Part shown: positions 1 to 64,000 of the stretch, one piece after another
Layout of the letters: each line of letters begins with the position of its first letter
How positions within the stretch are numbered: position 1 is the stretch's first letter
Assembly (NCBI RefSeq): GCF_000378965.1
Contig: NZ_KB900536.1
Coordinates: 2,410,052 to 2,474,051 of the forward strand
Length of the DNA: 64,000 nucleotides
Reading direction: 5' to 3'
DNA from: Thioalkalivibrio thiocyanodenitrificans ARhD 1
GTDB taxonomy: Bacteria > Pseudomonadota > Gammaproteobacteria > Ectothiorhodospirales > Ectothiorhodospiraceae
Notes under the pieces: model-generated
What the model saw: the letters and a program-made list of their open reading frames with translations, nothing else
Database searches by the model: none
Told to the model about the DNA's origin: nothing
Program-made: the position numbers and the translations under genes

Positions 1-105
1 TAGCGTACTCTTTCCCACATGATCCGGAATGGCCGGTGCTTTTCCAATTGAGGCGCACACGCACCATAATGCTGCCAGAGATCTGAACCGCCGGAGTGAG
101 AAGCC

Positions 106-2817
106 GTGAGCAAGACGCCGCCCCTGGTGCTGGTGGACGGGTCGTCCTACCTGTACCGCGCCTTTCATGCCCTGCCGCCGCTGACCAACGCACAGGGGCA
201 ACCCACGGGGGCCGTCTACGGCGTGGCCAACATGCTGCGCAGGCTGCTCAAGGACTACGCCCCCGAACACGTGGCGGTGGTGTTCGATGCCAAGGGCAAG
301 ACCTTCCGGGACGAGATGTACGCCGAATACAAGGCGACCCGCCCGCCCATGCCCGACGAACTGGCGGCCCAGGTGGGGCCGTTGCACCAGTTGGTCGAGG
401 CCATGGGTCTGCCGATGCTGGTGATCCCCGGCGTGGAGGCGGATGACGTGATCGCGACCCTGGCCCGCCAGGGGAAGGAGCACGGCCTGGAGGTGGTGAT
501 CTCCACCGGTGACAAGGACATGGCCCAGCTGGTGGAGCCCGGGGTGACCCTGGTCAACACCATGACCGGCACCACCCTGGATGCCGACGGGGTGAAGGAA
601 AGGTTCGGGGTGCCGCCCGAGCGCATCGTCGACTATCTGGCGTTGATCGGCGACACCGTGGACAACGTGCCCGGGGTCGACAAGGTGGGCCCCAAGACGG
701 CGGTGAAGTGGCTCGAGGCCTACGGAAGCCTCGACGGCATCATGGAGCATGCCGACGAGATCAAGGGCAAAGTGGGCGAGAATCTTCGCACGGCCCTGGA
801 CCATCTGCCCCTGTCCCGGGAGCTGGTCACCGTGCGCCGGGACGTGGAACTGGGCGTGACTCCCGAGGGCCTGCGCCTGGGCGAGCCGGACCGCAAGACG
901 CTCAAGGATCTGTTCACCCGCCTGGAGTTCCGTACCTGGCTCAAGGAGCTGGAGTCGGGTGAGGGGCACACGCAGGCCGCTACAGACGATCCGCCCGCCG
1001 TTCAGTCCGCCCAGACCTACGAGACCATTCTTGATGAGGCGGCTCTGGACGCCTGGATCGGGCGCCTGGAGGCGGCAGCGCTGTTCGCCTTCGACACCGA
1101 AACCACCAGCCTGGACTACATGCAGGCGCAGGTGGTGGGGGTGTCGTTCGCGGTCACCCCGGGCGAGGCGGCCTACCTGCCGCTGGCCCACGACTATGCC
1201 GATGTGCCGAACCAGTTGCCCCGGGACGGGACCCTCAAGCGCCTCAAACCCCTGCTGGAGAGCGCCAGGCACAAGAAGCTGGGTCATCACCTTAAATATG
1301 ACCGCAATGTGTTGCTCAACCACGGCATCGAACTGGACGGCATCGCCCACGACACCATGCTGGAGTCCTACGTGCTCAACAGCACCGCCAGCCGTCACGA
1401 CATGGATACGCTGGCGGAGAAGCACCTGGATTACCGCACCACGCACTACGAGGACGTCGCCGGCAAGGGCGCGAAGCAGATCCCCTTTTCCCAGGTGCGC
1501 CTCGAGGACGCTACCCCCTACGCGGCCGAGGATGCCGACATCACCCTGCGGCTGCATGCGCACCTCTGGCCGAAGCTCGAGGCCGCCGAGGGTCAGTGCC
1601 GAGTGTACCGGGAAATCGAGATGCCGCTGGTGCCGGTGCTCTCGCGCATGGAGCGAACCGGGGTCAAGGTGGACGCGGACCGGTTGTTCGCCCAGAGCCA
1701 CGAGCTCGCCGAGCGCATGGGCCAGATCGAACGCGAGGCCCACGAGGTCGCCGGCGGGGCCTTCAACCTGGGCTCGCCCAAACAGATCCAGGAGATCCTG
1801 TTCGAGCGCCAGAAGCTGCCGGTGCTGCGCAAGACCCCCAAGGGTCAGCCCTCCACTGCCGAGGACGTGCTCGAACAGCTCGCCCTGGACTATCCCCTGC
1901 CCAGGCTGATCCTGGAGCACCGCTCGCTGTCCAAGCTGAAATCCACCTACACGGACCGGCTGCCCGAACGCATCGACCCGGACACGGGACGGGTGCACAC
2001 CTCCTATCACCAGGCGGTGGCCTCCACCGGGCGGCTGTCCTCCTCGGACCCGAACCTGCAGAACATCCCGATTCGTACCGAGGAAGGCCGCCGTATCCGC
2101 CAGGCCTTCGTGGCCCCCGAGGGCCGGCTGCTGGTGGCGGCGGACTACTCCCAGATCGAGCTGCGCATCATGGCGCACCTGTCAGGCGACGAGGGGCTGC
2201 TCAAGGCCTTCGCCGAGGGCCGGGATATCCACCGGGCCACCGCCGCCGAGGTGTTCGGCGTGCCCCTGGACAAGGTATCGGGCGAGCAGCGCCGGGCCGC
2301 AAAGGCCATCAACTTCGGGCTGATCTACGGGATGTCCGCGTTCGGGCTTGCCCGGCAGCTGGGCATCGAGCGCGGCGAGGCCCAGGACTACGTGGACCGC
2401 TATTTCGCCCGCTATCCCGGCGTGAAGACCTACATGGAATCCACCCGGGAACAGGCCCGGGAAGCGGGCTACGTGGAGACCCTGTTCGGGCGGCGGCTTT
2501 ATCTTCCGGACATCAACGCCCGTAACGGCCAGATCCGCGCGCAGGCGGAGCGGGTGGCCATCAACGCCCCCATGCAGGGCACCGCCGCGGACATCATCAA
2601 ACGGGCCATGATCCAGGTGGATAACTGGATTCGCGAATCTCGAATACCGGCTGCCATGATCATGCAGGTGCATGACGAGCTGGTGCTGGAGGTGGAAGAG
2701 GGCGCCGTGGACGACGTGCGCGAGGAACTGTGCCGGCGCATGTCCGGGGCCGCCGAATTGAAGGTGCCCCTCCTGGTGGAGGCGGGCATAGGAAAGAATT
2801 GGGATGCCGCACATTAG
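106..2817 (+). CDS. polA: DNA polymerase I
   Basis: Full-length DNA polymerase I (903 aa) for gap filling, Okazaki primer removal and repair synthesis. An N-terminal 5'-3' exonuclease domain (about residues 1-290) is followed by a proofreading domain carrying the DTET Exo I motif near residue 330 and YAAEDAD (Exo III), so proofreading looks intact. One difference is visible: the Exo II region reads HHLKYD where E. coli has QNLKYD. The polymerase domain has motif A (DYSQIELR), motif B (RRAAKAINFGLIYG) and motif C (QVHDELVLE). The start is GTG at 106, just after a GGAG-containing stretch; no in-frame ATG fits the family N-terminus (MSKTPPLVLVDGSSYLYRA). Candidate small RNA genes follow, a position where enterobacteria carry Spot 42 and pseudomonads carry ErsA. 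Confidence 0.97.
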   Translation: MSKTPPLVLVDGSSYLYRAFHALPPLTNAQGQPTGAVYGVANMLRRLLKDYAPEHVAVVFDAKGKTFRDEMYAEYKATRPPMPDELAAQVGPLHQLVEAMGLPMLVIPGVEADDVIATLARQGKEHGLEVVISTGDKDMAQLVEPGVTLVNTMTGTTLDADGVKERFGVPPERIVDYLALIGDTVDNVPGVDKVGPKTAVKWLEAYGSLDGIMEHADEIKGKVGENLRTALDHLPLSRELVTVRRDVELGVTPEGLRLGEPDRKTLKDLFTRLEFRTWLKELESGEGHTQAATDDPPAVQSAQTYETILDEAALDAWIGRLEAAALFAFDTETTSLDYMQAQVVGVSFAVTPGEAAYLPLAHDYADVPNQLPRDGTLKRLKPLLESARHKKLGHHLKYDRNVLLNHGIELDGIAHDTMLESYVLNSTASRHDMDTLAEKHLDYRTTHYEDVAGKGAKQIPFSQVRLEDATPYAAEDADITLRLHAHLWPKLEAAEGQCRVYREIEMPLVPVLSRMERTGVKVDADRLFAQSHELAERMGQIEREAHEVAGGAFNLGSPKQIQEILFERQKLPVLRKTPKGQPSTAEDVLEQLALDYPLPRLILEHRSLSKLKSTYTDRLPERIDPDTGRVHTSYHQAVASTGRLSSSDPNLQNIPIRTEEGRRIRQAFVAPEGRLLVAADYSQIELRIMAHLSGDEGLLKAFAEGRDIHRATAAEVFGVPLDKVSGEQRRAAKAINFGLIYGMSAFGLARQLGIERGEAQDYVDRYFARYPGVKTYMESTREQAREAGYVETLFGRRLYLPDINARNGQIRAQAERVAINAPMQGTAADIIKRAMIQVDNWIRESRIPAAMIMQVHDELVLEVEEGAVDDVREELCRRMSGAAELKVPLLVEAGIGKNWDAAH

Positions 2818-2872
2818 TCAGGGGTGAGGGGTGAGGAGGTAGGCGTGCAGGCGTCGGGGTTGCGGGTCGGGC
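2817..2872. repeat. degenerate heptamer array after polA
   Basis: Directly after the polA stop codon the sequence can be cut into eight consecutive 7-bp units of the general form GTNNGGN (for example GTCAGGG, GTGAGGG, GTGAGGA). The array ends at the A-tract of the adjacent small-RNA terminator. It is the weakest member of the family of 7-bp-period arrays described elsewhere in this window. The period is seen directly; the family relationship is inferred. Confidence 0.5.
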
Positions 2873-2900
2873 AAAAAAAGCCCCGGCTGGCGCCGGGGCT
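2873..2900 (-). terminator. intrinsic terminator of copy A
   Basis: The stem AGCCCCGG/CCGGGGCT has a 6-nt loop and is followed on the minus strand by seven T residues (2873-2879). The T tail lies on the minus-strand side only; on the plus strand the hairpin is followed by CAAAAAAGG. It therefore terminates leftward transcription and is not the polA terminator, which supports a leftward transcript here. Confidence 0.75.
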
Positions 2901-2981
2901 CAAAAAAGGCTCAACTTGGGGGAGTCTGAGCCATCCACCCGCTCAGGGAGGGAAGCGGGGAAGCGCCGGGCTACAGCGCTT
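2873..2981 (-). ncRNA. candidate structured small RNA, copy A
   Basis: Read on the minus strand, this stretch contains three hairpins: AAGCGC/GCGCTT at 2961-2981, CCCGCT/AGCGGG at 2938-2959 and GGCTCA/TGAGCC at 2908-2932. An intrinsic terminator with a seven-T tail follows at 2873-2900. The second and third loops are C-rich (TCCCTCCCTG and a loop with CTCCCCC), the kind of loop that pairs with Shine-Dalgarno sequences in regulatory RNAs. An inverted, diverged second copy lies at 3251-3378 and keeps all three stems, with an A-T to G-C compensatory change in the third stem. No protein-coding alternative is convincing. The position after polA matches Spot 42/ErsA-type small RNA loci, but homology to them is not shown. 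Confidence 0.62.
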
Positions 2982-2985
2982 ACCG

Positions 2986-3014
2986 ATTATGACCGGGCGC
3001 CTGAAAAAAAGTTC
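2986..3014 (-). promoter_or_regulatory. promoter-like sequence for copy A
   Basis: On the minus strand GAACTT (3009-3014) is followed by TCATAAT (2986-2992). GAACTT with 16-17 nt spacing to a TC-rich -10 resembles ECF sigma-E/sigma-22 promoters, while CATAAT could equally be a sigma-70 -10. The first hairpin of copy A starts four bases downstream, so the transcript would start almost at the stem. The same AACTTT and TCATAAT elements sit at the same place upstream of copy B. Confidence 0.45.
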
Positions 3015-3216
3015 TCACCCGATCGGTCGGTGACCGGAAATGTGAGCTCTGTCCGGGCTACCGCCGATCCGTCAACCGCGTGCTGCTGCCCGGGCCACCG
3101 CCGCTCCCCCGAGAACCGGACCGCCCGGTCAGGTCGCCCGCCGTGCCGCACCGCCTTCAGATATCGGAAATCCCTCACATTTTCACCCTTTCTGGCCGAG
3201 TTGCCGGGGGCCGGTA

Positions 3217-3246
3217 AAACTTTTCCGGTGCAAGCGTTGTCATAAT
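3217..3246 (+). promoter_or_regulatory. promoter-like sequence for copy B
   Basis: AAACTT (3217-3222), 17 nt of spacer and TCATAAT (3240-3246) precede copy B. The arrangement and both short elements match those upstream of copy A, although the spacers between them are unrelated. That selective conservation argues for a shared promoter type, possibly an ECF sigma factor. Confidence 0.45.
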
Positions 3247-3250
3247 GAAC

Positions 3251-3378
3251 AAGCGCTCTAGCCCGGCGCTTCCCCGCTTCCTCCCCTGAGCGGGATCTGG
3301 CTCGAGCCCCCCAAGATCGAGCCTCCATGGTGCCCCGGCCGCCCGTTCTTCCTGAACCGGCCGCCGGGGTTCTTTTTT
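3251..3378 (+). ncRNA. candidate structured small RNA, copy B
   Basis: Plus-strand counterpart of the RNA at 2873-2981. Hairpins: AAGCGC/GCGCTT (3251-3271, loop TCTAGCCCG), CCCGCT/AGCGGG (3273-3294, loop TCCTCCCCTG) and GGCTCGA/TCGAGCC (3299-3323, loop with CCCCCC). A terminator at 3333-3378 follows. Relative to copy A the third stem carries a compensatory A-T to G-C exchange and one extra pair, while loops and linkers vary, as expected for a selected RNA structure. The transcript would be about 128 nt, ending about 45 nt before the ttcA-like start codon, so it could also act as a leader if readthrough occurs. Confidence 0.62.
3333..3378 (+). terminator. intrinsic terminator of copy B
   Basis: The stem CCCCGGC (3333-3339) pairs with GCCGGGG (3363-3369); the intervening bases can pair further. 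It is followed by TTCTTTTTT (3370-3378). It lies upstream of the ttcA-like gene, so it ends an independent transcript rather than any coding gene. Confidence 0.7.
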
Positions 3379-3423
3379 GGCGCCTTGCCGGGAAACCGCG
3401 GGGCACGTACTCTTCAATCCCTG

Positions 3424-4200
3424 ATGAGCGCATTCGCCCCGCCACCCAAATCCCTGATCCGCCTCACCGGCAAGGCACTGGGGGATTTCCGTATGATCGC
3501 CGACGGCGACCGGGTGCTGCTGGGCGTCTCCGGCGGCAAGGACTCCCTCAGCCTGCTGCACCTGCTGCACCATTTTCAGCGCCGGGCCCCGGTGCGCTTC
3601 GACCTGGCAGCGGTCACCATCGATCCCCAGAGCGAGGCCTTCGACCCGTCGCCGCTGATCCCCTACATGGAGTCCCTGGGGGTCGAGTACCACTACGTGC
3701 GTGAGCCCATCATGAAGCTCGCGACGGAACACATGGACAACGACTCCTACTGTGCCTTCTGCTCGCGCATGAAACGCGGCCTGATGTACCGCACCGCGCG
3801 GGAGCACGGCTTCAACGTGATCGCCATGGCGCAGCACCTGGACGACCTGGCGGAGAGCTTCCTCATGAGCGCCTTCCACGGCGGGCGGCTCAAGACCATG
3901 AAGGCCCACTACCGCATCGATGCGGGCGACCTGCGGGTGATCCGGCCGCTGGTCTACGTGCGCGAACGCCAGACGGCGGATTTTGCCGGGGCGGCCGGAT
4001 TGCCCGTGATCAGCGAGAACTGCCCGGCCTGCTTCGGCATGCCCACTCAGCGCCAGCATATGAAGGAACTGCTGGCCCGGGAGGAGGCGCAACTGCCGCG
4101 TCTGTTCCGCAACCTGCTTTCCACCCTGAGGCCGCTGATGTCGGAGGGCCTTGAGGACGTCCCGGAAGCACCGGCCGCGCCGGTCCGCAGGCAGGCCTGA
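3424..4200 (+). CDS. ttcA: TtcA-family tRNA thiolation ATPase
   Basis: 258-residue member of the TtcA/PP-loop family, which activates tRNA cytidine-32 with ATP for 2-thiolation using an Fe-S cluster. The PP-loop SGGKDS lies near residue 36. A CAFC pair (about residue 118) and a second pair in NCPACFG (about residue 200) match the cysteine positions of TtcA. It is shorter than E. coli TtcA (about 311 aa), lacking an N-terminal extension and part of the C-terminus, and could be a TtcA-like paralogue with another tRNA target. The ATG at 3424 is chosen over an in-frame TTG at 3385 because family similarity starts just after it. No good ribosome binding site is visible. The next gene starts 8 nt downstream. 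Confidence 0.8.
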   Translation: MSAFAPPPKSLIRLTGKALGDFRMIADGDRVLLGVSGGKDSLSLLHLLHHFQRRAPVRFDLAAVTIDPQSEAFDPSPLIPYMESLGVEYHYVREPIMKLATEHMDNDSYCAFCSRMKRGLMYRTAREHGFNVIAMAQHLDDLAESFLMSAFHGGRLKTMKAHYRIDAGDLRVIRPLVYVRERQTADFAGAAGLPVISENCPACFGMPTQRQHMKELLAREEAQLPRLFRNLLSTLRPLMSEGLEDVPEAPAAPVRRQA

Positions 4201-4208
4201 TCCGCCCG

Positions 4209-5072
4209 ATGGGCGGCCTGCTGCTTCGCGCGCTGCTCGGCCTGCTGGCCCGCCTGCCTCTGCGATGGAACCATGCCGTCGGCGGGACCCTGGGCTGGCT
4301 TGCCTGGGTCTGTCCCAACAGCTTGCGGCGCATCTCCGAAGCAAACCTGGCCCGGTGCTTTCCCGAACAGGATAACGCCTGGCGCCGGCGTGTGGCCCGG
4401 GCCAGTCTAATGGAGACCGGCAAGGCGCTCACCGAGGCCCCCTGGCTTTGGCGCGCCGGGCCGGAACGTATCCGGGCCCTGCTTCGGGGCATTGAGGGTC
4501 AGGCCCATCTGGATCGTGCCCTGGCCGAATCCCGGGGTGCGTTCCTGGTTTCGCCCCATCTGGGCAGCTGGGAGTTCGCCGGCCTGCATCTGGCCACCCT
4601 GGGGCCCATGACCAGCCTGTACCGGCCGCCGCGCATGCGGGCCCTGGACGCCCTGCTGCGCGCCTCGCGGGAGGCCACCGGCGCGCGATTGGTGCCCACC
4701 ACGCCGAGCGGCATCAAGGCCCTGCGCCGGGCGTTGGCGCAGGGCGAATACATCGGGATGCTGCCGGACCAGACCCCCAAGGGTGCCAGCGGCGTGTTTG
4801 CGCCCTTCTTCGGGCGGCCGGCCTACACCATGATCCTGCTTGCCCGCCTCGCCGGCCCCGCGCGCACGCCGGTGGTCTTCGGTTTCGCCGAACGCCTGCC
4901 CCGGGGCGGCGGCTATCGTTACCACGCCATCCCTGCCCCCGGGGGCCTCTACAGCGAAGACCCGGAAACCGCCGCCACCGCCATCAACCAGGCGGTGGAG
5001 ACGCTGGTGCGCAAGTGTCCGGAGCAATACGTGTGGAGCTATAAGCGGTTTTCCAGGAAGTGGGAAGTGTGA
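4209..5072 (+). CDS. LpxL/HtrB-family lipid A acyltransferase
   Basis: 287-residue inner-membrane acyltransferase of the LpxL/LpxM/MsbB family, expected to add a secondary acyl chain to lipid A on the cytoplasmic face. The catalytic HX4E motif is HLGSWE, near residue 117, with an N-terminal hydrophobic anchor. It is probably translated after the ttcA-like gene (8-nt gap). The last four codons (KWEV) and the TGA stop are made of the adjacent heptamer repeat; fmt ends the same way. A second family member is encoded convergently at 5136-6092. Which acyl transfer each performs cannot be told from sequence. Confidence 0.88.
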   Translation: MGGLLLRALLGLLARLPLRWNHAVGGTLGWLAWVCPNSLRRISEANLARCFPEQDNAWRRRVARASLMETGKALTEAPWLWRAGPERIRALLRGIEGQAHLDRALAESRGAFLVSPHLGSWEFAGLHLATLGPMTSLYRPPRMRALDALLRASREATGARLVPTTPSGIKALRRALAQGEYIGMLPDQTPKGASGVFAPFFGRPAYTMILLARLAGPARTPVVFGFAERLPRGGGYRYHAIPAPGGLYSEDPETAATAINQAVETLVRKCPEQYVWSYKRFSRKWEV

Positions 5073-5137
5073 ATCGGGAAGTAGGAAGCAGGGTGTCTGG
5101 TTTCTCTTCCCACTTCCCGATTCACACTTCCCACTTC
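5055..5137. repeat. heptamer-phase inverted repeat between acyltransferases
   Basis: The left arm (units such as GGGAAGT and GTGAATC) and the right arm (ACTTCCC, GATTCAC) are near-perfect inverted complements around a short centre, and units follow a 7-bp period. The left arm overlaps the end of the upstream acyltransferase gene and supplies its stop codon. The right arm touches the stop of the convergent one. It may serve as a bidirectional transcript end, although it lacks a T tail. Confidence 0.75.
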
Positions 5138-6092
5138 AATAGACGTTGCCTTCTCCCGCCGGGCGCGTCTTGAAGAACTTGAGTGTCCACAGGTACTGGG
5201 CGGGATCGCGGCGCACGACCGCCTCGATCGCCTCGTTCATGCGCCGCGCGTCCTCCTGCGCGTCGCCGCTCGGGAAATCCCCCATGGGTGGCTCCAGGCG
5301 CATCTCGTAGACGTCCTCATCCGGCCGGTAAATGCTCAGGCTCGGCAGCACGGCGGCGCCGGTGAGCTTCGCGAGCCTTCCCAGCGCAGGCAGCGTGGCC
5401 TTGGGCACCCCGAAGAACGGCACGAAAACCGAATGTTCCGGACCCAGGTCCTCATCCGGCAGGTAGTAGAAGAAACGCCCCCGACGGATATGACGAAGCG
5501 CGGGGCGCAGGCCCTGCGCCCGGGCGAAGATGTCGCCGCTGTACTGGGTACGGCTGCGGTGATTGATCCATTCCACCACGGGGTTCTTCATGGGCTTCGC
5601 GAAGGACACGCCGTCGTGGATCTGGCTCATGCGCAACCCGCCGAAATCCAGGGCCGGCGCGTGGGGGGCCAGTATGATCACCGGCCGCCCCGCCTCCCGG
5701 CAGGCCCGGTAGTGTGCCTCCCCCGTCAGGCGGATCCGCTGCGCGTGCACCCCGGGACCGCGAAACCACAGCATCCCGTAATCCAGGAAACACTGGGCGG
5801 TGATGCGAAAGTGTTCGCGCAGCAACCGCTCACGGGTGCTTGCATCCATCTCCGGAAAACACAGTGCCAGATTGACCGAAGCAATGTGCCGCCGCCGTGC
5901 GGAGAAACGCCACATGAGGACGGCGAGCCCCCGGCCCAGGGCCCGTACCAGCGGGCGCGGCAGCATGCTGATCAGCGCCACCACCCCCAGCCCCAGCCAG
6001 GTGGGCCAGTAGCGGGGATGAAGGAGGCCTGCGTGAAACGGCGCTCGATACGCTTCGGGGGCCGGGCCGGCCGGCGCCTCAGCCATCGGCAC
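5136..6092 (-). CDS. LpxL/LpxM-family lipid A acyltransferase
   Basis: 318-residue lysophospholipid acyltransferase-family protein with the HX4D catalytic motif HAPALD (about residue 144), a hydrophobic N-terminal segment (WLGLGVVALISMLP) and the family LCFPEM region. It is a paralogue of the convergent gene at 4209-5072, so the two may add successive acyl chains to lipid A. Its start overlaps the stop of the upstream TPR gene by 14 bp, which suggests translational coupling. Confidence 0.87.
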   Translation of the reverse strand: MPMAEAPAGPAPEAYRAPFHAGLLHPRYWPTWLGLGVVALISMLPRPLVRALGRGLAVLMWRFSARRRHIASVNLALCFPEMDASTRERLLREHFRITAQCFLDYGMLWFRGPGVHAQRIRLTGEAHYRACREAGRPVIILAPHAPALDFGGLRMSQIHDGVSFAKPMKNPVVEWINHRSRTQYSGDIFARAQGLRPALRHIRRGRFFYYLPDEDLGPEHSVFVPFFGVPKATLPALGRLAKLTGAAVLPSLSIYRPDEDVYEMRLEPPMGDFPSGDAQEDARRMNEAIEAVVRRDPAQYLWTLKFFKTRPAGEGNVY

Positions 6093-6411
6093 CGCCCAGC
6101 TGCTTCAGCGAGCGCCGCCGGAAGACCTGCATCTCCTTGGATGCCTGCTTGTCGCCCCGGGCCTCGGCCACGGCGATCCCCTCATCCAGGGCCTCCACGG
6201 CGGCCTGATGTTCGCCGCATTGTGCCAGTGCCTTGCCCAGCAACGTCCAGGCCGCCGAGTACCTGGGATCGTGACCCAGGGCCGCGCGCAGGTGGGGCAC
6301 CGCCTCGGCGGCCCGGTCCTCGGCCAGCAGCGCGTTGCCCAGGGAAAATCGGAGCATTGCATTGTCCTGCCCGGCATCGAGCATGGATTGGAATTTCTCG
6401 ATCATGGTCAT
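6079..6411 (-). CDS. small tetratricopeptide-repeat protein
   Basis: 110-residue soluble protein with two TPR-like units (LRFSLGNALLAEDRAAEAV and YSAAWTLLGKALAQCGEHQ) and a basic C-terminus. It probably serves as a protein-interaction scaffold; no partner is evident. The ATG at 6411 (MTMIEKFQ) is chosen because longer readings run through the AAGGATG tandem repeat and would encode an artefactual repeated peptide. It overlaps the downstream acyltransferase by 14 bp. Confidence 0.8.
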   Translation of the reverse strand: MTMIEKFQSMLDAGQDNAMLRFSLGNALLAEDRAAEAVPHLRAALGHDPRYSAAWTLLGKALAQCGEHQAAVEALDEGIAVAEARGDKQASKEMQVFRRRSLKQLGGADG

Positions 6412-6423
6412 GAGGACAAGTAT

Positions 6424-6465
6424 AAGGATGAAGGATGAAGGATGAAGGATGAAGGATGAAGGATG
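6424..6465. repeat. AAGGATG x6 heptamer array
   Basis: Six exact tandem copies of AAGGATG lie 12 bp upstream of the TPR gene start. This is the purest short array of the 7-bp family here. Perfect copies make it prone to slipped-strand length change close to a translation start, so copy number could vary between isolates. Confidence 0.9.
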
Positions 6466-6511
6466 AAAGTGAAAACCGGCGCCGACCCGCGGAAGTGAGG
6501 TGAATTGGGCG

Positions 6512-6574
6512 CACGTTGCGCAGGCCCCGGCCGACATCCTCCACCGCGCCCTCTTCCCGGTAAGCCAGTGGCAG
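6512..6574 (-). pseudogene. duplicated 3' fragment of the neighbouring methyltransferase
   Basis: About 50 of 57 positions at 6512-6568 match 6701-6757, the 3' end of the methyltransferase gene at 6670-7251. Translated on the minus strand it gives LAYREEGAVEDVGRGLRNV, against LAYREEGVVGDVGRGLRNV in the intact gene. No upstream part of the gene is present, so it is a remnant of a tandem duplication or a failed replacement. A palindrome interrupts its 5' side at 6582-6605. Confidence 0.75.
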
Positions 6575-6581
6575 CCGTAGG

Positions 6582-6605
6582 ATGGGCAAAGCGAAGCGTG
6601 CCCAT
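6582..6605. repeat. palindromic REP-like element
   Basis: ATGGGCA (6582-6588) and TGCCCAT (6599-6605) are inverted around a 10-bp AAGCGAAGCG loop. The same palindrome type is seen scattered between genes in many proteobacteria. It sits at the break point of the methyltransferase fragment. Confidence 0.55.
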
Positions 6606-6637
6606 GCGGTCCCCGAGCGGCGTTCGCAACTCTTTCT

Positions 6638-6669
6638 TCCAACCGCCTCTGCCCCTCCCTCCTGACCCC
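6638..6669. repeat. degenerate heptamer array after methyltransferase
   Basis: On the minus strand, GGGGTCA, GGAGGGA, GGGGCAG and AGGCGGT follow the TAA stop of the methyltransferase gene in 7-bp phase. Weak on its own, but its placement against a stop codon matches the other arrays. Confidence 0.4.
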
Positions 6670-7251
6670 TTACCCCTCTCGTACACTGACCAGGTACGCC
6701 ACGTTGCGCAGGCCGCGGCCGACATCGCCCACCACGCCCTCCTCACGGTAGGCCAGCAGGCGCAGGGGCGAGAACAGGTGCAGGAGTTCGTTGGGGGCGA
6801 GCAGGAAGTCCGGATTGGACGGCCCCGCATCGTCCACCTTCTCGCGGGTAAAGGTTTCGTAGAACAGCAGGCCCCCGGGCCGCAGGGCCTCGCGGAGCGC
6901 GGGGGCCAGGGTCCTGTCGAGGAAATAGGACACCACGATCACGTCGAAGGTACCCTTTTCGGGCGGAGCGTTCTCCACGTCCCGGACCGACGCGGCCAGC
7001 GGCAGCCCGCGCGTGTGCGCGTGCCGGTTGAGCTTGTCCACGGCCACCGGCGAGATGTCCCAGGCCTGCGTTTCGAGTCCCAGACCGGCCAGCATCTGCG
7101 CGTTGCCCCCGAGCCCGGCGGCCACGTCCAGCGCGCGTCCGGCGGCGGGCAGCAGATGCCCGAATTCCGCCAGCACCCGGCAGGGTGTGGCCCGCGCCAC
7201 GTCCGCGTCCTGGTAACGGGCATCCCATTTGTCGCGCAATGTGTCGGTCAT
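6670..7251 (-). CDS. class I SAM-dependent methyltransferase (TehB-like)
   Basis: 193-residue Rossmann-fold methyltransferase with the SAM-binding motif LDVAAGLGGNAQ near residue 40 and the acidic motif after it (AWDIS). It resembles small TehB/UbiE-type enzymes; the substrate is unknown. The ATG at 7251 (MTDTLRDKWDARY) gives the usual family N-terminus. It lies 26 bp downstream of trkH as the apparent last member of the long def-to-trkH series. A partial duplicate of its 3' end lies at 6512-6574. Confidence 0.82.
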   Translation of the reverse strand: MTDTLRDKWDARYQDADVARATPCRVLAEFGHLLPAAGRALDVAAGLGGNAQMLAGLGLETQAWDISPVAVDKLNRHAHTRGLPLAASVRDVENAPPEKGTFDVIVVSYFLDRTLAPALREALRPGGLLFYETFTREKVDDAGPSNPDFLLAPNELLHLFSPLRLLAYREEGVVGDVGRGLRNVAYLVSVREG

Positions 7252-7277
7252 GCGTCTCGCACGGCGATTTCCCGGGT

Positions 7278-8729
7278 TCAACTGCGCCAGAAGGCCGGGG
7301 TGAGGAGCACCAGCACGGTGAAGATCTCCAGGCGGCCCATGACCATGGCCAGGCACAGCATCCACTTGGCGAAGTCGTTGATGTCCGCGTAGTGGGGGCC
7401 CACGTCTCCCAGGCCGGGCCCGAGGTTGTTCAGGGTGGCCGCCACGGCGGAGAACGCCGTCACCTGGTCCAGGCCGGAGGCCATGAGCGCCAGCAGAATG
7501 ATGACATACACCGCCACGTAGGCGGAAAAGAACCCCCACACCGCCTCGACCACGCGGCTGGACAGGGCGCTGCGGCCCACCTTGACGGCGATCTCCGCGT
7601 TGGGGTGCACCAGGCGCAGCACCTCGCGCTGTCCCTGCTTGAGCAGCAGCAGGATGCGGATGACCTTGATGCCGCCGCCGGTGGAGGCGGCACAGGCACC
7701 CACGAAGCTGGTGAGGATCAGCAGTACCGGCAGAAAGCCCGGCCAGTTGTAGTAATCCGTGGTGGTGAAGCCCGTGGTGGTGCCGATGGAGACCGCCTGA
7801 AAGATCCCCTGGCGCAGGCTGTCGCTCCAGCCTGCCGTTGTGGTGGTGTAATAGAGATAGCCCACGCTGATCGCGGACACCGTGGCGACGATGGTCACGT
7901 AGGCACGGAACTCCGCGTCCTGCCAGTAATGCGCGATGGTCACCCCGCGCCATGCGAGAAAATGCAATGCGAAGTTCACGCCGCCCAGCAGGATGAACGT
8001 GACCGCCACCGCCTCCACCGCCGCGCTGTCGAAGTGTCCCATGCTCGCATCATGGGTGGAAAAGCCGCCCAGGGACACCGTGGAGAAGCTGTGCGCGATG
8101 GCGTCAAAGGGCGCCATGCCCACGGCCCAGTAAGCCGTCGCGCAGGCCACGGTGAACCCCAGATACAGGTACCACAGGGCCTTGGCGGTCTCGGTGATGC
8201 GCGGGGTGAGCTTGGTGTCCTTCACCGGCCCCGGCATCTCCGCCCGGTAAAGCTGCATGCCGCCCACGCCCAGCATCGGCAGGATGGCCACCGCCAGCAC
8301 GATGATGCCCATGCCACCCATCCACTGCAGCTGCTGGCGATATATGAGGATGGCGCGTGGCAGGTCGTCCAGTCCGGAGATCACGGTGGCCCCGGTGGTA
8401 GTGAGCCCGGACATGGACTCGAACACCGCATCGGTCACGGAGATGGCCAGCGATTCGTCCAGGTAAAGAGGCAGGGCGCCGAACACGCCGAGCACCATCC
8501 AGAACATGAACACGACCATGAAGCCGTCACGCAGGCGAAGTTCCTTGCGCACCCTGTAGACCGGCACCCAGATCACCAGACCCGTCAGCAGCAGGATGCC
8601 GAAGGCCTCCAGAAACGGCCACATGGCCTGTTCACCGTAGTACAACCCCACCGCGGCAGGCGGCAGCATGGCCATGCTGAACAGCATGATCAACAGGCCG
8701 AGAATGCGCTGGATGACTGTTATCTGCAT
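7278..8729 (-). CDS. trkH: Trk potassium uptake system membrane subunit TrkH
   Basis: 483-residue polytopic membrane protein of the Trk/Ktr superfamily, the K+ pore of the TrkAH system, important for osmoadaptation and pH homeostasis in haloalkaline habitats. Four pore repeats are visible, each with a selectivity-filter-like segment such as TTTGATVI, TGFTTTDY and ASTGGGIK. Length equals E. coli TrkH. The ATG at 8729 (MQITVIQ) is chosen; the reading frame continues upstream into the heptamer array, which is non-coding. It is separated from trkA only by that array. Confidence 0.93.
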   Translation of the reverse strand: MQITVIQRILGLLIMLFSMAMLPPAAVGLYYGEQAMWPFLEAFGILLLTGLVIWVPVYRVRKELRLRDGFMVVFMFWMVLGVFGALPLYLDESLAISVTDAVFESMSGLTTTGATVISGLDDLPRAILIYRQQLQWMGGMGIIVLAVAILPMLGVGGMQLYRAEMPGPVKDTKLTPRITETAKALWYLYLGFTVACATAYWAVGMAPFDAIAHSFSTVSLGGFSTHDASMGHFDSAAVEAVAVTFILLGGVNFALHFLAWRGVTIAHYWQDAEFRAYVTIVATVSAISVGYLYYTTTTAGWSDSLRQGIFQAVSIGTTTGFTTTDYYNWPGFLPVLLILTSFVGACAASTGGGIKVIRILLLLKQGQREVLRLVHPNAEIAVKVGRSALSSRVVEAVWGFFSAYVAVYVIILLALMASGLDQVTAFSAVAATLNNLGPGLGDVGPHYADINDFAKWMLCLAMVMGRLEIFTVLVLLTPAFWRS

Positions 8730-8736
8730 GAAGGCA

Positions 8737-8826
8737 GTGGCAAGTGGCAAGTGGCAAGTGGCAAGGGACAGCAAAACGCGCGCTTGCGCGCGCCTCCCTT
8801 GCAACTTGCAACTTGCAACTTGCCAC
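8737..8826. repeat. inverted heptamer array between trkA and trkH
   Basis: The left arm has four copies of GTGGCAA (8737-8764). The right arm has three copies of CTTGCAA plus a CTTGCCA unit (8798-8825), the near-exact inverted complement. The centre contains GCGCGCTTGCGCGC. The right arm ends against the trkA stop codon (8827-8829). As RNA this would form a long hairpin between trkA and trkH and could reduce trkH expression relative to trkA. Confidence 0.9.
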
Positions 8827-10200
8827 TCATAGGAACGTGACGCTCACCGCGAACAGGCGCTCGACCTCGTTGATGCGGCGCTTGTCCACCAGGAACAGGA
8901 TGACGTGGTCCTCCGCCTCGATGACGGTGTCGTGGTGGGCGATGATCACCTCGTCACCGCGTACCAGCGCGCCGATGTTGCAGCCCCGGGGCAGTTTCAG
9001 TTCGTCGATGCGCCGGCCCACCACCTTGGATGTCTTGGAATCCCCGTGCGCCACCGCCTCGATGGCCTCGGCAGCCCCGCGCCGCAGGCTGTGCACGGCC
9101 ACCACGTCGCCCCGGCGCACGTGGGCGAGCAGGGCGCCGATGGTCACCTGCTGCGGCGAGATGGCAATGTCGATGGCGCCGCTCTCGACCAGGTCCACGT
9201 AGCTCGGCCGATTGATGATGGACATCACCTTCCTGGCGCCCAGTCGCTTGGCCAGCATGGCCGACAGGATGTTGGCCTCGTCGTCGTTGGTGAGTGCGCA
9301 GAAGACATCCGTGTTGTCGATGTTCTCCTCGAGCAGCAGATCCTCGTCGGCGGCGTCGCCGCGCAGCACGATCACGTTCTCCAGAATCTCGGAGAGTTCC
9401 CTGGTGCGCTCCCGGCTGCGCTCAATGAGCTTGACCTGGTACTTGCCGGAGAGCGCCTGGGCCAGGCGCCTGCCGATGTTGCCGCCGCCCGCGATGATCA
9501 CCCGCTTGTAGGGTTTGTCCAGTTTGCGCAGTTCACTGGTGATGGCGCGGATGTTCTTCTTGGCCGCGACGAAGAACACCTCGTCGTCGGCTTCGATCAC
9601 CGTACTGCCTTCGGGGAATATGGGCGTGTCACGCCGGAAGATGGCCGCCACCCGCGTCTGGATTCCGGGCATGTGCTCGGACAGTTCACGCAGTTCGTGT
9701 CCCACCAGCGGCCCGCCGTAGTAGGCCTTGGCGGCCACCAGCTGTACCCGGCCGTCGGCGAAGTCCAGCACCTGCAGACTGCCGGGGTGCTCGATGAGCC
9801 GCTGGATGTAGGTGGTGACCAGTTCCTCCGGGCTGATCAGCACATCGATGGGCAGGGCTTCCTGGGAGAACAGGCTGCTGTGACACAGGTACTCGGAGGC
9901 CCGTACCCGGGCAATCTTGGTGGGCGTGTGGAACAGGGTGTAGGCCACCTGACAGGCGATCATGTTGGTTTCATCGCTGTTGGTGACGGCGACGATCATG
10001 TCCGCGTCCCTGGCGCCGGCCTGTGCCAGCACATCGGGGTGAGAACCCACGCCGACGATCCCCCTGAGATCCATGCGCGCCTGGAGTTCACGCAGGATGT
10101 CGCCGCGGACATCCACCACGGTGATGTCGTTGGCCTCGTGGGAGAGACTCTGGGCCACGGATGTACCCACCTGCCCGGCGCCAAGGATGATGATCTTCAT
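8827..10200 (-). CDS. trkA: Trk potassium transporter regulatory subunit TrkA
   Basis: 457-residue cytoplasmic peripheral protein with two RCK halves. Rossmann dinucleotide-binding motifs are GAGQVG at the N-terminus and GGGNIGRR near residue 238, each followed by a TrkA-C domain. It gates TrkH in response to NAD(H)/ATP. Length matches E. coli TrkA (458). It starts 42 bp after the ntrX stop. The stop codon adjoins the heptamer array that separates it from trkH. Confidence 0.95.
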
Positions 10201-10242
10201 GAAGCGCGATTCCTCGCGAAAGGTGTTCGGCGACGCATTCTA

Positions 10243-11622
10243 TCAGCCATCACCGCGCGTCTTGCGCGGTTCGATGCCCAGGGCCTTAAGCTTGCGGTAC
10301 AGGTGCGTGCGCTCCAGACCCACCCGTTCCGCCAGTCGCGTCATGTTGCCCTCGGCCCGTTCCAGCTGATGCAGCAGGTAGCCCCGTTCGAACTCCTCCC
10401 GGGCTTCGCGCAACGGCAGGTCCACGGGGATCGCGCCCGGTGCGGTTTCGGCCGGACCGCGCAGCCCGCGGCCGGAGAGCGCGAACTCCACTTCACTGCC
10501 GCTGACGTCCTCGCCGCTGCCCAGGATCAGCAGGCGCTGCACCACGCTGCGCAGTTCGCGCACGTTGCCGGGCCATTCGTGGCGGCGCAGGCGCTGCATG
10601 GCGTCGGGTGCGAAATGCCGCAGCGGCAACCCCTCGCGTTCGTGCAGGCTGGCGACAAAATGTTCCACCAGCACCGGCACGTCCTCCCGGTGCTCGCGAA
10701 GCGGCGGAATATCGAGGGGCACGACACTCAGGCGATAGAACAGGTCCTCGCGGAACGCGCCCTCACGCACCAATGCTTCCAGGTCCTTCTGGGTCGCGGC
10801 CACCACGCGCACGTCCACGGCCACCGGCTCGCTGCCGCCCACCCGGTTGATGCGTCTCTGCTCCAGGGCGTTGAGCAGGCGGCCCTGGATCTGCAGGTCC
10901 ATGTCGGCCACCTCGTCGAGGAACAGCACACCGCCGCTGGCGCGCTCCAGCAGGCCCTGGCGTACCCGCTCGCCCTGTTCCTGTCCCAGCAGTTCGACGG
11001 CGGACTCGTCCGGCGCCAGGGAGGCTACCGCCACCTCGACGAAGGGATGTGCCCGGCGGCTGCTCTGGCTGTGCAGATAGCGGGCGAATGTCTGCTTGCC
11101 GACGCCGGCTTCACCGCTGATCAGCACCCAGGTGTCGTGCTGCGCGATGCGCCGCACCTGAGCACGCAGGTCCTGCATCAACGCGCTCTCTCCCTCGGGA
11201 TAGGCGGCGCGCTCCAGCTGCTGGCGCAGGCCCACGTTCTCCCGGGCGAGTTGGTCCGCTTCCAGTGCCCGGGATACGGTGAGGATCAGCTTGGCCAGTG
11301 ACAGGGGTTTCTCCAGGAAGTCGTAGGCCCCCAGCCGTGTCGCCTCCACGGCGGTCTCCACCGATCCGTGTCCGGACATCATGATGACCGGGAACTCCAG
11401 GCTGCCGCCCTCCTGCCATTCCTTGAGCAGTGAAATGCCGTCGCCGTCCGGCATCCAGATGTCCAGCAGGACCAGGTCAGGAGTCCGGGCGCCGCGCCGT
11501 TCCCGGGCCTCGGCCAGGGTGGCCGCCACTTCCACCTGGTAGCCCTCGTCCTCGAGTATCTCCTGCACCAGGGCCCGGATATCGGGCTCGTCGTCCACCA
11601 CCAGGATAGTCGGTTCGTTCAT
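10243..11622 (-). CDS. ntrX: NtrX-type response regulator
   Basis: 459-residue regulator: receiver domain (VVDDEPD, phospho-acceptor in LLDIWMPDGDG), AAA+ domain (Walker A GEAGVGKQ, Walker B GGVLFLDEVAD, second region of homology with RLSVVPLDIPPLREH) and a Fis-type HTH ending at RKLKALGI. The GAFTGA loop that contacts sigma-54 in NtrC-like activators is missing: ELLGQEQGERVRQGLLE runs straight to the Walker B region. It may therefore act without canonical sigma-54 activation. The ATG at 11622 overlaps the ntrY stop, so the pair is translationally coupled. Its function as partner of NtrY (nitrogen, redox or envelope control) is inferred from family. Confidence 0.92.
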   Translation of the reverse strand: MNEPTILVVDDEPDIRALVQEILEDEGYQVEVAATLAEARERRGARTPDLVLLDIWMPDGDGISLLKEWQEGGSLEFPVIMMSGHGSVETAVEATRLGAYDFLEKPLSLAKLILTVSRALEADQLARENVGLRQQLERAAYPEGESALMQDLRAQVRRIAQHDTWVLISGEAGVGKQTFARYLHSQSSRRAHPFVEVAVASLAPDESAVELLGQEQGERVRQGLLERASGGVLFLDEVADMDLQIQGRLLNALEQRRINRVGGSEPVAVDVRVVAATQKDLEALVREGAFREDLFYRLSVVPLDIPPLREHREDVPVLVEHFVASLHEREGLPLRHFAPDAMQRLRRHEWPGNVRELRSVVQRLLILGSGEDVSGSEVEFALSGRGLRGPAETAPGAIPVDLPLREAREEFERGYLLHQLERAEGNMTRLAERVGLERTHLYRKLKALGIEPRKTRGDG

Positions 11623-13817
11623 CCGGCCTCCCGGGCGCTGTGACGCTCGGCCGCGGCCTCGCTGCTGATGGGAAGGCGGATGGTGACGCATGCGCCACCG
11701 CCCTGCCGGTTCTCGGCCCACACCATGCCGTTGTGCTCTTCGACGATCTTCTTGACGATGGCAAGCCCCAGGCCCGTGCCCTTGGGCTTGTTGGTGACAT
11801 AGGGCTCGAACAGCCGGGGCATGAACTCCTCCGGTACGCCGGGTCCGTTGTCACGCACGGACAGTTCCACCACGCTGCAGCGGGCCTCCTGGACACAGCG
11901 GGTCTCCATCTCCAGGCGGGGATTCTTCACGCCCTCCAGGGCCTCCAGGCCGTTCTTGATCAGGTTGTGCAGCAACTGGCGCATGCGCCCGGCGTCCGCC
12001 TGGATGTCGGGAAGTTCGTCCGCCAGGGTCAGGGTCAGGCGGTGCCTGTCGTTGCCGTACAGGTCCGCCACCTCGCGCACGAGGTCGTTGAGACTCAACG
12101 GGTGTACGGACATGTGCGGCGTGCGCGCGTAGTCGCTGAAGGCGTTGACCATGGCCTTCATGGCTTCCACCTGCTGCACGATGGTATGGGTGGCGCGCTG
12201 GAGGACCCGGGCCTGATCGGTGTCCATGCCGGGCAGCAGCTTGCGTTGCAGGCGCTCGGCGGAAAGCTGGATGGGCGTAAGCGGATTCTTGATCTCATGG
12301 GCCAGCCGCCGGGCGACCTCGCCCCAGGCGGCATCCCGCTGGGCCTGCAGCAGTGCAGTGATGTCGTCGAACACGATCACCACTCCGCCGTGGGCGCCGC
12401 TGCCGGTCGGCAGTGCCACACCGCGGCACATGAGCACCTTGCGCCCGCCGCTGCCGAACACGGTGATCTGCGCCCGCCACTCGTCCTCCTCCCGGGGGAG
12501 GCTGGTGAGCTGCTCGTTGAATCGTTGGACCAGCGCGTTCTCGAGACCGATATCCGCCAGCTTGTGCCCGATCCGGTTCGTAAGGTCCGCCTCCAGGATC
12601 TGCGCGGCGGCGGCATTGGCGGTGCGCAGCACCCGCTGGGGATCCAGGGTGACCACGCCGGATGACAGATGCTGCAGGACGGTCTCCAGGTAGGCGTGCT
12701 GGCTCTCGGCGAGGCGCCGGCTGCGTTCCGCCTCGTCCCGGGTTGCCGCGAGCGTGGACGTCATGGCGTTGAAGGAGCGCACGAGGAATCCCAGCTCGTC
12801 GCGCTGGCTCACGGGCAGTTTCTTGTGGTACTCCCCTGCCGCGACCCGCCGCGTGCCTTCCGCCAGCTCGCGGATCGGCGCCACCAGCCGCCCCGCCGAA
12901 TAGAATGCCGCCCAGACCGCGGCCAGTACGGACACCAGCAGGGCCAGTGACAGGGTGATGGCGAAGCTCTGCTTCAACGGTGCCCGCAGATAGGCGAATT
13001 CCTTGTACTCGGAAAAGGCGTCCTGGACGCTGTCCGCCAGCGCGCTCATGCGGCCCTCCACCGGATAGATGGCCTGCAGGATTCGGCCCTCGCTGCCCGG
13101 GCGCTGCGCGGCCACCGGCACCACCACCCGGATATAGAGGCCGGTGTCGTACACCGGCTCAAGCGCCACGTAGTTCTGCCGCTGGGCCAGCACCAGGAAG
13201 ACCTCCGGACTCGGGAGACTGGGCAGTCTGCGCACTGTATCCCCGATGCTCGAAGCGACGATGCGGTTGTTGCTGCCGATGAGCGTCAACTCGCTCGCCC
13301 CGCTTCGCTGGCGCAGGTCGTTGAGGGTCAGCGGGGCCAGGGCGTCGGACACGTCCACCAGTTCCTCGGCCAGCCCCTCCGTCTGGCGCGTGAGCTGTCG
13401 CGTTCGAAGGTCCAGCGAGGAACGCGACAACTCCAGGGCGTCCTCCAGGGCCTTCTCCACGCGCACGTCGAACCAGCTGTCGATGCCCTCGTCCAGGAAT
13501 TTCATGGAAAAGTAATACACGATCGACACCGGCGCCAGGGCCAGCACCACGAAGATCAGCACGAGCTTGAGGGTGAGCCGTGAACCGGGTTCGCGGTTCA
13601 CCGCCTGGCGCACGGCCTGATACACCTTGGTGCCGATGAGCACGGACAGGAAGACCAGCCCGAGCGTGTTCAGCAGCAGAAGCCAGATGTAGAGGCGTTC
13701 GAACCGCTCGGAGTTGCGCGCCGCGTCGCCCATCACGTAGAGCGACCCCAGCAGCAGCACGAAGATCACCGCCATGGGCAGCAGACCCAGCGAGAGACGT
13801 TTCAGCGCAGCGACCAT
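11619..13817 (-). CDS. ntrY: NtrY-type sensor histidine kinase
   Basis: 732-residue membrane sensor kinase. N-terminal transmembrane helices flank a sizeable extracytoplasmic segment, followed by HAMP, PAS, a HisKA domain with the phospho-acceptor [14 protein letters not shown] and a HATPase domain with [10 protein letters not shown] and GTGLGLAIV. It phosphorylates NtrX. The ATG at 13817 (MVAALKRLS) is preferred to a TTG three codons upstream. Its start overlaps the DUF4390 gene by 16 bp and its stop overlaps ntrX by 4 bp. Confidence 0.94.
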
Positions 13818-14386
13818 GTGTACCAATCACTCACCGGACTCCAGTCCGGGGACAGATAGGCCCGCACCCGCAGGGGCAGGGGCAGGGCGTCGACGGCGAT
13901 CCGTGCCCTGAGGCGGCCGTCATACTGACTCTCCCGGTTCAGGAGGCTGGCGTCCATCAGGGGCAGGGCCTCCAGCTCACCGAGAAACGCCAGCACCGAG
14001 GAGAATCGAAAAAAACTGTGCTGCACACCGGTATTGAGATGGGTGACCAGATACAGGCGGCTGAGGGCGTGATACTCCAGCCGGTAGCGCTGGACGACCG
14101 TGGCCACGTGGGCGTCCAGCCACCAGGCGCGCACACGATGGACGTCCACCTGGACCTCGAACACCAGGGCCACCCCGTTATGCAGCGCGTCGCTCAGCGC
14201 GGGACTCAACTGGTACCGGATGCCCGCATTGAGTTGATACACTCCATCCACCAGTTGTGTGCGCGCAAAATCCACGGAAAACAGCGGTTCTTCCTTCGCC
14301 TCGACCGGCCCGGCGAAGCCCGCTATCAGCCATCCCGCGAGGAGCAGGCCCGTGAGGCGCAGGGGATGTAGGGGGGCAATGATCAA
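13802..14386 (-). CDS. DUF4390 exported protein
   Basis: About 194 residues with a signal peptide (hydrophobic LTGLLLAGWLIAGFAG, likely cleaved after PVEA). The mature part is typical of DUF4390 proteins, which recur between rsmB and ntrY in gammaproteobacteria; the function is unknown. The likely start is TTG at 14386, overlapping the rsmB TGA in the arrangement TTGA. No ATG or GTG gives a sensible N-terminus, and longer readings run back through rsmB. Confidence 0.8.
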   Translation of the reverse strand: MIIAPLHPLRLTGLLLAGWLIAGFAGPVEAKEEPLFSVDFARTQLVDGVYQLNAGIRYQLSPALSDALHNGVALVFEVQVDVHRVRAWWLDAHVATVVQRYRLEYHALSRLYLVTHLNTGVQHSFFRFSSVLAFLGELEALPLMDASLLNRESQYDGRLRARIAVDALPLPLRVRAYLSPDWSPVSDWYTWSLR

Positions 14387-15678
14387 GTCTTTCTCAGCCT
14401 GGCATAGTAAAAGCCGTCCATGTCCTGCTCTCCGGCGAGGATCTGGCGACCAGGCGACCCGGGGCGCCCCCAGCCGCCGGAGATCGGGGCCTCCTCCGCA
14501 TCCGGATAGGCGCGCAGGAAGTCGCGTACCTGGCCTGCGTTTTCCTGCGGCAGCATGGAACACGTTGCATACAGAAGCATACCCCCCGGGGCCAGCAGGG
14601 GCCAGAGAGCCGCCAGCAGTTGTGCCTGGCGTGTCACCAGGGGCGCGATGTCCGATTTCTGGCGCAGCACCTTGATGTCCGGATGACGGCGGATCACGCC
14701 GGTGGCGGAACAGGGTGCGTCCAGGAGAATGCGATCATAGGGGCCGCCCTCGTGCCAGGCACCGGGGACCGCTGCGTCGCCCGCCACCAGGCGCGCACGG
14801 CGGCCCGCGCGCACCAGGTTTTCGCGTACCCGTTCCAGGCGTTCGGCATCCACGTCCAGCGCCGTGAGGTCCAGTGCCCCGCCCGCGGATTCCAGCAGGT
14901 GCAGCGTCTTTCCGCCGGGCGCCGCGCAGGCGTCCAGGACCCGCATGCCGGCCCGGCACTCCAGCAGGGGCGCGGCCAGTTGTGCGGCGGCGTCCTGCAC
15001 CGACACCAGGCCCTCGGCAAAGCCCGGCAGCTGCGCCACGTCCACGGGCGTTTCCAGCGTCAGCGCCGATGCCACCGCCAAGTGCGCCCGGGGTTGCATC
15101 CCCGCCGCCGTCAGGGATGCCGCGTGCTGTTCCCGGGTGGTGCGGGACAGGTCCACCCGCAGGGTCATGGGTGCCTGCCGGTTGAGGGCTTCGCCGACCG
15201 CCTCCCAGTCATCCGGCCATGCGGACTGCAGTGCCGACAGGAGCCAGCCGGGTAACGACAGGCGTGCCGCCGGTTCCCGGTTGATGGCGGATTGCAGTGC
15301 CGCGCCTTCCCGTTGCGCCCGGCGCAGCACCGCGTTCACGAGCCCCACGGCCCAGGGTTTGCCCAGGCCGCGGGCGAGCCCGGCGGCTTCCCGGATGGCA
15401 GCGTAGTCAGGCGTGCGCAGGTGCAGCAGTTCGCACAGGCCCATCTCGATGGTCAGGCCCACGTCCCGGTCCTTGGCGCGCAGAGGTTTGCTGAGCAGGA
15501 TCCCGGTCAGCGCCTCGAGCTGGTGATGCCAGCGCAGGGTGGCGAAACACAGGGCCTGGGCAAAGGCCCGGTCCCGGGGCGCGAGCGGGGCCAGCAGCGG
15601 CGGCAGCGCATCGGACAGGGAACTGCCGTTGAGCATCACCTGCTTGAGTGCATTGAGGACGATCTGGCGGGGAGACAC
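14383..15678 (-). CDS. rsmB: 16S rRNA m5C967 methyltransferase
   Basis: 431 residues. An N-terminal NusB-like RNA-binding domain (about 1-140) is followed by a SAM methyltransferase domain with VLDACAAPGGKTLHLLE (motif I), LDAPCSATGVIRRHPD (motif IV, first catalytic Cys) and LYATCSMLPQEN (motif VI, second Cys). It methylates cytosine 967 of 16S rRNA. The GTG at 15678 (VSPRQIVLNAL) gives a length close to E. coli RsmB (429); reading further upstream enters repeats. Confidence 0.95.
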   Translation of the reverse strand: MSPRQIVLNALKQVMLNGSSLSDALPPLLAPLAPRDRAFAQALCFATLRWHHQLEALTGILLSKPLRAKDRDVGLTIEMGLCELLHLRTPDYAAIREAAGLARGLGKPWAVGLVNAVLRRAQREGAALQSAINREPAARLSLPGWLLSALQSAWPDDWEAVGEALNRQAPMTLRVDLSRTTREQHAASLTAAGMQPRAHLAVASALTLETPVDVAQLPGFAEGLVSVQDAAAQLAAPLLECRAGMRVLDACAAPGGKTLHLLESAGGALDLTALDVDAERLERVRENLVRAGRRARLVAGDAAVPGAWHEGGPYDRILLDAPCSATGVIRRHPDIKVLRQKSDIAPLVTRQAQLLAALWPLLAPGGMLLYATCSMLPQENAGQVRDFLRAYPDAEEAPISGGWGRPGSPGRQILAGEQDMDGFYYARLRKT

Positions 15679-15681
15679 GGT

Positions 15682-15893
15682 TTGGAAGTGGGAGGGTTGA
15701 ATTGGGAAGTGGGAAAAATCGAGGCGAAGTGTGATCCTAGTGTACTGCTTCGCCCCTGCGGGTACATTCAGACTGGCGGTGAGGAAGTGGGAAGAGTGAA
15801 CTGGACGGGGCCAGAAAGTCATGTGTCCCCGCAGTTCCCTCCTCGCTGCTCCCACATCGATTTCCCACTTTCCGATTCACACTTCCCACTTCT
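15682..15893. repeat. heptamer-phase repeats between fmt and rsmB
   Basis: Units such as GGGAAGT, GGAAGTG and GAATTGG occur at 15682-15724 and 15781-15805, and the inverted forms (TTCCCAC, GATTCAC, ACTTCCC) at 15869-15893. The right part overlaps the 3' end of fmt and supplies its last codons and stop. The central part (15725-15780) has no recognised feature. Unit type matches the arrays at 5055-5137 and 35955-36060. Confidence 0.75.
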
Positions 15894-16833
15894 CAAGCCG
15901 TTCCCCGAGCAGGGAACGGCTGTTGAGCACCTCGTGCGCATCCAGTGGCCGACCACCGGGGAACTGCACCCGTGTGAGGCGCAACAGTCCATCGCCGGTG
16001 GCCACGTCGATGCCTACCGGGCCCTCGGCCACCACGGTGCCGGGGGGCGCGGTGACCGGCGAGGCCACGGGCCGTGCCTGCCAGATGCGCAGGGGTTGGT
16101 CGTCCAGGTGGGTGAAGGCCACCGGCCACGGGTTGAAGGCACGCACCTGCCGGTCCAGCGTCGCTGCCGCCAGGAACCAGTCCAGTTGCGCCTCCGCCTT
16201 GCTGAGCTTGCCGGCATAGGTGGCCAGGGAGTCGTCCTGCGGCTCAGGCTCCAGACGGCCCTTCACCAGGGCCTCAAGACAGGTGAGCAGCAGGGCCGCT
16301 CCCTGGATGGCGAGGCGATCGTGCAGATCCTGGGCGGTGTCGGTCGGGCCGATGGGCGTGCGGGCCTTCATCAGCATGTCGCCCGTGTCGAGGCCCGGCG
16401 CCATCTGCATGAGCGTGACGCCGGTTTCGGTGTCGCCCGCCAGGATGGCGCGCTGGATGGGGGCCGCACCGCGCCAGCGGGGCAGCAGGGAGGCGTGGAT
16501 GTTGAGGCAGCCGTGCTCGGGGATGTCCAGCACCGCCTTCGGCAGGATCAGCCCGTAGGCCGCCACCACCATCACGTCCGGCGCGTAGCCCCGCAGCCGC
16601 TCCTGCACATCGGCCGACTTGAGGCGCTCGGGCTGCTCCACGGCGATGCCGTGCTCCAGGGCGACCCGTTTCACCGGGCCGGGCATGAGCCTTCGCCCCC
16701 GGCCGGCCGGCCGGTCCGGCTGGGTGTAGACCGCCGCCACCTCGTGGGGCGAGTCGATCAGCGCCTGAAGTGCCGGCACCGCAAACTCGGGCGTGCCGGC
16801 GTAGACGATGCGCAGCTTGGGGGTCGAAGGCAA
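15877..16833 (-). CDS. fmt: methionyl-tRNA formyltransferase
   Basis: 318 residues (E. coli 315). It formylates initiator Met-tRNA with 10-formyl-THF. The catalytic-domain motif HASLLPRWRGAAPIQ (about residues 110-124) is followed by a C-terminal OB-fold domain. The start is TTG at 16833 (LPSTPKLRIVYAGTPEFA) with GAGG about 8 nt upstream; no ATG is available. The C-terminus ends KWEV, encoded by the adjoining heptamer repeat, exactly as in the acyltransferase at 4209-5072. It lies 37 bp downstream of def. Confidence 0.95.
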   Translation of the reverse strand: MPSTPKLRIVYAGTPEFAVPALQALIDSPHEVAAVYTQPDRPAGRGRRLMPGPVKRVALEHGIAVEQPERLKSADVQERLRGYAPDVMVVAAYGLILPKAVLDIPEHGCLNIHASLLPRWRGAAPIQRAILAGDTETGVTLMQMAPGLDTGDMLMKARTPIGPTDTAQDLHDRLAIQGAALLLTCLEALVKGRLEPEPQDDSLATYAGKLSKAEAQLDWFLAAATLDRQVRAFNPWPVAFTHLDDQPLRIWQARPVASPVTAPPGTVVAEGPVGIDVATGDGLLRLTRVQFPGGRPLDAHEVLNSRSLLGERLEKWEV

Positions 16834-16870
16834 GGTTAGGCCTCGGGGTCGTAACCGCGAGAATTTAATG

Positions 16871-17407
16871 TCAGATGGCGTGCTGGCGGTCGATGTTCCT
16901 GGGCAGGTTGCCCTGGCGGGCCAGCTTTTCCAGCTTCTTCTGGATGCGGCTGCGCTTGAGCGGCGAGAGGTAGTCCACGAACAGCTTGCCGTCCAGATGA
17001 TCCATCTCGTGCTGGATGCATACGGCCAGCAGGCCGTCGGCGTCCATCTCGCAGACTTCTCCATCGCGGTTCAGGGCGCGCACCCGCACCCGGTCGGCGC
17101 GCCGCACGGTCTCGTAATAGCCGGGCACTGACAGGCAGCCCTCCTCCATTTCCTCCTCGCCCTCCCGGGAGAGTATCTCCGGGTTGATCAGCACGAGGGG
17201 CGCATCCCGGTTCTCTGAGATGTCGATGACGATGACCTGGCGCTGTACGTTGACCTGGGTCGCGGCCAGCCCGATGCCCGGGGCCTCGTACATGGTTTCC
17301 AGCATATCGTCCACCAGCCGGCGGATGTCGTCGTCCACTTTTTCCACCGGCACGGCGCGTTTGCGCAGTCGGGGATCGGGAAAATGAAGGATTTCAAGTT
17401 TGGCCAT
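16871..17407 (-). CDS. def: peptide deformylase
   Basis: 178 residues. Fe/Zn enzyme that removes the N-formyl group from nascent proteins. All three motifs are intact: [15 protein letters not shown] and QHEMDHLDG (metal ligands Cys, His, His). First gene of the leftward def-fmt-rsmB-DUF4390-ntrY-ntrX-trkA-trkH series, divergent from the lysM-dprA-smg-topA series. Confidence 0.97.
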
Positions 17408-17491
17408 GACCGCTTATCCGCTGTTCGTCCGTCTCTGGGGGATATTCGTGCAGTAGTGCAAGTTTTTCTGCTAATGTAGTGATCATACTAA

Positions 17492-17497
17492 TATAAT
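17492..17497 (+). promoter_or_regulatory. possible -10 element in the def/lysM divergent gap
   Basis: The 172-bp gap 17408-17579 is locally AT-rich around 17455-17500 and holds a consensus TATAAT at 17492-17497, 82 bp before the LysM gene start. No good -35 is found at 16-18 bp, so this is a weak call. Promoters for both divergent series are expected in this gap. Confidence 0.35.
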
Positions 17498-17579
17498 GTG
17501 GTCAGCCGAGGGCTATTCAAGCTGGCCGGAACAGGGTGCCGAGGAGCCGGCGCCATAGAACAAGCGACTGACAGGGGGA

Positions 17580-18746
17580 ATGATGTCCGCCAATATTTCG
17601 CCTCGCACCGCACGGAGGGTGTCCGCCGCCGTGTGTATTCTAGCGTTACTGGGCGCCGGATGCGCCAGTAAGGCGCCGGACCCAGCCCCCGAACCCACCG
17701 CGGCGCCGCAACCGGCCCCCGCACCGACGGCCGCGCGTCCCGCGCCGGCCCCGGAGCCGGCCCCGAACCCGGCCCCCGCGATCCGCGAGAATGCACCGGA
17801 GCGCTATGTGGTGCAGCGCGGTGACACCCTCTGGGACATCTCCAGTACATTCCTGCATGATCCATGGTACTGGCCGGAGATCTGGTACGTGAACCCCCAG
17901 ATCGCCAACCCCCACCTTATCTATCCCGGGGATGTGATCAGCCTGTACTACGTGGATGGACAGCCCCGGCTGACCGTGGATGGCGGTCCGCGGGTCCGCC
18001 CCACCGAGCGCCTGTCTCCCCGGATTCGTACCGAACCGCTGCCCCCGGCCGCGGAGGTGCCCATCCAGAGCATCCATCAGTTCCTGATGCGTCCGCGGGT
18101 GGTGACCGAGGAGGAGCTGGATCAGGCCGCCTATCTGCTCGCCTCCCAGGACGACCGCCTGGTGTTCGGTGCCAATGACCGGGTCTATGTACGCGGCATG
18201 CCGGAGGCCATGGAGGAGGAGCGCTACGGCATCTTCCGCAAGGGCGTCGAACTGCGGGATCCGGAAACGGACGAGTTCCTGGGTTTCGAAGCCATCCCGG
18301 TCGGTGATGCCGAGGTGGTGCGCGGCGGCGACCCGGCGACCCTGATCATTACCCGCAGCGACCGGGAGGCCCTCAAGGGGGACCGCCTGCTGCCCCTGCA
18401 TAACGGTGACCAGGACTTCGTATTCACCCCCCACTCCCCGCCCCGGGACGCGGACGGCCGGGTCATCTCCCTGTTCGACGCCATCAGCCAGATCGCCCGT
18501 TTCCAGGTGTGCGTGATCAACCTGGGCGAGCGCGACGGCATCGAGCAGGGCCATGTGCTGGCCACCTACCAGAGCGGCCGCGTGGTGCAGGACCAGTTCG
18601 CGAGCCAACGGGGTGAGCCGGTGACGCTGCCCGACGAGCGCATCGGACTGATGATGGTGTTTCGCACCTTCGAGAAGGTGAGCTACGCCCTGGTCATGGA
18701 ATCCACCCGGCCCATCCAGGAAGGCGACGCCCTGCGTCACCCCTGA
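17580..18746 (+). CDS. LysM-domain lipoprotein upstream of dprA
   Basis: 388 residues. A signal peptide ends in the lipobox LGAGC, followed by a Pro/Ala-rich linker (about residues 34-72) and a LysM domain (YVVQRGDTLWDISSTF to YPGDVISL, about 77-125). The larger C-terminal region has no recognised domain. It is likely an envelope lipoprotein that binds peptidoglycan. The same gene commonly precedes dprA in gammaproteobacteria. Two adjacent ATGs (17580 and 17583) follow a GGGGG ribosome binding site; the second has the better spacing. 10 bp separate it from dprA. Confidence 0.88.
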   Translation: MMSANISPRTARRVSAAVCILALLGAGCASKAPDPAPEPTAAPQPAPAPTAARPAPAPEPAPNPAPAIRENAPERYVVQRGDTLWDISSTFLHDPWYWPEIWYVNPQIANPHLIYPGDVISLYYVDGQPRLTVDGGPRVRPTERLSPRIRTEPLPPAAEVPIQSIHQFLMRPRVVTEEELDQAAYLLASQDDRLVFGANDRVYVRGMPEAMEEERYGIFRKGVELRDPETDEFLGFEAIPVGDAEVVRGGDPATLIITRSDREALKGDRLLPLHNGDQDFVFTPHSPPRDADGRVISLFDAISQIARFQVCVINLGERDGIEQGHVLATYQSGRVVQDQFASQRGEPVTLPDERIGLMMVFRTFEKVSYALVMESTRPIQEGDALRHP

Positions 18747-18756
18747 GGGCCGGTTC

Positions 18757-19887
18757 GTGGACAGGGACGTCCTCGAAGACTGGCTGCGCCTCCGCCATGC
18801 GCCAGAGGTGGGTCCCGCCACCCTCGCCCGCCTGCTTGCGCGGTTCTCCACACCCGGCGCCATTCTCGCGGCCCCCGGTGGCCAGTTGCGTGCCCTGGGG
18901 CTGGGTGACCGGGCGCTGGCTGTCCTGGACGGGCGCGAAGTGCCGCCCGGCGTGTCCGCCGATCTGCGGTGGGCCGAAGGGGCGGATCATCACATTCTGA
19001 CCCTGGACGACCCCCGATACCCGCCCATACTTCGCGAGATCGCCGCGCCGCCGGGGGTCCTGTATGTGATCGGGGACCCGGACGTGCTGGCGGACCCGCA
19101 GTTGGCGGTGGTGGGCAGCCGCCACCCCACGCCCGGCGGCACCGAGTCGGCCCGGGCGTTCGCCGCCCACCTGGCCCGCTCGGGACTGGTGATCACCAGC
19201 GGCCTGGCGCTGGGCATCGATGCGGCGGCCCACCAGGGGGCCCTGGACGCACATGGCGCCACGGTGGCGGTGATGGCCACCGGCCCCGACCGCATCTACC
19301 CGGCCCGCCACAAGGATCTGGCCCATCGCATCGCCCGCGGAGGCGCGCTGGTATCGGAGTTCCCCGTGGGCACCCACGCCCGCGCGGAGCATTTCCCACA
19401 GCGCAACCGCCTCATCAGCGGCCTGTCGGCGGGCACCCTGGTGGTGGAGGCGGCGCTCGGCAGCGGTTCCCTGATCACCGCACGCTGTGCCTCCGAACAG
19501 GGCCGGGAGGTATTCGCCATGCCCGGATCCATCCACAATCCGGTGGCCAGGGGCTGTCACCGGCTCATCCGCCAGGGCGCCAAACTGGTGGAAACCGCCG
19601 ACGACGTGCTGGAGGAACTGGCGGCCATTCTGCGTCCGGTGACAGCGGCTGCGGCGCCGCCGAGCCCTGCGGCGGATGATGCGCAAGTCTCTGATGAAGC
19701 GCGTGATCCGGACCACGAACGGCTTCTGGAGGCCATGGGTTTCGACCCGGTGACCGTGGATCAGATGGTCTCGCGCACCGGATTGACCGTCGAGGCCGTT
19801 TCCTCCATGCTCCTGCTCATGGAGCTTCGCGGTCAGGTGGCTTCACTCTCCGGCGGACGCTACGTTCGCCATCAGCCGGAACCCTGA
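18757..19887 (+). CDS. dprA: DNA-processing protein DprA
   Basis: 376 residues. It loads RecA onto incoming single-stranded DNA during transformation. A SAM-like N-terminal domain is followed by the Rossmann-like domain (VVGSRHPTPGG, SGLALGIDAAAHQGAL, AEHFPQRNRLISGLS) and a C-terminal winged helix after about residue 305. The start is GTG at 18757. The smg start lies 2 nt after its stop. comF occurs elsewhere in the window, so competence-type genes are present. Confidence 0.94.
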   Translation: MDRDVLEDWLRLRHAPEVGPATLARLLARFSTPGAILAAPGGQLRALGLGDRALAVLDGREVPPGVSADLRWAEGADHHILTLDDPRYPPILREIAAPPGVLYVIGDPDVLADPQLAVVGSRHPTPGGTESARAFAAHLARSGLVITSGLALGIDAAAHQGALDAHGATVAVMATGPDRIYPARHKDLAHRIARGGALVSEFPVGTHARAEHFPQRNRLISGLSAGTLVVEAALGSGSLITARCASEQGREVFAMPGSIHNPVARGCHRLIRQGAKLVETADDVLEELAAILRPVTAAAAPPSPAADDAQVSDEARDPDHERLLEAMGFDPVTVDQMVSRTGLTVEAVSSMLLLMELRGQVASLSGGRYVRHQPEP

Positions 19888-19889
19888 GA

Positions 19890-20363
19890 ATGAAAGAAAA
19901 CGTGCTAGACGTGCTCATGTACCTGTTTGAAAACTATGTTGACGAGGATACCGAGATCGAGCCGGACCGGACCCAGCTTCAGGACAAGCTGCTGGAGGCG
20001 GGTTTTCCCGGCGCGGAGATCGACAAGGCCTTCGAGTGGCTGGAGAACCTGGCCAACCAGGAGGACGCCATCGGACATCCCGTCAACGGCACGGCCCTGC
20101 GCGTCTATACCGACCGTGAGGCCGAGCGGCTGGATGCCCGTGCACGCGGCTTCCTGCTGTTCCTGGAACAGAACGGCGTGCTCGGCGCGGCCACCCGCGA
20201 GCTGGTGGTGGACCGGATCATGGACCTGGAGGCCGAGGATATCAGCCTGGATCAGCTCAAATGGGTCACGCTCATGGTGCTGTTCAACCAGCCGGACCAG
20301 GAGGCCGCGTATACCTGGCTGGAGAGCATGATGTTCGAGAGTCCCCCGGAGTTCCTGCACTGA
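19890..20363 (+). CDS. smg: Smg family protein (DUF494)
   Basis: 157 residues, small acidic protein of the Smg/DUF494 family (MKENVLDVLMYLFENY start is typical), conserved next to dprA and topA in gammaproteobacteria. Function is not established. Its ATG lies 2 nt after the dprA stop, so it is probably cotranslated. Confidence 0.92.
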   Translation: MKENVLDVLMYLFENYVDEDTEIEPDRTQLQDKLLEAGFPGAEIDKAFEWLENLANQEDAIGHPVNGTALRVYTDREAERLDARARGFLLFLEQNGVLGAATRELVVDRIMDLEAEDISLDQLKWVTLMVLFNQPDQEAAYTWLESMMFESPPEFLH

Positions 20364-20396
20364 TGCCCCCCGTTCCACACAGGGGGTGGCCGGTCC

Positions 20397-22880
20397 ATGG
20401 GTAATCACCTGGTCATCGTAGAATCCCCCGCCAAGGCCAAGACCATCAAGAAGTACCTGGGACCCGACTTCGAGGTGATGGCCTCATACGGGCATGTGCG
20501 CGACCTGGTGCCCAAGGAGGGTGCGGTGGATCCGGAGCACGGCTTCCGGATGAATTACCAGGTGATCGAGCGCAACGAACGCCACGTGGACAGTATCATC
20601 AAGGCGCTGCGCAAGGCCGATTCCCTGTTGCTGGCCACTGACCCGGACCGCGAAGGCGAAGCCATCTCCTGGCACCTCTACGAGCTGCTCAGGGATCGCG
20701 GCGCGCTCGACGGCAAGGAGGTCCGGCGGGTGGTATTTCACGAGATCACCCAGCGGGCGGTGAAGGATGCCATCGAACACCCCCGGGGCCTGTCCTTCGA
20801 ACTGATCAACGCCCAGCAGGCGCGCCGCGCCCTGGATTACCTGGTGGGTTTCAATCTTTCGCCGCTGCTGTGGAAGAAGATCAAGCGCGGTCTCTCCGCC
20901 GGCCGGGTGCAGAGCCCGGCGCTGCGCATGATCGTGGAGCGCGAGGAAGAGATCGAGCGTTTCGTCAGCCGCGAATACTGGACGCTGGAGGCGGACCTGG
21001 ACAAGGGCGGCGAGGGGTTCAACGCCAAACTCCATACCCTCGACGGCCGCAAGCTGGACCAGTTCGACATCGCCGACGAAACCGCGGCGAACAGCGCCCG
21101 CGATACCCTGCTCTCCGCGGCAGGCGGAAGGCTGCGCGTGGCCCGCGTGGAGAAGAAGCAGCGTCGGCGCAACCCGGCGCCGCCGTTCACCACCTCCACC
21201 CTCCAGCAGGAGTCGGTGCGCAAGCTGGGATTCTCCGCAAGCCGTGCCATGCGCGTGGCCCAGCAGCTCTACGAGGGCGTCGATCTGGGGTCCGGGCCCG
21301 TGGGCCTGATCACCTACATGCGTACCGACTCGGTGACCCTGGCCGGCGAAGCCCTGGCCGAGATCCGAGGCCTGATCGAGCAGCGCTACGGTCGCGACAA
21401 GCTTCCCGAACACCCCCGCCAGTACAAGACCAAGGCCAAGAATGCCCAAGAGGCCCACGAGGCCATACGGCCCACCTCGGCCATGCGTGTGCCCGATGAG
21501 GTGAAGCGCCACCTCACCACGGACCAGTTCAAGCTCTACGACCTGATCTGGAAGCGCACCGTGGCCTGCCAGATGCTGCATGCCACCCTGGACACCGTCT
21601 CCGCGGATCTGGCGGCCGGCACTGACCGCCACCTGTTCCGGGCGTCCGGGTCGTCGGTGCGCGATCCTGGTTTCATGGCCGTCTACCGGGAGGGCCGGGA
21701 CGACGCCAAGGAGGAGAGTGACGAACGCATCCTGCCGCCGCTGTCCGAGGGCGATACAGTGACGCTCCAGGCACTTCGCGCCGAACAGCATTTCACGGAG
21801 CCGCCGCCGCGCTACACGGAGGCTAGCCTGGTGAAGACCCTGGAGGAATACGGTATCGGCCGCCCCTCCACCTACGCAAGCATCATCTCCACGCTGCAAC
21901 AGCGCGAGTACGTGGAGATGGACAGCCGGCGTTTCATCCCCACGGATATCGGGCGCATCGTGAACGCCTTCCTGACCCAGCATTTCGCCCGGTACGTGGA
22001 TTACGATTTCACCGCCCGGCTGGAGGACGAGCTGGACGAGATATCCCGCGGCGAGAAGGAATGGATTCCCGTGATGGAGGGTTTCTGGAGCGCTTTCCGG
22101 GATCAGGTCCAGGAGAAGGAGGCCACGGTGACCCGCGCCGAGGCCGTGCAGGCCCGCGAACTGGGCACCGACCCCAAGAGCGGGCGCCCGGTGAGCGTAC
22201 GCATGGGCCGCTACGGGCCGGTAGTGCAGATCGGCACCAAGGACGACGAGGAGAAGCCCCGCTTCGCGGGCCTGCCCCCGGGCCGGAAGATGGACCTGGT
22301 CACCCTGGAAGAGGCGCTGGAGCTGTTCAAGCTGCCCCGGGAACTGGGCGAGACGCCGGAGGGCGAACCGGTCCAGGTGAACATCGGGCGCTTCGGCCCC
22401 TACGTGAAGTTCGGCGGCCGCTACGCCTCGCTCAAGCCCGAGGACGATCCCTTCACCATCGAACTGCCCCGGGCCTTGGAGCTGGTGGCCGAGAAGAAGG
22501 AAGCCGACGCCAACAAGTATATCCGTGTCTTCGAGGATGCCGGGGTGCAGGTGCTCAACGGACGCTACGGTCCCTACATCACCAACGGCAGCAAGAACGC
22601 CCGCATCCCGAAGGACCGAGACCCCGCGAGCCTGACGCTGGAGGAATGCCAGGCGCTGCTGGCAGCCGCGCCCGAGCGCAAGGGCCGCCGCGGTGCCGCG
22701 AAGAAGGCCGCGCCCGGGAAGAAGGCGGGCCCGAAGAAGAAGGCGGCCCCGAAGAAGAAGGCTGCGGCCAAGAAGCGGGCCGCGCCCAAGAAGAAGTCCA
22801 CGAAGAAATCCGCGGCGAAGGGCTCCGGTGCCAAGTCCGGCGCCGCCTCCCGTGAGTCCGGGGCCGGCATCCCTCGCTGA
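20397..22880 (+). CDS. topA: DNA topoisomerase I
   Basis: 827 residues, type IA topoisomerase relaxing negative supercoils. The Toprim domain carries VIVESPAKAKTIKKYLG and TDPDREGEAISWHL, and the active-site tyrosine lies in GLITYMRTDS (near residue 305). After the core come two C-terminal repeat-type modules (RMGRYGPVVQIG and IGRFGPYVKFGG). The tail, from about residue 760, is lysine/alanine-rich with PKKKAA-type repeats resembling histone H1. No paired-cysteine zinc ribbons are visible in the C-terminus, unlike E. coli TopA. Confidence 0.96.
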   Translation: MGNHLVIVESPAKAKTIKKYLGPDFEVMASYGHVRDLVPKEGAVDPEHGFRMNYQVIERNERHVDSIIKALRKADSLLLATDPDREGEAISWHLYELLRDRGALDGKEVRRVVFHEITQRAVKDAIEHPRGLSFELINAQQARRALDYLVGFNLSPLLWKKIKRGLSAGRVQSPALRMIVEREEEIERFVSREYWTLEADLDKGGEGFNAKLHTLDGRKLDQFDIADETAANSARDTLLSAAGGRLRVARVEKKQRRRNPAPPFTTSTLQQESVRKLGFSASRAMRVAQQLYEGVDLGSGPVGLITYMRTDSVTLAGEALAEIRGLIEQRYGRDKLPEHPRQYKTKAKNAQEAHEAIRPTSAMRVPDEVKRHLTTDQFKLYDLIWKRTVACQMLHATLDTVSADLAAGTDRHLFRASGSSVRDPGFMAVYREGRDDAKEESDERILPPLSEGDTVTLQALRAEQHFTEPPPRYTEASLVKTLEEYGIGRPSTYASIISTLQQREYVEMDSRRFIPTDIGRIVNAFLTQHFARYVDYDFTARLEDELDEISRGEKEWIPVMEGFWSAFRDQVQEKEATVTRAEAVQARELGTDPKSGRPVSVRMGRYGPVVQIGTKDDEEKPRFAGLPPGRKMDLVTLEEALELFKLPRELGETPEGEPVQVNIGRFGPYVKFGGRYASLKPEDDPFTIELPRALELVAEKKEADANKYIRVFEDAGVQVLNGRYGPYITNGSKNARIPKDRDPASLTLEECQALLAAAPERKGRRGAAKKAAPGKKAGPKKKAAPKKKAAAKKRAAPKKKSTKKSAAKGSGAKSGAASRESGAGIPR

Positions 22881-22888
22881 ACCGGGCC

Positions 22889-23467
22889 ATGACCCGCCCC
22901 GCGCCCCCGTCCCACCGCCTGATCAGGAGCCCGAGAAAGGCCGCCGCGGTCATTCGCAGCGGGGGTGTGATCGCCTACCCCACAGAGGCGGTCTTCGGCC
23001 TGGGCTGCAACCCGCGCGATCCCGTGGCCGTGGCGCGCCTCCTGGCGATCAAGCGCCGCGATCCCGCCAAGGGGCTGATCCTGATCGCGGCAGATCCCGA
23101 ACAGTTGACACCGTATCTTCGTTCCCTGGACGAGGCCGCCGATGCCCGTGCCCGGGCCGCATGGCCGGGCCCCGTGACCTGGCTGTGGCCCGCCCGCCCC
23201 GGGACGCCCCGCTGGCTTACCGGTGAGCACGATACCCTGGCCGTTCGCGTCACCGATCATCCGCTTGCCGCCGAACTCTGCCGGCATGCCGGGCCCGTCG
23301 TGTCCACCAGCGCCAACCTCGCCGGGGAGGAGCCGGTCCGCACCGCGGCAGCAGCGGTAGCCGGCCTTGGGCGCCTGCTGGACGGTGTCCTCGCCGGCCC
23401 CGTGGGCGGCCGGGACCGCCCCAGCGAGATCCGGGACGTGCTGACCGGCGAGGTCATCCGGGGTTAG
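22889..23467 (+). CDS. tsaC: threonylcarbamoyl-AMP synthase
   Basis: 192 residues, YrdC-domain enzyme that makes threonylcarbamoyl-AMP from threonine, bicarbonate and ATP for tRNA t6A37. Family features: AYPTEAVFGLGC, KRRDPAKGLILIAA and STSANLAGEEP. It is the short TsaC type without a Sua5 domain. It starts 8 nt after topA, completing the usual dprA-smg-topA-tsaC order. Confidence 0.93.
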   Translation: MTRPAPPSHRLIRSPRKAAAVIRSGGVIAYPTEAVFGLGCNPRDPVAVARLLAIKRRDPAKGLILIAADPEQLTPYLRSLDEAADARARAAWPGPVTWLWPARPGTPRWLTGEHDTLAVRVTDHPLAAELCRHAGPVVSTSANLAGEEPVRTAAAAVAGLGRLLDGVLAGPVGGRDRPSEIRDVLTGEVIRG

Positions 23468-23530
23468 TAAGCCTTCCGCCGTCACCCGCAAGAGCCCCCC
23501 CTTGACATGCCGCCACAGCCCGCCACGCTC

Positions 23531-23634
23531 CTGACAACTGACAACTGACAACTGACAACTGACAACTGACAACTGACAACTGACAACTGACAACTGACAA
23601 CTGACAACTGACAACTGACAACTGACAACTGACT
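23531..23634. repeat. CTGACAA heptamer array, nearly 15 copies
   Basis: Fourteen exact copies of CTGACAA plus a partial unit run without a mismatch to the stop codon (TAG, 23633-23635) of the minus-strand gene that follows. It is the longest pure array here and has no inverted arm. The perfection of the copies implies recent expansion or active homogenisation. The same heptamer is known in tandem in heterocystous cyanobacteria (STRR repeats). Confidence 0.95.
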
Positions 23635-24868
23635 AATCCCGATACGCCCGGTACTTACGCACCGCCCCCCACAGGTTCCAGAACAGATACATTCCATTGG
23701 CAGCCCAGGCCAGGCCGGCGGGCCACGGCGGCAGTGACAGCATCACGGTCAGTGACAGCAGCACCAGCGATGCAAGATACAGCCACCACTGCCGGCGTGC
23801 ATGGGATTCGGGGATGATCTGTCTCATGTTGGGCAGCCCGGCCTGATTGCCGCGCCGGTTGGTGAGGTGCAGCCAGATGAGAAATGGCACGATCTTGTAG
23901 AGCATGCCGTTGACGGCCGCCGTGGCGAAGCCGGCCAGGAACAGCACCCCGATCAGGACCTCCACCCGCGCGTCGGGCCGGTAGAGCCACACCACCCAGG
24001 CCAGCACGGCCAGCAGCAGCGAGCCCATGGCCACGCGCCAGAAGTCCAGTGTGGCGTCCGGGATCCGGCGGCGCCGGAACTGCTGCAGCCGGAGTGTCCA
24101 CAGGCCGAAAGCCGCCAGGGTTGCGGCCAGCAGCAGTGAAAGCCAGACCGACGGCCACAGACTCCACAGGGACAGCAGGAGCACCACCAGCGGCACCAGC
24201 GCCCGACGCAGCCACCCGGGATAGGGCGAGGTGAGCTGGAACATGGGCACCACCTGGTAGGCGACCCCCATGATCAGCCCCGTGATCCAGACCAGCGAGG
24301 CCCAGCCGATGTGAAGGCGGGTCATGGGATGAGCGAGCGGCACCTGCCAGCCGGACCGCCACAGCAGCCAGATCACGAGCGCCACGCTGCCCAGCAGGGC
24401 CAGCAGGGCCAGCGCCATGGCGGGGATGGTCTCGTGGCGGGACCCGGAGCGCCACAGGGCATGGCAGCATACGGTGACGAACAGCAGTATCGCCATCGCC
24501 AGGAGCGCGCCACCGGACTGCAGCCCGATCTGCCATCCCCGGCCCATGCCGGCCACCAGCAGCACCGTGCCCGGTGTCCACAGTCCGTACAGCACCCGGC
24601 TGAAACCCTCGGGCCGTGGCAGGCGCGCGCCGGCCAGTACGGGCACCAGCTGCTGGACCGCGCCCGCCATGCACATCCCCAGAAAGCCCAGGGTCAGCAT
24701 GTGGGTGAGCGCCAGCATCGCCGGGCTCCAGCGGGTTGTGAACAGCCCGTCGGGGGCGAACATCAGGGTCAGCCCGGCCGCCATAAGAAACAGCGGCGCG
24801 GTGAGAAAGAAGCGCAGTGGCACCCACAGGGGCGGGGTCTGTGAAAGACTGAGCGCGCCCGCGTTCAC
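23633..24868 (-). CDS. polytopic membrane protein, NnrS- or haem-copper-oxidase-like
   Basis: 411 residues with about 12 hydrophobic helices and membrane-placed histidines in LTHMLTLGFLGM, RLHIGWASLVW and LIWLHLTNRR, reminiscent of haem- or copper-binding membrane proteins such as NnrS or NorB/CcoN relatives. No family can be assigned firmly. It is last in an operon after hemerythrin and DUF2249 genes (4-nt gap), a context linked to NO or oxygen handling. The stop codon sits at the edge of the CTGACAA array. Confidence 0.72.
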   Translation of the reverse strand: MNAGALSLSQTPPLWVPLRFFLTAPLFLMAAGLTLMFAPDGLFTTRWSPAMLALTHMLTLGFLGMCMAGAVQQLVPVLAGARLPRPEGFSRVLYGLWTPGTVLLVAGMGRGWQIGLQSGGALLAMAILLFVTVCCHALWRSGSRHETIPAMALALLALLGSVALVIWLLWRSGWQVPLAHPMTRLHIGWASLVWITGLIMGVAYQVVPMFQLTSPYPGWLRRALVPLVVLLLSLWSLWPSVWLSLLLAATLAAFGLWTLRLQQFRRRRIPDATLDFWRVAMGSLLLAVLAWVVWLYRPDARVEVLIGVLFLAGFATAAVNGMLYKIVPFLIWLHLTNRRGNQAGLPNMRQIIPESHARRQWWLYLASLVLLSLTVMLSLPPWPAGLAWAANGMYLFWNLWGAVRKYRAYRD

Positions 24869-24872
24869 GCCG

Positions 24873-25147
24873 TCATTCGTGCCAGGGGGGCAGGGATGCG
24901 GCGGCCGCCCGTGCGGCCCGTGCGGCGCCGTCGTCGTCGCGATGCCAGATGAAGACCTCGCAATTGTCGGATCTGCGGCGGGTGTCGCTGTCGAAGCCCT
25001 GCGCGTCCAGCCAGGGGTAGAGGTGCAGGGGCTTCATGCGGTGGACCATGTGCAGGTACTGCCCGTCGCCCAGGCCCCGTGCGGCCTCGATGGCCCGCTG
25101 CAGGGGTTCGGGCGCCTCCAGTGCCGAGACATCGAGCAGGACCTCGC

Positions 25148-25151
<4 letters not shown>
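24873..25151 (-). CDS. DUF2249 protein
   Basis: 92-residue small soluble protein of the DUF2249 family (SirA/TusA-like fold), recognised by LLDVSALEAPEPLQ and MVHRMKPLHLYPWL. Such domains repeatedly occur with hemerythrin and NO-related genes; the biochemical role is unknown. The start overlaps the hemerythrin stop (ATGA), so the two are translationally coupled. Confidence 0.85.
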
Positions 25152-26663
<1,512 letters not shown>

Positions 26664-26720
26664 AGACGGTGGCCGGGAAGGGTGATTCGTCCCGGCGCGC
26701 CTGAATCCTGAGACACGACA

Positions 26721-30680
<3,960 letters not shown>

Positions 30681-30682
30681 TT

Positions 30683-31504
30683 ATGGATTATTACGCCGTC
30701 ATCGGCCACCCCATCGGCCACAGCAAGTCGCCCCGCATCCACGCGCTGTTTGCCGAGCAGACGGGGCAGGCGCTGCGTTACGAGGCGGTGCTGGCGCCGC
30801 TGGACGGGTTTGCGGGCACCGTGCGTGATCTGGTAGCGCGGGGTTATCGGGGCTTCAACGTCACGGTGCCCTTCAAGGGCGAGGCCTTTGTGCTGGCCGA
30901 CGAACTGACGGACCGCGCGCGGCGCGCCGGGGCGGTCAACACCCTCAAGGTGGAGGATGACGGGCGGCTGTTGGGGGAGAACACCGACGGCGTGGGGCTT
31001 GTCACCGATCTGACCCGCAACCTGGGTATCCGGTTGCGCGACCGGGAGGTCCTCGTGCTGGGCGCGGGCGGCGCGGTGCGCGGTGTGCTGGCGCCGTTGC
31101 TGGCCGAGGGGCCGGCGGGGCTGCACATCGCCAATCGCACGGGCAGCCGGGCGGAGGAACTGGCCCGGGATTTCGCGGACCTTGGGCCGGTTACCGGCGG
31201 GGACCTGGACAGCCTGCGGGGTCGCCATTCACACCTGTTGATCAACGGCACCTCCGCCGGGCTGGATGATGAGGTGCCGCCGTTGCCCGATGACCTGTTG
31301 CGCCCGGGGGTGGATTGCTATGACATGATGTACGGGGATCGGCCCACGGCCTTCCTGCGCTGGGCCGTCGCCCACGGCGCGGCACGCACCGCCGATGGCC
31401 TCGGCATGCTGGTGGAACAGGCCGCCGAGTCCTTCGCCCTGTGGCGGGGCATCCGGCCGAGGACGGCGCCCGTGATCCGGGTCCTGAGGCCCGTTCAGCC
31501 CTGA
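30683..31504 (+). CDS. aroE: shikimate dehydrogenase
   Basis: 273 residues, NADPH-dependent reduction of 3-dehydroshikimate. Substrate domain: [15 protein letters not shown] and [13 protein letters not shown] (catalytic Lys). Nucleotide-binding domain: [11 protein letters not shown] and the basic [10 protein letters not shown], suited to NADPH. C-terminal [13 protein letters not shown] is typical. The ATG is at 30683; no clear ribosome binding site because repeat DNA lies immediately upstream. Confidence 0.95.
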
Positions 31505-31529
31505 TTCATTCAACCGAGGCATCATGAAA

Positions 31530-31658
31530 TTCAAGGTTCAAGGTTCAAGGTTCAAGGTTCAACGTTCAAGGTTCAATGTTCAACGCTCAAGGGTGCGTGC
31601 CCCAAGCCAATGAAATCCGCATTTCCAGCCTTGAACCTTGAACCGTGAATTGTGAACC
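31530..31658. repeat. inverted TTCAAGG heptamer array
   Basis: Nine TTCAAGG-type units (31530-31592; first four exact, later ones with single changes such as TTCAACG and TTCAATG). On the far side are CCTTGAA, CCTTGAA, CCGTGAA and TTGTGAA (31629-31656) in inverted orientation. The decay gradient (exact units on the aroE side, variants towards the centre) suggests expansion from the outer end. Confidence 0.92.
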
Positions 31659-31677
31659 GCCTTTCCCGGAGATCGCC

Positions 31678-32334
31678 ATGAACAAGCCGCTTCTCACGCT
31701 TCTGCTGGCCGGTATCGTCGGCTTCACAGGCTGCACCACGCTCGACCCGTACACCGGCGAGGAGCGGACCAGCCGCGCCACCCAGGGGGCGCTGATCGGC
31801 GCCGCCGCCGGTGCGGTGATCGGCAATGTCACCGGCCGTCGCGATCGCACCAAGCGTGCCATGATCGGCGCCGGCATCGGCGCGCTGGCCGGCGCCGCTG
31901 TGGGCAATTACATGGATCAGCAGGAGGCGGAACTGCGCCGGGAGCTGGAAGGCACGGGCGTGAGCGTCACCCGCGACGGCGACCACCTGATCCTCAACAT
32001 GCCGGGTAATGTGACCTTCGACGTGAACCGGGACGAGGTGAAATCGGAGTTCTACGAAGTGCTCAACTCCGTGGCCCTGGTGGTGAAGAAGTATGACAAG
32101 ACCGCCATCGAGGTGGCAGGGCACACCGACAGCACGGGCACCGTGGAACACAACATGGGCCTCTCGCAGCGTCGGGCCGACAGCGTGGCCCGCTACCTGG
32201 CGGGCCAGGGCATCCAGCCGGTGCGCATCGACACCATCGGCTTCGGGCCCCACCGGCCCGTCGCCGACAACAGCACCGCCGGGGGGCGCGCCCTCAACCG
32301 GCGGGTGGAGCTGACCCTCATTCCGCTGACCTGA
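31678..32334 (+). CDS. OmpA-family glycine-zipper lipoprotein
   Basis: 218 residues. Signal peptide with lipobox GFTGC (lipidated Cys about residue 18), a glycine-zipper region of two hydrophobic segments (GALIGAAAGAVIGNV and IGAGIGALAGAAVGNY, about 38-78) and a C-terminal OmpA domain (about 105-215) with VAGHTDSTG and NRRVEL, which binds peptidoglycan. YiaD-type outer-membrane lipoprotein. The ATG at 31678 is chosen; an upstream GTG would add codons from the repeat. Confidence 0.9.
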   Translation: MNKPLLTLLLAGIVGFTGCTTLDPYTGEERTSRATQGALIGAAAGAVIGNVTGRRDRTKRAMIGAGIGALAGAAVGNYMDQQEAELRRELEGTGVSVTRDGDHLILNMPGNVTFDVNRDEVKSEFYEVLNSVALVVKKYDKTAIEVAGHTDSTGTVEHNMGLSQRRADSVARYLAGQGIQPVRIDTIGFGPHRPVADNSTAGGRALNRRVELTLIPLT

Positions 32335-32346
32335 GGCCTGGCCGGA

Positions 32347-32460
32347 AGGCGTGAGGTGTCAGGCGAAAGGGGTGCGCCCGTGCCTGCGCGCGATCCCTCC
32401 ACCCCTCGCCTGATGCCTGACCTGTCACCTGTCACCTGTCACCTGTCACCCCTCACCCCT
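32347..32460. repeat. CCTGTCA heptamer array with inverted arm
   Basis: About four tandem TCACCTG units (32421-32449) are followed by TCACCCC units. To the left, GGCGTGA, GGTGTCA and GGCGAAA keep the same period, and GGCGAAAGGGGTG is inverted against CACCCCTCGCC. It begins a few bases after the stop of the OmpA-type gene. Confidence 0.8.
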
Positions 32461-32542
32461 TCCCGAGCCCGGGCACTCGACGGTTCCGGCGAACATTGTC
32501 TATCCTCGGACGACACAGGCGTTCGTTTCGAGGATTCCTTCC

Positions 32543-33079
32543 ATGGATCGCAGGACCCTGCGTGGGGTGGTGATCGAATGCGTCACCGGCGACATCGTGC
32601 GCCAGCCGGACATGGACGCCATCGTGAATGCAGCCAATGCCCAATTGCGCCCGGGCGGCGGTGTCGCCGGGGCGATCCATCGTGCGGCCGGCCCGGGCCT
32701 CGATCAGGAGTGCCGCGAGTTCGCGCCCATCGAACCGGGCGAGGCGGTGATCACCAGCGGGCAGCAGCTCCCGAACCGCTTCGTGATCCATTGCCTGGGT
32801 CCCGTCTACGGGCGGGACGAGCCTTCGGACAGGTTGCTGGCCGCCTGCTACCGCAATGCCCTGCGCCTGGCCGACCAGGCGGATATCGGGGCGCTCGCGT
32901 TTCCGGCGATCTCCACGGGTGCATTCGGTTTTCCCATGGATGCCGCCGCCCGCATCGCGATTGGCACCGTTGCCGATGAGGCATCGAAACTGCGCTCCGT
33001 CCGCCACGTGCGCTTTGTCCTTCACGATCCGGAGGATCAGGCGCTCCACGTGCGGGTGCTCCAGGAACTCGTCGGGTAA
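32543..33079 (+). CDS. macrodomain protein (O-acetyl-ADP-ribose deacetylase type)
   Basis: 178-residue single macrodomain, YmdB-like: TGDIVRQPDMDAIVNAANAQ, PGGGVAGAIHRAAGPGL and PAISTGAFGFPMDAAA form the ADP-ribose pocket. Probably hydrolyses O-acetyl-ADP-ribose or ADP-ribosyl modifications in the cytoplasm. A GAGG lies 10 nt upstream of the ATG. It stands alone between the OmpA-type gene and the convergent carbonic-anhydrase-like gene. Confidence 0.92.
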   Translation: MDRRTLRGVVIECVTGDIVRQPDMDAIVNAANAQLRPGGGVAGAIHRAAGPGLDQECREFAPIEPGEAVITSGQQLPNRFVIHCLGPVYGRDEPSDRLLAACYRNALRLADQADIGALAFPAISTGAFGFPMDAAARIAIGTVADEASKLRSVRHVRFVLHDPEDQALHVRVLQELVG

Positions 33080-33115
33080 CGGGACGACCGCGACCGGCAA
33101 ATGCGGAGAATCCGG

Positions 33116-33643
33116 TCATGCGTCCGAATGGCGGTTCTTCAGACGAACATAGTGCTCGGCGGAGTAGCGCAGGTATTCGCGTTCGCGGTCGGTGAGTTCC
33201 CGCACCCGACGTGCCGGGCTGCCCTGCCACAGGTAACCGCCCTCCAGGTGCTTGTCGGGTGTGACCAGGCTGCCGGCCCCCAGCAGGGTGTCCGGTTCGA
33301 TCACCGCCCCGTCCATGACCACGCTGCCCATGCCGATCAGGCAGCGCTCGCCGATGGTGCAGGCATGCAGCACCACCTTGTGCCCCACGGTCACGTCGTC
33401 ACCCACTAAGAGCGGCAGGCCGCCGGGCATGAACCGGCTGTCGTGGGTAACATGCAACACCGAGCCGTCCTGGATATTGGTGCGCGCCCCGATCTCGATG
33501 CGCTGAATGTCCCCCCGCACCACCGTCATGGGCCAGATCGAACTGTCCGCCCCGATGGTCACCTCCCCCACCACCAGCGCCATCTCGTCCACCCACGCAC
33601 TGGCGTGGATGTCCGGCACATGCCCCTCAAACGATCGGATCAT
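33116..33643 (-). CDS. gamma-carbonic-anhydrase-like hexapeptide protein
   Basis: 175-residue left-handed beta-helix protein of the YrdA/CaiE/gamma-CA family. Metal-type histidines sit in VTHDSRF and VGHKVVLHAC. Activity as a carbonic anhydrase is not assured in this subfamily. The ATG at 33643 (MIRSFEGH) follows AAGGAAGGAA; an upstream GTG would read through repeat DNA. It lies downstream of gor on the same strand. Confidence 0.88.
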   Translation of the reverse strand: MIRSFEGHVPDIHASAWVDEMALVVGEVTIGADSSIWPMTVVRGDIQRIEIGARTNIQDGSVLHVTHDSRFMPGGLPLLVGDDVTVGHKVVLHACTIGERCLIGMGSVVMDGAVIEPDTLLGAGSLVTPDKHLEGGYLWQGSPARRVRELTDREREYLRYSAEHYVRLKNRHSDA

Positions 33644-33655
33644 TTGTTCCTTCCT

Positions 33656-33678
33656 TCTAGCCACTTGCCACTGCCTTA
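33656..33678. repeat. short heptamer array between gor and the gamma-CA gene
   Basis: CTAGCCA, CTTGCCA and CTGCCTT lie in 7-bp phase directly after the gor stop codon (minus strand). The units match those of the hemB/aroE array. Three units only, so weak alone. Confidence 0.55.
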
Positions 33679-35022
33679 TCTCATGGTCACCAGCTCTTCC
33701 GCGCTGGTGGGATGCAGCGCCACCGTATCATCCAGGTCCTGCTTGGTTGCACCCATGCGAATGGCCACAGCGAAACCCTGGAGCATCTCGTCGGCGCCGG
33801 GGCCGATGATGTGCGCGCCCACCACCTTGTCCTTTGCCCCCACTGTGATGAGTTTCATGGCCGTCATCACCTTGTGCTCCGTCAAGGCGTGAAACATGCC
33901 GGTGAAGCGGGTCGTGTAGACCTTCACCGCATCGCCGTGAGTCTCGCGGGCCTCGTCCTCGGTCAGCCCCACGGTGCCGATGGGCGGGTGGCTGAACACC
34001 ACGCTGGGGATGTTCTCGTAGACGAGCCGCCGCTCGGGCTGTCCGCCGAACAGGCGGTCCGCCAGCCGGCGCCCGGCGGCGATGGCCACGGGCGTCAGCG
34101 CAGGCCCGCCGGTGACATCGCCGATGGCGTAAACGCCTTCGACATTGGTGTTCTGAAATCCGTCCACCGGGATGAAGCCGTCCCCGTCCCGGATGACACC
34201 CGCCGCATCCAGGCCAAGGTCCGCGGTGTTGGGCTTGCGCCCCACGGCCCAGATCACCGCGTCGTACTCACCGCCGCTTTCCGCCTGTTCGCATGCCACG
34301 CTGATGCCGCCCGCGGTCCGCGTCAGCCCGGTGATGGCCGTGCGGGGCAGGACGTTCACGCCGTCGGCGAGCATCTGTTCCATGAGCGTGTCGCGCAGCA
34401 TGGGGTCGAAACTGCGCAGAAAGGTCTCGCGACGCAGGTACATGCTCACCCGGGTGCCCAGGGCATTGAGCATCCCGGCCAGTTCCACGGCGATGTACCC
34501 GGCGCCGATCACCGCCACCCGTTCGGGCCGGTGCTCCAGGGCGAAGAAGCCGTCGGAGTCAATGCCCAGTGCGGCGCCCGGCACGTCCGGGATCACCGGC
34601 CGACCGCCTACGCCGATGACCACGTGATCGGCACTGATGCGGCGCCCCTCCACATCCAGGGTCCGCGGCTCCACGAAGCGAGCGTGGCCCGGGATCTCGG
34701 CCACGTCGGAGTCCTCCAGGTAGGTGTGATACCAGGTGTTGATGCCGCTGATGTAGGCCTCGCGCCTGCGCGCCAGTTCCGCCCAGTCGAAGCCTCCGAC
34801 CCGGAGGTCGAAACCGTAATCCGCTGCGTCGCGCAGACGGTGCGCCAGGTCTGCGCCGTACCACATGATTTTCTTGGGTACGCAGCCCACGTTTACACAG
34901 GTCCCGCCCAGACGCCCGGACTCCACCACCGCACAGCGTGCGCCGAAACGGGCGGCGCGCTCGGCCACCGACAGGCCGCCGCTGCCGCCGCCGATGGCGA
35001 TCAGGTCATAGTGTTCGGACAT
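33676..35022 (-). CDS. gor: glutathione-disulfide reductase
   Basis: 448 residues (E. coli Gor 450). FAD/NADPH oxidoreductase: FAD motif [16 protein letters not shown], redox disulfide [18 protein letters not shown] motif [12 protein letters not shown] with YLRRETFLR, second FAD motif YAIGDVTG and the C-terminal catalytic LHPTSAEE. The arginines after the NADPH motif support glutathione reductase rather than lipoamide dehydrogenase. Followed by the gamma-CA-like gene. Confidence 0.93.
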
Positions 35023-35090
35023 GGTCTCTCCTCAACCGGAAGGTTTCGTTTGGTACACTCTACGGCCCCTGCGACCGGAAGCGAAAGTCC

Positions 35091-35960
35091 ATGCCCTCCG
35101 CCCTCGAACGGCTCAAGGCCTATGCCCTGCTGGTGCGCCTGCACCGCCCCATCGGCATCTACCTGCTGCTGTGGCCCGCGCTCTGGGCGCTGTGGGTGGC
35201 CGCCGAAGGCTGGCCCCGGCCGGACGTGCTGCTGATCTTCATCGCGGGTGTGGTGCTCATGCGCTCGGCCGGCTGCGCCATCAACGACTACGCCGACCGC
35301 CACATCGATCCTCATGTGGCCCGTACCCGCGAACGGCCCATCGCGTCGGGGCTCGTCTCGCCCCGGGAGGCGCTGGCGGTATTCGTCGTGCTCTGCCTGC
35401 TGGCCTTCGTGCTGGTGCTGTTCCTCAACCGGCTGACCATCCTGCTGTCCCTGGTGGCGGTGGTGCTGGCGGGCAGCTATCCGTTCATGAAGCGCCTGCA
35501 CCACCTCCCCCAGGTGCATCTGGGGGCGGCCTTCGGCTGGGCCGTGCCCATGGCTTTCGCCGCCCAGACCGGTGAATTTCCGCCGCCCGTGGCCTGGCTG
35601 ATATTCATCGCCGCGGTGTTGTGGGCCACGGTCTATGACACCTTCTACGCAATGGCCGATCGCGAGGATGACCTGCGCCTGGGAGTCAAATCCAGCGCCA
35701 TTCTGTTCGGTGAGGCGGACCGCATGATCACCGGCATCCTGCAGCTTCTGCTCCTGTGGAGCCTTTGGCTGGTGGGCCGTGAGGCCGGGCTGGGCCTGTG
35801 GTACTGGCTCGGGCTTGCCGTCGCCGCCGGCTCTGCCCTCTACCAGCAGTACCTGATCGTGGAGCGCCGGCCCGCCGCGTGTTTCCGGGCGTTTCTCAAC
35901 AACCACTGGTTCGGCGCGGCGGTGTTTGCAGGCGTGTTCCTGGACTACCTTTTGAAGTGA
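35091..35960 (+). CDS. ubiA: 4-hydroxybenzoate octaprenyltransferase
   Basis: 289 residues, integral-membrane prenyltransferase of ubiquinone synthesis. The two Asp-rich motifs are NDYADRHID and [13 protein letters not shown], with eight to nine helices. The ATG at 35091 (MPSALERL) gives the usual length of about 290. No ubiC gene is seen next to it. The stop codon (TTGAAGTGA) falls inside the following heptamer array. Confidence 0.94.
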
Positions 35961-36060
35961 GAAGTGTGAATTGGGAAGTAGGAAAAAGACCTCAATTCGC
36001 ACTTCCCAATTCACACTTCCGACTTCATTTCCTACTTCCCAATTCACACTTCCCACTTTG
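35955..36060. repeat. inverted heptamer array between ubiA and comF
   Basis: Units GAAGTGA, GAAGTGT, GAATTGG and GAAGTAG on the left; TTCCCAA, TTCACAC and TTCCCAC on the right in inverted orientation, repeated twice. Strict 7-bp phase holds although unit sequences differ. It contains the ubiA stop codon and ends 16 bp before the convergent comF stop. Last array of this family in the window. Confidence 0.85.
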
Positions 36061-36075
36061 GCGCGGGCGTAGAAC

Positions 36076-36819
36076 CTACGCCCGCGCCAGGACCCACACC
36101 TCCACCCGCTCCACCCCGGCCCGCCTGAGCAGGAGGGCGATCTCGCCCGCCGTCGAGCCGGTGGTCATGACATCGTCCACCAGGGCCACGCGTTCGGGCG
36201 GGGCGCAGGCAAGGGCGGGCGACAGGGCGAAGGCCTGGCGCACGTTGCGGCGGCGTTCCCGGCCGCGCAGGCCCTGCTGGGATGGGGTGGGGACCACGCG
36301 CCGGATCAGGGCCGGGGCCACCGACACCCCCAGGCGTCGGCCCAGGGGGCGGGCCAGTTCCAGGGCCTGATTGAATCCCCGCTCGCGCAGGCGCGCGGGA
36401 TGCAGCGGCACCGGCAGGATCAGTTCAGGCAGGGGGTCCGGGACGGACAGGGTGTCGGCCCACAGGCTGCCCAGCAGACGGCCATGGGCCAGACGCCCCC
36501 GGTACTTGAGGCCGGCGATGAGGCGGTCCACGGGTGGCGCATAGTAAAACAGGGCACGGGTGGCGTCGAAGGCCGGCGGGCGCCGCAGGCAGGTACCGCA
36601 CAGGGGGCCGGCGCGGTCGGGCAGCCGGCGGGCACAGGCGGCGCAGCCGTGCCGGAACCAGGGCAGTTCGGCTCGGCACGGCGCACACAGGTCCAGATCC
36701 CCGTGGCCCGGCGCCCGGCACACCAGGCACACGGGCGGGTAGAGCGCCCGCACCAGTGCCTTCGTCAGCCGGCCCGCGATGCGTACCGTGGCTCCGGGTA
36801 CCTTCCCTGTCCCATTCAT
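36076..36819 (-). CDS. comF: ComF family phosphoribosyltransferase-like protein
   Basis: 247 residues. N-terminal zinc-ribbon cysteines (CLVC, CAPC, CAAC, CGTC, about residues 28-80) precede a phosphoribosyltransferase domain with the PRPP motif VALVDDVMTTGST. ComF/GntX homologues are implicated in natural transformation or use of DNA as nutrient. The ATG at 36819 (MNGTGKVPG) follows AGGAAGG. It lies divergent from the bio operon. Confidence 0.9.
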   Translation of the reverse strand: MNGTGKVPGATVRIAGRLTKALVRALYPPVCLVCRAPGHGDLDLCAPCRAELPWFRHGCAACARRLPDRAGPLCGTCLRRPPAFDATRALFYYAPPVDRLIAGLKYRGRLAHGRLLGSLWADTLSVPDPLPELILPVPLHPARLRERGFNQALELARPLGRRLGVSVAPALIRRVVPTPSQQGLRGRERRRNVRQAFALSPALACAPPERVALVDDVMTTGSTAGEIALLLRRAGVERVEVWVLARA

Positions 36820-36878
36820 CGGCCTTCCTGTATATTGGCCCGTCCCGATGGCAACACACTGTATCACTGCGCCGTTTC

Positions 36879-37256
36879 ATGTCGAAGCCTGAACCGAGGA
36901 CCGTGCCGGCGCGATCGGCCCGTACGGCGGCCAAGTTGTTCAATTACGGCAATATCCTGGCCGTCCTGATGCCGTTTCCGCTGATCATCTTCTGGTTCGG
37001 GGCGTCCATGTTCGTCTATGCCATGAACCGGCATCACCCCAACGAGCGCGTGGGTCATTACACCCAGCAGGCCGCCTACCGCTTCTACGGGATTGTGGGC
37101 GCGCTGATCGTGGTGGGCACGTTCTTCCCCCCCCGGGTGAGCTACTTTCTCACCTACTGGGCGCTCACGGCGGCCGTGCTGATACCGTGGTCCATCATCG
37201 ACATCATTCGCATCAACCGGGAAGAATGGCACGATGTGGTCATCCCCGAGGAGTAA
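36879..37256 (+). CDS. small membrane protein upstream of bioB
   Basis: 125 residues with three likely helices ([31 protein letters not shown] and [18 protein letters not shown]) and a charged C-terminus. I recognise no family. It ends 4 nt before bioB and is probably cotranscribed, so a link to biotin metabolism is possible but unsupported. The ATG at 36879 (MSKPEPRTV) is preferred to longer readings antisense to comF. Confidence 0.75.
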
Positions 37257-37260
37257 CGGC

Positions 37261-38265
37261 ATGAGCGAGATCCGTCACGACTGGCAGGTGGAGGAGATCC
37301 TGTCGATGATGGGACGGCCCTTCAACGACCTGCTGTTCGCGGCCCATACGGTGCACCGGGCGCATTTCGATCCCAACGCCGTGCAGGTGAGCACCCTGCT
37401 GTCCATCAAGACCGGCGCCTGCCCGGAGGACTGCGGCTACTGCCCCCAGAGCGCCCACCATGACGTGGCGCTGGAGCGCGAGCGCCTGCTGCCGCTCGAC
37501 GAGGTCATGGAAGCCGCGCGCAACGCCCGCTCCCACGGGGCCAGCCGCTTCTGCATGGGCGCCGCCTGGCGCAATCCCACCGACCGGAATCTCGAACGCG
37601 TGGTCGAGATGATCGAGGGCGTCAAGTCCCTGGGGCTCGAGACCTGCATGACCCTCGGGATGCTCAGCGAAGCCCAGGCCGCCCGGCTCCGGGAGGCCGG
37701 CCTCGACTACTACAATCACAATCTCGACACCTCGCCGGAGTTCTACGGGCAGGTGATCACCACGCGCACCTACCAGGACCGGCTCGACACCCTGGCCCAT
37801 GTGCGTGATGCGGGCATCAACGTGTGCTCGGGCGGCATCCTGGGCATGGGGGAATCCCGGCACGACCGGGCGCGCCTGCTGCAGCAGCTGGCCAACCTGC
37901 CGAAGCACCCGGAATCGGTGCCCATCAACAACCTGGTGCAGGTGGAGGGTACGCCGCTGGCCGGCACCGAGCCCCTGGACCCGTTCGAGTTCGCGCGCAC
38001 CATCGCCTGCGCGCGCATCATGATGCCCGCCTCGCACGTGCGCCTGTCCGCCGGACGTGCCGGCATGACCGATGAACTCCAGGCGCTGTGTTTCTTCGCC
38101 GGGGCGAACTCCATCTTTTACGGGGACAGGTTGCTCACCACCCCGAACCCGGCGGAGAACCACGACCGGCAGCTGTTCGAGCGTCTGGGCATCCATCCCA
38201 TGGAGGCCGGCGACGAAGGCGCCTCCTGCGAGAACTGCGGCGGGGTGGACATCCACGCCGCGTAG
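37261..38265 (+). CDS. bioB: biotin synthase
   Basis: 334 residues, radical SAM enzyme inserting sulfur into dethiobiotin. The radical-SAM cluster motif is [34 protein letters not shown] and RLSAGRAGM are typical, supporting both the 4Fe-4S and 2Fe-2S sites. The ATG at 37261 lies just past the stop of the small membrane protein. First recognised biotin gene of the operon, with bioF two genes on. Confidence 0.96.
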
Positions 38266-38342
38266 GCCCGATCGTGGTGCCGCGTCCGGGCCGCGAACGA
38301 TGAAGGTCGAGGTGGAAGGATGAACAACCGGTCCCCCGCCCC

Positions 38343-39113
38343 ATGAGCGGTTTCACCGACCATTTCGCCACCGTCTCCGATGGCTACCGGCGCCATCGGC
38401 CCGGCTACCCGCCCGAACTGTTTGCCTGGCTCGCCGACCGCGCGCCCCACCGGCGGCTGGCCTGGGACTGCGCCACCGGCACCGGTCAGGCGGCGCGGGA
38501 ACTGGCCCGCCACTTCGATCGGGTCGAGGCCACCGATGCCTCGGCGGCGCAGATCCGCAAGGCGCGGCCGTGCGACGGCGTGGTGTTCCGGCTGGCGCCC
38601 GCCGAGGCCGGCGGTCTCGGCGATCACAGCGTGTCCCTGGTCACGGTCGCCCAGGCGCTGCACTGGTTTAATGTCGATGCGTTCTACGGGGAAGTGCGGC
38701 GGGTGCTTTGCGCCGGCGGGCTGCTCGCCGTGTGGACCTACGGGCTCGCGCGCACCGGCGAGCCGGCCATCGATGCGTCGCTGGCGGCGTTCCACGACAC
38801 GGAGCTGGGGCCGTACTGGCCGCCGCAACGCCGCCATGTGGTCAACGGCTACCGCGACCTTCCCTTTCCCTTCGACACACTGGACACCCCCGGCTTCACC
38901 ATGCAACGCCATTGGAACCTTGAACAACTCACGGGCTATCTGGGCACCTGGTCCGCCGTGGCCCGGTGCCGCGAGGCCACCGGCACGGAGCCCCTGGATG
39001 CGCTTCGCCGGCGGCTCGCGCCCCTCTGGGAAGACCCGGCCGCCGTACGCGCGGTGCGCTGGCCCCTGACGCTGCGCGTGGGCCGGGCGGGCTCCGGCCC
39101 TTCCCATGCGTGA
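38343..39113 (+). CDS. SAM-dependent methyltransferase within the bio operon
   Basis: 256-residue class I methyltransferase. Motif [15 protein letters not shown] is followed by the acidic ATDASAAQI and the post-motif [10 protein letters not shown]. It has the trans-aconitate-methyltransferase-like N-terminus ([20 protein letters not shown]) rather than that of BioC. Position between bioB and bioF makes malonyl-ACP methylation (BioC role) conceivable, but sequence favours a general small-molecule methyltransferase. It overlaps the bioF start by 8 bp. Confidence 0.85.
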
Positions 39114-40275
39114 TCTGGCGGCCGAACTGGACGAGCGGCGTGCGCGCGGGCTGTACCGCAGCCGGCGCATCCTGGAGGGTGTGCAGAAACCGGTACAGGT
39201 GGTGGACGGACGCAAGGTCGTGGCCTTCTGCTCCAACGACTACCTGGGGCTGGCCGGCCATGCGAAGGTGGTCGCCGCCTTTCGCCATGCGGTCGGCACC
39301 TACGGCGTCGGCGCGGGCGCCGCGCACCTGGTCAACGGTCACACCCGGGCGCACCACCAACTGGAAGAGGAACTGGCCGCCTTCACGAACCGTGAGCGGG
39401 CGTTGCTGTTCTCCACCGGTTACATGGCCAACATGGGCGTGGCCCAGGCCCTGGCGGGCCGGGGTGATCATGTCCTGGAAGACCGGCTCAACCATGCGTC
39501 CCTGATCGATGCGGGGCTGGTCTGCGGCGCCCGCTTCCAGCGTTACCGCCACGCCACGGGCGTCGATCTGGCCCAGCGCCTGGCCACCCTGGAGGCCACC
39601 GGCGAGCGGCTGGTGCTCACAGACGGCGTGTTCAGCATGGATGGCGATCTCGCCCCGCTGCCGGAGCTGTCCCGCATCGCCGCCGCGCACCACGCATGGC
39701 TCATGGTGGATGACGCCCACGGCCTGGGCGTGCTGGGCGCCACCGGCGCCGGCAGCCTGGAGCATTTCGGCCTGGACGCAGGGGAGGTGCCCATTCTCAT
39801 GGGCACCCTCGGCAAGGCCTTCGGTACCGCCGGTGCCTTCGTGGCGGGCAGTGAGGCGCTCATCGAGACCCTGATCCAGTCGGCACGCACCTACGTCTAT
39901 ACCACGGCCATGCCGGCCGCCCTGGCCGAGGCCACCCGCGCCAGCCTGCAGATCGTGCGCACCGACGGCAGGCGCCGGGAAAAGCTGGCGGCGCTGGTGG
40001 CGCGATTCCGCGAGGGCGCGGGCCAGATCGGGCTCAGGCTCATGGAGAGCCCCACGCCCATCCAGCCCGTGCTGGTGGGCGACAGCGCCCGCGCCGTACG
40101 GATGAGCGAACACCTGCTGGAGCAGGGCATGCTGGTGCCCGCCATCCGCCCGCCCACGGTGCCCGAGGGCACGGCACGCCTGCGTGTGACCCTGAGCGCC
40201 GCGCACACGAAACCCCAGGTGGACCGCCTGCTGGAGGCCCTGGAAGCAGCGCAGGGTGCCGAGGCGCCCGCTTGA
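39106..40275 (+). CDS. bioF: 8-amino-7-oxononanoate synthase
   Basis: 389 residues, PLP enzyme condensing pimeloyl-ACP and alanine. The PLP lysine lies in [42 protein letters not shown] and [11 protein letters not shown] are family signatures. Starts within the preceding methyltransferase gene (8-bp overlap), so translation is probably coupled. bioA, bioD and bioH are not in this window. Confidence 0.96.
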
Positions 40276-40294
40276 AACGCGGGCCGGGCATCGT

Positions 40295-40918
40295 TCACGT
40301 CATTCGTTCGGCCAGATCCTTCGCCGATTCGGTGCCTTCGCGGCGCAGACCCTCGGCCACGCCTGCCCGGTCTGCCGCGGAGCGGTCCTGGCTCAGCTTG
40401 TATTTGCCGAGCAGCCGGGTCAGGGGGATCTCGATTCCCACCACGCCGTTGATCATCCGCAGCAGGTAGTCGGCCGGCGCGTCAGACAACTGCCACGCCG
40501 GGTTTCGGCCCGGTTCATGCCGACGGGTCAGTTGTTCCAGGTGGCTGCGCAGCCACGCGCGATCCTGGATCACTTGCAACGCGCCGTAGGCGTGCACGAC
40601 CATGTAGTTCCAGGTAGGCACTGCCCGTTGCGTTTCCTGCTTACCCGGATACCAGTTCGGGGAGACATAGGCGTCCGGCCCCTGAAAGATCACCAGTGCC
40701 TCGGTGCCCGGGTCGGCTTCGCGCCAGAGCGCATTGGCGCGTGCCACATGGCATTGAAGCGTGCCGCGGGGTCTCTGGGCGGTATCCAGGATGAAGGGCA
40801 GATGGTTGGCCTCGATCCCGGCCGGCCCGAAGGTGACGAGCGTACCGAAGGGGCGTTGACTGATCAGGTTGTGAAGGACATCCGCGCGGGATTCCTCGAA
40901 GTGCGCCGGGATGTGCAT
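40295..40918 (-). CDS. PaiB-family FMN-binding regulator
   Basis: 207 residues of the PaiB/FMN-binding split-barrel family: HIPAHFEE start, FGTLVTFG, ANHLPFIL, CHVARANALW, SPNWYPGK and VPTWNYMVVHAYG. Bacillus PaiB represses sporulation and protease genes; in proteobacteria the role is unclear. The ATG at 40918 is chosen by family similarity. Convergent with bioF, 19 bp apart. Confidence 0.85.
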   Translation of the reverse strand: MHIPAHFEESRADVLHNLISQRPFGTLVTFGPAGIEANHLPFILDTAQRPRGTLQCHVARANALWREADPGTEALVIFQGPDAYVSPNWYPGKQETQRAVPTWNYMVVHAYGALQVIQDRAWLRSHLEQLTRRHEPGRNPAWQLSDAPADYLLRMINGVVGIEIPLTRLLGKYKLSQDRSAADRAGVAEGLRREGTESAKDLAERMT

Positions 40919-41189
40919 GCAGGTCTCCGTTGGTGCGTCATCGTGTCGAACCGGACGAATCCGGAAGGTACCCCACCGGGTCCAGAGGGGAAACAATTTC
41001 AACCGAGTTGGCCCGCACGGCCTGTCTTGATTCCTCCGCACGGGGCGTCTAGGGTAAAAAAACGACCATCTAGAGCGCCTGCCGTTCCGGGGTTTTCGGC
41101 CTTGCATGTCCTGCGGGGCGGTTGGCAGCCTTTTCGGGAAACCACGGATTCCAGCGCACCCGGTCTCGTGCACGCCACTGGAGAGTTGC

Positions 41190-41684
41190 TTGATCCCTTC
41201 GAGCCTGCAGCACCGCCCATTTCGCCGCCATGCCCGCACCCTCTGGCTGCTGGTCCTCGTGGTGTCGTTCCCCGGCGTGCTGCACGCCGGTTCCCATGCG
41301 CCGGAACTCAGTGCCTCCCCGGACCTGGCCCGGGCGGGGTACTTCCATCTGCGCTGGGCGCTGGACGATGTGGATGTTGACCGTTACACGGTGGAAGAGG
41401 CCGCCGATCCGGACTTCACCGATCCCGCTGTGCTCTACGAAGGCGCCGACCGCGCCACCGTGATCAGTGGCCGCAGTGACGGCACCTTCCACTTCCGCGT
41501 GCGCGCAAGCCTGGCCGACGGCGGCGAATCCGGGTGGAGCGATACGCAGACCGTGGAAGTCGTCCATCATCCCCGGGCCCAGGCCATCGGGTTGTTCATC
41601 CTGGGCGGACTGGTCTTTCTGGCCACGGTGGGTCTCATCGTCGCCGGGACGTCTGCCGGCCGCCGTGCGGCGGGGGGCGCGTGA
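41190..41684 (+). CDS. secreted FN3-like protein with C-terminal membrane anchor
   Basis: About 164 residues: signal peptide (TLWLLVLVVSFPGVLHA), one fibronectin type III-like domain (about 35-125; YFHLRWALDDVDVDRYTVE, FHFRVRASLADGGESGWSD) and a C-terminal helix (IGLFILGGLVFLATVGLIVAG) with a short Arg-rich tail. This fits an envelope-facing domain tethered to the inner membrane. The start is probably TTG at 41190 with GGAGAG upstream. It precedes a sodium:solute symporter by 58 bp and may be an accessory subunit. Confidence 0.72.
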   Translation: MIPSSLQHRPFRRHARTLWLLVLVVSFPGVLHAGSHAPELSASPDLARAGYFHLRWALDDVDVDRYTVEEAADPDFTDPAVLYEGADRATVISGRSDGTFHFRVRASLADGGESGWSDTQTVEVVHHPRAQAIGLFILGGLVFLATVGLIVAGTSAGRRAAGGA

Positions 41685-41742
41685 TGCGGGCCGGGGTGCG
41701 GCCAGTGCCTGAACCCGCCGGGCGGATGCCGGGGCGGTCCGC

Positions 41743-43182
41743 ATGAGGGTCCAGGAAACCGCGGTCCTGGATCCGGGCCTGGCCTGGCTCCTGATCGGGA
41801 TCTTCACCGCCCTGTACGTGGGCCTCGGCATCTGGTTCGGGCGGCGCGACAAGGAACTGGACCAGTTCGTTCTGGCGGGCAGAAAGGTGGGCCTGGCCGT
41901 GGGTACGGCCACCGCCATGGCCACCTGGGTGACCAGCAACACCACCATGATGGCCCCGCAGTTGGCCTACCAGATCGGCATCTGGGGCATGATCGGCTAC
42001 GCCTTCGGCTCCGTGGGCCTGCTGCTGTTCGCTCCGCTGGCCAAGCGCATCCGCACCCTCATGCCCTACGGCTACACCAGCGGCGACTTCGTGCGCCTGC
42101 GCTACGGCAACCTGGGTTGGCGGGTGTTTCTCGCCATCTCGGTGTTCTACAGCTTCGGCTGGCTGGTGAGCCTCGGCATGGCCGGCGGCGTACTGATCCA
42201 CGCGCTGTCCGGCATCCCGTACTGGCAGGGCATGACAGTGATCCTCGCCGCATGTGTCTCCTACACGCTGATCGGCGGGTTCCGGGCGGTCATCGGAACA
42301 GACTTCATCCAGTCCATCCTGATCCTCATCGGCCTGGTGGTGCTCGCCTGGCTCGTCATCGGCGGCGTGGGTTTCGACGAGATCCACGTGAGCCTGGAAC
42401 TGGAGCGCCCGGAACTGCTGAACCTGCTCATGCCGGCAGCCATCATGTTCCTGTTCAACAACCTGCTGTTCGGGATGGGTGAGATCTTCCATTCCAACGT
42501 CTGGTGGACACGCGCGTACTCCTTCCGGGAGGGCGTGGGCATGTGGGCGTACCTGCTGGCCGGTATCTTCTGGCTGCCCATTCCCATCGTCGCCGGCTTC
42601 GTGGCGCTGGCCGCGCCGTCTCTGGGCGTGAACATCCCGGCGGCGGACATGGTGGGCCCGATCGTGGCCTCCGAGCTTCTGGGCCTGACCGGGGCGATCA
42701 TCGTGCTCGTGATGGTTTTCGCAGCCTTGGCCTCGAGCCTGGACTCCCTGCTGGCCGCCACCGCCATGCTGGTGGTGCGCGACATCTATCACCGCCATTT
42801 CCGTCCCCAGTCTTCCGCCCAGCACCTGCGCACGGCCACCAAGGTCACGATCCTGCTGCTGGGTGTGATCACCTGGCTGCTGTGTCTGCCGCGCATCACC
42901 ACGCTGGCGGAGTTGCTGCATTTCACCGGCGCGTTCGTTGCCAGCACCATCTGGCCCATCGCCGCCGGGTTGTACTGGCGGCGCACCAACCGCCTGGGGG
43001 CAACGGCCGCCATGGCACTGGGCAGCGCCGCGGGCATTACCGCGTACTTCCAGATCGGTTTCTATGTGGCGGCACTGGTGGGCGCCGCGGTGTCCATGGC
43101 CGTGGTGCTGCTGACCACCTGGCTCAGACCCCAGGACTTCGACTGGGAACAACTCAGGGAGCCGCCCCCCGATGATCACTGA
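41743..43182 (+). CDS. sodium:solute symporter family protein
   Basis: 479 residues, about 13 transmembrane helices of the SSS family. Typical segments: LAGRKVGLAVGTATAMATWVT near the N-terminus, GGFRAVIGTDFIQ (signature) and VFAALASSLDSLLAATAM with the sodium-site serines. The substrate is unknown. Cotranscription with the upstream FN3-like gene and the downstream 39-residue membrane peptide is likely. Confidence 0.9.
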   Translation: MRVQETAVLDPGLAWLLIGIFTALYVGLGIWFGRRDKELDQFVLAGRKVGLAVGTATAMATWVTSNTTMMAPQLAYQIGIWGMIGYAFGSVGLLLFAPLAKRIRTLMPYGYTSGDFVRLRYGNLGWRVFLAISVFYSFGWLVSLGMAGGVLIHALSGIPYWQGMTVILAACVSYTLIGGFRAVIGTDFIQSILILIGLVVLAWLVIGGVGFDEIHVSLELERPELLNLLMPAAIMFLFNNLLFGMGEIFHSNVWWTRAYSFREGVGMWAYLLAGIFWLPIPIVAGFVALAAPSLGVNIPAADMVGPIVASELLGLTGAIIVLVMVFAALASSLDSLLAATAMLVVRDIYHRHFRPQSSAQHLRTATKVTILLLGVITWLLCLPRITTLAELLHFTGAFVASTIWPIAAGLYWRRTNRLGATAAMALGSAAGITAYFQIGFYVAALVGAAVSMAVVLLTTWLRPQDFDWEQLREPPPDDH

Positions 43183-43197
43183 CAGGAGTTGAACGCC

Positions 43198-43317
43198 ATG
43201 GCCTCCGTGGGATTTCTCGGCTATCTAGTGACCGCGGCCACCGTGCTGACCACTCTCGCGATGTTCGTCCTGCTCGGTCTGCTGGTGCGGGATTGGGTGA
43301 AGGGCACCTTGTGGTGA
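43198..43317 (+). CDS. 39-residue single-helix membrane peptide
   Basis: A short gene starts at ATG 43198, preceded by AGGAG eight bases upstream, 15 bp after the symporter stop. It encodes MASVGFLGYLVTA, then one hydrophobic helix through LAMFVLLGLLV, and ends RDWVKGTLW, which predicts the C-terminus in the cytoplasm. Size, ribosome binding site and position suggest a small accessory subunit of the symporter. No homology is claimed. Confidence 0.6.
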   Translation: MASVGFLGYLVTAATVLTTLAMFVLLGLLVRDWVKGTLW

Positions 43318-43420
43318 GATTTCGTCGCGGGGCGTCTGTACGCGCGGGGGCGGTCGGACACCCCTCTGGGCAACGACGGTGCAGCCATCCGGTGTACGGA
43401 CATCGGATGTGTCCTTCCCC

Positions 43421-43489
43421 TGTAGGAGCCCGGTCCTCCGGGCGATCCCACCGGGGCTGGCCGATCGCCCGGAGGACCGGGCTCCTACA
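43421..43489. repeat. REP-like inverted repeat (GTAGGAGC type)
   Basis: TGTAGGAGCCCGGTCCTCCG and its inverted complement ending GCTCCTACA enclose a short centre, giving a roughly 25-bp stem. GTAGGAGC palindromes are widespread REP elements in gammaproteobacteria. It lies in the 396-bp gap 43318-43713; the rest holds another hairpin (CCCCGC/GCGGGG, 43612-43626) and no convincing gene. Confidence 0.75.
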
Positions 43490-43713
43490 AGAGCGGATCG
43501 AAGCCGATTCGACTTTTCCTGGACAAGCAAGAGAAAATCTCCGGGAGCGATTTTGCGCGCAAGCCCCGAAGGGGTGAGGCGCGTGGACGCACCGAACAAA
43601 AGTAGCTCGGGCCCCGCCCAGCGGGGTTCGAAACGCCTTTGACATCGATGCAGTATCGGCCCCAATGCACGTAAGGCCCGCCGACTCAACGTGAACCCTG
43701 ATCCTCCCCCGGC

Positions 43714-45273
43714 CTAATCCCAGTCAATCACGTCCAGCACCAGCTGCACGTCCTCCAGGTATCTGCGGGCCGGGCGCGGCAGTTCGATCACGTAGCGCGC
43801 GCGTACCCCGTCCGGCGGGATTTCCTCCACCGGGTCACGCATGATGGTGTCGGTGTTCTGCCAGCGATAGGTGAAAGGCTTGTCCGCCGTCTCGTCTCCC
43901 AGCGCCAGTTCCAGTCGATCATCCAGGAAATGATCGCCCTCGAAGCGGGAATTGCTGAACCGCCGCTCGCGTTCGTAATGGGGCTTGATGGCCAGGTCCA
44001 CCACCCAGCGTGAGTAGGCGTCCCCCGAGGCGGCGCGGTGCTCGCGCCGGTGATCCCTGTATGCGAACAGGTAGCCGGTGTAGAGGACACGATCCCGGCT
44101 GCCTTCGGGCTCGTAGTGATCGCCCGCCGCCGAGAGGGGCATCTGTTCGGCGGTGAACTCGCGCTCGTTGCGCATGTCCAGGTATCCGGCGATGCCCCGG
44201 ATGGCGATGCCCACCTCGATGGTCAGGTAGCGCAGCACATCGCGCCGATCGGTGCCGGGCAGGCGGCCGGACACATGACCGAAACGCAGCCGCGCCTGGA
44301 AGGACGCGTTGCCGAACAGGAAGCGGCGCAGGTTCTGATAGCCTTCCTCGCTGTTGACGATGCCGAGCGGGCCGGAATGGGCGCGATGCACGTAGGCCCG
44401 GGGCCCGCTGTAGACATAGGCGTTCTCGGTGAGCACCAGGCCGTCGCTCTTCGCACCCACCGCAAGGCGCGATCCGCCCACCACGTAATCCGCCGCATTG
44501 GTGCCCACCAGGCTGAAGGTGCGCTCCACCGGCGGGGCATATGCACAGGGCCTGTACACATGCGGCTCGTCGGTGTCATCGAGGCCCAGGTAGCGGCGCA
44601 TGTAGCGCGGCGTGAACTGGTCCTCGCGCATGCCGCCGGTCATCTCGCGCACCCAGTTCACCGGCGCCAGGCCGCCCCGGAAACGGATGCCCCGGTGAGG
44701 GGTGCCGAAGGTGAACAGCTTTTGCACCTTGACCGGCTGCAGCAACTCCGGCGCCACGCCCGGGTTGCGGTCCGGCGCGGCGTACTCCTCGAGGAAGCGC
44801 GGGTTCTGCAGGTAGCAGCGGGAGATGAGCCCGCCCATGCTGTGCGCCACCAGATTGACCCCGAAGTCATCGGGGCCGCCGCAGGCCAGCCGCACCTTGT
44901 TGAGAAACACCAGCAACTGCACCGCGTATTGGGGAAAGACCGGACGCGCCTCGTCGAACAGGGCGGCCTCCGGATCGTAATAGCGGAAGATCCACAGGGT
45001 GCGGCGCCAGTCGGTGCCTGTCGGTACGCTGTCCGGGATCGGCTCCCCCTGCGTGGAGGCGAAGCGCCCGAAGGCGTCCACGTAATCGTGGTCCTTCATC
45101 AGGCGGATGACCGGGCTTTCGAAGATATGCATCTCCGGGTCGCGGCCCATGCCCTGGCGGCACTGGGTCGAGCCCAGGTTGAACCCGTAATAGGGCAGGT
45201 TGAAGGTCTCCTCCACGGCCTTCGAGGTCATGGCATAGCCGCGCACGTACACGATGGGATACGGGGTGTTCAT
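43714..45273 (-). CDS. lipase-like alpha/beta hydrolase
   Basis: 519 residues. N-terminal half is an alpha/beta hydrolase: IVYVRGYAMTSKAVEETF, nucleophile elbow VAHSMGGLISRCYL (GXSXG variant HSMGG, near residue 160) and FGTPHRG. Resembles PGAP1/lecithin:cholesterol acyltransferase-type hydrolases; the C-terminal half (about 300-519) is beta-rich and unassigned. No signal peptide is seen with the ATG at 45273, so it may be cytoplasmic. The substrate is unknown. Divergent from the binding-protein/TRIC gene. Confidence 0.72.
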   Translation of the reverse strand: MNTPYPIVYVRGYAMTSKAVEETFNLPYYGFNLGSTQCRQGMGRDPEMHIFESPVIRLMKDHDYVDAFGRFASTQGEPIPDSVPTGTDWRRTLWIFRYYDPEAALFDEARPVFPQYAVQLLVFLNKVRLACGGPDDFGVNLVAHSMGGLISRCYLQNPRFLEEYAAPDRNPGVAPELLQPVKVQKLFTFGTPHRGIRFRGGLAPVNWVREMTGGMREDQFTPRYMRRYLGLDDTDEPHVYRPCAYAPPVERTFSLVGTNAADYVVGGSRLAVGAKSDGLVLTENAYVYSGPRAYVHRAHSGPLGIVNSEEGYQNLRRFLFGNASFQARLRFGHVSGRLPGTDRRDVLRYLTIEVGIAIRGIAGYLDMRNEREFTAEQMPLSAAGDHYEPEGSRDRVLYTGYLFAYRDHRREHRAASGDAYSRWVVDLAIKPHYERERRFSNSRFEGDHFLDDRLELALGDETADKPFTYRWQNTDTIMRDPVEEIPPDGVRARYVIELPRPARRYLEDVQLVLDVIDWD

Positions 45274-45835
45274 GGCAGCGTCTCCTTGCTGTGTGGTGGG
45301 TCCCTTGCGTGGGCTGCGGGCGCGGCCTTCGCGCAGTTTGCAGGTGCCCTCAACCCTGCGCGGTTGCCGGGACGCGGGACAACCGGGAGCATAGGACACC
45401 CCGGCGTCCGGGGCAAAAAGTCCCGGTGCTCCAACGTTTCGGGGATTGGTGCCCCGGTCCCGTCGAAGCCGGCACGGGTTTCCGTGGCCGGGTCGATGCG
45501 TATACTGGGGGCACACCCGCCGTGTGTTTTGCCCGATCGAACGGCGCCGGCCCGGGTCTTGGGGGCCGGGCGCGCGCTGACCGGGGCATGGCGGGATTCG
45601 ACGGCCGGTACTTGCCGGCCCCGGGGGGGCAATCATTTCCACGCCGTAAACGGGAACGACCTGTTTCCCGTCGCCGGCCTTGCGCGCGTCGGCGGCTGCA
45701 CAAAACATCATTTCCCGGATTTTCCGGTCGGGGGGCGGAGTTTTCATGATCGATGGACATACACGCGCGGCTCACCGGACGCAGGGTCCGTCAGTCCACC
45801 GGGGCAGCGCCGGGCGTGCGGCACCCGCCGCCGGC
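45274..45835. other. 562-bp divergent gap without recognised gene
   Basis: The gap lies between the lipase-like gene and the binding-protein/channel gene. The frame of the latter stays open upstream and offers an ATG at 45746, but that would bury its signal peptide about 30 residues in. Long readings on either strand here have poor composition for protein. No repeat, promoter consensus or RNA was recognised. Confidence 0.5.
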
Positions 45836-47557
45836 ATGACGACGGCGATATGCCGGTTCCTTGTGCTGAGTGTGATCGGGTTGTGTATCGCCATGTATGC
45901 GCAGCACGCACGCGCGGACACCAGCGACACCCTCCGGGTGCAGCTGTTGTGGGAACACCAGAGCCAGTTCGCCGGGTTCTACGTGGCGCAGGTGCGCAGG
46001 CATTTCGAGGCCGAGGGACTGCGGGTTGAACTCATCCCGGGCGGCCCGGGCATCAATCCCATCACCGAACTCCAGGAAGGCCGGGCGGATGTTGCCATGT
46101 CGTGGCTGGGCAACGCCTGGGTCCGATCGACACCGGACAGCCCTGTGGTCAACATCGCGCAGATCCTGTCGGGTTCGTCGCTGGCCGTGCTTTGCAGGAT
46201 CAGCATGGGGGTGCTGACGCCCGCCGACATCCAGGGCAAGCGGGTGGGTCACTGGGGACTGGGTGACGAGGAGATCATCCGCCAGATGCTGCGGCGGTTG
46301 GATGCCCCACGGGATTCGGTGGTGCTCGCGCCCCAGGCGCCCGGCGGGGTGGACCTGATTGTGGGCAATGTGGATTGCGCCAGCGCCATGGCCTACAACG
46401 AGTACTGGCAGGTGATGCAGGGCGGCGTGCCGCCCTCGGACATCATCATGGTCAGTCCGGAGGTCTTCGGTATCCCCCATATCGAGGACGGCCTCTATGT
46501 GATGGCCGACCGGCTCGAATCCCCGGAGTTCCGCGCGCAGATGGTCGGCCTGGTCCGTGCCCTGCGCCAGGGCTGGCGCGAGGCGGCCATCGCCCCCACC
46601 CTGGCGGTGGAGTCCGTCCTGCGTTTCTCGGAGGACCTGGACCGGGACCATCAGCGGCACATGCTGGAGACCATGCTCAGCACGATCCCCGACGGGGATG
46701 ATTTCGGTCACTTCGACCTGGCACGTTACGACGCTGCGGTCGAAAGCTGGCTTTCGAACATCGACGGCGCCGAGACCCCGCCCCGGATCTGGACCCACAT
46801 GATCTGGAATCAGCTCCGGGCCGAGGATGGCGAGTACACGCCGCTGAGCGCCGCCACCCAGCACTATTCGGCCCGTGTCATGGCCCATCCGGCCTTTGAG
46901 GCCTTCGTGCTGTTCGGCGTGCTCGTGTTTGCCTTGTCCGGCGTCCTGGAGGCCATCAACCGGGGCTATGACATGTGGGGGCGGCTGATTCTCGCCTTCC
47001 TCTCCGGCATCGGCGGCGGCACCCTGCGGGATCTGCTCATCGGCGGCGACCGCATCCCGTTCTACTATGTCAAGGATCTCTCCTATCCCCTGGGGATCCT
47101 GCTGGTGGTCGTGGGCGCTTCCGTGGTGACGTCCATCTTCCAGGGCTCCCACAAGAGCCGGGCGTTCAAGCAGACCAAGAACTACGCGGACATCGTGGGC
47201 TTCTCCGTGCTGGCCACGGCCGGTGCGCAGATCGCGGTGGCCTCCAACATGCCCTGGTACTGGGCGCCCATCTGCGCCGCGCTGACCTGCGCCGGCGGCG
47301 GCATGCTGCGTGACATCGTCATCAACCAGGAGCCCAAGACCTTCAAGGGCGTTATCTACGAGGAGGCGGCGGTCGTGGGTGCGCTGGTGTTCCTCGCCGG
47401 CATGTTCGTCGCCGACCGCTTCGAAGGGTCGGCCATCCCCGTCTATCTCAGCGTCGCGGTGTGCGTGCTGGTGATCATTGCGATCCGGGTCGCCGTCCAC
47501 AAGTTCGATATCAAGTACCCGCGGCTGCAGATCTTCCACAAGGCACGTGCCGGGTAA
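45836..47557 (+). CDS. periplasmic binding domain fused to TRIC/UPF0126 channel
   Basis: 573 residues. Signal peptide (FLVLSVIGLCIAMYAQHARA). An NMT1/THI5-like substrate-binding domain covers about 30-330: LRVQLLWEHQSQFAGFYVAQ, then GINPITELQEGRADVAMSWL. A TRIC/UPF0126 membrane domain covers about 350-555, with two half-repeats marked by GGGTLRDLLIGG and GGGMLRDIVIN. The predicted topology puts the binding domain in the periplasm, directly attached to the pore. TRIC-family relatives include cation channels and proposed glycine transporters; the NMT1 family binds pyrimidine or thiamine precursors, taurine and others. No ABC ATPase or permease is adjacent, so it may be a one-chain ligand-gated or ligand-delivering channel. 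Neighbours give no substrate clue. Confidence 0.85.
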   Translation: MTTAICRFLVLSVIGLCIAMYAQHARADTSDTLRVQLLWEHQSQFAGFYVAQVRRHFEAEGLRVELIPGGPGINPITELQEGRADVAMSWLGNAWVRSTPDSPVVNIAQILSGSSLAVLCRISMGVLTPADIQGKRVGHWGLGDEEIIRQMLRRLDAPRDSVVLAPQAPGGVDLIVGNVDCASAMAYNEYWQVMQGGVPPSDIIMVSPEVFGIPHIEDGLYVMADRLESPEFRAQMVGLVRALRQGWREAAIAPTLAVESVLRFSEDLDRDHQRHMLETMLSTIPDGDDFGHFDLARYDAAVESWLSNIDGAETPPRIWTHMIWNQLRAEDGEYTPLSAATQHYSARVMAHPAFEAFVLFGVLVFALSGVLEAINRGYDMWGRLILAFLSGIGGGTLRDLLIGGDRIPFYYVKDLSYPLGILLVVVGASVVTSIFQGSHKSRAFKQTKNYADIVGFSVLATAGAQIAVASNMPWYWAPICAALTCAGGGMLRDIVINQEPKTFKGVIYEEAAVVGALVFLAGMFVADRFEGSAIPVYLSVAVCVLVIIAIRVAVHKFDIKYPRLQIFHKARAG

Positions 47558-47839
47558 CCGGTCCGTGTGACAAGGCGCGCCGCCCGTCTGCGTTCGCATG
47601 CGGCGCCCTGGAGATGGCACCTCGCCTGCGTCGCCATGATGGTTGCCGCCTCCGGCTTGCGCATCGCAGGGACGCAACAGTCGGGGAAAAGGTTCCCGTG
47701 CCCGCCCTGTGCATTCCTCAGCCGCAGGTGACCGGCGGAACCGTGCATGGACGGGAACTCTGTCTCGCCCTGATGCGTCCTTGGGGCACCGGACACCCGC
47801 GTGTCCGGGTCTCAGACCACCCAAGTGGGGGATGCACTC

Positions 47840-48631
47840 ATGCAGATTACAGCGCAGAAAACTGAAGACGCCGTAGACCGGCTGGAGCTTGAGCACAAGG
47901 TCAAGGACATGTACCGGCGCGTGGCCGAAGAGCCCGGCGGTGAATTCCATTTCGAGATGGGCCGCAGGCTCGCCGAACGGCTGGGATACCCGGCGGCGGA
48001 CCTGGACCGGATTCCCGCGCAGTCGGTGGATTCGTTTGCCGGTGTCGGCTACCACCTGGACCTGGCGGACATCGGCCCGGGGGCCATGGTCCTGGATCTC
48101 GGCAGCGGATCCGGAATGGATACCTTTATCGCGGCCCTGAGGGCGGGACCGCAGGGTCACGTGCTGGGACTGGACATGACCGAAGCTCAGAGAGTCAAGG
48201 CGCTACGCCTGGCAGAGCAAGCGGGCATCGGCAACGTGTCATTTTGCGATGGCTACATCGAGGCGCCGCCTTTCGGGGATGCCGGCTTCGACGTGATCAT
48301 CAGTAACGGTGTCATCAACCTGTCGGCAGACAAGCAAGGTGTATTCAACGAGGCGGCCAGGGTGCTGCGGCCTGGCGGCCGGCTGGCGTTGTCCGATATC
48401 GTGACCGAAGCGGCGCTGCCGATGGAGGTGAAATGCGATGCCACCCTTTGGGCCGCCTGCATTGGTGGTGCCATGCAGGTGGACGACTACCAGCGCGCGA
48501 TCGAATCGGCCGGTCTGAATGTTGCGCTGGTGTGCCTGAATCCGCAGTATGGTTTTCTGACCGAATCGGCCGCCGGCGCCAGTGATACCTGGGGCGTCAA
48601 GAGCATTTCGCTGGTGGCGGTGAAGCAGTGA
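47840..48631 (+). CDS. ArsM-like SAM methyltransferase
   Basis: 263 residues related to arsenite methyltransferases: VLDLGSGSGMDTFIAA (SAM), LGLDMTEAQ, SNGVINLSADKQGVF, VLRPGGRLALSDIV and WAACIGGAM. The catalytic-region cysteine expected in SNCV is glycine here (SNGV), while the Cys in WAACIGG remains, so arsenic methylation is doubtful. The ATG at 47840 (MQITAQKTED) has GGGGGA upstream. The 282-bp leader (47558-47839) includes a perfect hairpin CCGGACAC/GTGTCCGG (47789-47808) without a T tail. Confidence 0.78.
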   Translation: MQITAQKTEDAVDRLELEHKVKDMYRRVAEEPGGEFHFEMGRRLAERLGYPAADLDRIPAQSVDSFAGVGYHLDLADIGPGAMVLDLGSGSGMDTFIAALRAGPQGHVLGLDMTEAQRVKALRLAEQAGIGNVSFCDGYIEAPPFGDAGFDVIISNGVINLSADKQGVFNEAARVLRPGGRLALSDIVTEAALPMEVKCDATLWAACIGGAMQVDDYQRAIESAGLNVALVCLNPQYGFLTESAAGASDTWGVKSISLVAVKQ

Positions 48632-48721
48632 TGCCGGGCCGGCTCGCCGTCGCGGGTTCAGTGTCTGCACACCGGACATCGCCCGGGGGCTCTTGCAATT
48701 ATCGGGGGGAGACGCACGTCG

Positions 48722-49345
48722 ATGCCAACCATTATCCAGCGCGCGATTGTCGGGGTCGGACTGGCGTTCGTCCCACTGCTATGGATCATGCCGATGGCAT
48801 GGGCGGACGACGGTGCCTCCGGCCGCCTCGAAGTGCGAACCGATCCCGGATCGGGCCTTACGGGCTGGCACTGGGAGGGGCAGCGCCTGGCAGTGGAGCT
48901 GGCCCAGCTGCTGCCGGACCAGACCCGTGCCTTCTTCATGGGGCGTGGTTTCGATGCCGATCAGGCCGACGGGATCGCACAGACCTGCGTGTTCCAGAGC
49001 ATCATGCGCAACCATGCCGACGATGTGCCGCTGCAGCTGGATCTTACCCGATGGCGCACACATGGAGCGGACGGCGAGGGCCGTTTGCGGCTCAACCGGG
49101 AATGGCAGGAGGCATGGCGCGCGCAGGGCGCGCCGGCGTCGGCACGCATCGCGTTTCGCTGGGCCCTGTTCCCCACCCGGCAGCACTTCGAGCCGGGTGA
49201 CTGGCTCATGGGCATGATCATCTTCGACCGTGTGCCCGGAGACCGGTTTGATCTGGAGCTGCGCTGGACCGAGGACGGCCGTGAACTGCGCCGGATCCTG
49301 CCCGACATTCAGTGCGCGCCGGATGTGCGTGTCCCCGCATCCTGA
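48722..49345 (+). CDS. exported protein of unknown function
   Basis: 207 residues with a signal peptide (VGVGLAFVPLLWIMPMAWA). The mature part has two cysteines (in QTCVFQS and DIQCAPD), which could form one disulfide, and a beta-rich pattern. No family was recognised. It ends 12 bp before a TlpA-like thioredoxin gene, so the pair may act together in the periplasm. Confidence 0.75.
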   Translation: MPTIIQRAIVGVGLAFVPLLWIMPMAWADDGASGRLEVRTDPGSGLTGWHWEGQRLAVELAQLLPDQTRAFFMGRGFDADQADGIAQTCVFQSIMRNHADDVPLQLDLTRWRTHGADGEGRLRLNREWQEAWRAQGAPASARIAFRWALFPTRQHFEPGDWLMGMIIFDRVPGDRFDLELRWTEDGRELRRILPDIQCAPDVRVPAS

Positions 49346-49357
49346 CCCGGAGGTGTC

Positions 49358-49882
49358 ATGATTCTCCACAGACCGCTTCTGTTCGCCGTGCTGTTCACCG
49401 TTATGATCCCGGTCACTTGGGCCGGGGAATCCGTGCGTGGGCATCTGACCCCCATGCCCGGAACGCCGGCGGCGCCCGGGTTCGTGCTGGAGGACATGGA
49501 CGGACAGGTGCACCGACTCGAGCAATATCGGGACCAGGTGGTGGTGGTCAACTTCTGGGCGACCTGGTGTCCGCCGTGCCGCGATGAACTCCCTTCCCTG
49601 CAGCGCCTGTGGGAACGCATGCGTGACGAGGGCGTGGTGGTACTGGGCATCAATATCGGCGAGGACGCGGACAGCATCTTCCTGTTCACCGCGGACTATC
49701 CCGTCGACTTTCCCCTGCTGCTGGACCAGGATTCCGCGGTCATCGAGGCGTGGCCCGTGGTGGGCATACCCACCACGTACATCGTCGACCGGCAGGGCCG
49801 CCTGGCCTACCGGGCGATCGGTGCCCGCGAGTTCGACGAACCCGCGATCCGCGCCACCCTGCGCGGCCTCCTCGAAGATTGA
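49358..49882 (+). CDS. TlpA-like periplasmic thioredoxin
   Basis: 174 residues: signal peptide (LLFAVLFTVMIPVTWAG) and an AhpC/TSA-thioredoxin fold with NFWATWCPPCRDELP (CPPC active site near residue 72) and cis-proline segment VVGIPTTYIVDRQGR. Likely a membrane- or periplasm-located reductase for cytochrome c maturation, copper centres or the disulfide of the preceding secreted protein. Confidence 0.9.
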   Translation: MILHRPLLFAVLFTVMIPVTWAGESVRGHLTPMPGTPAAPGFVLEDMDGQVHRLEQYRDQVVVVNFWATWCPPCRDELPSLQRLWERMRDEGVVVLGINIGEDADSIFLFTADYPVDFPLLLDQDSAVIEAWPVVGIPTTYIVDRQGRLAYRAIGAREFDEPAIRATLRGLLED

Positions 49883-49900
49883 TCCGTTTCGGGCGCGGGA

Positions 49901-50200
49901 TCAGTCCTTGTCCTTCACCGGTTTCCCGTACAGTGCGCGCAGTTCGTCCTTGGCCTGTTCAAGCACCGCCCGGCGGTCTTGCGGGAGATTCCTGCCGGCG
50001 CGGTTGATGTAGAAGTTGAGCATGGACATGGCCGAGCGGAAGGGAGTGCTCCTGCGGCGTTCGCTGCGCTCGGCGGAGCGCTTCAGGGAGCGTGCGATTT
50101 CCCGCGGGTCGTCCAGGGAAAAGACGCCCGCTTCGAGGTCGAGAGCGTGGCTGGTCTCCGTGACCTGGTGCGACCAGTACGTGGATTTTCTTCTGGCCAT
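49901..50200 (-). CDS. DUF3175 protein
   Basis: 99 residues, basic, with the DUF3175 pattern (KSTYWSHQVTETSHALDLE, FSLDDPREIARSLKRSAE, SAMSMLNFYINRAGRNL). Function unknown. Convergent with the TlpA gene (18 bp apart). Confidence 0.82.
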   Translation of the reverse strand: MARRKSTYWSHQVTETSHALDLEAGVFSLDDPREIARSLKRSAERSERRRSTPFRSAMSMLNFYINRAGRNLPQDRRAVLEQAKDELRALYGKPVKDKD

Positions 50201-50259
50201 CGCGCCTCCCTCCGGACGCCATGCCGCCTGATCTTCGTCGGGCCGGGCCGAGGGCGCCG

Positions 50260-50715
50260 CTACTCGGCGTGCAGGACCTGCTCCAGAATATGGTGAATGT
50301 CCTCGCGCCAGGCGGCAAAGGTTCTCGCCAGTGCCTCGTCGGGAAAGAAGGCGGAGAAACTCTCCGGGTCGTAGGTGATCATCAGGGTTTCCTCTTCCTC
50401 GGCGAAGAGCACGATCTTCCAGGGCAGATAGGGAATCATCTCCGGGTGCCGTTCGGTGATGGCCTGCACCTCGTCGCCCCTGCCGAAGAAGACCACCCGG
50501 TAGCGGTCGGTCTCATAGCCGCTTGCTGTGAGGCCGACGTCCACGCGTTGTACCCGCGACACCGTATAGCCATGGTCGCTGATGGCCTTCTGCACGGCCA
50601 GCATGGTCTCCGGGAAGGACTGTGTCGACCGCACCATGATCAGTTCCGACGCGGCAAGCTGAGTACCGGCCAGCCATGCGGCAAGCAGCATGAACCAGGT
50701 GAGCGCGCGTCTCAT
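50260..50715 (-). CDS. exported DUF302 protein
   Basis: 151 residues with a signal peptide (LTWFMLLAAWLAGTQLAA) and a DUF302 domain (about 35-140: FPETMLAVQKAISDHGYTV, VVFFGRGDEV, PWKIVLFAEEEETLMIT). Its ATG overlaps the stop of the upstream cytochrome c-DUF302 fusion, so both are made together. DUF302 has been linked with sulfur-oxidising metabolism by occurrence only. Confidence 0.86.
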   Translation of the reverse strand: MRRALTWFMLLAAWLAGTQLAASELIMVRSTQSFPETMLAVQKAISDHGYTVSRVQRVDVGLTASGYETDRYRVVFFGRGDEVQAITERHPEMIPYLPWKIVLFAEEEETLMITYDPESFSAFFPDEALARTFAAWREDIHHILEQVLHAE

Positions 50716-51773
50716 AGGGTGGCCTCCTCCAGGATGTCGCGGTAGAACGCGTACATCTCGTCACAGAGCTGATTGAGATAACTGTTGTTGAACAGCGGGC
50801 TCAGGTACTTGGGGTTGATGGACATCACCTGCACCACGCCGTCGCGCTCCACCACCGTCACCCGGCAGGGCATGAACAGGCCCACCCGCGGGTCAATGGC
50901 AAGCGCCTCGTTGATCTGCTGGAAATTGCAGAAGTAGACCATCTGCTGCTGCCGATTCTCCCGGCCCGGTTCCACCATGCCCTCGTCCAGGTACTGTTCG
51001 CGGATAATGCGGAAGTTCATGCCCACCGCTGCACGCTTCACGTTCTCCAGCGTGGTCGCGAAGTCGTGATTGGATTCGTACATAAGCACCGGACTGTCCG
51101 CCTCCAGCCGGATCGCGGTGACGGGCGGCGGCCGGTCCTCGAAGCTGCGCACGAAGCTGACGATGTCGTCGATGTCTCCTTCCTCCAGTCCCAGGTCCGT
51201 CACGGAGGGCATGGGGGTGCCCTCGCGGCCCTGCATCAGGGTGCGCTTGATCATGGCGTCGGTGGCGGCCTTGAGGAAGCCGGGATTGTTCAGGGCCGGG
51301 GCCAGGATGGGCAGGTCGCGCGGGCGTGAGAAAGTCACCCCCGTGCCGGGGCTGCCTTCGCCCCGGGCACCGTGGCAGCTTGCGCAGTGTGTGCCGAACA
51401 GTGCCTCGCCCCGTCGCGGGTCGCCGATGACCGGGGCCGTGGACAGTTCGGGGGCCGGGGGGCCGAAATCGCGGATGTAGTCGACGATGGCCTGCACTTC
51501 GGTATCGCTCAGGCGGTCGAATGCCGGCATGACCCGGCCCGGCCGGCCGTGGCGGATGGTCGCGAACAGATAGCTGTCGGGGACGTTGGCCAGGAAGTCC
51601 TCCAGGGCCAGGGGTACCCCGACGCCGCCCCGCCCGTCCGAGCCGTGGCAGGCCGCACAGTTCCGGGTATAGAGCTGCTCACCCTCGGGCACGGCCTGGC
51701 CCCAGAGCGGTGAAGCGGCCAGCAGTGATGGCAGCAGCCATGCCACGAACCATCCGAGTGTTCTCCGTCTCAT
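50712..51773 (-). CDS. diheme cytochrome c fused to DUF302
   Basis: 353 residues: signal peptide (WFVAWLLPSLLAASPLWG), two class I cytochrome c domains with CAACH (39-43) and CASCH (130-134), methionine ligand candidates in RVMPAF and GTPMPSV, and a C-terminal DUF302 domain (about 225-353). A periplasmic electron carrier with a ligand- or partner-binding module is likely. The ATG at 51773 is favoured by AGGAGA 10 nt upstream; another ATG at 51797 is possible. A perfect FNR-type palindrome lies about 170 bp upstream. Confidence 0.88.
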   Translation of the reverse strand: MRRRTLGWFVAWLLPSLLAASPLWGQAVPEGEQLYTRNCAACHGSDGRGGVGVPLALEDFLANVPDSYLFATIRHGRPGRVMPAFDRLSDTEVQAIVDYIRDFGPPAPELSTAPVIGDPRRGEALFGTHCASCHGARGEGSPGTGVTFSRPRDLPILAPALNNPGFLKAATDAMIKRTLMQGREGTPMPSVTDLGLEEGDIDDIVSFVRSFEDRPPPVTAIRLEADSPVLMYESNHDFATTLENVKRAAVGMNFRIIREQYLDEGMVEPGRENRQQQMVYFCNFQQINEALAIDPRVGLFMPCRVTVVERDGVVQVMSINPKYLSPLFNNSYLNQLCDEMYAFYRDILEEATL

Positions 51774-51938
51774 GGGCTGCAGATCTCCTGTCGTCATGGA
51801 TGCCCCTGGGCATGACACGCCCGCCGACCGTTCATCGTGCACCGGATCCGCCGGTGACGGAAGCTTGGGTGGGGCCAGCGCCAGGGCGGGTGGCCGTGGG
51901 GGCTGAACGAATCTTCACGAAGATCGGCGCCGGCCGCA

Positions 51939-51952
51939 TTGATGTATATCAA
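51939..51952. promoter_or_regulatory. perfect FNR/ANR-type palindrome
   Basis: TTGATGTATATCAA is an exact TTGAT-N4-ATCAA site in an AT-rich patch (about 51930-51990) of the 448-bp gap 51774-52221. It could serve the leftward cytochrome c-DUF302 operon (start codon about 170 bp away) or, with a TTATCT element at 51980-51985, rightward transcription towards the SARP-type regulator. The remainder of the gap holds no recognised gene. Confidence 0.65.
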
Positions 51953-52221
51953 TCGCGACTAATATTCGAAATTCATGATTTATCTGGGTGGCGCGTGTCA
52001 CCGGGGATTTCACCCCCCGAAGTGGCACCCCGCCGCCGTGCCTGCGGTGTTGGTCCGGTGAACTAGACTCTTGGCCAGAGGGGAAACAAGGAACACCGCG
52101 GACCGGCAGCCCCGGGATCCCGGGGCTGCCGGTCCGCCCGGCTGCCTTGTCGTACCGGGCTTCTCCGGCGCCGGCACCACGGCGCCCCGGCCTGGTCGGA
52201 ATCCAAACTCAAGGGCCAGGG

Positions 52222-54015
52222 ATGAGCGAACTGATCCGCCTGCTGGGTCCGCCGCACATCGAGCGGGACGGGACCCGCCTGCCGGGGCCTCGGGGTGCCA
52301 AGGCCTGGGCGCTGTTCGCCTATCTGGTGCTGCGCCGCGAAGCCCCCGGTCGCCGCCATCTCGCCGAACTGTTCTTCACCGAAGCCGAGGACCCGCTCGC
52401 CGCCCTGCGCTGGAACCTGTCGGAGCTGCGCCGCGCCTTCGCCCGGCCCGATGCCTTCCGGGGTGACCCGGTGGAACTGCGCCTCGGTGGCGGGGTCGAG
52501 GTGGATGTGCTGCGCCTGCTCTCCGCGACCCCCGAGGACCTTGCCGCCATGGTCATCACCGGGGGAGAACTGCTGGAGGCGATCTCCCTGGACTCGAACC
52601 CGGCCTTCGAGCCCTGGCTGCTGGCGGAACGCCGGCGTCTGGCCACGGTGGTGGAAGCGGCGTTGCGCGAACAGGTCCTGCTCCGCCTCGCCGCCGACGA
52701 CGGGATCGAGGCCTCGCGTACGGCTGCCCGTCTCGTCGCGGCCAACCCGTTCGAGGAGGGGCACCACGAACTGCTGGTCCGCAGTTTTCTGGCCGCCGGC
52801 GATCGTGATGCCGCCGCCGGGCATGTGCAGGCCTGCACCGATCTGTTCCGCCGCGAACTCGGCGTCGAGCCTTCACGACGTCTCCGGGATCTCCTTGGCG
52901 CGGGGGCCGTCGGCGCAGCGCTGCCGGTCGGCGGCTCTGCCACCGCGCGGGCGCAGATGGAAGCGGGCGAGGCGGCACTGGCCGCCGGCGCCACCCAGGC
53001 CGGGATCGACCTCCTGCGGGGCGCGGCCCGCCAGGCCGCTGCGGTGGGCGACGATGCGCTCTCGGTCAGGGTCGGGCTGGCCCTGGGGGGTGCGCTGGTG
53101 CACACCATGCGGGGCCACGAGGAGGCCGCCACGGTGCTGCACAAGGCGGCCGACGCCGCCTGTCGCCTGGGCGATCGCGTCATGGCGGCCACCGCGTATC
53201 GCGAGATCGCCTTTATCGACGTGCAGGCATGCAGGCGACAACGCGCCCGTGTCTGGCTGGACCGCGCGGAAGCGGCCGCCGAGGGCTGGCATGATGAACT
53301 CGCCTCCATCCACGGCGTGCGCGGCATGGAACTTTCGGATGCCGCCGACTATCCGGAGGCCATCACGAGGCTGGAGCAATCCCTGGACCATGCCCGCAGA
53401 ATCCAGGGGCAGCGCCAGGCAGCTCTGTCCGATTCACTGCTGGGGCGCGTCTACCTGCTCACCGGGCGCTATGCCGAGGCCCGTGCCCATCTGGAGCGGG
53501 CGGCGCAGGCCGCCGAGCGCGTGCGCTGGCTCGCATTCCGGCCCTGGCCGGAGGCCCTCCTGGCGGAAGTGGACATCGAAGAGGCGCGTCTGGATGCGGC
53601 GCGCGACAGGCTCGAACACGCCTTCGCCATGGCCTGCCAGCTGGGCGACCCGTGCTGGGAGGGTGTCGCGGCCCGTGGACTGGGGGTGCTGGAGGCGCGC
53701 AGGGGGGATCATGACCTGGCGCTGACCTGGCTGGTCGACGCCCGGCATCGCTGCCTGCGTCCCGCTTCTCCCTACCAGTGGGTGCATGGCTGGATCCTGG
53801 ACGGCCTCGCCGACGTTGCCCGTGTGGGAAATGCGCTTCAGGCAGCCGACTGGGCCCGTGCGCTGGAGTCCCTGGCGACCCGTGGTGCCATGCGGGAATT
53901 CGCGGTCCGTGCCTGCCTCCACCGCCATGGCCTGGGCGACAGCCAGGCCATGCGCGCGGCCCGTGTGCTGGCGGCCGACATCGACAACCCGCAATTGCGG
54001 CAAAGGATTCACTGA
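52222..54015 (+). CDS. BTAD/SARP-family transcriptional regulator with TPR region
   Basis: 597 residues. A winged-helix-like N-terminus (about 1-90: IRLLGPPHIERDGTRL, AWALFAYLVLR, AEDPLAALRWNLSELRRAF) precedes a bacterial transcriptional activation domain (about 95-235). A long helical-repeat (TPR-like) region follows to the end. Related to SARP/AfsR/MalT-type activators. The ATG at 52222 (MSELIRLLG) is chosen by domain start; the frame continues upstream. It precedes truncated-globin and DUF4242 genes on the same strand and may control them. Confidence 0.85.
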   Translation: MSELIRLLGPPHIERDGTRLPGPRGAKAWALFAYLVLRREAPGRRHLAELFFTEAEDPLAALRWNLSELRRAFARPDAFRGDPVELRLGGGVEVDVLRLLSATPEDLAAMVITGGELLEAISLDSNPAFEPWLLAERRRLATVVEAALREQVLLRLAADDGIEASRTAARLVAANPFEEGHHELLVRSFLAAGDRDAAAGHVQACTDLFRRELGVEPSRRLRDLLGAGAVGAALPVGGSATARAQMEAGEAALAAGATQAGIDLLRGAARQAAAVGDDALSVRVGLALGGALVHTMRGHEEAATVLHKAADAACRLGDRVMAATAYREIAFIDVQACRRQRARVWLDRAEAAAEGWHDELASIHGVRGMELSDAADYPEAITRLEQSLDHARRIQGQRQAALSDSLLGRVYLLTGRYAEARAHLERAAQAAERVRWLAFRPWPEALLAEVDIEEARLDAARDRLEHAFAMACQLGDPCWEGVAARGLGVLEARRGDHDLALTWLVDARHRCLRPASPYQWVHGWILDGLADVARVGNALQAADWARALESLATRGAMREFAVRACLHRHGLGDSQAMRAARVLAADIDNPQLRQRIH

Positions 54016-54150
54016 GGTCCGGGCGCCATCACACGCCCGTTCACACGCCGGGAGGCCAGGATGGTTGCGTGCGGGGCGGCGCGCCCCGCGGCACATCCAA
54101 CGCACGAGTCGGGGATCTGTGCCCCGGCTCCCCGCCCGGAGGAGATCATC

Positions 54151-54513
54151 ATGTCACTCTATGAGGAAATCGGTGGAGAACAATCCATTCAGACCGCGCT
54201 GGACCGTTTCTACGACAAGGTCATGGACGACCGGCGCGTGAGCCGCTTCTTTGACGGGCTCGATGTCCAGCGTATCAAGCACAAGCAGAAGGCGTTCCTG
54301 TCCATGGCCTTCGGCGGTCCGGCCGATTACGACGGCCGCGACCTGCGCGCGGCGCACGAGAGGGCCGTCTCCCAGGGCCTCAGGGAGGCGGAGTACGAGG
54401 TGTTCATGGGGCACTTCCGTGACACCCTCGAAGAGCTTGGCGTGCCCGACCCGAAGATCCGGCAGATCCTGGACATCGCCGCCACAGGCCGCGACGACGT
54501 CCTGAATCGTTGA
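54151..54513 (+). CDS. group I truncated haemoglobin
   Basis: 120-residue 2/2 globin: SLYEEIGGEQSIQTALDRFY start, KHKQKAFLSMAFGGP and proximal histidine in LRAAHERAV. Candidate for O2/NO binding or NO dioxygenation. The ATG at 54151 follows GGAGGAG. The leader (54016-54150) carries a strong hairpin GCGGGGCG/CGCCCCGC without a T tail. Confidence 0.92.
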   Translation: MSLYEEIGGEQSIQTALDRFYDKVMDDRRVSRFFDGLDVQRIKHKQKAFLSMAFGGPADYDGRDLRAAHERAVSQGLREAEYEVFMGHFRDTLEELGVPDPKIRQILDIAATGRDDVLNR

Positions 54514-54538
54514 CCCACCAGAACGGAGGATGGCAACC

Positions 54539-54811
54539 ATGCCCAGATACGTGATTGAACGAAAGCTCGGCGATGTCAGCGAAGCGCAACTGCAGGAAGC
54601 GGCGGCCTACTCAAAGCAGGTGCGCGAAACGCAGTTTCCCGATGTGGGGTGGGATCGGTCCTATGTCGTGAAGACCGATGCAGGGCTTCATACCTTCTGC
54701 ATCTACGAGGCGGACAATCCGGAGCGGGTCGTGGAGCATGCCCGCGCCGCCCGGCTGCCCGCGGATGCCATCCACGAGGTGGTGATGGTCGTGGATCCCG
54801 CGGCCCTCTGA
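54539..54811 (+). CDS. DUF4242 small protein
   Basis: 90 residues of the DUF4242 (ferredoxin-like, nickel-binding-annotated) family: PRYVIERKLG, VGWDRSYVVKTDAGLHTFCIYEA and RAARLPADAIHEVVMVVDP. Function unproven. ATG at 54539 with GGAGG eight bases upstream; an ATG at 54530 overlaps that ribosome binding site. Lies 25 bp after the globin gene, probably cotranscribed. Confidence 0.83.
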   Translation: MPRYVIERKLGDVSEAQLQEAAAYSKQVRETQFPDVGWDRSYVVKTDAGLHTFCIYEADNPERVVEHARAARLPADAIHEVVMVVDPAAL

Positions 54812-54851
54812 CACCCGTCCCGACACCGTGGTGTGAACGGACCCGGCGGTC

Positions 54852-55562
54852 TCAACCGTCCAGCTCGGGATAGCGCCGGAAGATGCCGTCCTCGTTGAAG
54901 GCGATGCGCCGGCCGGACTGGAGATAGGCGGCAACCGCCGGGTGCCGCGCGACGCGCTCGTGCAGGGCCGTGAGCCCGGGGAGCGACGGATCCAGGCGCG
55001 TCATCATGGCGGGGAAGGCGTAGCGCAGGCCGGCCATGATCTGGAACATGGACAGGTCCACGTAGGTCAGCGAGCGCCCCGCCATGTAACCGCGGCCCGA
55101 GGTGTTGCGTGCCAGCACCCGCTCGAAGTATCCGAGCAGTTCCGGACCCCGCTCCATGGTGAAGTACAGGGCCCGCCGCTTCGCCTCGGGCATCTGGTCC
55201 TCATAGTAGAGCGCGGCGCCCGCAGGGTGGTGGGTTTCGTGCACGTCCACCAGCAGGTCCTCCACCGTCAGCTGAAGCTGATGCAACCACAGCCGCGTGG
55301 CCCCGGATTCGGGCGCCAGCCCGAGGCGGGGTCCCAGGAAGTGAAGGATATTGGCCGTCTGCGCAATGATCCGCCGGCCGGCACGAAGGAACGGCGGTGC
55401 GAACGGCGGACGCGCCAGGCCGGGATCCTCCAGCACGTCCAGCATCGCCTGCATGTCCTCGCGGGCCACATCCACGTAGTCGGCCCCGGCCGCTTCCAGG
55501 GCCAGGCGCACGAATTCACCGCGTCCCTGGATCGAGGGCCAGTAGAAGAGCTCGTACTTCAT
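54852..55562 (-). CDS. glutathione S-transferase family protein
   Basis: 236 residues. N-terminal thioredoxin-like domain (YELFYWPSIQGRGEFVRLAL; first Tyr as in sigma-type GSTs; QTANILHFLG) and a helical C-terminal domain (YMAGRSLTYVDLSMFQIMAGL). Conjugation or isomerisation of unknown substrates in the cytoplasm. The ATG at 55562 is set by the domain start. The 305-bp stretch 55563-55867 upstream holds no recognised feature. Confidence 0.88.
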   Translation of the reverse strand: MKYELFYWPSIQGRGEFVRLALEAAGADYVDVAREDMQAMLDVLEDPGLARPPFAPPFLRAGRRIIAQTANILHFLGPRLGLAPESGATRLWLHQLQLTVEDLLVDVHETHHPAGAALYYEDQMPEAKRRALYFTMERGPELLGYFERVLARNTSGRGYMAGRSLTYVDLSMFQIMAGLRYAFPAMMTRLDPSLPGLTALHERVARHPAVAAYLQSGRRIAFNEDGIFRRYPELDG

Positions 55563-55867
55563 CGGGGTCACCCTCCGGACGGCATGGCGGCCCGGGCGCG
55601 AGGCCGGAAACCGGCTCCCCGGGCCCGAGTCCGGCCCCCATCTCTCACGGATTGACGGAGTGTAGGCCACGCCTGCGATGTCTTGCGCGCCGCGCACCCC
55701 GCGGGCGGCGGGAGATGCGGGTCCGACGACGCCCCCGACCCCCGATTTGGCCGCAGGACGTGACCTTGCCATTATGGACCCGGCGGAATGGTCGCGGCGG
55801 CCCGGTGTCAGAGTCACGGTATCGAGCCGCATACGTTCCCGCCCCAACACCTGTGAGCGGAGCAAGG

Positions 55868-56716
55868 GTGTCTGAAACCTCACCGCCATCGCGCTGGCTG
55901 TACCGTCTCGTGAGCTGGCATGAGCTGCGACTCATGCTGGGGAACCTGGCCCTGATCACCGTGCTGCTGGTCATGGGCAGCCTGTTGAGCCGGGTGAACT
56001 CCGGGGCGGTGCTGGCCGGCTGGACGCTGCTCTGGCTGCCGCTGCTGCTGCTGCTCTACTGGCGGCGGCGCATGGCTCGGCTCGCCTGGCTCAGGGTTCA
56101 TCTCAGGGACGGGAGCCCCTGGTATGCCCGGCTGCGGGGCGGCATCCTGATGCTGCTCGGACAGGCTCTGGTGGCGGGAGTGCTGGCCCTGGCGCTGTTG
56201 ATTTCCCTGGCCCGGGGTGTCCCGCCGTCCACCTGGATCGTGCTGGTCCTGTTCGTGCCGGTCTGGGCCATGGCGTGGAGCGGTCTCGGGCGGTACCTGC
56301 GCCGCCACGCCAGCGCCGAGTTCCTGCCGCTGACCGCCGCACGGACCCTTGTCCGGGTTTCCGGTGCGGTGCTGCTGCTGGGGCTGGCGACCTGGGGCCT
56401 GTGGCGGCCCCTGCCGGACCTGGGCGCGATGACGCTCCATGAGGCCGTGCGCCACCTTGCCGGCCGGCAGGAGGCCCAAAGCCCGTTCCTGGCCCACCTG
56501 CTTGCGTTCGCGGCCGCGCTGGACGGTGTGCGCCACTGGCTGGCGCAGCACTGGTTCGACGGTTTGCCCGGCATGGCCCTGCAGTTCCTCGCATGGGTGG
56601 TGGTACTGGTCCGGGAGTGGCTGTTCATCTGGCCCTATCTGCTCCTTTGCGAAGCCCTTTCTCATGTAGCCTGTGGCCATGACTACCGCGACGAACCCCA
56701 ACCATCCGGCACCTGA
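55868..56716 (+). CDS. polytopic membrane protein, unknown family
   Basis: About 282 residues with five to six hydrophobic segments (LALITVLLVMGSLL, AGWTLLWLPLLLLLYW, LLGQALVAGVLALALLI, WIVLVLFVPVWAMAW, VLLLGLATWGLW, FLAWVVVLVREWLFIWPYLL). No family recognised. The start is probably GTG at 55868 with GGAG upstream. Its end overlaps the next gene by 38 bp, so the two form a unit. Confidence 0.68.
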   Translation: MSETSPPSRWLYRLVSWHELRLMLGNLALITVLLVMGSLLSRVNSGAVLAGWTLLWLPLLLLLYWRRRMARLAWLRVHLRDGSPWYARLRGGILMLLGQALVAGVLALALLISLARGVPPSTWIVLVLFVPVWAMAWSGLGRYLRRHASAEFLPLTAARTLVRVSGAVLLLGLATWGLWRPLPDLGAMTLHEAVRHLAGRQEAQSPFLAHLLAFAAALDGVRHWLAQHWFDGLPGMALQFLAWVVVLVREWLFIWPYLLLCEALSHVACGHDYRDEPQPSGT

Positions 56717-57806
56717 CACCGACCACCGCCGCCTACCGTACCTGGCGGCGGTCATGGCCGCCATGGCCGCGCTGCTGTGGACCCTGGCGGCGCAGGATCC
56801 CTGGGGATGGCTGTTGCCCGGGCGCGTGGGCATCGAGATCGACCGGCAGGTCTACCTGGTGCCGGAACGTGATCTGAACCGTCTGTCGCAATCCCGCCCC
56901 GACTGGCTGTCCGACGCCGAGGCGCAGGCCCTCGCGCGCATGGGGCAGGGGGTGAACCGCGAACTGGACAGGCTGTTCGAGCGGGTGCACGGCCGGGTGC
57001 CCGGGTTCGTCGACTGGTACTACTCCATGACCGGCGTCACCCTGCGCCTGATCGCCGCTATCCCGAACCCGTTCGGGGGCAACGGGAGCGATGTCCTCTC
57101 CGGCGCCGTCACGGACCATCTGTTCCCGGCGAAGGCCTGGCAGGCGGAACTGGCTGCTCTCGACGAGGCTGTGGTCGAACTCTACGGCCGGGAACTTGCG
57201 GCGCTCGAGGACCGGTGGCTTGCCTGGCTTGCCCGGGAGCTGGCCCCGTACCGGCGGGACGAGCCCCTGCCCCCCGGCCAGGCGACCATCGACCTCAATG
57301 AGCGTGTGCAGGTGCATGTGGTGGATATCCTCGAAGCCGACCGGATCGGCATTCAGGCGGCTGCCGGTCTGGGTGCCGGCGCCCTGCTGGCCAGGGGCGC
57401 CATCGCCCGGGTGAACGCGCGCGTGGCCAGCGCCCGGGCCGCCGCCCGTCTGGGCGGCCGTGGCACGGCGGCCACCGGCGCCGCGGCCTGCGGCGTGAGT
57501 GGCCCCCTCGCCATCGGCTGCGGCGTGGTGGTGTTCACCGGCATCACCCTGGGCACGGAATGGGCGCTGCTCAGGGCCGACGAGGCGCTCAACCGGGAGG
57601 CCCTGGAACAGGCCATGCACCGGGGCGTCGATGCCCTGCGCACGTCCATGATGGAGTCCTACGGCCAGGAACTGCTGGGCGGTCTTGAAACCGATCTGGG
57701 CACCCTGGCTGAGGGTGTCCAGGGGAGCCTGCGGCCCATCGACCGGATTCGTGGGCCGGATGCCGGGGAGGCCCGTCCCATGCCGGCGCATCCTCGGGCC
57801 GACTGA
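56679..57806 (+). CDS. membrane-associated protein, unknown family
   Basis: About 375 residues. One N-terminal helix (YLAAVMAAMAALLWTLAA), a charged middle part with WYYSMTGVTLRLIAAIPNPF, then an Ala/Gly-rich hydrophobic stretch (about 225-300: GIQAAAGLGAGALLARGAI, CGVSGPLAIGCGVVVFTGI) that could insert in membranes, and a polar C-terminus. No family recognised. The ATG at 56679 is inside the preceding membrane-protein gene, suggesting coupled translation and a shared function. Confidence 0.66.
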   Translation: MTTATNPNHPAPDTDHRRLPYLAAVMAAMAALLWTLAAQDPWGWLLPGRVGIEIDRQVYLVPERDLNRLSQSRPDWLSDAEAQALARMGQGVNRELDRLFERVHGRVPGFVDWYYSMTGVTLRLIAAIPNPFGGNGSDVLSGAVTDHLFPAKAWQAELAALDEAVVELYGRELAALEDRWLAWLARELAPYRRDEPLPPGQATIDLNERVQVHVVDILEADRIGIQAAAGLGAGALLARGAIARVNARVASARAAARLGGRGTAATGAAACGVSGPLAIGCGVVVFTGITLGTEWALLRADEALNREALEQAMHRGVDALRTSMMESYGQELLGGLETDLGTLAEGVQGSLRPIDRIRGPDAGEARPMPAHPRAD

Positions 57807-57931
57807 TCCGCGCCGGGGGTGCCGGGTGAGGATTGCCCGGATCCGGATTCAATCCGGTTCCGCGGCCGGTCCCGGATGCCGGCACGCCCAGGGTCACGGC
57901 AAGTGATGGCTGAATTCCGGAGGTCTGTTCG

Positions 57932-58813
57932 ATGCGCATGAAATGGGTGTTCCGGCTCATCGCCGGGTTGTTCCTGTCCGCCTGGATGGCCGGGACGGCA
58001 CAGGCGCAGTTGCCGGGACCGGCGCTCTGGGAGGTGCGCGACGGGGATGCCGGCCTGGTGATCATGGGCTCCGTGCACATGCTCAGGCCGGACACCCGGT
58101 GGCTGCGACCGGAGATCGGGCAGCGTTTTGACGAAACCGCCATGCTGGTGCTCGAGATCGCCGACCTGCAGGGCGCGGAAGCCGTAACGACGCCCATCGT
58201 GCTGCGCAAGGGTTTCTATCCACCCGGGCAAAGCCTTGCCGACGAACTCAGCCCGGATACCTTCGAACGTGCAGTGTCCCTCGCCGAGGACCTTGGCGCC
58301 GGCGGGGGCGGGTTCGTGCGGATGCGTCCATGGCTGGCCGGGATGGTCCTCACGCAGCTCTGGGCCGCCAGTCACGGCTACGATCCCGGTGCCGGCGTGG
58401 ACCGGTATTTCAGCCGCCGCGCCGCGGCGGCGGGCAAGCCGGTGATCGGGCTGGAGACCGTCGAAGAGCAGATGGACCTTCTCATCGAGGGGCTGGGAGA
58501 CGACGGCGAGACCATGATGAAACAGACCCTCGGCCAGCTTGAGGACCCCGGGTACATGGACGCGCTGGTGGGGGGCTGGCTCAAGGGCGACATGGAGGCG
58601 CTGGAGCAACTCATGCGCGAAGCGTTTGCCGGCTTCCCGGAATCCCATGAAGTGTTGATCGCCGCCCGGAACCGGCGCTGGGCCGAAGCCATCGGGGACC
58701 TGCTCGCCACGCCGGGCAGCGCGTTCGTGGTCGTCGGTGCCGCCCATCTGGTGGGTCCCGACAACGTGCTGGACCTGTTGGAGGCGCGCGGATATACCGT
58801 CACGCGGCAGTAG
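57932..58813 (+). CDS. TraB/GumN-family protein
   Basis: 293 residues: signal peptide (LIAGLFLSAWMAGTAQA) and a TraB/GumN (Tiki-like) domain with the two GX2H motifs GSVHML (about residue 46) and GAAHLVG (about residue 269), plus GLETVEEQMDLL. Probable periplasmic metalloprotease-like or heme/metal-binding protein. The ATG at 57932 is chosen by the signal peptide. Confidence 0.88.
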   Translation: MRMKWVFRLIAGLFLSAWMAGTAQAQLPGPALWEVRDGDAGLVIMGSVHMLRPDTRWLRPEIGQRFDETAMLVLEIADLQGAEAVTTPIVLRKGFYPPGQSLADELSPDTFERAVSLAEDLGAGGGGFVRMRPWLAGMVLTQLWAASHGYDPGAGVDRYFSRRAAAAGKPVIGLETVEEQMDLLIEGLGDDGETMMKQTLGQLEDPGYMDALVGGWLKGDMEALEQLMREAFAGFPESHEVLIAARNRRWAEAIGDLLATPGSAFVVVGAAHLVGPDNVLDLLEARGYTVTRQ

Positions 58814-58847
58814 CGCACCCGGTGTCCGGGGCCTCCCCGGGCCGGTG

Positions 58848-59450
58848 TCAGGGCTTGTCGTTGTCCTTGCGGGCCGAGACGCCGGCGGTCAGCGCATAGC
58901 GCATGGCGTCCTCGAGCGACAGGTCCAGCGGTTCGATGCGCTCGCGCGGTAGCATGAGGGTGTAGCCGCCGATCTGGTAGCTCATGGGCATGTAGACCGC
59001 CACGGTGCCCTCGCCGCCCAGGTTGTCCGGAAGCCCCTCGAAGTCCTCTCGGGTGAGGAAGCCCACCAGCCTGAAGTCGGTCCCGGGCAGCGTGACCAGC
59101 ACGGCCTGGCCGAAGCGCTCCCGGATGTCGCCGGCGAGCAGCCTGGTGACATCGCGCACCGTGCCGTGGATGGTCTTGACCACCGGGATGCGCTCCATCA
59201 GGTGCTCCATCCAGTCGAACAGCCAGCGCACCGCGTAGGCGCGCAGCAGGATGCCCAGGGCCAGGATCAGGGCGATGCCTGCCAGGATCCCCAAACCAGG
59301 GAAGTACAGCAGATCCGGGAGGATCGCCTGCAGCAGTCCGCCCAAGGCCCACTCGGCCGTGCTGCCCAGCCACCAAAGCAGGACCATGGTCACCGCAATG
59401 GGCAGGATCGCGGCAAGGCCGGTGAGAAAGATTCGCGCAAGAAGTTTCAC
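58848..59450 (-). CDS. DUF502 inner-membrane protein
   Basis: 200 residues with two N-terminal helices (FLTGLAAILPIAVTMVLLWW, FPGLGILAGIALILALGILL) and the DUF502 hallmark MERIPVVKTIHGTVRDVT and VAVYMPMSYQIGGYTLMLPR. Function unknown. Convergent with the TraB/GumN-family gene. Confidence 0.9.
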   Translation of the reverse strand: MKLLARIFLTGLAAILPIAVTMVLLWWLGSTAEWALGGLLQAILPDLLYFPGLGILAGIALILALGILLRAYAVRWLFDWMEHLMERIPVVKTIHGTVRDVTRLLAGDIRERFGQAVLVTLPGTDFRLVGFLTREDFEGLPDNLGGEGTVAVYMPMSYQIGGYTLMLPRERIEPLDLSLEDAMRYALTAGVSARKDNDKP

Positions 59451-59504
59451 GGCGGCCTCCGGAATGGAACGGGTAGCCCGATACTATCGCACCCGCCGTG
59501 TATG

Positions 59505-59762
59505 TCACGGGGCGCACCCCGCATCCGGCGTATCACGGGGCGCGATACGGCCGGTGTAGAGCGGGTCGCATGAGGACTCCGTGAGCAGCGCGACTCCCCG
59601 CTCCAGCAGATCGACAAACGGGGCGGTCAGGGTGACCAGCACATTGGGCTCGTCGATCGCCGGGTCATGGGATCCGCCCTGGATACGCTGCTCCACGACG
59701 GCGCAACCCTCGGGGTTGAAGTGGGTTCTGCGGTGTGGACGCCGGTCGACCGGGCGCTTCAC
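59505..59762 (-). CDS. possible small protein, 85 residues
   Basis: A short frame starting with GTG at 59762. Its codon choice is typical of neighbours (GC-rich third positions) and the pattern EPNVLVTLTAPFVDLLERGVA looks protein-like. No family is recognised and no clear ribosome binding site is seen. It could be a 3' remnant of a larger gene. It occupies most of the gap between the DUF502 gene and the outer-membrane-protein gene. Confidence 0.35.
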   Translation of the reverse strand: MKRPVDRRPHRRTHFNPEGCAVVEQRIQGGSHDPAIDEPNVLVTLTAPFVDLLERGVALLTESSCDPLYTGRIAPRDTPDAGCAP

Positions 59763-59868
59763 CGCGCTGGCATCCTACCGCCTACGCTCACTCGAACTCC
59801 CGTCCCACACAGCCACGCTTAGATGCAGGATACTTGCGGGACACGAGACTAGAATGCCAGGTGTGAGC

Positions 59869-60576
59869 ATGGCCCGCGCAACATCATTGCGCCCTGCGCC
59901 CGTGTGCGCCGCCCTGCTCGGCGCATTGATGGCGTGCCCGGCAGTTGCTGTCGGGCAGGGTGCCGACCAGCCGTCCGACGACCCCGGTCAGATGACGCGT
60001 CGGGGTGCGGATCACGCATCCGGGCCGCGGACGGATGACACGCGCCGTAGCGCCGCGGGAAGTGCCCGCCGGGACCGGGCCGTTTTTCTCTATGGGGGCC
60101 AATGGAGCGCCACCCGTTTCGTCGAGATCCTCCAGCTGCAGACGGATTTCCGGAATACGCATATGGGCGCCATCGGGGTTTCCCGGATCATGCGCCGGTT
60201 CAACCGGCACCTGCACCTGGAGGCTGAGGTGAACGTGGCCCGGCACCGGGGCATGCAGGCGCACTTCGAGGTGAATGCCGCGGTGAGTCTGCGCTGGAAC
60301 ACCTTCCCCTGGGACCGGGTCGTGGACACGTCGCTTGCCTACGGCCTGGGGCCCTCGTTTGCGTTGGATCGTCCGCGGATCGAGGAGCGCCCGGACCGCC
60401 CCGCGAGTCGCGTGCTCGTGTTTATGGTGGGAGAACTCGCCCTCGCGCCCCCCGGTCACCGGAACGCATCCTGGGAAGGATTCGTCCGCATTCACCATCG
60501 ATCCGGGATGTTCGACGTGGTCAGCGAGTCCGCCGGCTCCAACTTCGTGACCGCGGGACTGCGCCATCGGTTCTGA
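59869..60576 (+). CDS. predicted outer-membrane beta-barrel protein
   Basis: About 235 residues with a signal peptide (APVCAALLGALMACPAVAVG), a polar low-complexity stretch, then alternating beta strands (HLHLEAEVNVARH, AHFEVNAAVSLRW, SRVLVFMVGELALAP, EGFVRIHHRSG) and a C-terminal Phe (FVTAGLRHRF), the signature of BAM substrates. It resembles lipid-A-modifying or YfaZ-like barrels in size, but no catalytic motif is visible. Start at ATG 59869 or 59854. Confidence 0.72.
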   Translation: MARATSLRPAPVCAALLGALMACPAVAVGQGADQPSDDPGQMTRRGADHASGPRTDDTRRSAAGSARRDRAVFLYGGQWSATRFVEILQLQTDFRNTHMGAIGVSRIMRRFNRHLHLEAEVNVARHRGMQAHFEVNAAVSLRWNTFPWDRVVDTSLAYGLGPSFALDRPRIEERPDRPASRVLVFMVGELALAPPGHRNASWEGFVRIHHRSGMFDVVSESAGSNFVTAGLRHRF

Positions 60577-60614
60577 GCCGGGGTCAGGCCCTGCGTATCG
60601 GTGAGATATGCGGG

Positions 60615-61178
60615 TTAATGCCCCCGCCTGCCGCGTTCGACCCGTGTGATCCGGCCGTCGACCAGGGTGACGACCCGGTAGAAATCCCGGGGGCCGAAGT
60701 TGTAGAGCCATTCCTGTTCCAGGGCCAGGCTCCCGTGACCGGGGGCTTCGGGGAACGTGCGAATCCACCGCACCCGCATTTCCCGGTCATCCGGGTCACC
60801 GCAGCGCGCATGCAGCTCCAGGAGTGTCATCCCCTGGCGCAAGGCATGGGGCGTGCATCGGCCGGGCGCATCCGGATTGAAGCCGTAGCCGTGGGATTGC
60901 ACAGAGGCCAGGCGTGAGGCGCGGAAGCGAAGCTCCTGGATGAACCGCCGGCGCCCGAAGTTGTAAAACCACACCTCTTCGTAGGGCAGGACCATGTAGG
61001 TGCCGAACAGGTGCTCGCGTACCGGTACCCGGAGGTCCGGTTCGCCGCAGACCGCCCGCACGTCGAAACGCCGGTCCCCCGCCGAGACCAGTCCCCCGTC
61101 GCAGCGCAGCCCTGCGGCGGCCGTGCCGGTCAGCATGGCCACCGCCACCAGACACAGGGCGGTTGCGAGTCGTTTCAT
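60615..61178 (-). CDS. DUF2845 exported protein
   Basis: 187 residues with a signal peptide (ATALCLVAVAMLTGTAAA) and two DUF2845 half-repeats: VCGEPDLR with EEVWFYNFGRRRFIQELRF, and RCGDPDDRE with EQEWLYNFGPRDFYRVVTL. The paired CGxP and W-YNFG motifs show an internal duplication. Function unknown; periplasmic. Convergent with the outer-membrane-barrel gene. Confidence 0.87.
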   Translation of the reverse strand: MKRLATALCLVAVAMLTGTAAAGLRCDGGLVSAGDRRFDVRAVCGEPDLRVPVREHLFGTYMVLPYEEVWFYNFGRRRFIQELRFRASRLASVQSHGYGFNPDAPGRCTPHALRQGMTLLELHARCGDPDDREMRVRWIRTFPEAPGHGSLALEQEWLYNFGPRDFYRVVTLVDGRITRVERGRRGH

Positions 61179-61451
61179 GGCGGAGTTCCGGTGCCTGCCG
61201 GGAATACCGGGTTGGACCGCACCCATCCGGTCGAGTGCCCTTGCGCAACCGCCTGGGGCCGGACTGATCTCCGGGCACGGGGGATCAGGTTCATTCAATG
61301 CGCTGGTTACAGTGCCGGGGGGCTCAACGCTCCCCCGCTGGAGGTTCTGAGCCTTCTCTTGACTCTGCGCCGGTGGTTGCTTCGTGATCCAAGTCGTCCT
61401 GTCCAGGCTTCAAGGCGTCCCTCGGCGCTTCCGTTGCAACGGCCGGGAGAG

Positions 61452-61754
61452 TCACCGTTGAAGGGGTGTCAGGTTCTTGCGTTTCTTCCGAATCACGGTG
61501 TGCCGGGTCCTCCCTTCGGATCGATGGCGGTGCCGGTATCCAGGCCCGCGGAAGCTTACCTCTGTCCATATGCCCAACCTGGACCGTGTGCCCACGCGTA
61601 CACCAAGCGACGCCAGCATCGAGTGGCGAAACTCCTGGACCGCCCCCATTGCCGCCAATACGATGGAGACTGCCCGTTGCTCCCGATTGCTATCGGCAAC
61701 GACCGGAATGAGGCGGGCTCGCTCGCCCTTTGAAAAACACTGTGGCAAGTCCAT
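61452..61754 (-). pseudogene. broken conserved gene, N-terminal fragment
   Basis: Starts at ATG 61754 with GGGGGA nearby, immediately after the K+ channel stop (TAATAATG). The first 65 or so residues (FSKGERARLIPVVADSNREQ, AVSIVLAAMGAVQEF, GIWTEVSF) look like the conserved N-terminus of a larger protein family, recalled but not named here. After about codon 68 the sequence becomes basic and low-quality and soon stops, consistent with truncation or fusion to foreign DNA. The remaining stretch 61179-61451 has an acidic, Pro-rich frame of unclear meaning. Confidence 0.55.
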
Positions 61755-61756
61755 TA

Positions 61757-62410
61757 TTATTCCCCCTTTGGTATGTTCGGGCGATCCCGTCCCCTGGCGG
61801 ACTCTTTCTGAAACGCATCACTGAACGCGGCTGCCAGTATTCCTGTGGGCATGGCAATAAGCCCAATGCCGGCGATGGCCGTGACCCCGGCAAACGTTCG
61901 CCCAAGGACCGTGACCGGTGTGACGTCCCCATAACCCACTGTCGTGAGGGTTGCGATGCTCCACCACAATGCGCGCGGAATGCTGCCGAAAGCCTCCGGC
62001 TGGCGGCCGCCTTCCACGACGTAAAGGGCGCTTGCCGAGAATACGAGCAGTAGGCCTGCTGCGATCACGCTCACCAGTAGTTCGTACCTCCTGGTATGGG
62101 TCGCGCGGATCAGGGCCGAAAGGGCCATGCTGAACCGCCCCAGCCGAGCCAGGCGTAACAGCCGTGCCAACTTGAGAAGGCGAACAAGGAAGGTGTTGTG
62201 CGTACCGGCCGTGATGATGAATGGGAGGATGGCGGCCAGGTCCACAAGCGCCCAACCGGTGAAGACGTGGCGCATGCGACCGGCAAACCCGCGATACCGG
62301 GACTCTTCGCCCGCCGCGTAAAGCCGCGCCAGGTATTCGACGAGAAACAACGATACAATCGCCACTTCGAGCCCAAAGAACAGGCTGCTCGCCTGTTGGG
62401 TCAGGAAGGG
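61757..62410 (-). pseudogene. 5'-truncated voltage-gated K+ channel
   Basis: About 217 codons with S2 (FFGLEVAIVSLFLVEYLARL), S3 (WALVDLAAILPFII), S4 with regularly spaced arginines (FLVRLLKLARLLRLARLGRF), S5, the selectivity filter TTVGYGDV and S6 (AGIGLIAMPTGILAAAF). S1 and the start codon are missing: upstream of about 62405 the frame runs antisense into an ABC permease gene, with no suitable start. Probably a deletion product, though a tetramer lacking S1 cannot be excluded. Confidence 0.75.
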
Positions 62411-62428
62411 TTCCGTTTGATCACCTCC

Positions 62429-63229
62429 ATGCCTGCCATCTCCCCCATACGCATCCACGCCATGATCCTGCGCTACCTCTACCTGCTGCGCGGGTCCTGG
62501 CCGCGCATCCTGGAGCTGGCCTACTGGCCCACGGTGCAGATGATCCTGTGGGGATTCATCACCCGGTTCTTCACGGGCCACAGCGAGTGGGTGGCGCAGG
62601 CGGCGGGAATTCTGATCGCGGCGGTGCTGCTCTGGGATGTGCTGTTCCGGGCGCAACTGGGGGTGACGCTGCCGTTCTACGAGGAGATGTATTCCCGCAA
62701 CCTGGGACATCTGTTCGTGAGCCCGCTGCGGCCCTGGGAGCTGGTGATCTCGCTGCTGGGCATCAGCCTGGTGCGCACGCTGATCGGGGTGATCACGGCG
62801 GCGCTGCTGGCCATACCGCTGTATCACTACTCCATCTTCGACATGGGGCTTCCGCTGCTGGCCTTCTTCACCCAGTTGCTCGTGATGGGCTGGGCGCTGG
62901 GACTGATGATCAGCGCGCTGGTGCTGCGCCTCGGCATGGGCGCGGAGAGCCTGGCGTGGGTGGGCGTATTCGCCCTGGCGCCGTTATCCGGGATCTACTA
63001 TCCCGTGGACACACTGCCTGGCTGGCTGCAGCCCGCTGCGCTGGCCCTGCCGTCGGCCCACGTGTTCGAGGGGATGCGGGCGGTGCTCATCCGCGGCGTC
63101 TTCGACACGGGCCATTTCCTCGCCGCACTGGCGCTCAACGCCCTGTACATCGGATCGGGGGTGGTGCTTTTCCTGTGGTCGTTCCAATCCGCGCGGCGGC
63201 GGGGGGCCTTACTGCAGATGGGGGAGTGA
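62429..63229 (+). CDS. ABC-2 type transporter permease
   Basis: 266 residues with six helices of the ABC-2 family (LLRGSWPRILELAYWP start, NLGHLFVSPLRPWELVIS, GIYYPVDTLPGWLQPAALAL). Export of an unknown compound. The ATP-binding partner normally encoded just upstream is absent; instead the truncated K+ channel lies there in opposite orientation. The ATG at 62429 is preferred (a TTG at 62417 is possible). Confidence 0.85.
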   Translation: MPAISPIRIHAMILRYLYLLRGSWPRILELAYWPTVQMILWGFITRFFTGHSEWVAQAAGILIAAVLLWDVLFRAQLGVTLPFYEEMYSRNLGHLFVSPLRPWELVISLLGISLVRTLIGVITAALLAIPLYHYSIFDMGLPLLAFFTQLLVMGWALGLMISALVLRLGMGAESLAWVGVFALAPLSGIYYPVDTLPGWLQPAALALPSAHVFEGMRAVLIRGVFDTGHFLAALALNALYIGSGVVLFLWSFQSARRRGALLQMGE

Positions 63230-63260
63230 GCGTGCACTGCATTCGACCGCAAAGCGAGCG

Positions 63261-63647
63261 CTATTCCTCGCAGCTGTAGCCCAGCAGCTCCAGCCCTTCG
63301 GTGAGGTAGTCGGAGACCATCGGTGTGGCGATCAGGTAGTCGGCGGTGTTGGGGGTCCAGTTGTCCTTGGCGTCCTCCACGGCCATGTCCCACTCGTCGG
63401 TTTCGTAATCGCCCCGGCCCAACCACATGAGCGCGACGATCTGCACCTGCTGTTCCGGGTCCAGATCGTCGATCTGGGTCTTCAGGTCCAGGAAGGTCAT
63501 ATCGTCCGCGTGGTCGGCGAGCACCTGCATGGCCCAGTCGTCCCCCGGATTGCCCGGCTCCTCCGGGATCACCACCTCCTCCTTGGCGTGGAACTCTCTT
63601 GCGCGGCTGATAATGGCGCAGACGATGTCGGGATTCATCTCCAGCAT
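63261..63647 (-). CDS. DUF3775 protein
   Basis: 128 residues, acidic, of the DUF3775 family (MNPDIVCAIISRAREFHAKE, LKTQIDDLDPEQQVQIVALMWLGRGDY, TADYLIATPMVSDYLTEGLE). Function unknown. The ATG at 63647 lies five bases after GGAGG; a GTG two codons upstream overlaps that site. Confidence 0.87.
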   Translation of the reverse strand: MLEMNPDIVCAIISRAREFHAKEEVVIPEEPGNPGDDWAMQVLADHADDMTFLDLKTQIDDLDPEQQVQIVALMWLGRGDYETDEWDMAVEDAKDNWTPNTADYLIATPMVSDYLTEGLELLGYSCEE

Positions 63648-63752
63648 GTGCACCTCCGGGGCTTGATCAAGGCCGTTCCTGCACGGCCCCGGTGCCGTCG
63701 GGTAGCCGGGGCATGACCGTTAGCATAGATCACCGCGCCGCCGTCGGGGCGG

Positions 63753-64000
63753 TCATTCTTCAGTGTCCTCCTGAACCAGCACCCAGGGCGCGGCCACCAC
63801 GGCCCGGAACCGGGATGCGCGCGCCTGCCAGTCCCGGGCCTGCCGGTCCGTGGCCGGACCGACCTGCCCAGCGTCGATCCATGCGCTCACGGTGTCGCGA
63901 TCGTCCTCCACCATGCGGGCCGCCACCTCCACCAGGTCCAGTTCCGGTGCCACATGCACCACTCGCCCCCGGGCGAAGTGGCGCTCCAGTTCGGGCCACG
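63753..64000 (-). CDS. DUF2288 protein, partial at window edge
   Basis: The C-terminal part of a DUF2288 protein: WPELERHFARGRVVHVAPEL, LVEVAARMVEDDRDTVSAWI and ARDWQARASRFRAVVAAPWV. The 5' end lies beyond the right edge of the window. Function unknown. Confidence 0.8.
   Translation of the reverse strand, partial: WPELERHFARGRVVHVAPELDLVEVAARMVEDDRDTVSAWIDAGQVGPATDRQARDWQARASRFRAVVAAPWVLVQEDTEE

Follow-up and report, generated by a model that had tools for sequence, protein, structure and literature searches.

A back-to-back pair of putative sigma-E small RNAs beside polA in Thioalkalivibrio thiocyanodenitrificans ARhD 1 and its probable kinship with sX13, anti-hemB and ErsA

Several small RNAs (sRNAs) have been described from the neighbourhood of polA, engB and hemB. 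sX13 lies downstream of polA, has three stems with C-rich loops and acts independently of Hfq; according to the parts of the paper that were available, its repression requires its own C-rich motifs as well as G-rich motifs in the targets, and it was reported to be exclusive to the Xanthomonadaceae, RNAs at the polA locus of other bacteria being left open (PMC3771888). ErsA occupies the polA-engB spacer, is controlled by sigma-22 and acts on its target anr with Hfq (PMC8575079, available in part). Anti-hemB corresponds to ncS04 of Burkholderia cenocepacia, which was tabled as an expressed 105-nt RNA and known family (PMC5688073, PMC3521395, both available in part); nothing on anti-hemB was found in the accessible portion of PMC4035088. 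Spot 42 (RF00021) likewise lies in the polA-engB (yihA) spacer and runs in the direction of polA. To date these have been described as RNAs in their own right, from a small number of bacterial groups, and no open-licence publication uniting sX13, anti-hemB and ErsA in its title or abstract was found, which is not proof of absence.

Here, a stretch of 64,000 nt from Thioalkalivibrio thiocyanodenitrificans ARhD 1 (the window) was analysed, in which an earlier note had proposed an inverted pair of structured sRNAs between polA and a ttcA-like gene. The reading preferred here, and considered very likely, is that the two copies (A and B) are paralogous, trans-acting sigma-E sRNAs whose C-rich loops would block Shine-Dalgarno (SD) sequences, and that their family is an old one, located beside polA and engB or else in the engB-hemB interval, with sX13, anti-hemB and very probably ErsA among its branches.

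Anatomy of the pair

Copies A and B are arranged as an inverted repeat, the 56-nt arms of which (2938-2993 and 3239-3294) are 88% complementary, and their likeness extends past the arms through stem 3 and the terminator. Each was folded into three hairpins and a terminator with the U run on its own strand (Table 1); both folds greatly surpassed those of dinucleotide shuffles (z -4.35 for copy A and -4.80 for copy B), and 0 of 200 shuffles were as good for either copy. An A-U pair in stem 3 of one copy is replaced by G-C in the other. Loops 2 and 3 are C-rich (loop 3 contains CUCCCCC in copy A and CCCCCC in copy B); loop 1, of the AGCCC type, is less so. Copy A points at the 3′ end of polA, on the strand opposite to it. 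No third copy was found in the genome at E <= 0.001 by whole-genome search, and no RNA family was matched in the whole window at the Rfam cut-offs.

Table 1. Features of the polA to ttcA-like interval, in window coordinates
Feature	Position	Strand	Basis or remark
polA, conserved neighbour	106..2817	+	NCBIfam NF004397.1 (DNA polymerase I), 1250.7 bits; synteny
Copy A, putative sRNA	2872..2981	-	5′ end inferred from promoter spacing; R2 107.1 bits (R2 training sequence)
Copy A, terminator hairpin and U run	2872..2901	-	fold; helix 4 of the class covariation analysis
Copy A, hairpin 3	2908..2932	-	fold, class covariation; loop CUCCCCCAA
Copy A, hairpin 2	2938..2959	-	fold; loop CCCUCCCU, includes CCUCC
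Copy A, hairpin 1	2961..2981	-	fold; class-wide helix 1 with double changes in 7/7 pairs
Copy A, putative -10, TCATAAT	2986..2992	-	16 nt between GAACTT and TC
Copy A, putative -35, GAACTT	3009..3014	-	sequence
Copy B, putative -35, AAACTT	3217..3222	+	sequence
Copy B, putative -10, TCATAAT	3240..3246	+	17 nt between AAACTT and TC
Copy B, putative sRNA	3251..3378	+	5′ end inferred from promoter spacing; R2 94.8 bits (R2 training sequence)
Copy B, hairpin 1	3251..3271	+	fold
Copy B, hairpin 2	3273..3294	+	fold; loop CCUCCCCU
Copy B, hairpin 3	3299..3323	+	fold; loop GCCCCCCAAGA
Copy B, terminator hairpin and U run	3329..3378	+	fold
TtcA-like gene, local neighbour	3424..4200	+	221.5 bits, below the TtcA cut-off of 272

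The putative promoters of A and B face away from each other across about 200 bp and conform to GAACTT-N16/17-TC, the sigma-E/AlgU promoter pattern. One RpoE over the cut-off (313.3 vs 236.15 bits) and six weaker relatives were found in the genome, and GAACTT-N16-TC begins 77 nt upstream of the RpoE match. Sigma-E control of the two copies is inferred from this motif and from the analogous case of ErsA. Between the two promoters lies an 18-nt inverted repeat (78%, 3038-3055 and 3165-3182), possibly a shared upstream element.

The earlier note had described two diverged copies back to back beside polA, each with three hairpins and a strand-correct, T-tailed terminator, a compensatory A-T to G-C change in stem 3, C-rich loops 2 and 3, and promoters resembling those of ECF sigma-E/22 ((G/A)AACTT and TCATAAT). 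All of this was recovered, the promoters as to motif and spacing, so far as a sequence can tell; transcription of the pair and promoter activity are inferred.

Two convergent lipid A acyltransferase genes follow the TtcA-like gene (4209-5072, plus strand, and 5136-6092, minus strand; PF03279, 166.6 and 255.3 bits), so that envelope-lipid genes lie near sRNAs with sigma-E-type promoters.

Distribution, gene order and covariation

Forty-four copies, from 29 Ectothiorhodospiraceae loci and the window, were collected by iterated nhmmer. Covariance model R2 was trained on Ectothiorhodospiraceae copies only, with a structure set by hand; it replaced R1, the RNAalifold structure of which was without stem 3, as MAFFT had shifted groups of sequences by a column. 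For a further model, R3, every locus exceeding the cut-off for sX13 or ErsA was removed and intermediates such as L128 were kept; both window copies are training rows of R3 and score 102.6 and 84 bits by construction. Calibration of the covariance models was short.

The element was present in 41 of 47 Ectothiorhodospiraceae genomes by DNA search, and 37 of the 38 genomes that were at least 90% complete were matched by R2. The window pair is not a local curiosity: in the GTDB class Gammaproteobacteria, which takes in the betaproteobacteria, R2 matched 121/276 genomes and 99/216 genera (E <= 0.001), and R3 matched 158/276 genomes. Gene order was recorded at 120 loci from 118 R2-matched class genomes outside the Ectothiorhodospiraceae, neighbours being identified by tblastn with PolA, EngB and HemB. 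polA or engB was near the RNA at 99 of these, hemB alone at one and none of the three at 20. polA stood upstream on the strand of the RNA at 69/120 and engB was near at 79/120, downstream and on the opposite strand in 74 of the 79, so that the common order is polA, RNA, engB facing the RNA. Within the Ectothiorhodospiraceae, polA was upstream wherever it fell within the piece (about 50 nt to 1.3 kb), on the strand of the RNA except for the flipped copy. In genomes matched by R3 only, polA or engB lay alongside the RNA in 12 of the 14 matches listed, and none of polA, engB and hemB did in two. This synteny is an independent check, because a covariance model is blind to neighbouring genes. dsbA, a frequent further neighbour of engB, was near in three of the 20 loci without polA, engB or hemB.

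The same neighbours bear on another reading, by which neither copy is a free sRNA: copy B would serve the ttcA-like gene as a 5′ leader or attenuator, and copy A would be an element of the polA 3′ end. The terminator of copy B does stop only about 45 nt short of the ATG at 3424; however, a ttcA-like gene was found at just one (L004) of 149 loci (29 from the family and 120 from the class), engB being near at 79 of the 120 class loci in the arrangement given above, copy A runs at the polA end on the other strand, and each copy has a promoter motif of its own. With ttcA not a usual neighbour, this reading was rejected as scarcely tenable, and the copies continue to be treated as free sRNAs.

Promoter motifs were likewise counted class-wide. 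Of 139 class copies, 73 were preceded by the strict pattern GAACTT-N14..18-NTC and 66 lacked it; letter shuffles gave a mean of 0.6 and a maximum of 3, and downstream flanks 4/139. The position of [AG]AACTT peaked 30 nt ahead of the model start, and no enrichment of TTGACA or TATAAT was found upstream of the class copies by the same test. Among the Ectothiorhodospiraceae copies, a relaxed sigma-E motif was present in 43/44 and the strict one in 27, the spacer to TC being 16 nt in 37 of the 42 measured.

Covariation was assessed in an alignment (A4) of 115 copies, 114 of them distinct, from the window and 97 of the 120 class loci; the 20 loci without polA, engB or hemB, the hemB-only locus (L200), an sX13 locus (L210, held out) and L207 were left out. 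Double changes occurred in all 25 modelled pairs. Paired cells amounted to 94.4% (74.0% in shuffled and <= 49.5% in slid controls), and the covariation score was 0.569 (0.195 and <= 0.086, respectively). The alignment was fitted to the model and its rows were found by it, so these counts lean towards the model; the slid controls were far lower. Conservation in relatives and covariation in an alignment, without which the earlier note would have counted its proposal as refuted, were thereby both observed.

The loops showed the reverse of the behaviour of the stems, being unpaired but fixed in sequence, and they exceeded most stem positions in conservation. Paired columns averaged 0.96 bits per position; loop 2 (CCUCCCU) held 0.79 to 1.92 and the CCCC core of loop 3 held 1.03 to 1.84, and values were also high in the terminator. 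CCUCC, the anti-SD core of 16S rRNA, was present in loop 2 of 82/115 copies, and CCCC in loop 3 of 95/115. Variable stems topped by constant C-rich loops are the pattern to be expected where loops pair with ribosome binding sites. The suggestion of anti-SD loops is supported to this extent, loop-SD pairing itself being inferred.

Copies are often repeated. Tandem arrays of four to five were found at L102, L128 and L173. The largest array seen, five tandem copies in about 750 bp (3059-3806, plus strand), follows directly behind polA at L102. The arrays, together with the repeated C-rich loops, would also suit RNAs that bind a protein by titration rather than mRNA. This was judged very unlikely, given that the loops complement the SD consensus and that, in the available parts of the sX13 paper, repression depends on the C-rich motifs of the RNA as well as on G-rich motifs in its targets (PMC3771888); pairing with mRNA is retained as the preferred reading.

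Copies at other places were also noted. Two tandem short copies each, all over the anti-hemB cut-off, lie on the minus strand at L175 (3412-3707) and L180 (3307-3604); tmRNA is in the same 7-kb piece, in which polA, engB and hemB were not found, and this is a second locus for the family. Extra copies off polA and engB were seen at L195 (3282-3653) and L211 (3466-3595), and the genomes concerned (G290, G156) also have a copy at the polA/engB locus. A search of a plasmid collection gave no match to the element.

Cuckoo RNAs of Alphaproteobacteria, to which the earlier note had compared the loops, have C-rich anti-SD loops and occur in multiple copies. In a wider draw of 397 genomes of the phylum, R3 matched 62, of which 13 were outside the class (best E 8.2e-6). 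These 13 matches were weak and away from polA and engB; polA, engB and hemB were absent from the pieces fetched (those of L394 and L405 were short), and the matches were treated as false positives, so that no extension of the family beyond the class is claimed. Single R3 matches weaker than about 1e-6 accordingly need the support of neighbouring genes. About 1 kb from one of the weak matches, the alphaproteobacterial sRNA ar35 (RF02346, 49 bits) was identified (L396, 2416-2512, minus strand).

Comparison with anti-hemB, sX13, ErsA and Spot 42

Anti-hemB (RF02837) came closest to its Rfam cut-off in the window: copy A scored 49.1 bits (E 1.9e-10) vs a cut-off of 49.5, 0.4 short, and copy B 31.7. 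Orthologues of copy A do exceed the cut-off, which was passed by 7 of the 15 Ectothiorhodospiraceae loci scanned (of 29) and by 8 of the 40 class loci scanned (of 120); the remaining 32 of those 40 matched no sRNA family at the Rfam cut-off. Hairpin 2 is almost letter-identical (CCCCGCUUC..CCUCCCUGAGCGGG), and hairpin 3 and the terminator are also alike. The two differ in that the Rfam model starts at hairpin 2 and is without hairpin 1, that the usual site of anti-hemB is engB-hemB rather than polA, a placement not met by the window copies between polA and the ttcA-like gene, and that both window copies are under the cut-off.

The letters of hairpin 2 were carried by at least 120 named loci, by title mostly from betaproteobacteria. 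Among the 120 listed, hemB was within 3.5 kb at 82, engB at 73 and polA at 9; engB or hemB without polA occurred at 92, and none of the three at 19, 12 of which lay within 700 nt of the end of the piece. The RNA faces engB in 72/73 of the named loci listed with that gene, and hemB is behind the RNA on the opposite strand in 82/82. The engB side of the locus is thus common to beta- and gammaproteobacteria. The same letters were met in a metagenome bin labelled Klebsiella pneumoniae (L353), which is possibly mislabelled.

The window meets the description of sX13 in being adjacent to polA and having three stems with C-rich loops, with the reservations that loop 1 is less C-rich and that copy A points at polA. 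Its score with the sX13 model (RF02232) was weak, 19.2 bits vs a cut-off of 50, and this model found no match in the genome at E <= 0.001. In the class genomes, three sX13 matches were over the cut-off, one of which was matched by R2, and 12 were below; 7 of these 12 coincided with R2 matches and 5 did not. R3, from which such loci had been withheld, scored three held-out sX13 loci at 41.5, 38.6 and 37.2 bits (E 3e-9 to 3.6e-8 in 25 kb); in whole-genome searches of these three genomes it again fell on sX13, and each genome gave a second match elsewhere. Unlike the window copies, two sX13 loci (L254, L255) have GAACC upstream with no TC at the appropriate spacing, so that this half of the sigma-E motif is missing, and sX13 is described as a single gene in what was available of its report.

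ErsA (RF01719, Pseudomon-1) scored 14.9 bits in the window vs a cut-off of 50, and its model gave no match in the genome at E <= 0.001. One class genome (G190) passed the cut-off and was unmatched by R2; of 11 matches below it, 8 coincided with R2 matches and 3 did not. That sub-cut-off matches of ErsA and sX13 coincide with R2 matches indicates that intermediate RNAs exist. R3 gave 22.8 bits (E 1.4e-4) on the ErsA locus of G190 (L227), with a local gap in place of the hairpin-2 block. Whole-genome searches of the family of G190 yielded six weak R3 matches in five genomes: in three, of Pseudomonadaceae type (G364, G536, G622), the match fell on the Rfam-called ErsA beside polA and engB, with 29 to 31 bits, and in two (G433, one match; G678, two) it was neither on ErsA nor by polA or engB. 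No R3 match was obtained in whole-genome searches of G190, G368 and G372 of the same family, and neither R2 nor R3 had picked up the G190 ErsA when the class was searched. GAACT(T/A) stood 17 nt ahead of TC in all four ErsA loci read. ErsA is thus like the window RNAs in its polA-engB spacer, its sigma-E/AlgU-type promoter motif and its R3 match in three genomes; it is unlike them in that hairpin 2 remains unaligned and that on anr, according to the accessible part of the report, it uses a U-rich unstructured domain and Hfq (PMC8575079).

For Spot 42, the likeness is one of place and direction. It was not matched by R2 and reached 10.5 bits with R3 (E 0.15), in the terminator part; its own model gave no match in the genome or in the 276 class genomes, an E. 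coli control being positive. Homology is supported neither by this model nor by R3, and the candidate was set aside. By its own model the class sample is without a Spot 42 carrier, and so offers no view of Spot 42 intermediates.

It remains possible that the RNAs of the polA locus (those of the window, sX13, ErsA and anti-hemB) are unrelated and have converged on the same spacer and on C-rich loops. The low ErsA scores with the gap at hairpin 2, the failure to recover Spot 42 and the different promoter of sX13 could all be read in this way. Convergence does not, however, account readily for whole-genome R3 matches falling on ErsA and sX13, for the coincidence of their sub-cut-off matches with those of R2, or for the direction relative to engB that is kept in the class loci and in the named loci listed; it is regarded as unlikely. 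Common descent is accordingly preferred, in graded form: that the window RNA, sX13 and anti-hemB are one family is well supported, membership of ErsA is probable, and membership of Spot 42 was not shown.

The earlier note had drawn parallels with Spot 42 and ErsA from their location after polA. The latter stands and probably amounts to homology, not to location alone; for Spot 42 the location alone stood, homology not being supported. The closer relatives anti-hemB and sX13 had been overlooked.

Origin of the pair, proposed action and implications

Two copies were present at 14 of 30 Ectothiorhodospiraceae places, tandem in 11 and divergent in three, namely in the window, L004 and L007, which are three of the five genomes of the genus of the window. 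L005 and L006, the remaining two, have both copies directed away from polA. A FastTree phylogeny of 42 distinct copies placed the five A copies of the genus in one group (0.89) and the five B copies in another (0.89). The simplest reading is that the duplication predates the radiation of the genus and that the inversion is younger and took promoter and terminator along. Only in this genus were two copies seen in opposed directions, and all 12 multi-copy class loci are one-directional. Five further loci outside the genus (L099, L108, L121, L127, L154) carry the whole RNA in reverse between polA and engB, so that, like copy A, it points at polA; flips of the RNA therefore recur. The product of copy A need not have been altered by the flip, in which promoter and terminator travelled along; the flip did set the two promoters in their divergent position. 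The divergent, duplicated arrangement, which the earlier note did not know as described, is real, and appears to be a derived, local feature.

Beyond the observed structure, covariation, family, locus and promoter motif, the following course of action is proposed. Envelope stress would free sigma-E, which, judging from the promoter motifs, would transcribe A and B; the transcripts would end at their own intrinsic terminators. The loops of hairpin 2 (CCUCCCU type) and hairpin 3 (CCCC type) would then pair with G-rich SD regions and stop translation of chosen mRNAs, as loop conservation and the experiments of others on sX13 suggest. The targets may be mRNAs of envelope proteins, which is a guess. 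Transcription is inferred; so are sigma-E control, from the motif and the ErsA analogy, and loop-SD pairing and repression, from loop conservation and the sX13 analogy. A and B may divide targets between them, because their loops 2 (CCCUCCCU and CCUCCCCU) and 3 differ.

A wider history can be sketched, which could equally well prove wrong: a single sigma-E-driven, SD-blocking sRNA would have been present in the polA-engB spacer since the ancestor of the beta- and gammaproteobacteria, sX13, anti-hemB and ErsA would be its descendants, Spot 42 would either have replaced it or be the form that diverged furthest, and the gene would repeatedly have formed arrays and flipped, giving rise to different loops and targets.

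Three Rfam entries become probable branches of one family, with a common locus, structure and loop code, and a sigma-E-type promoter is common to many branches of the family proposed. The first part of the question left open in the literature is answered for about a hundred genomes. The rules of loop and target established in Xanthomonas and Pseudomonas could in that case be applied to many bacteria, and paralogues whose loops differ, as those of A and B do, would allow the sharing out of targets among such RNAs to be tested.
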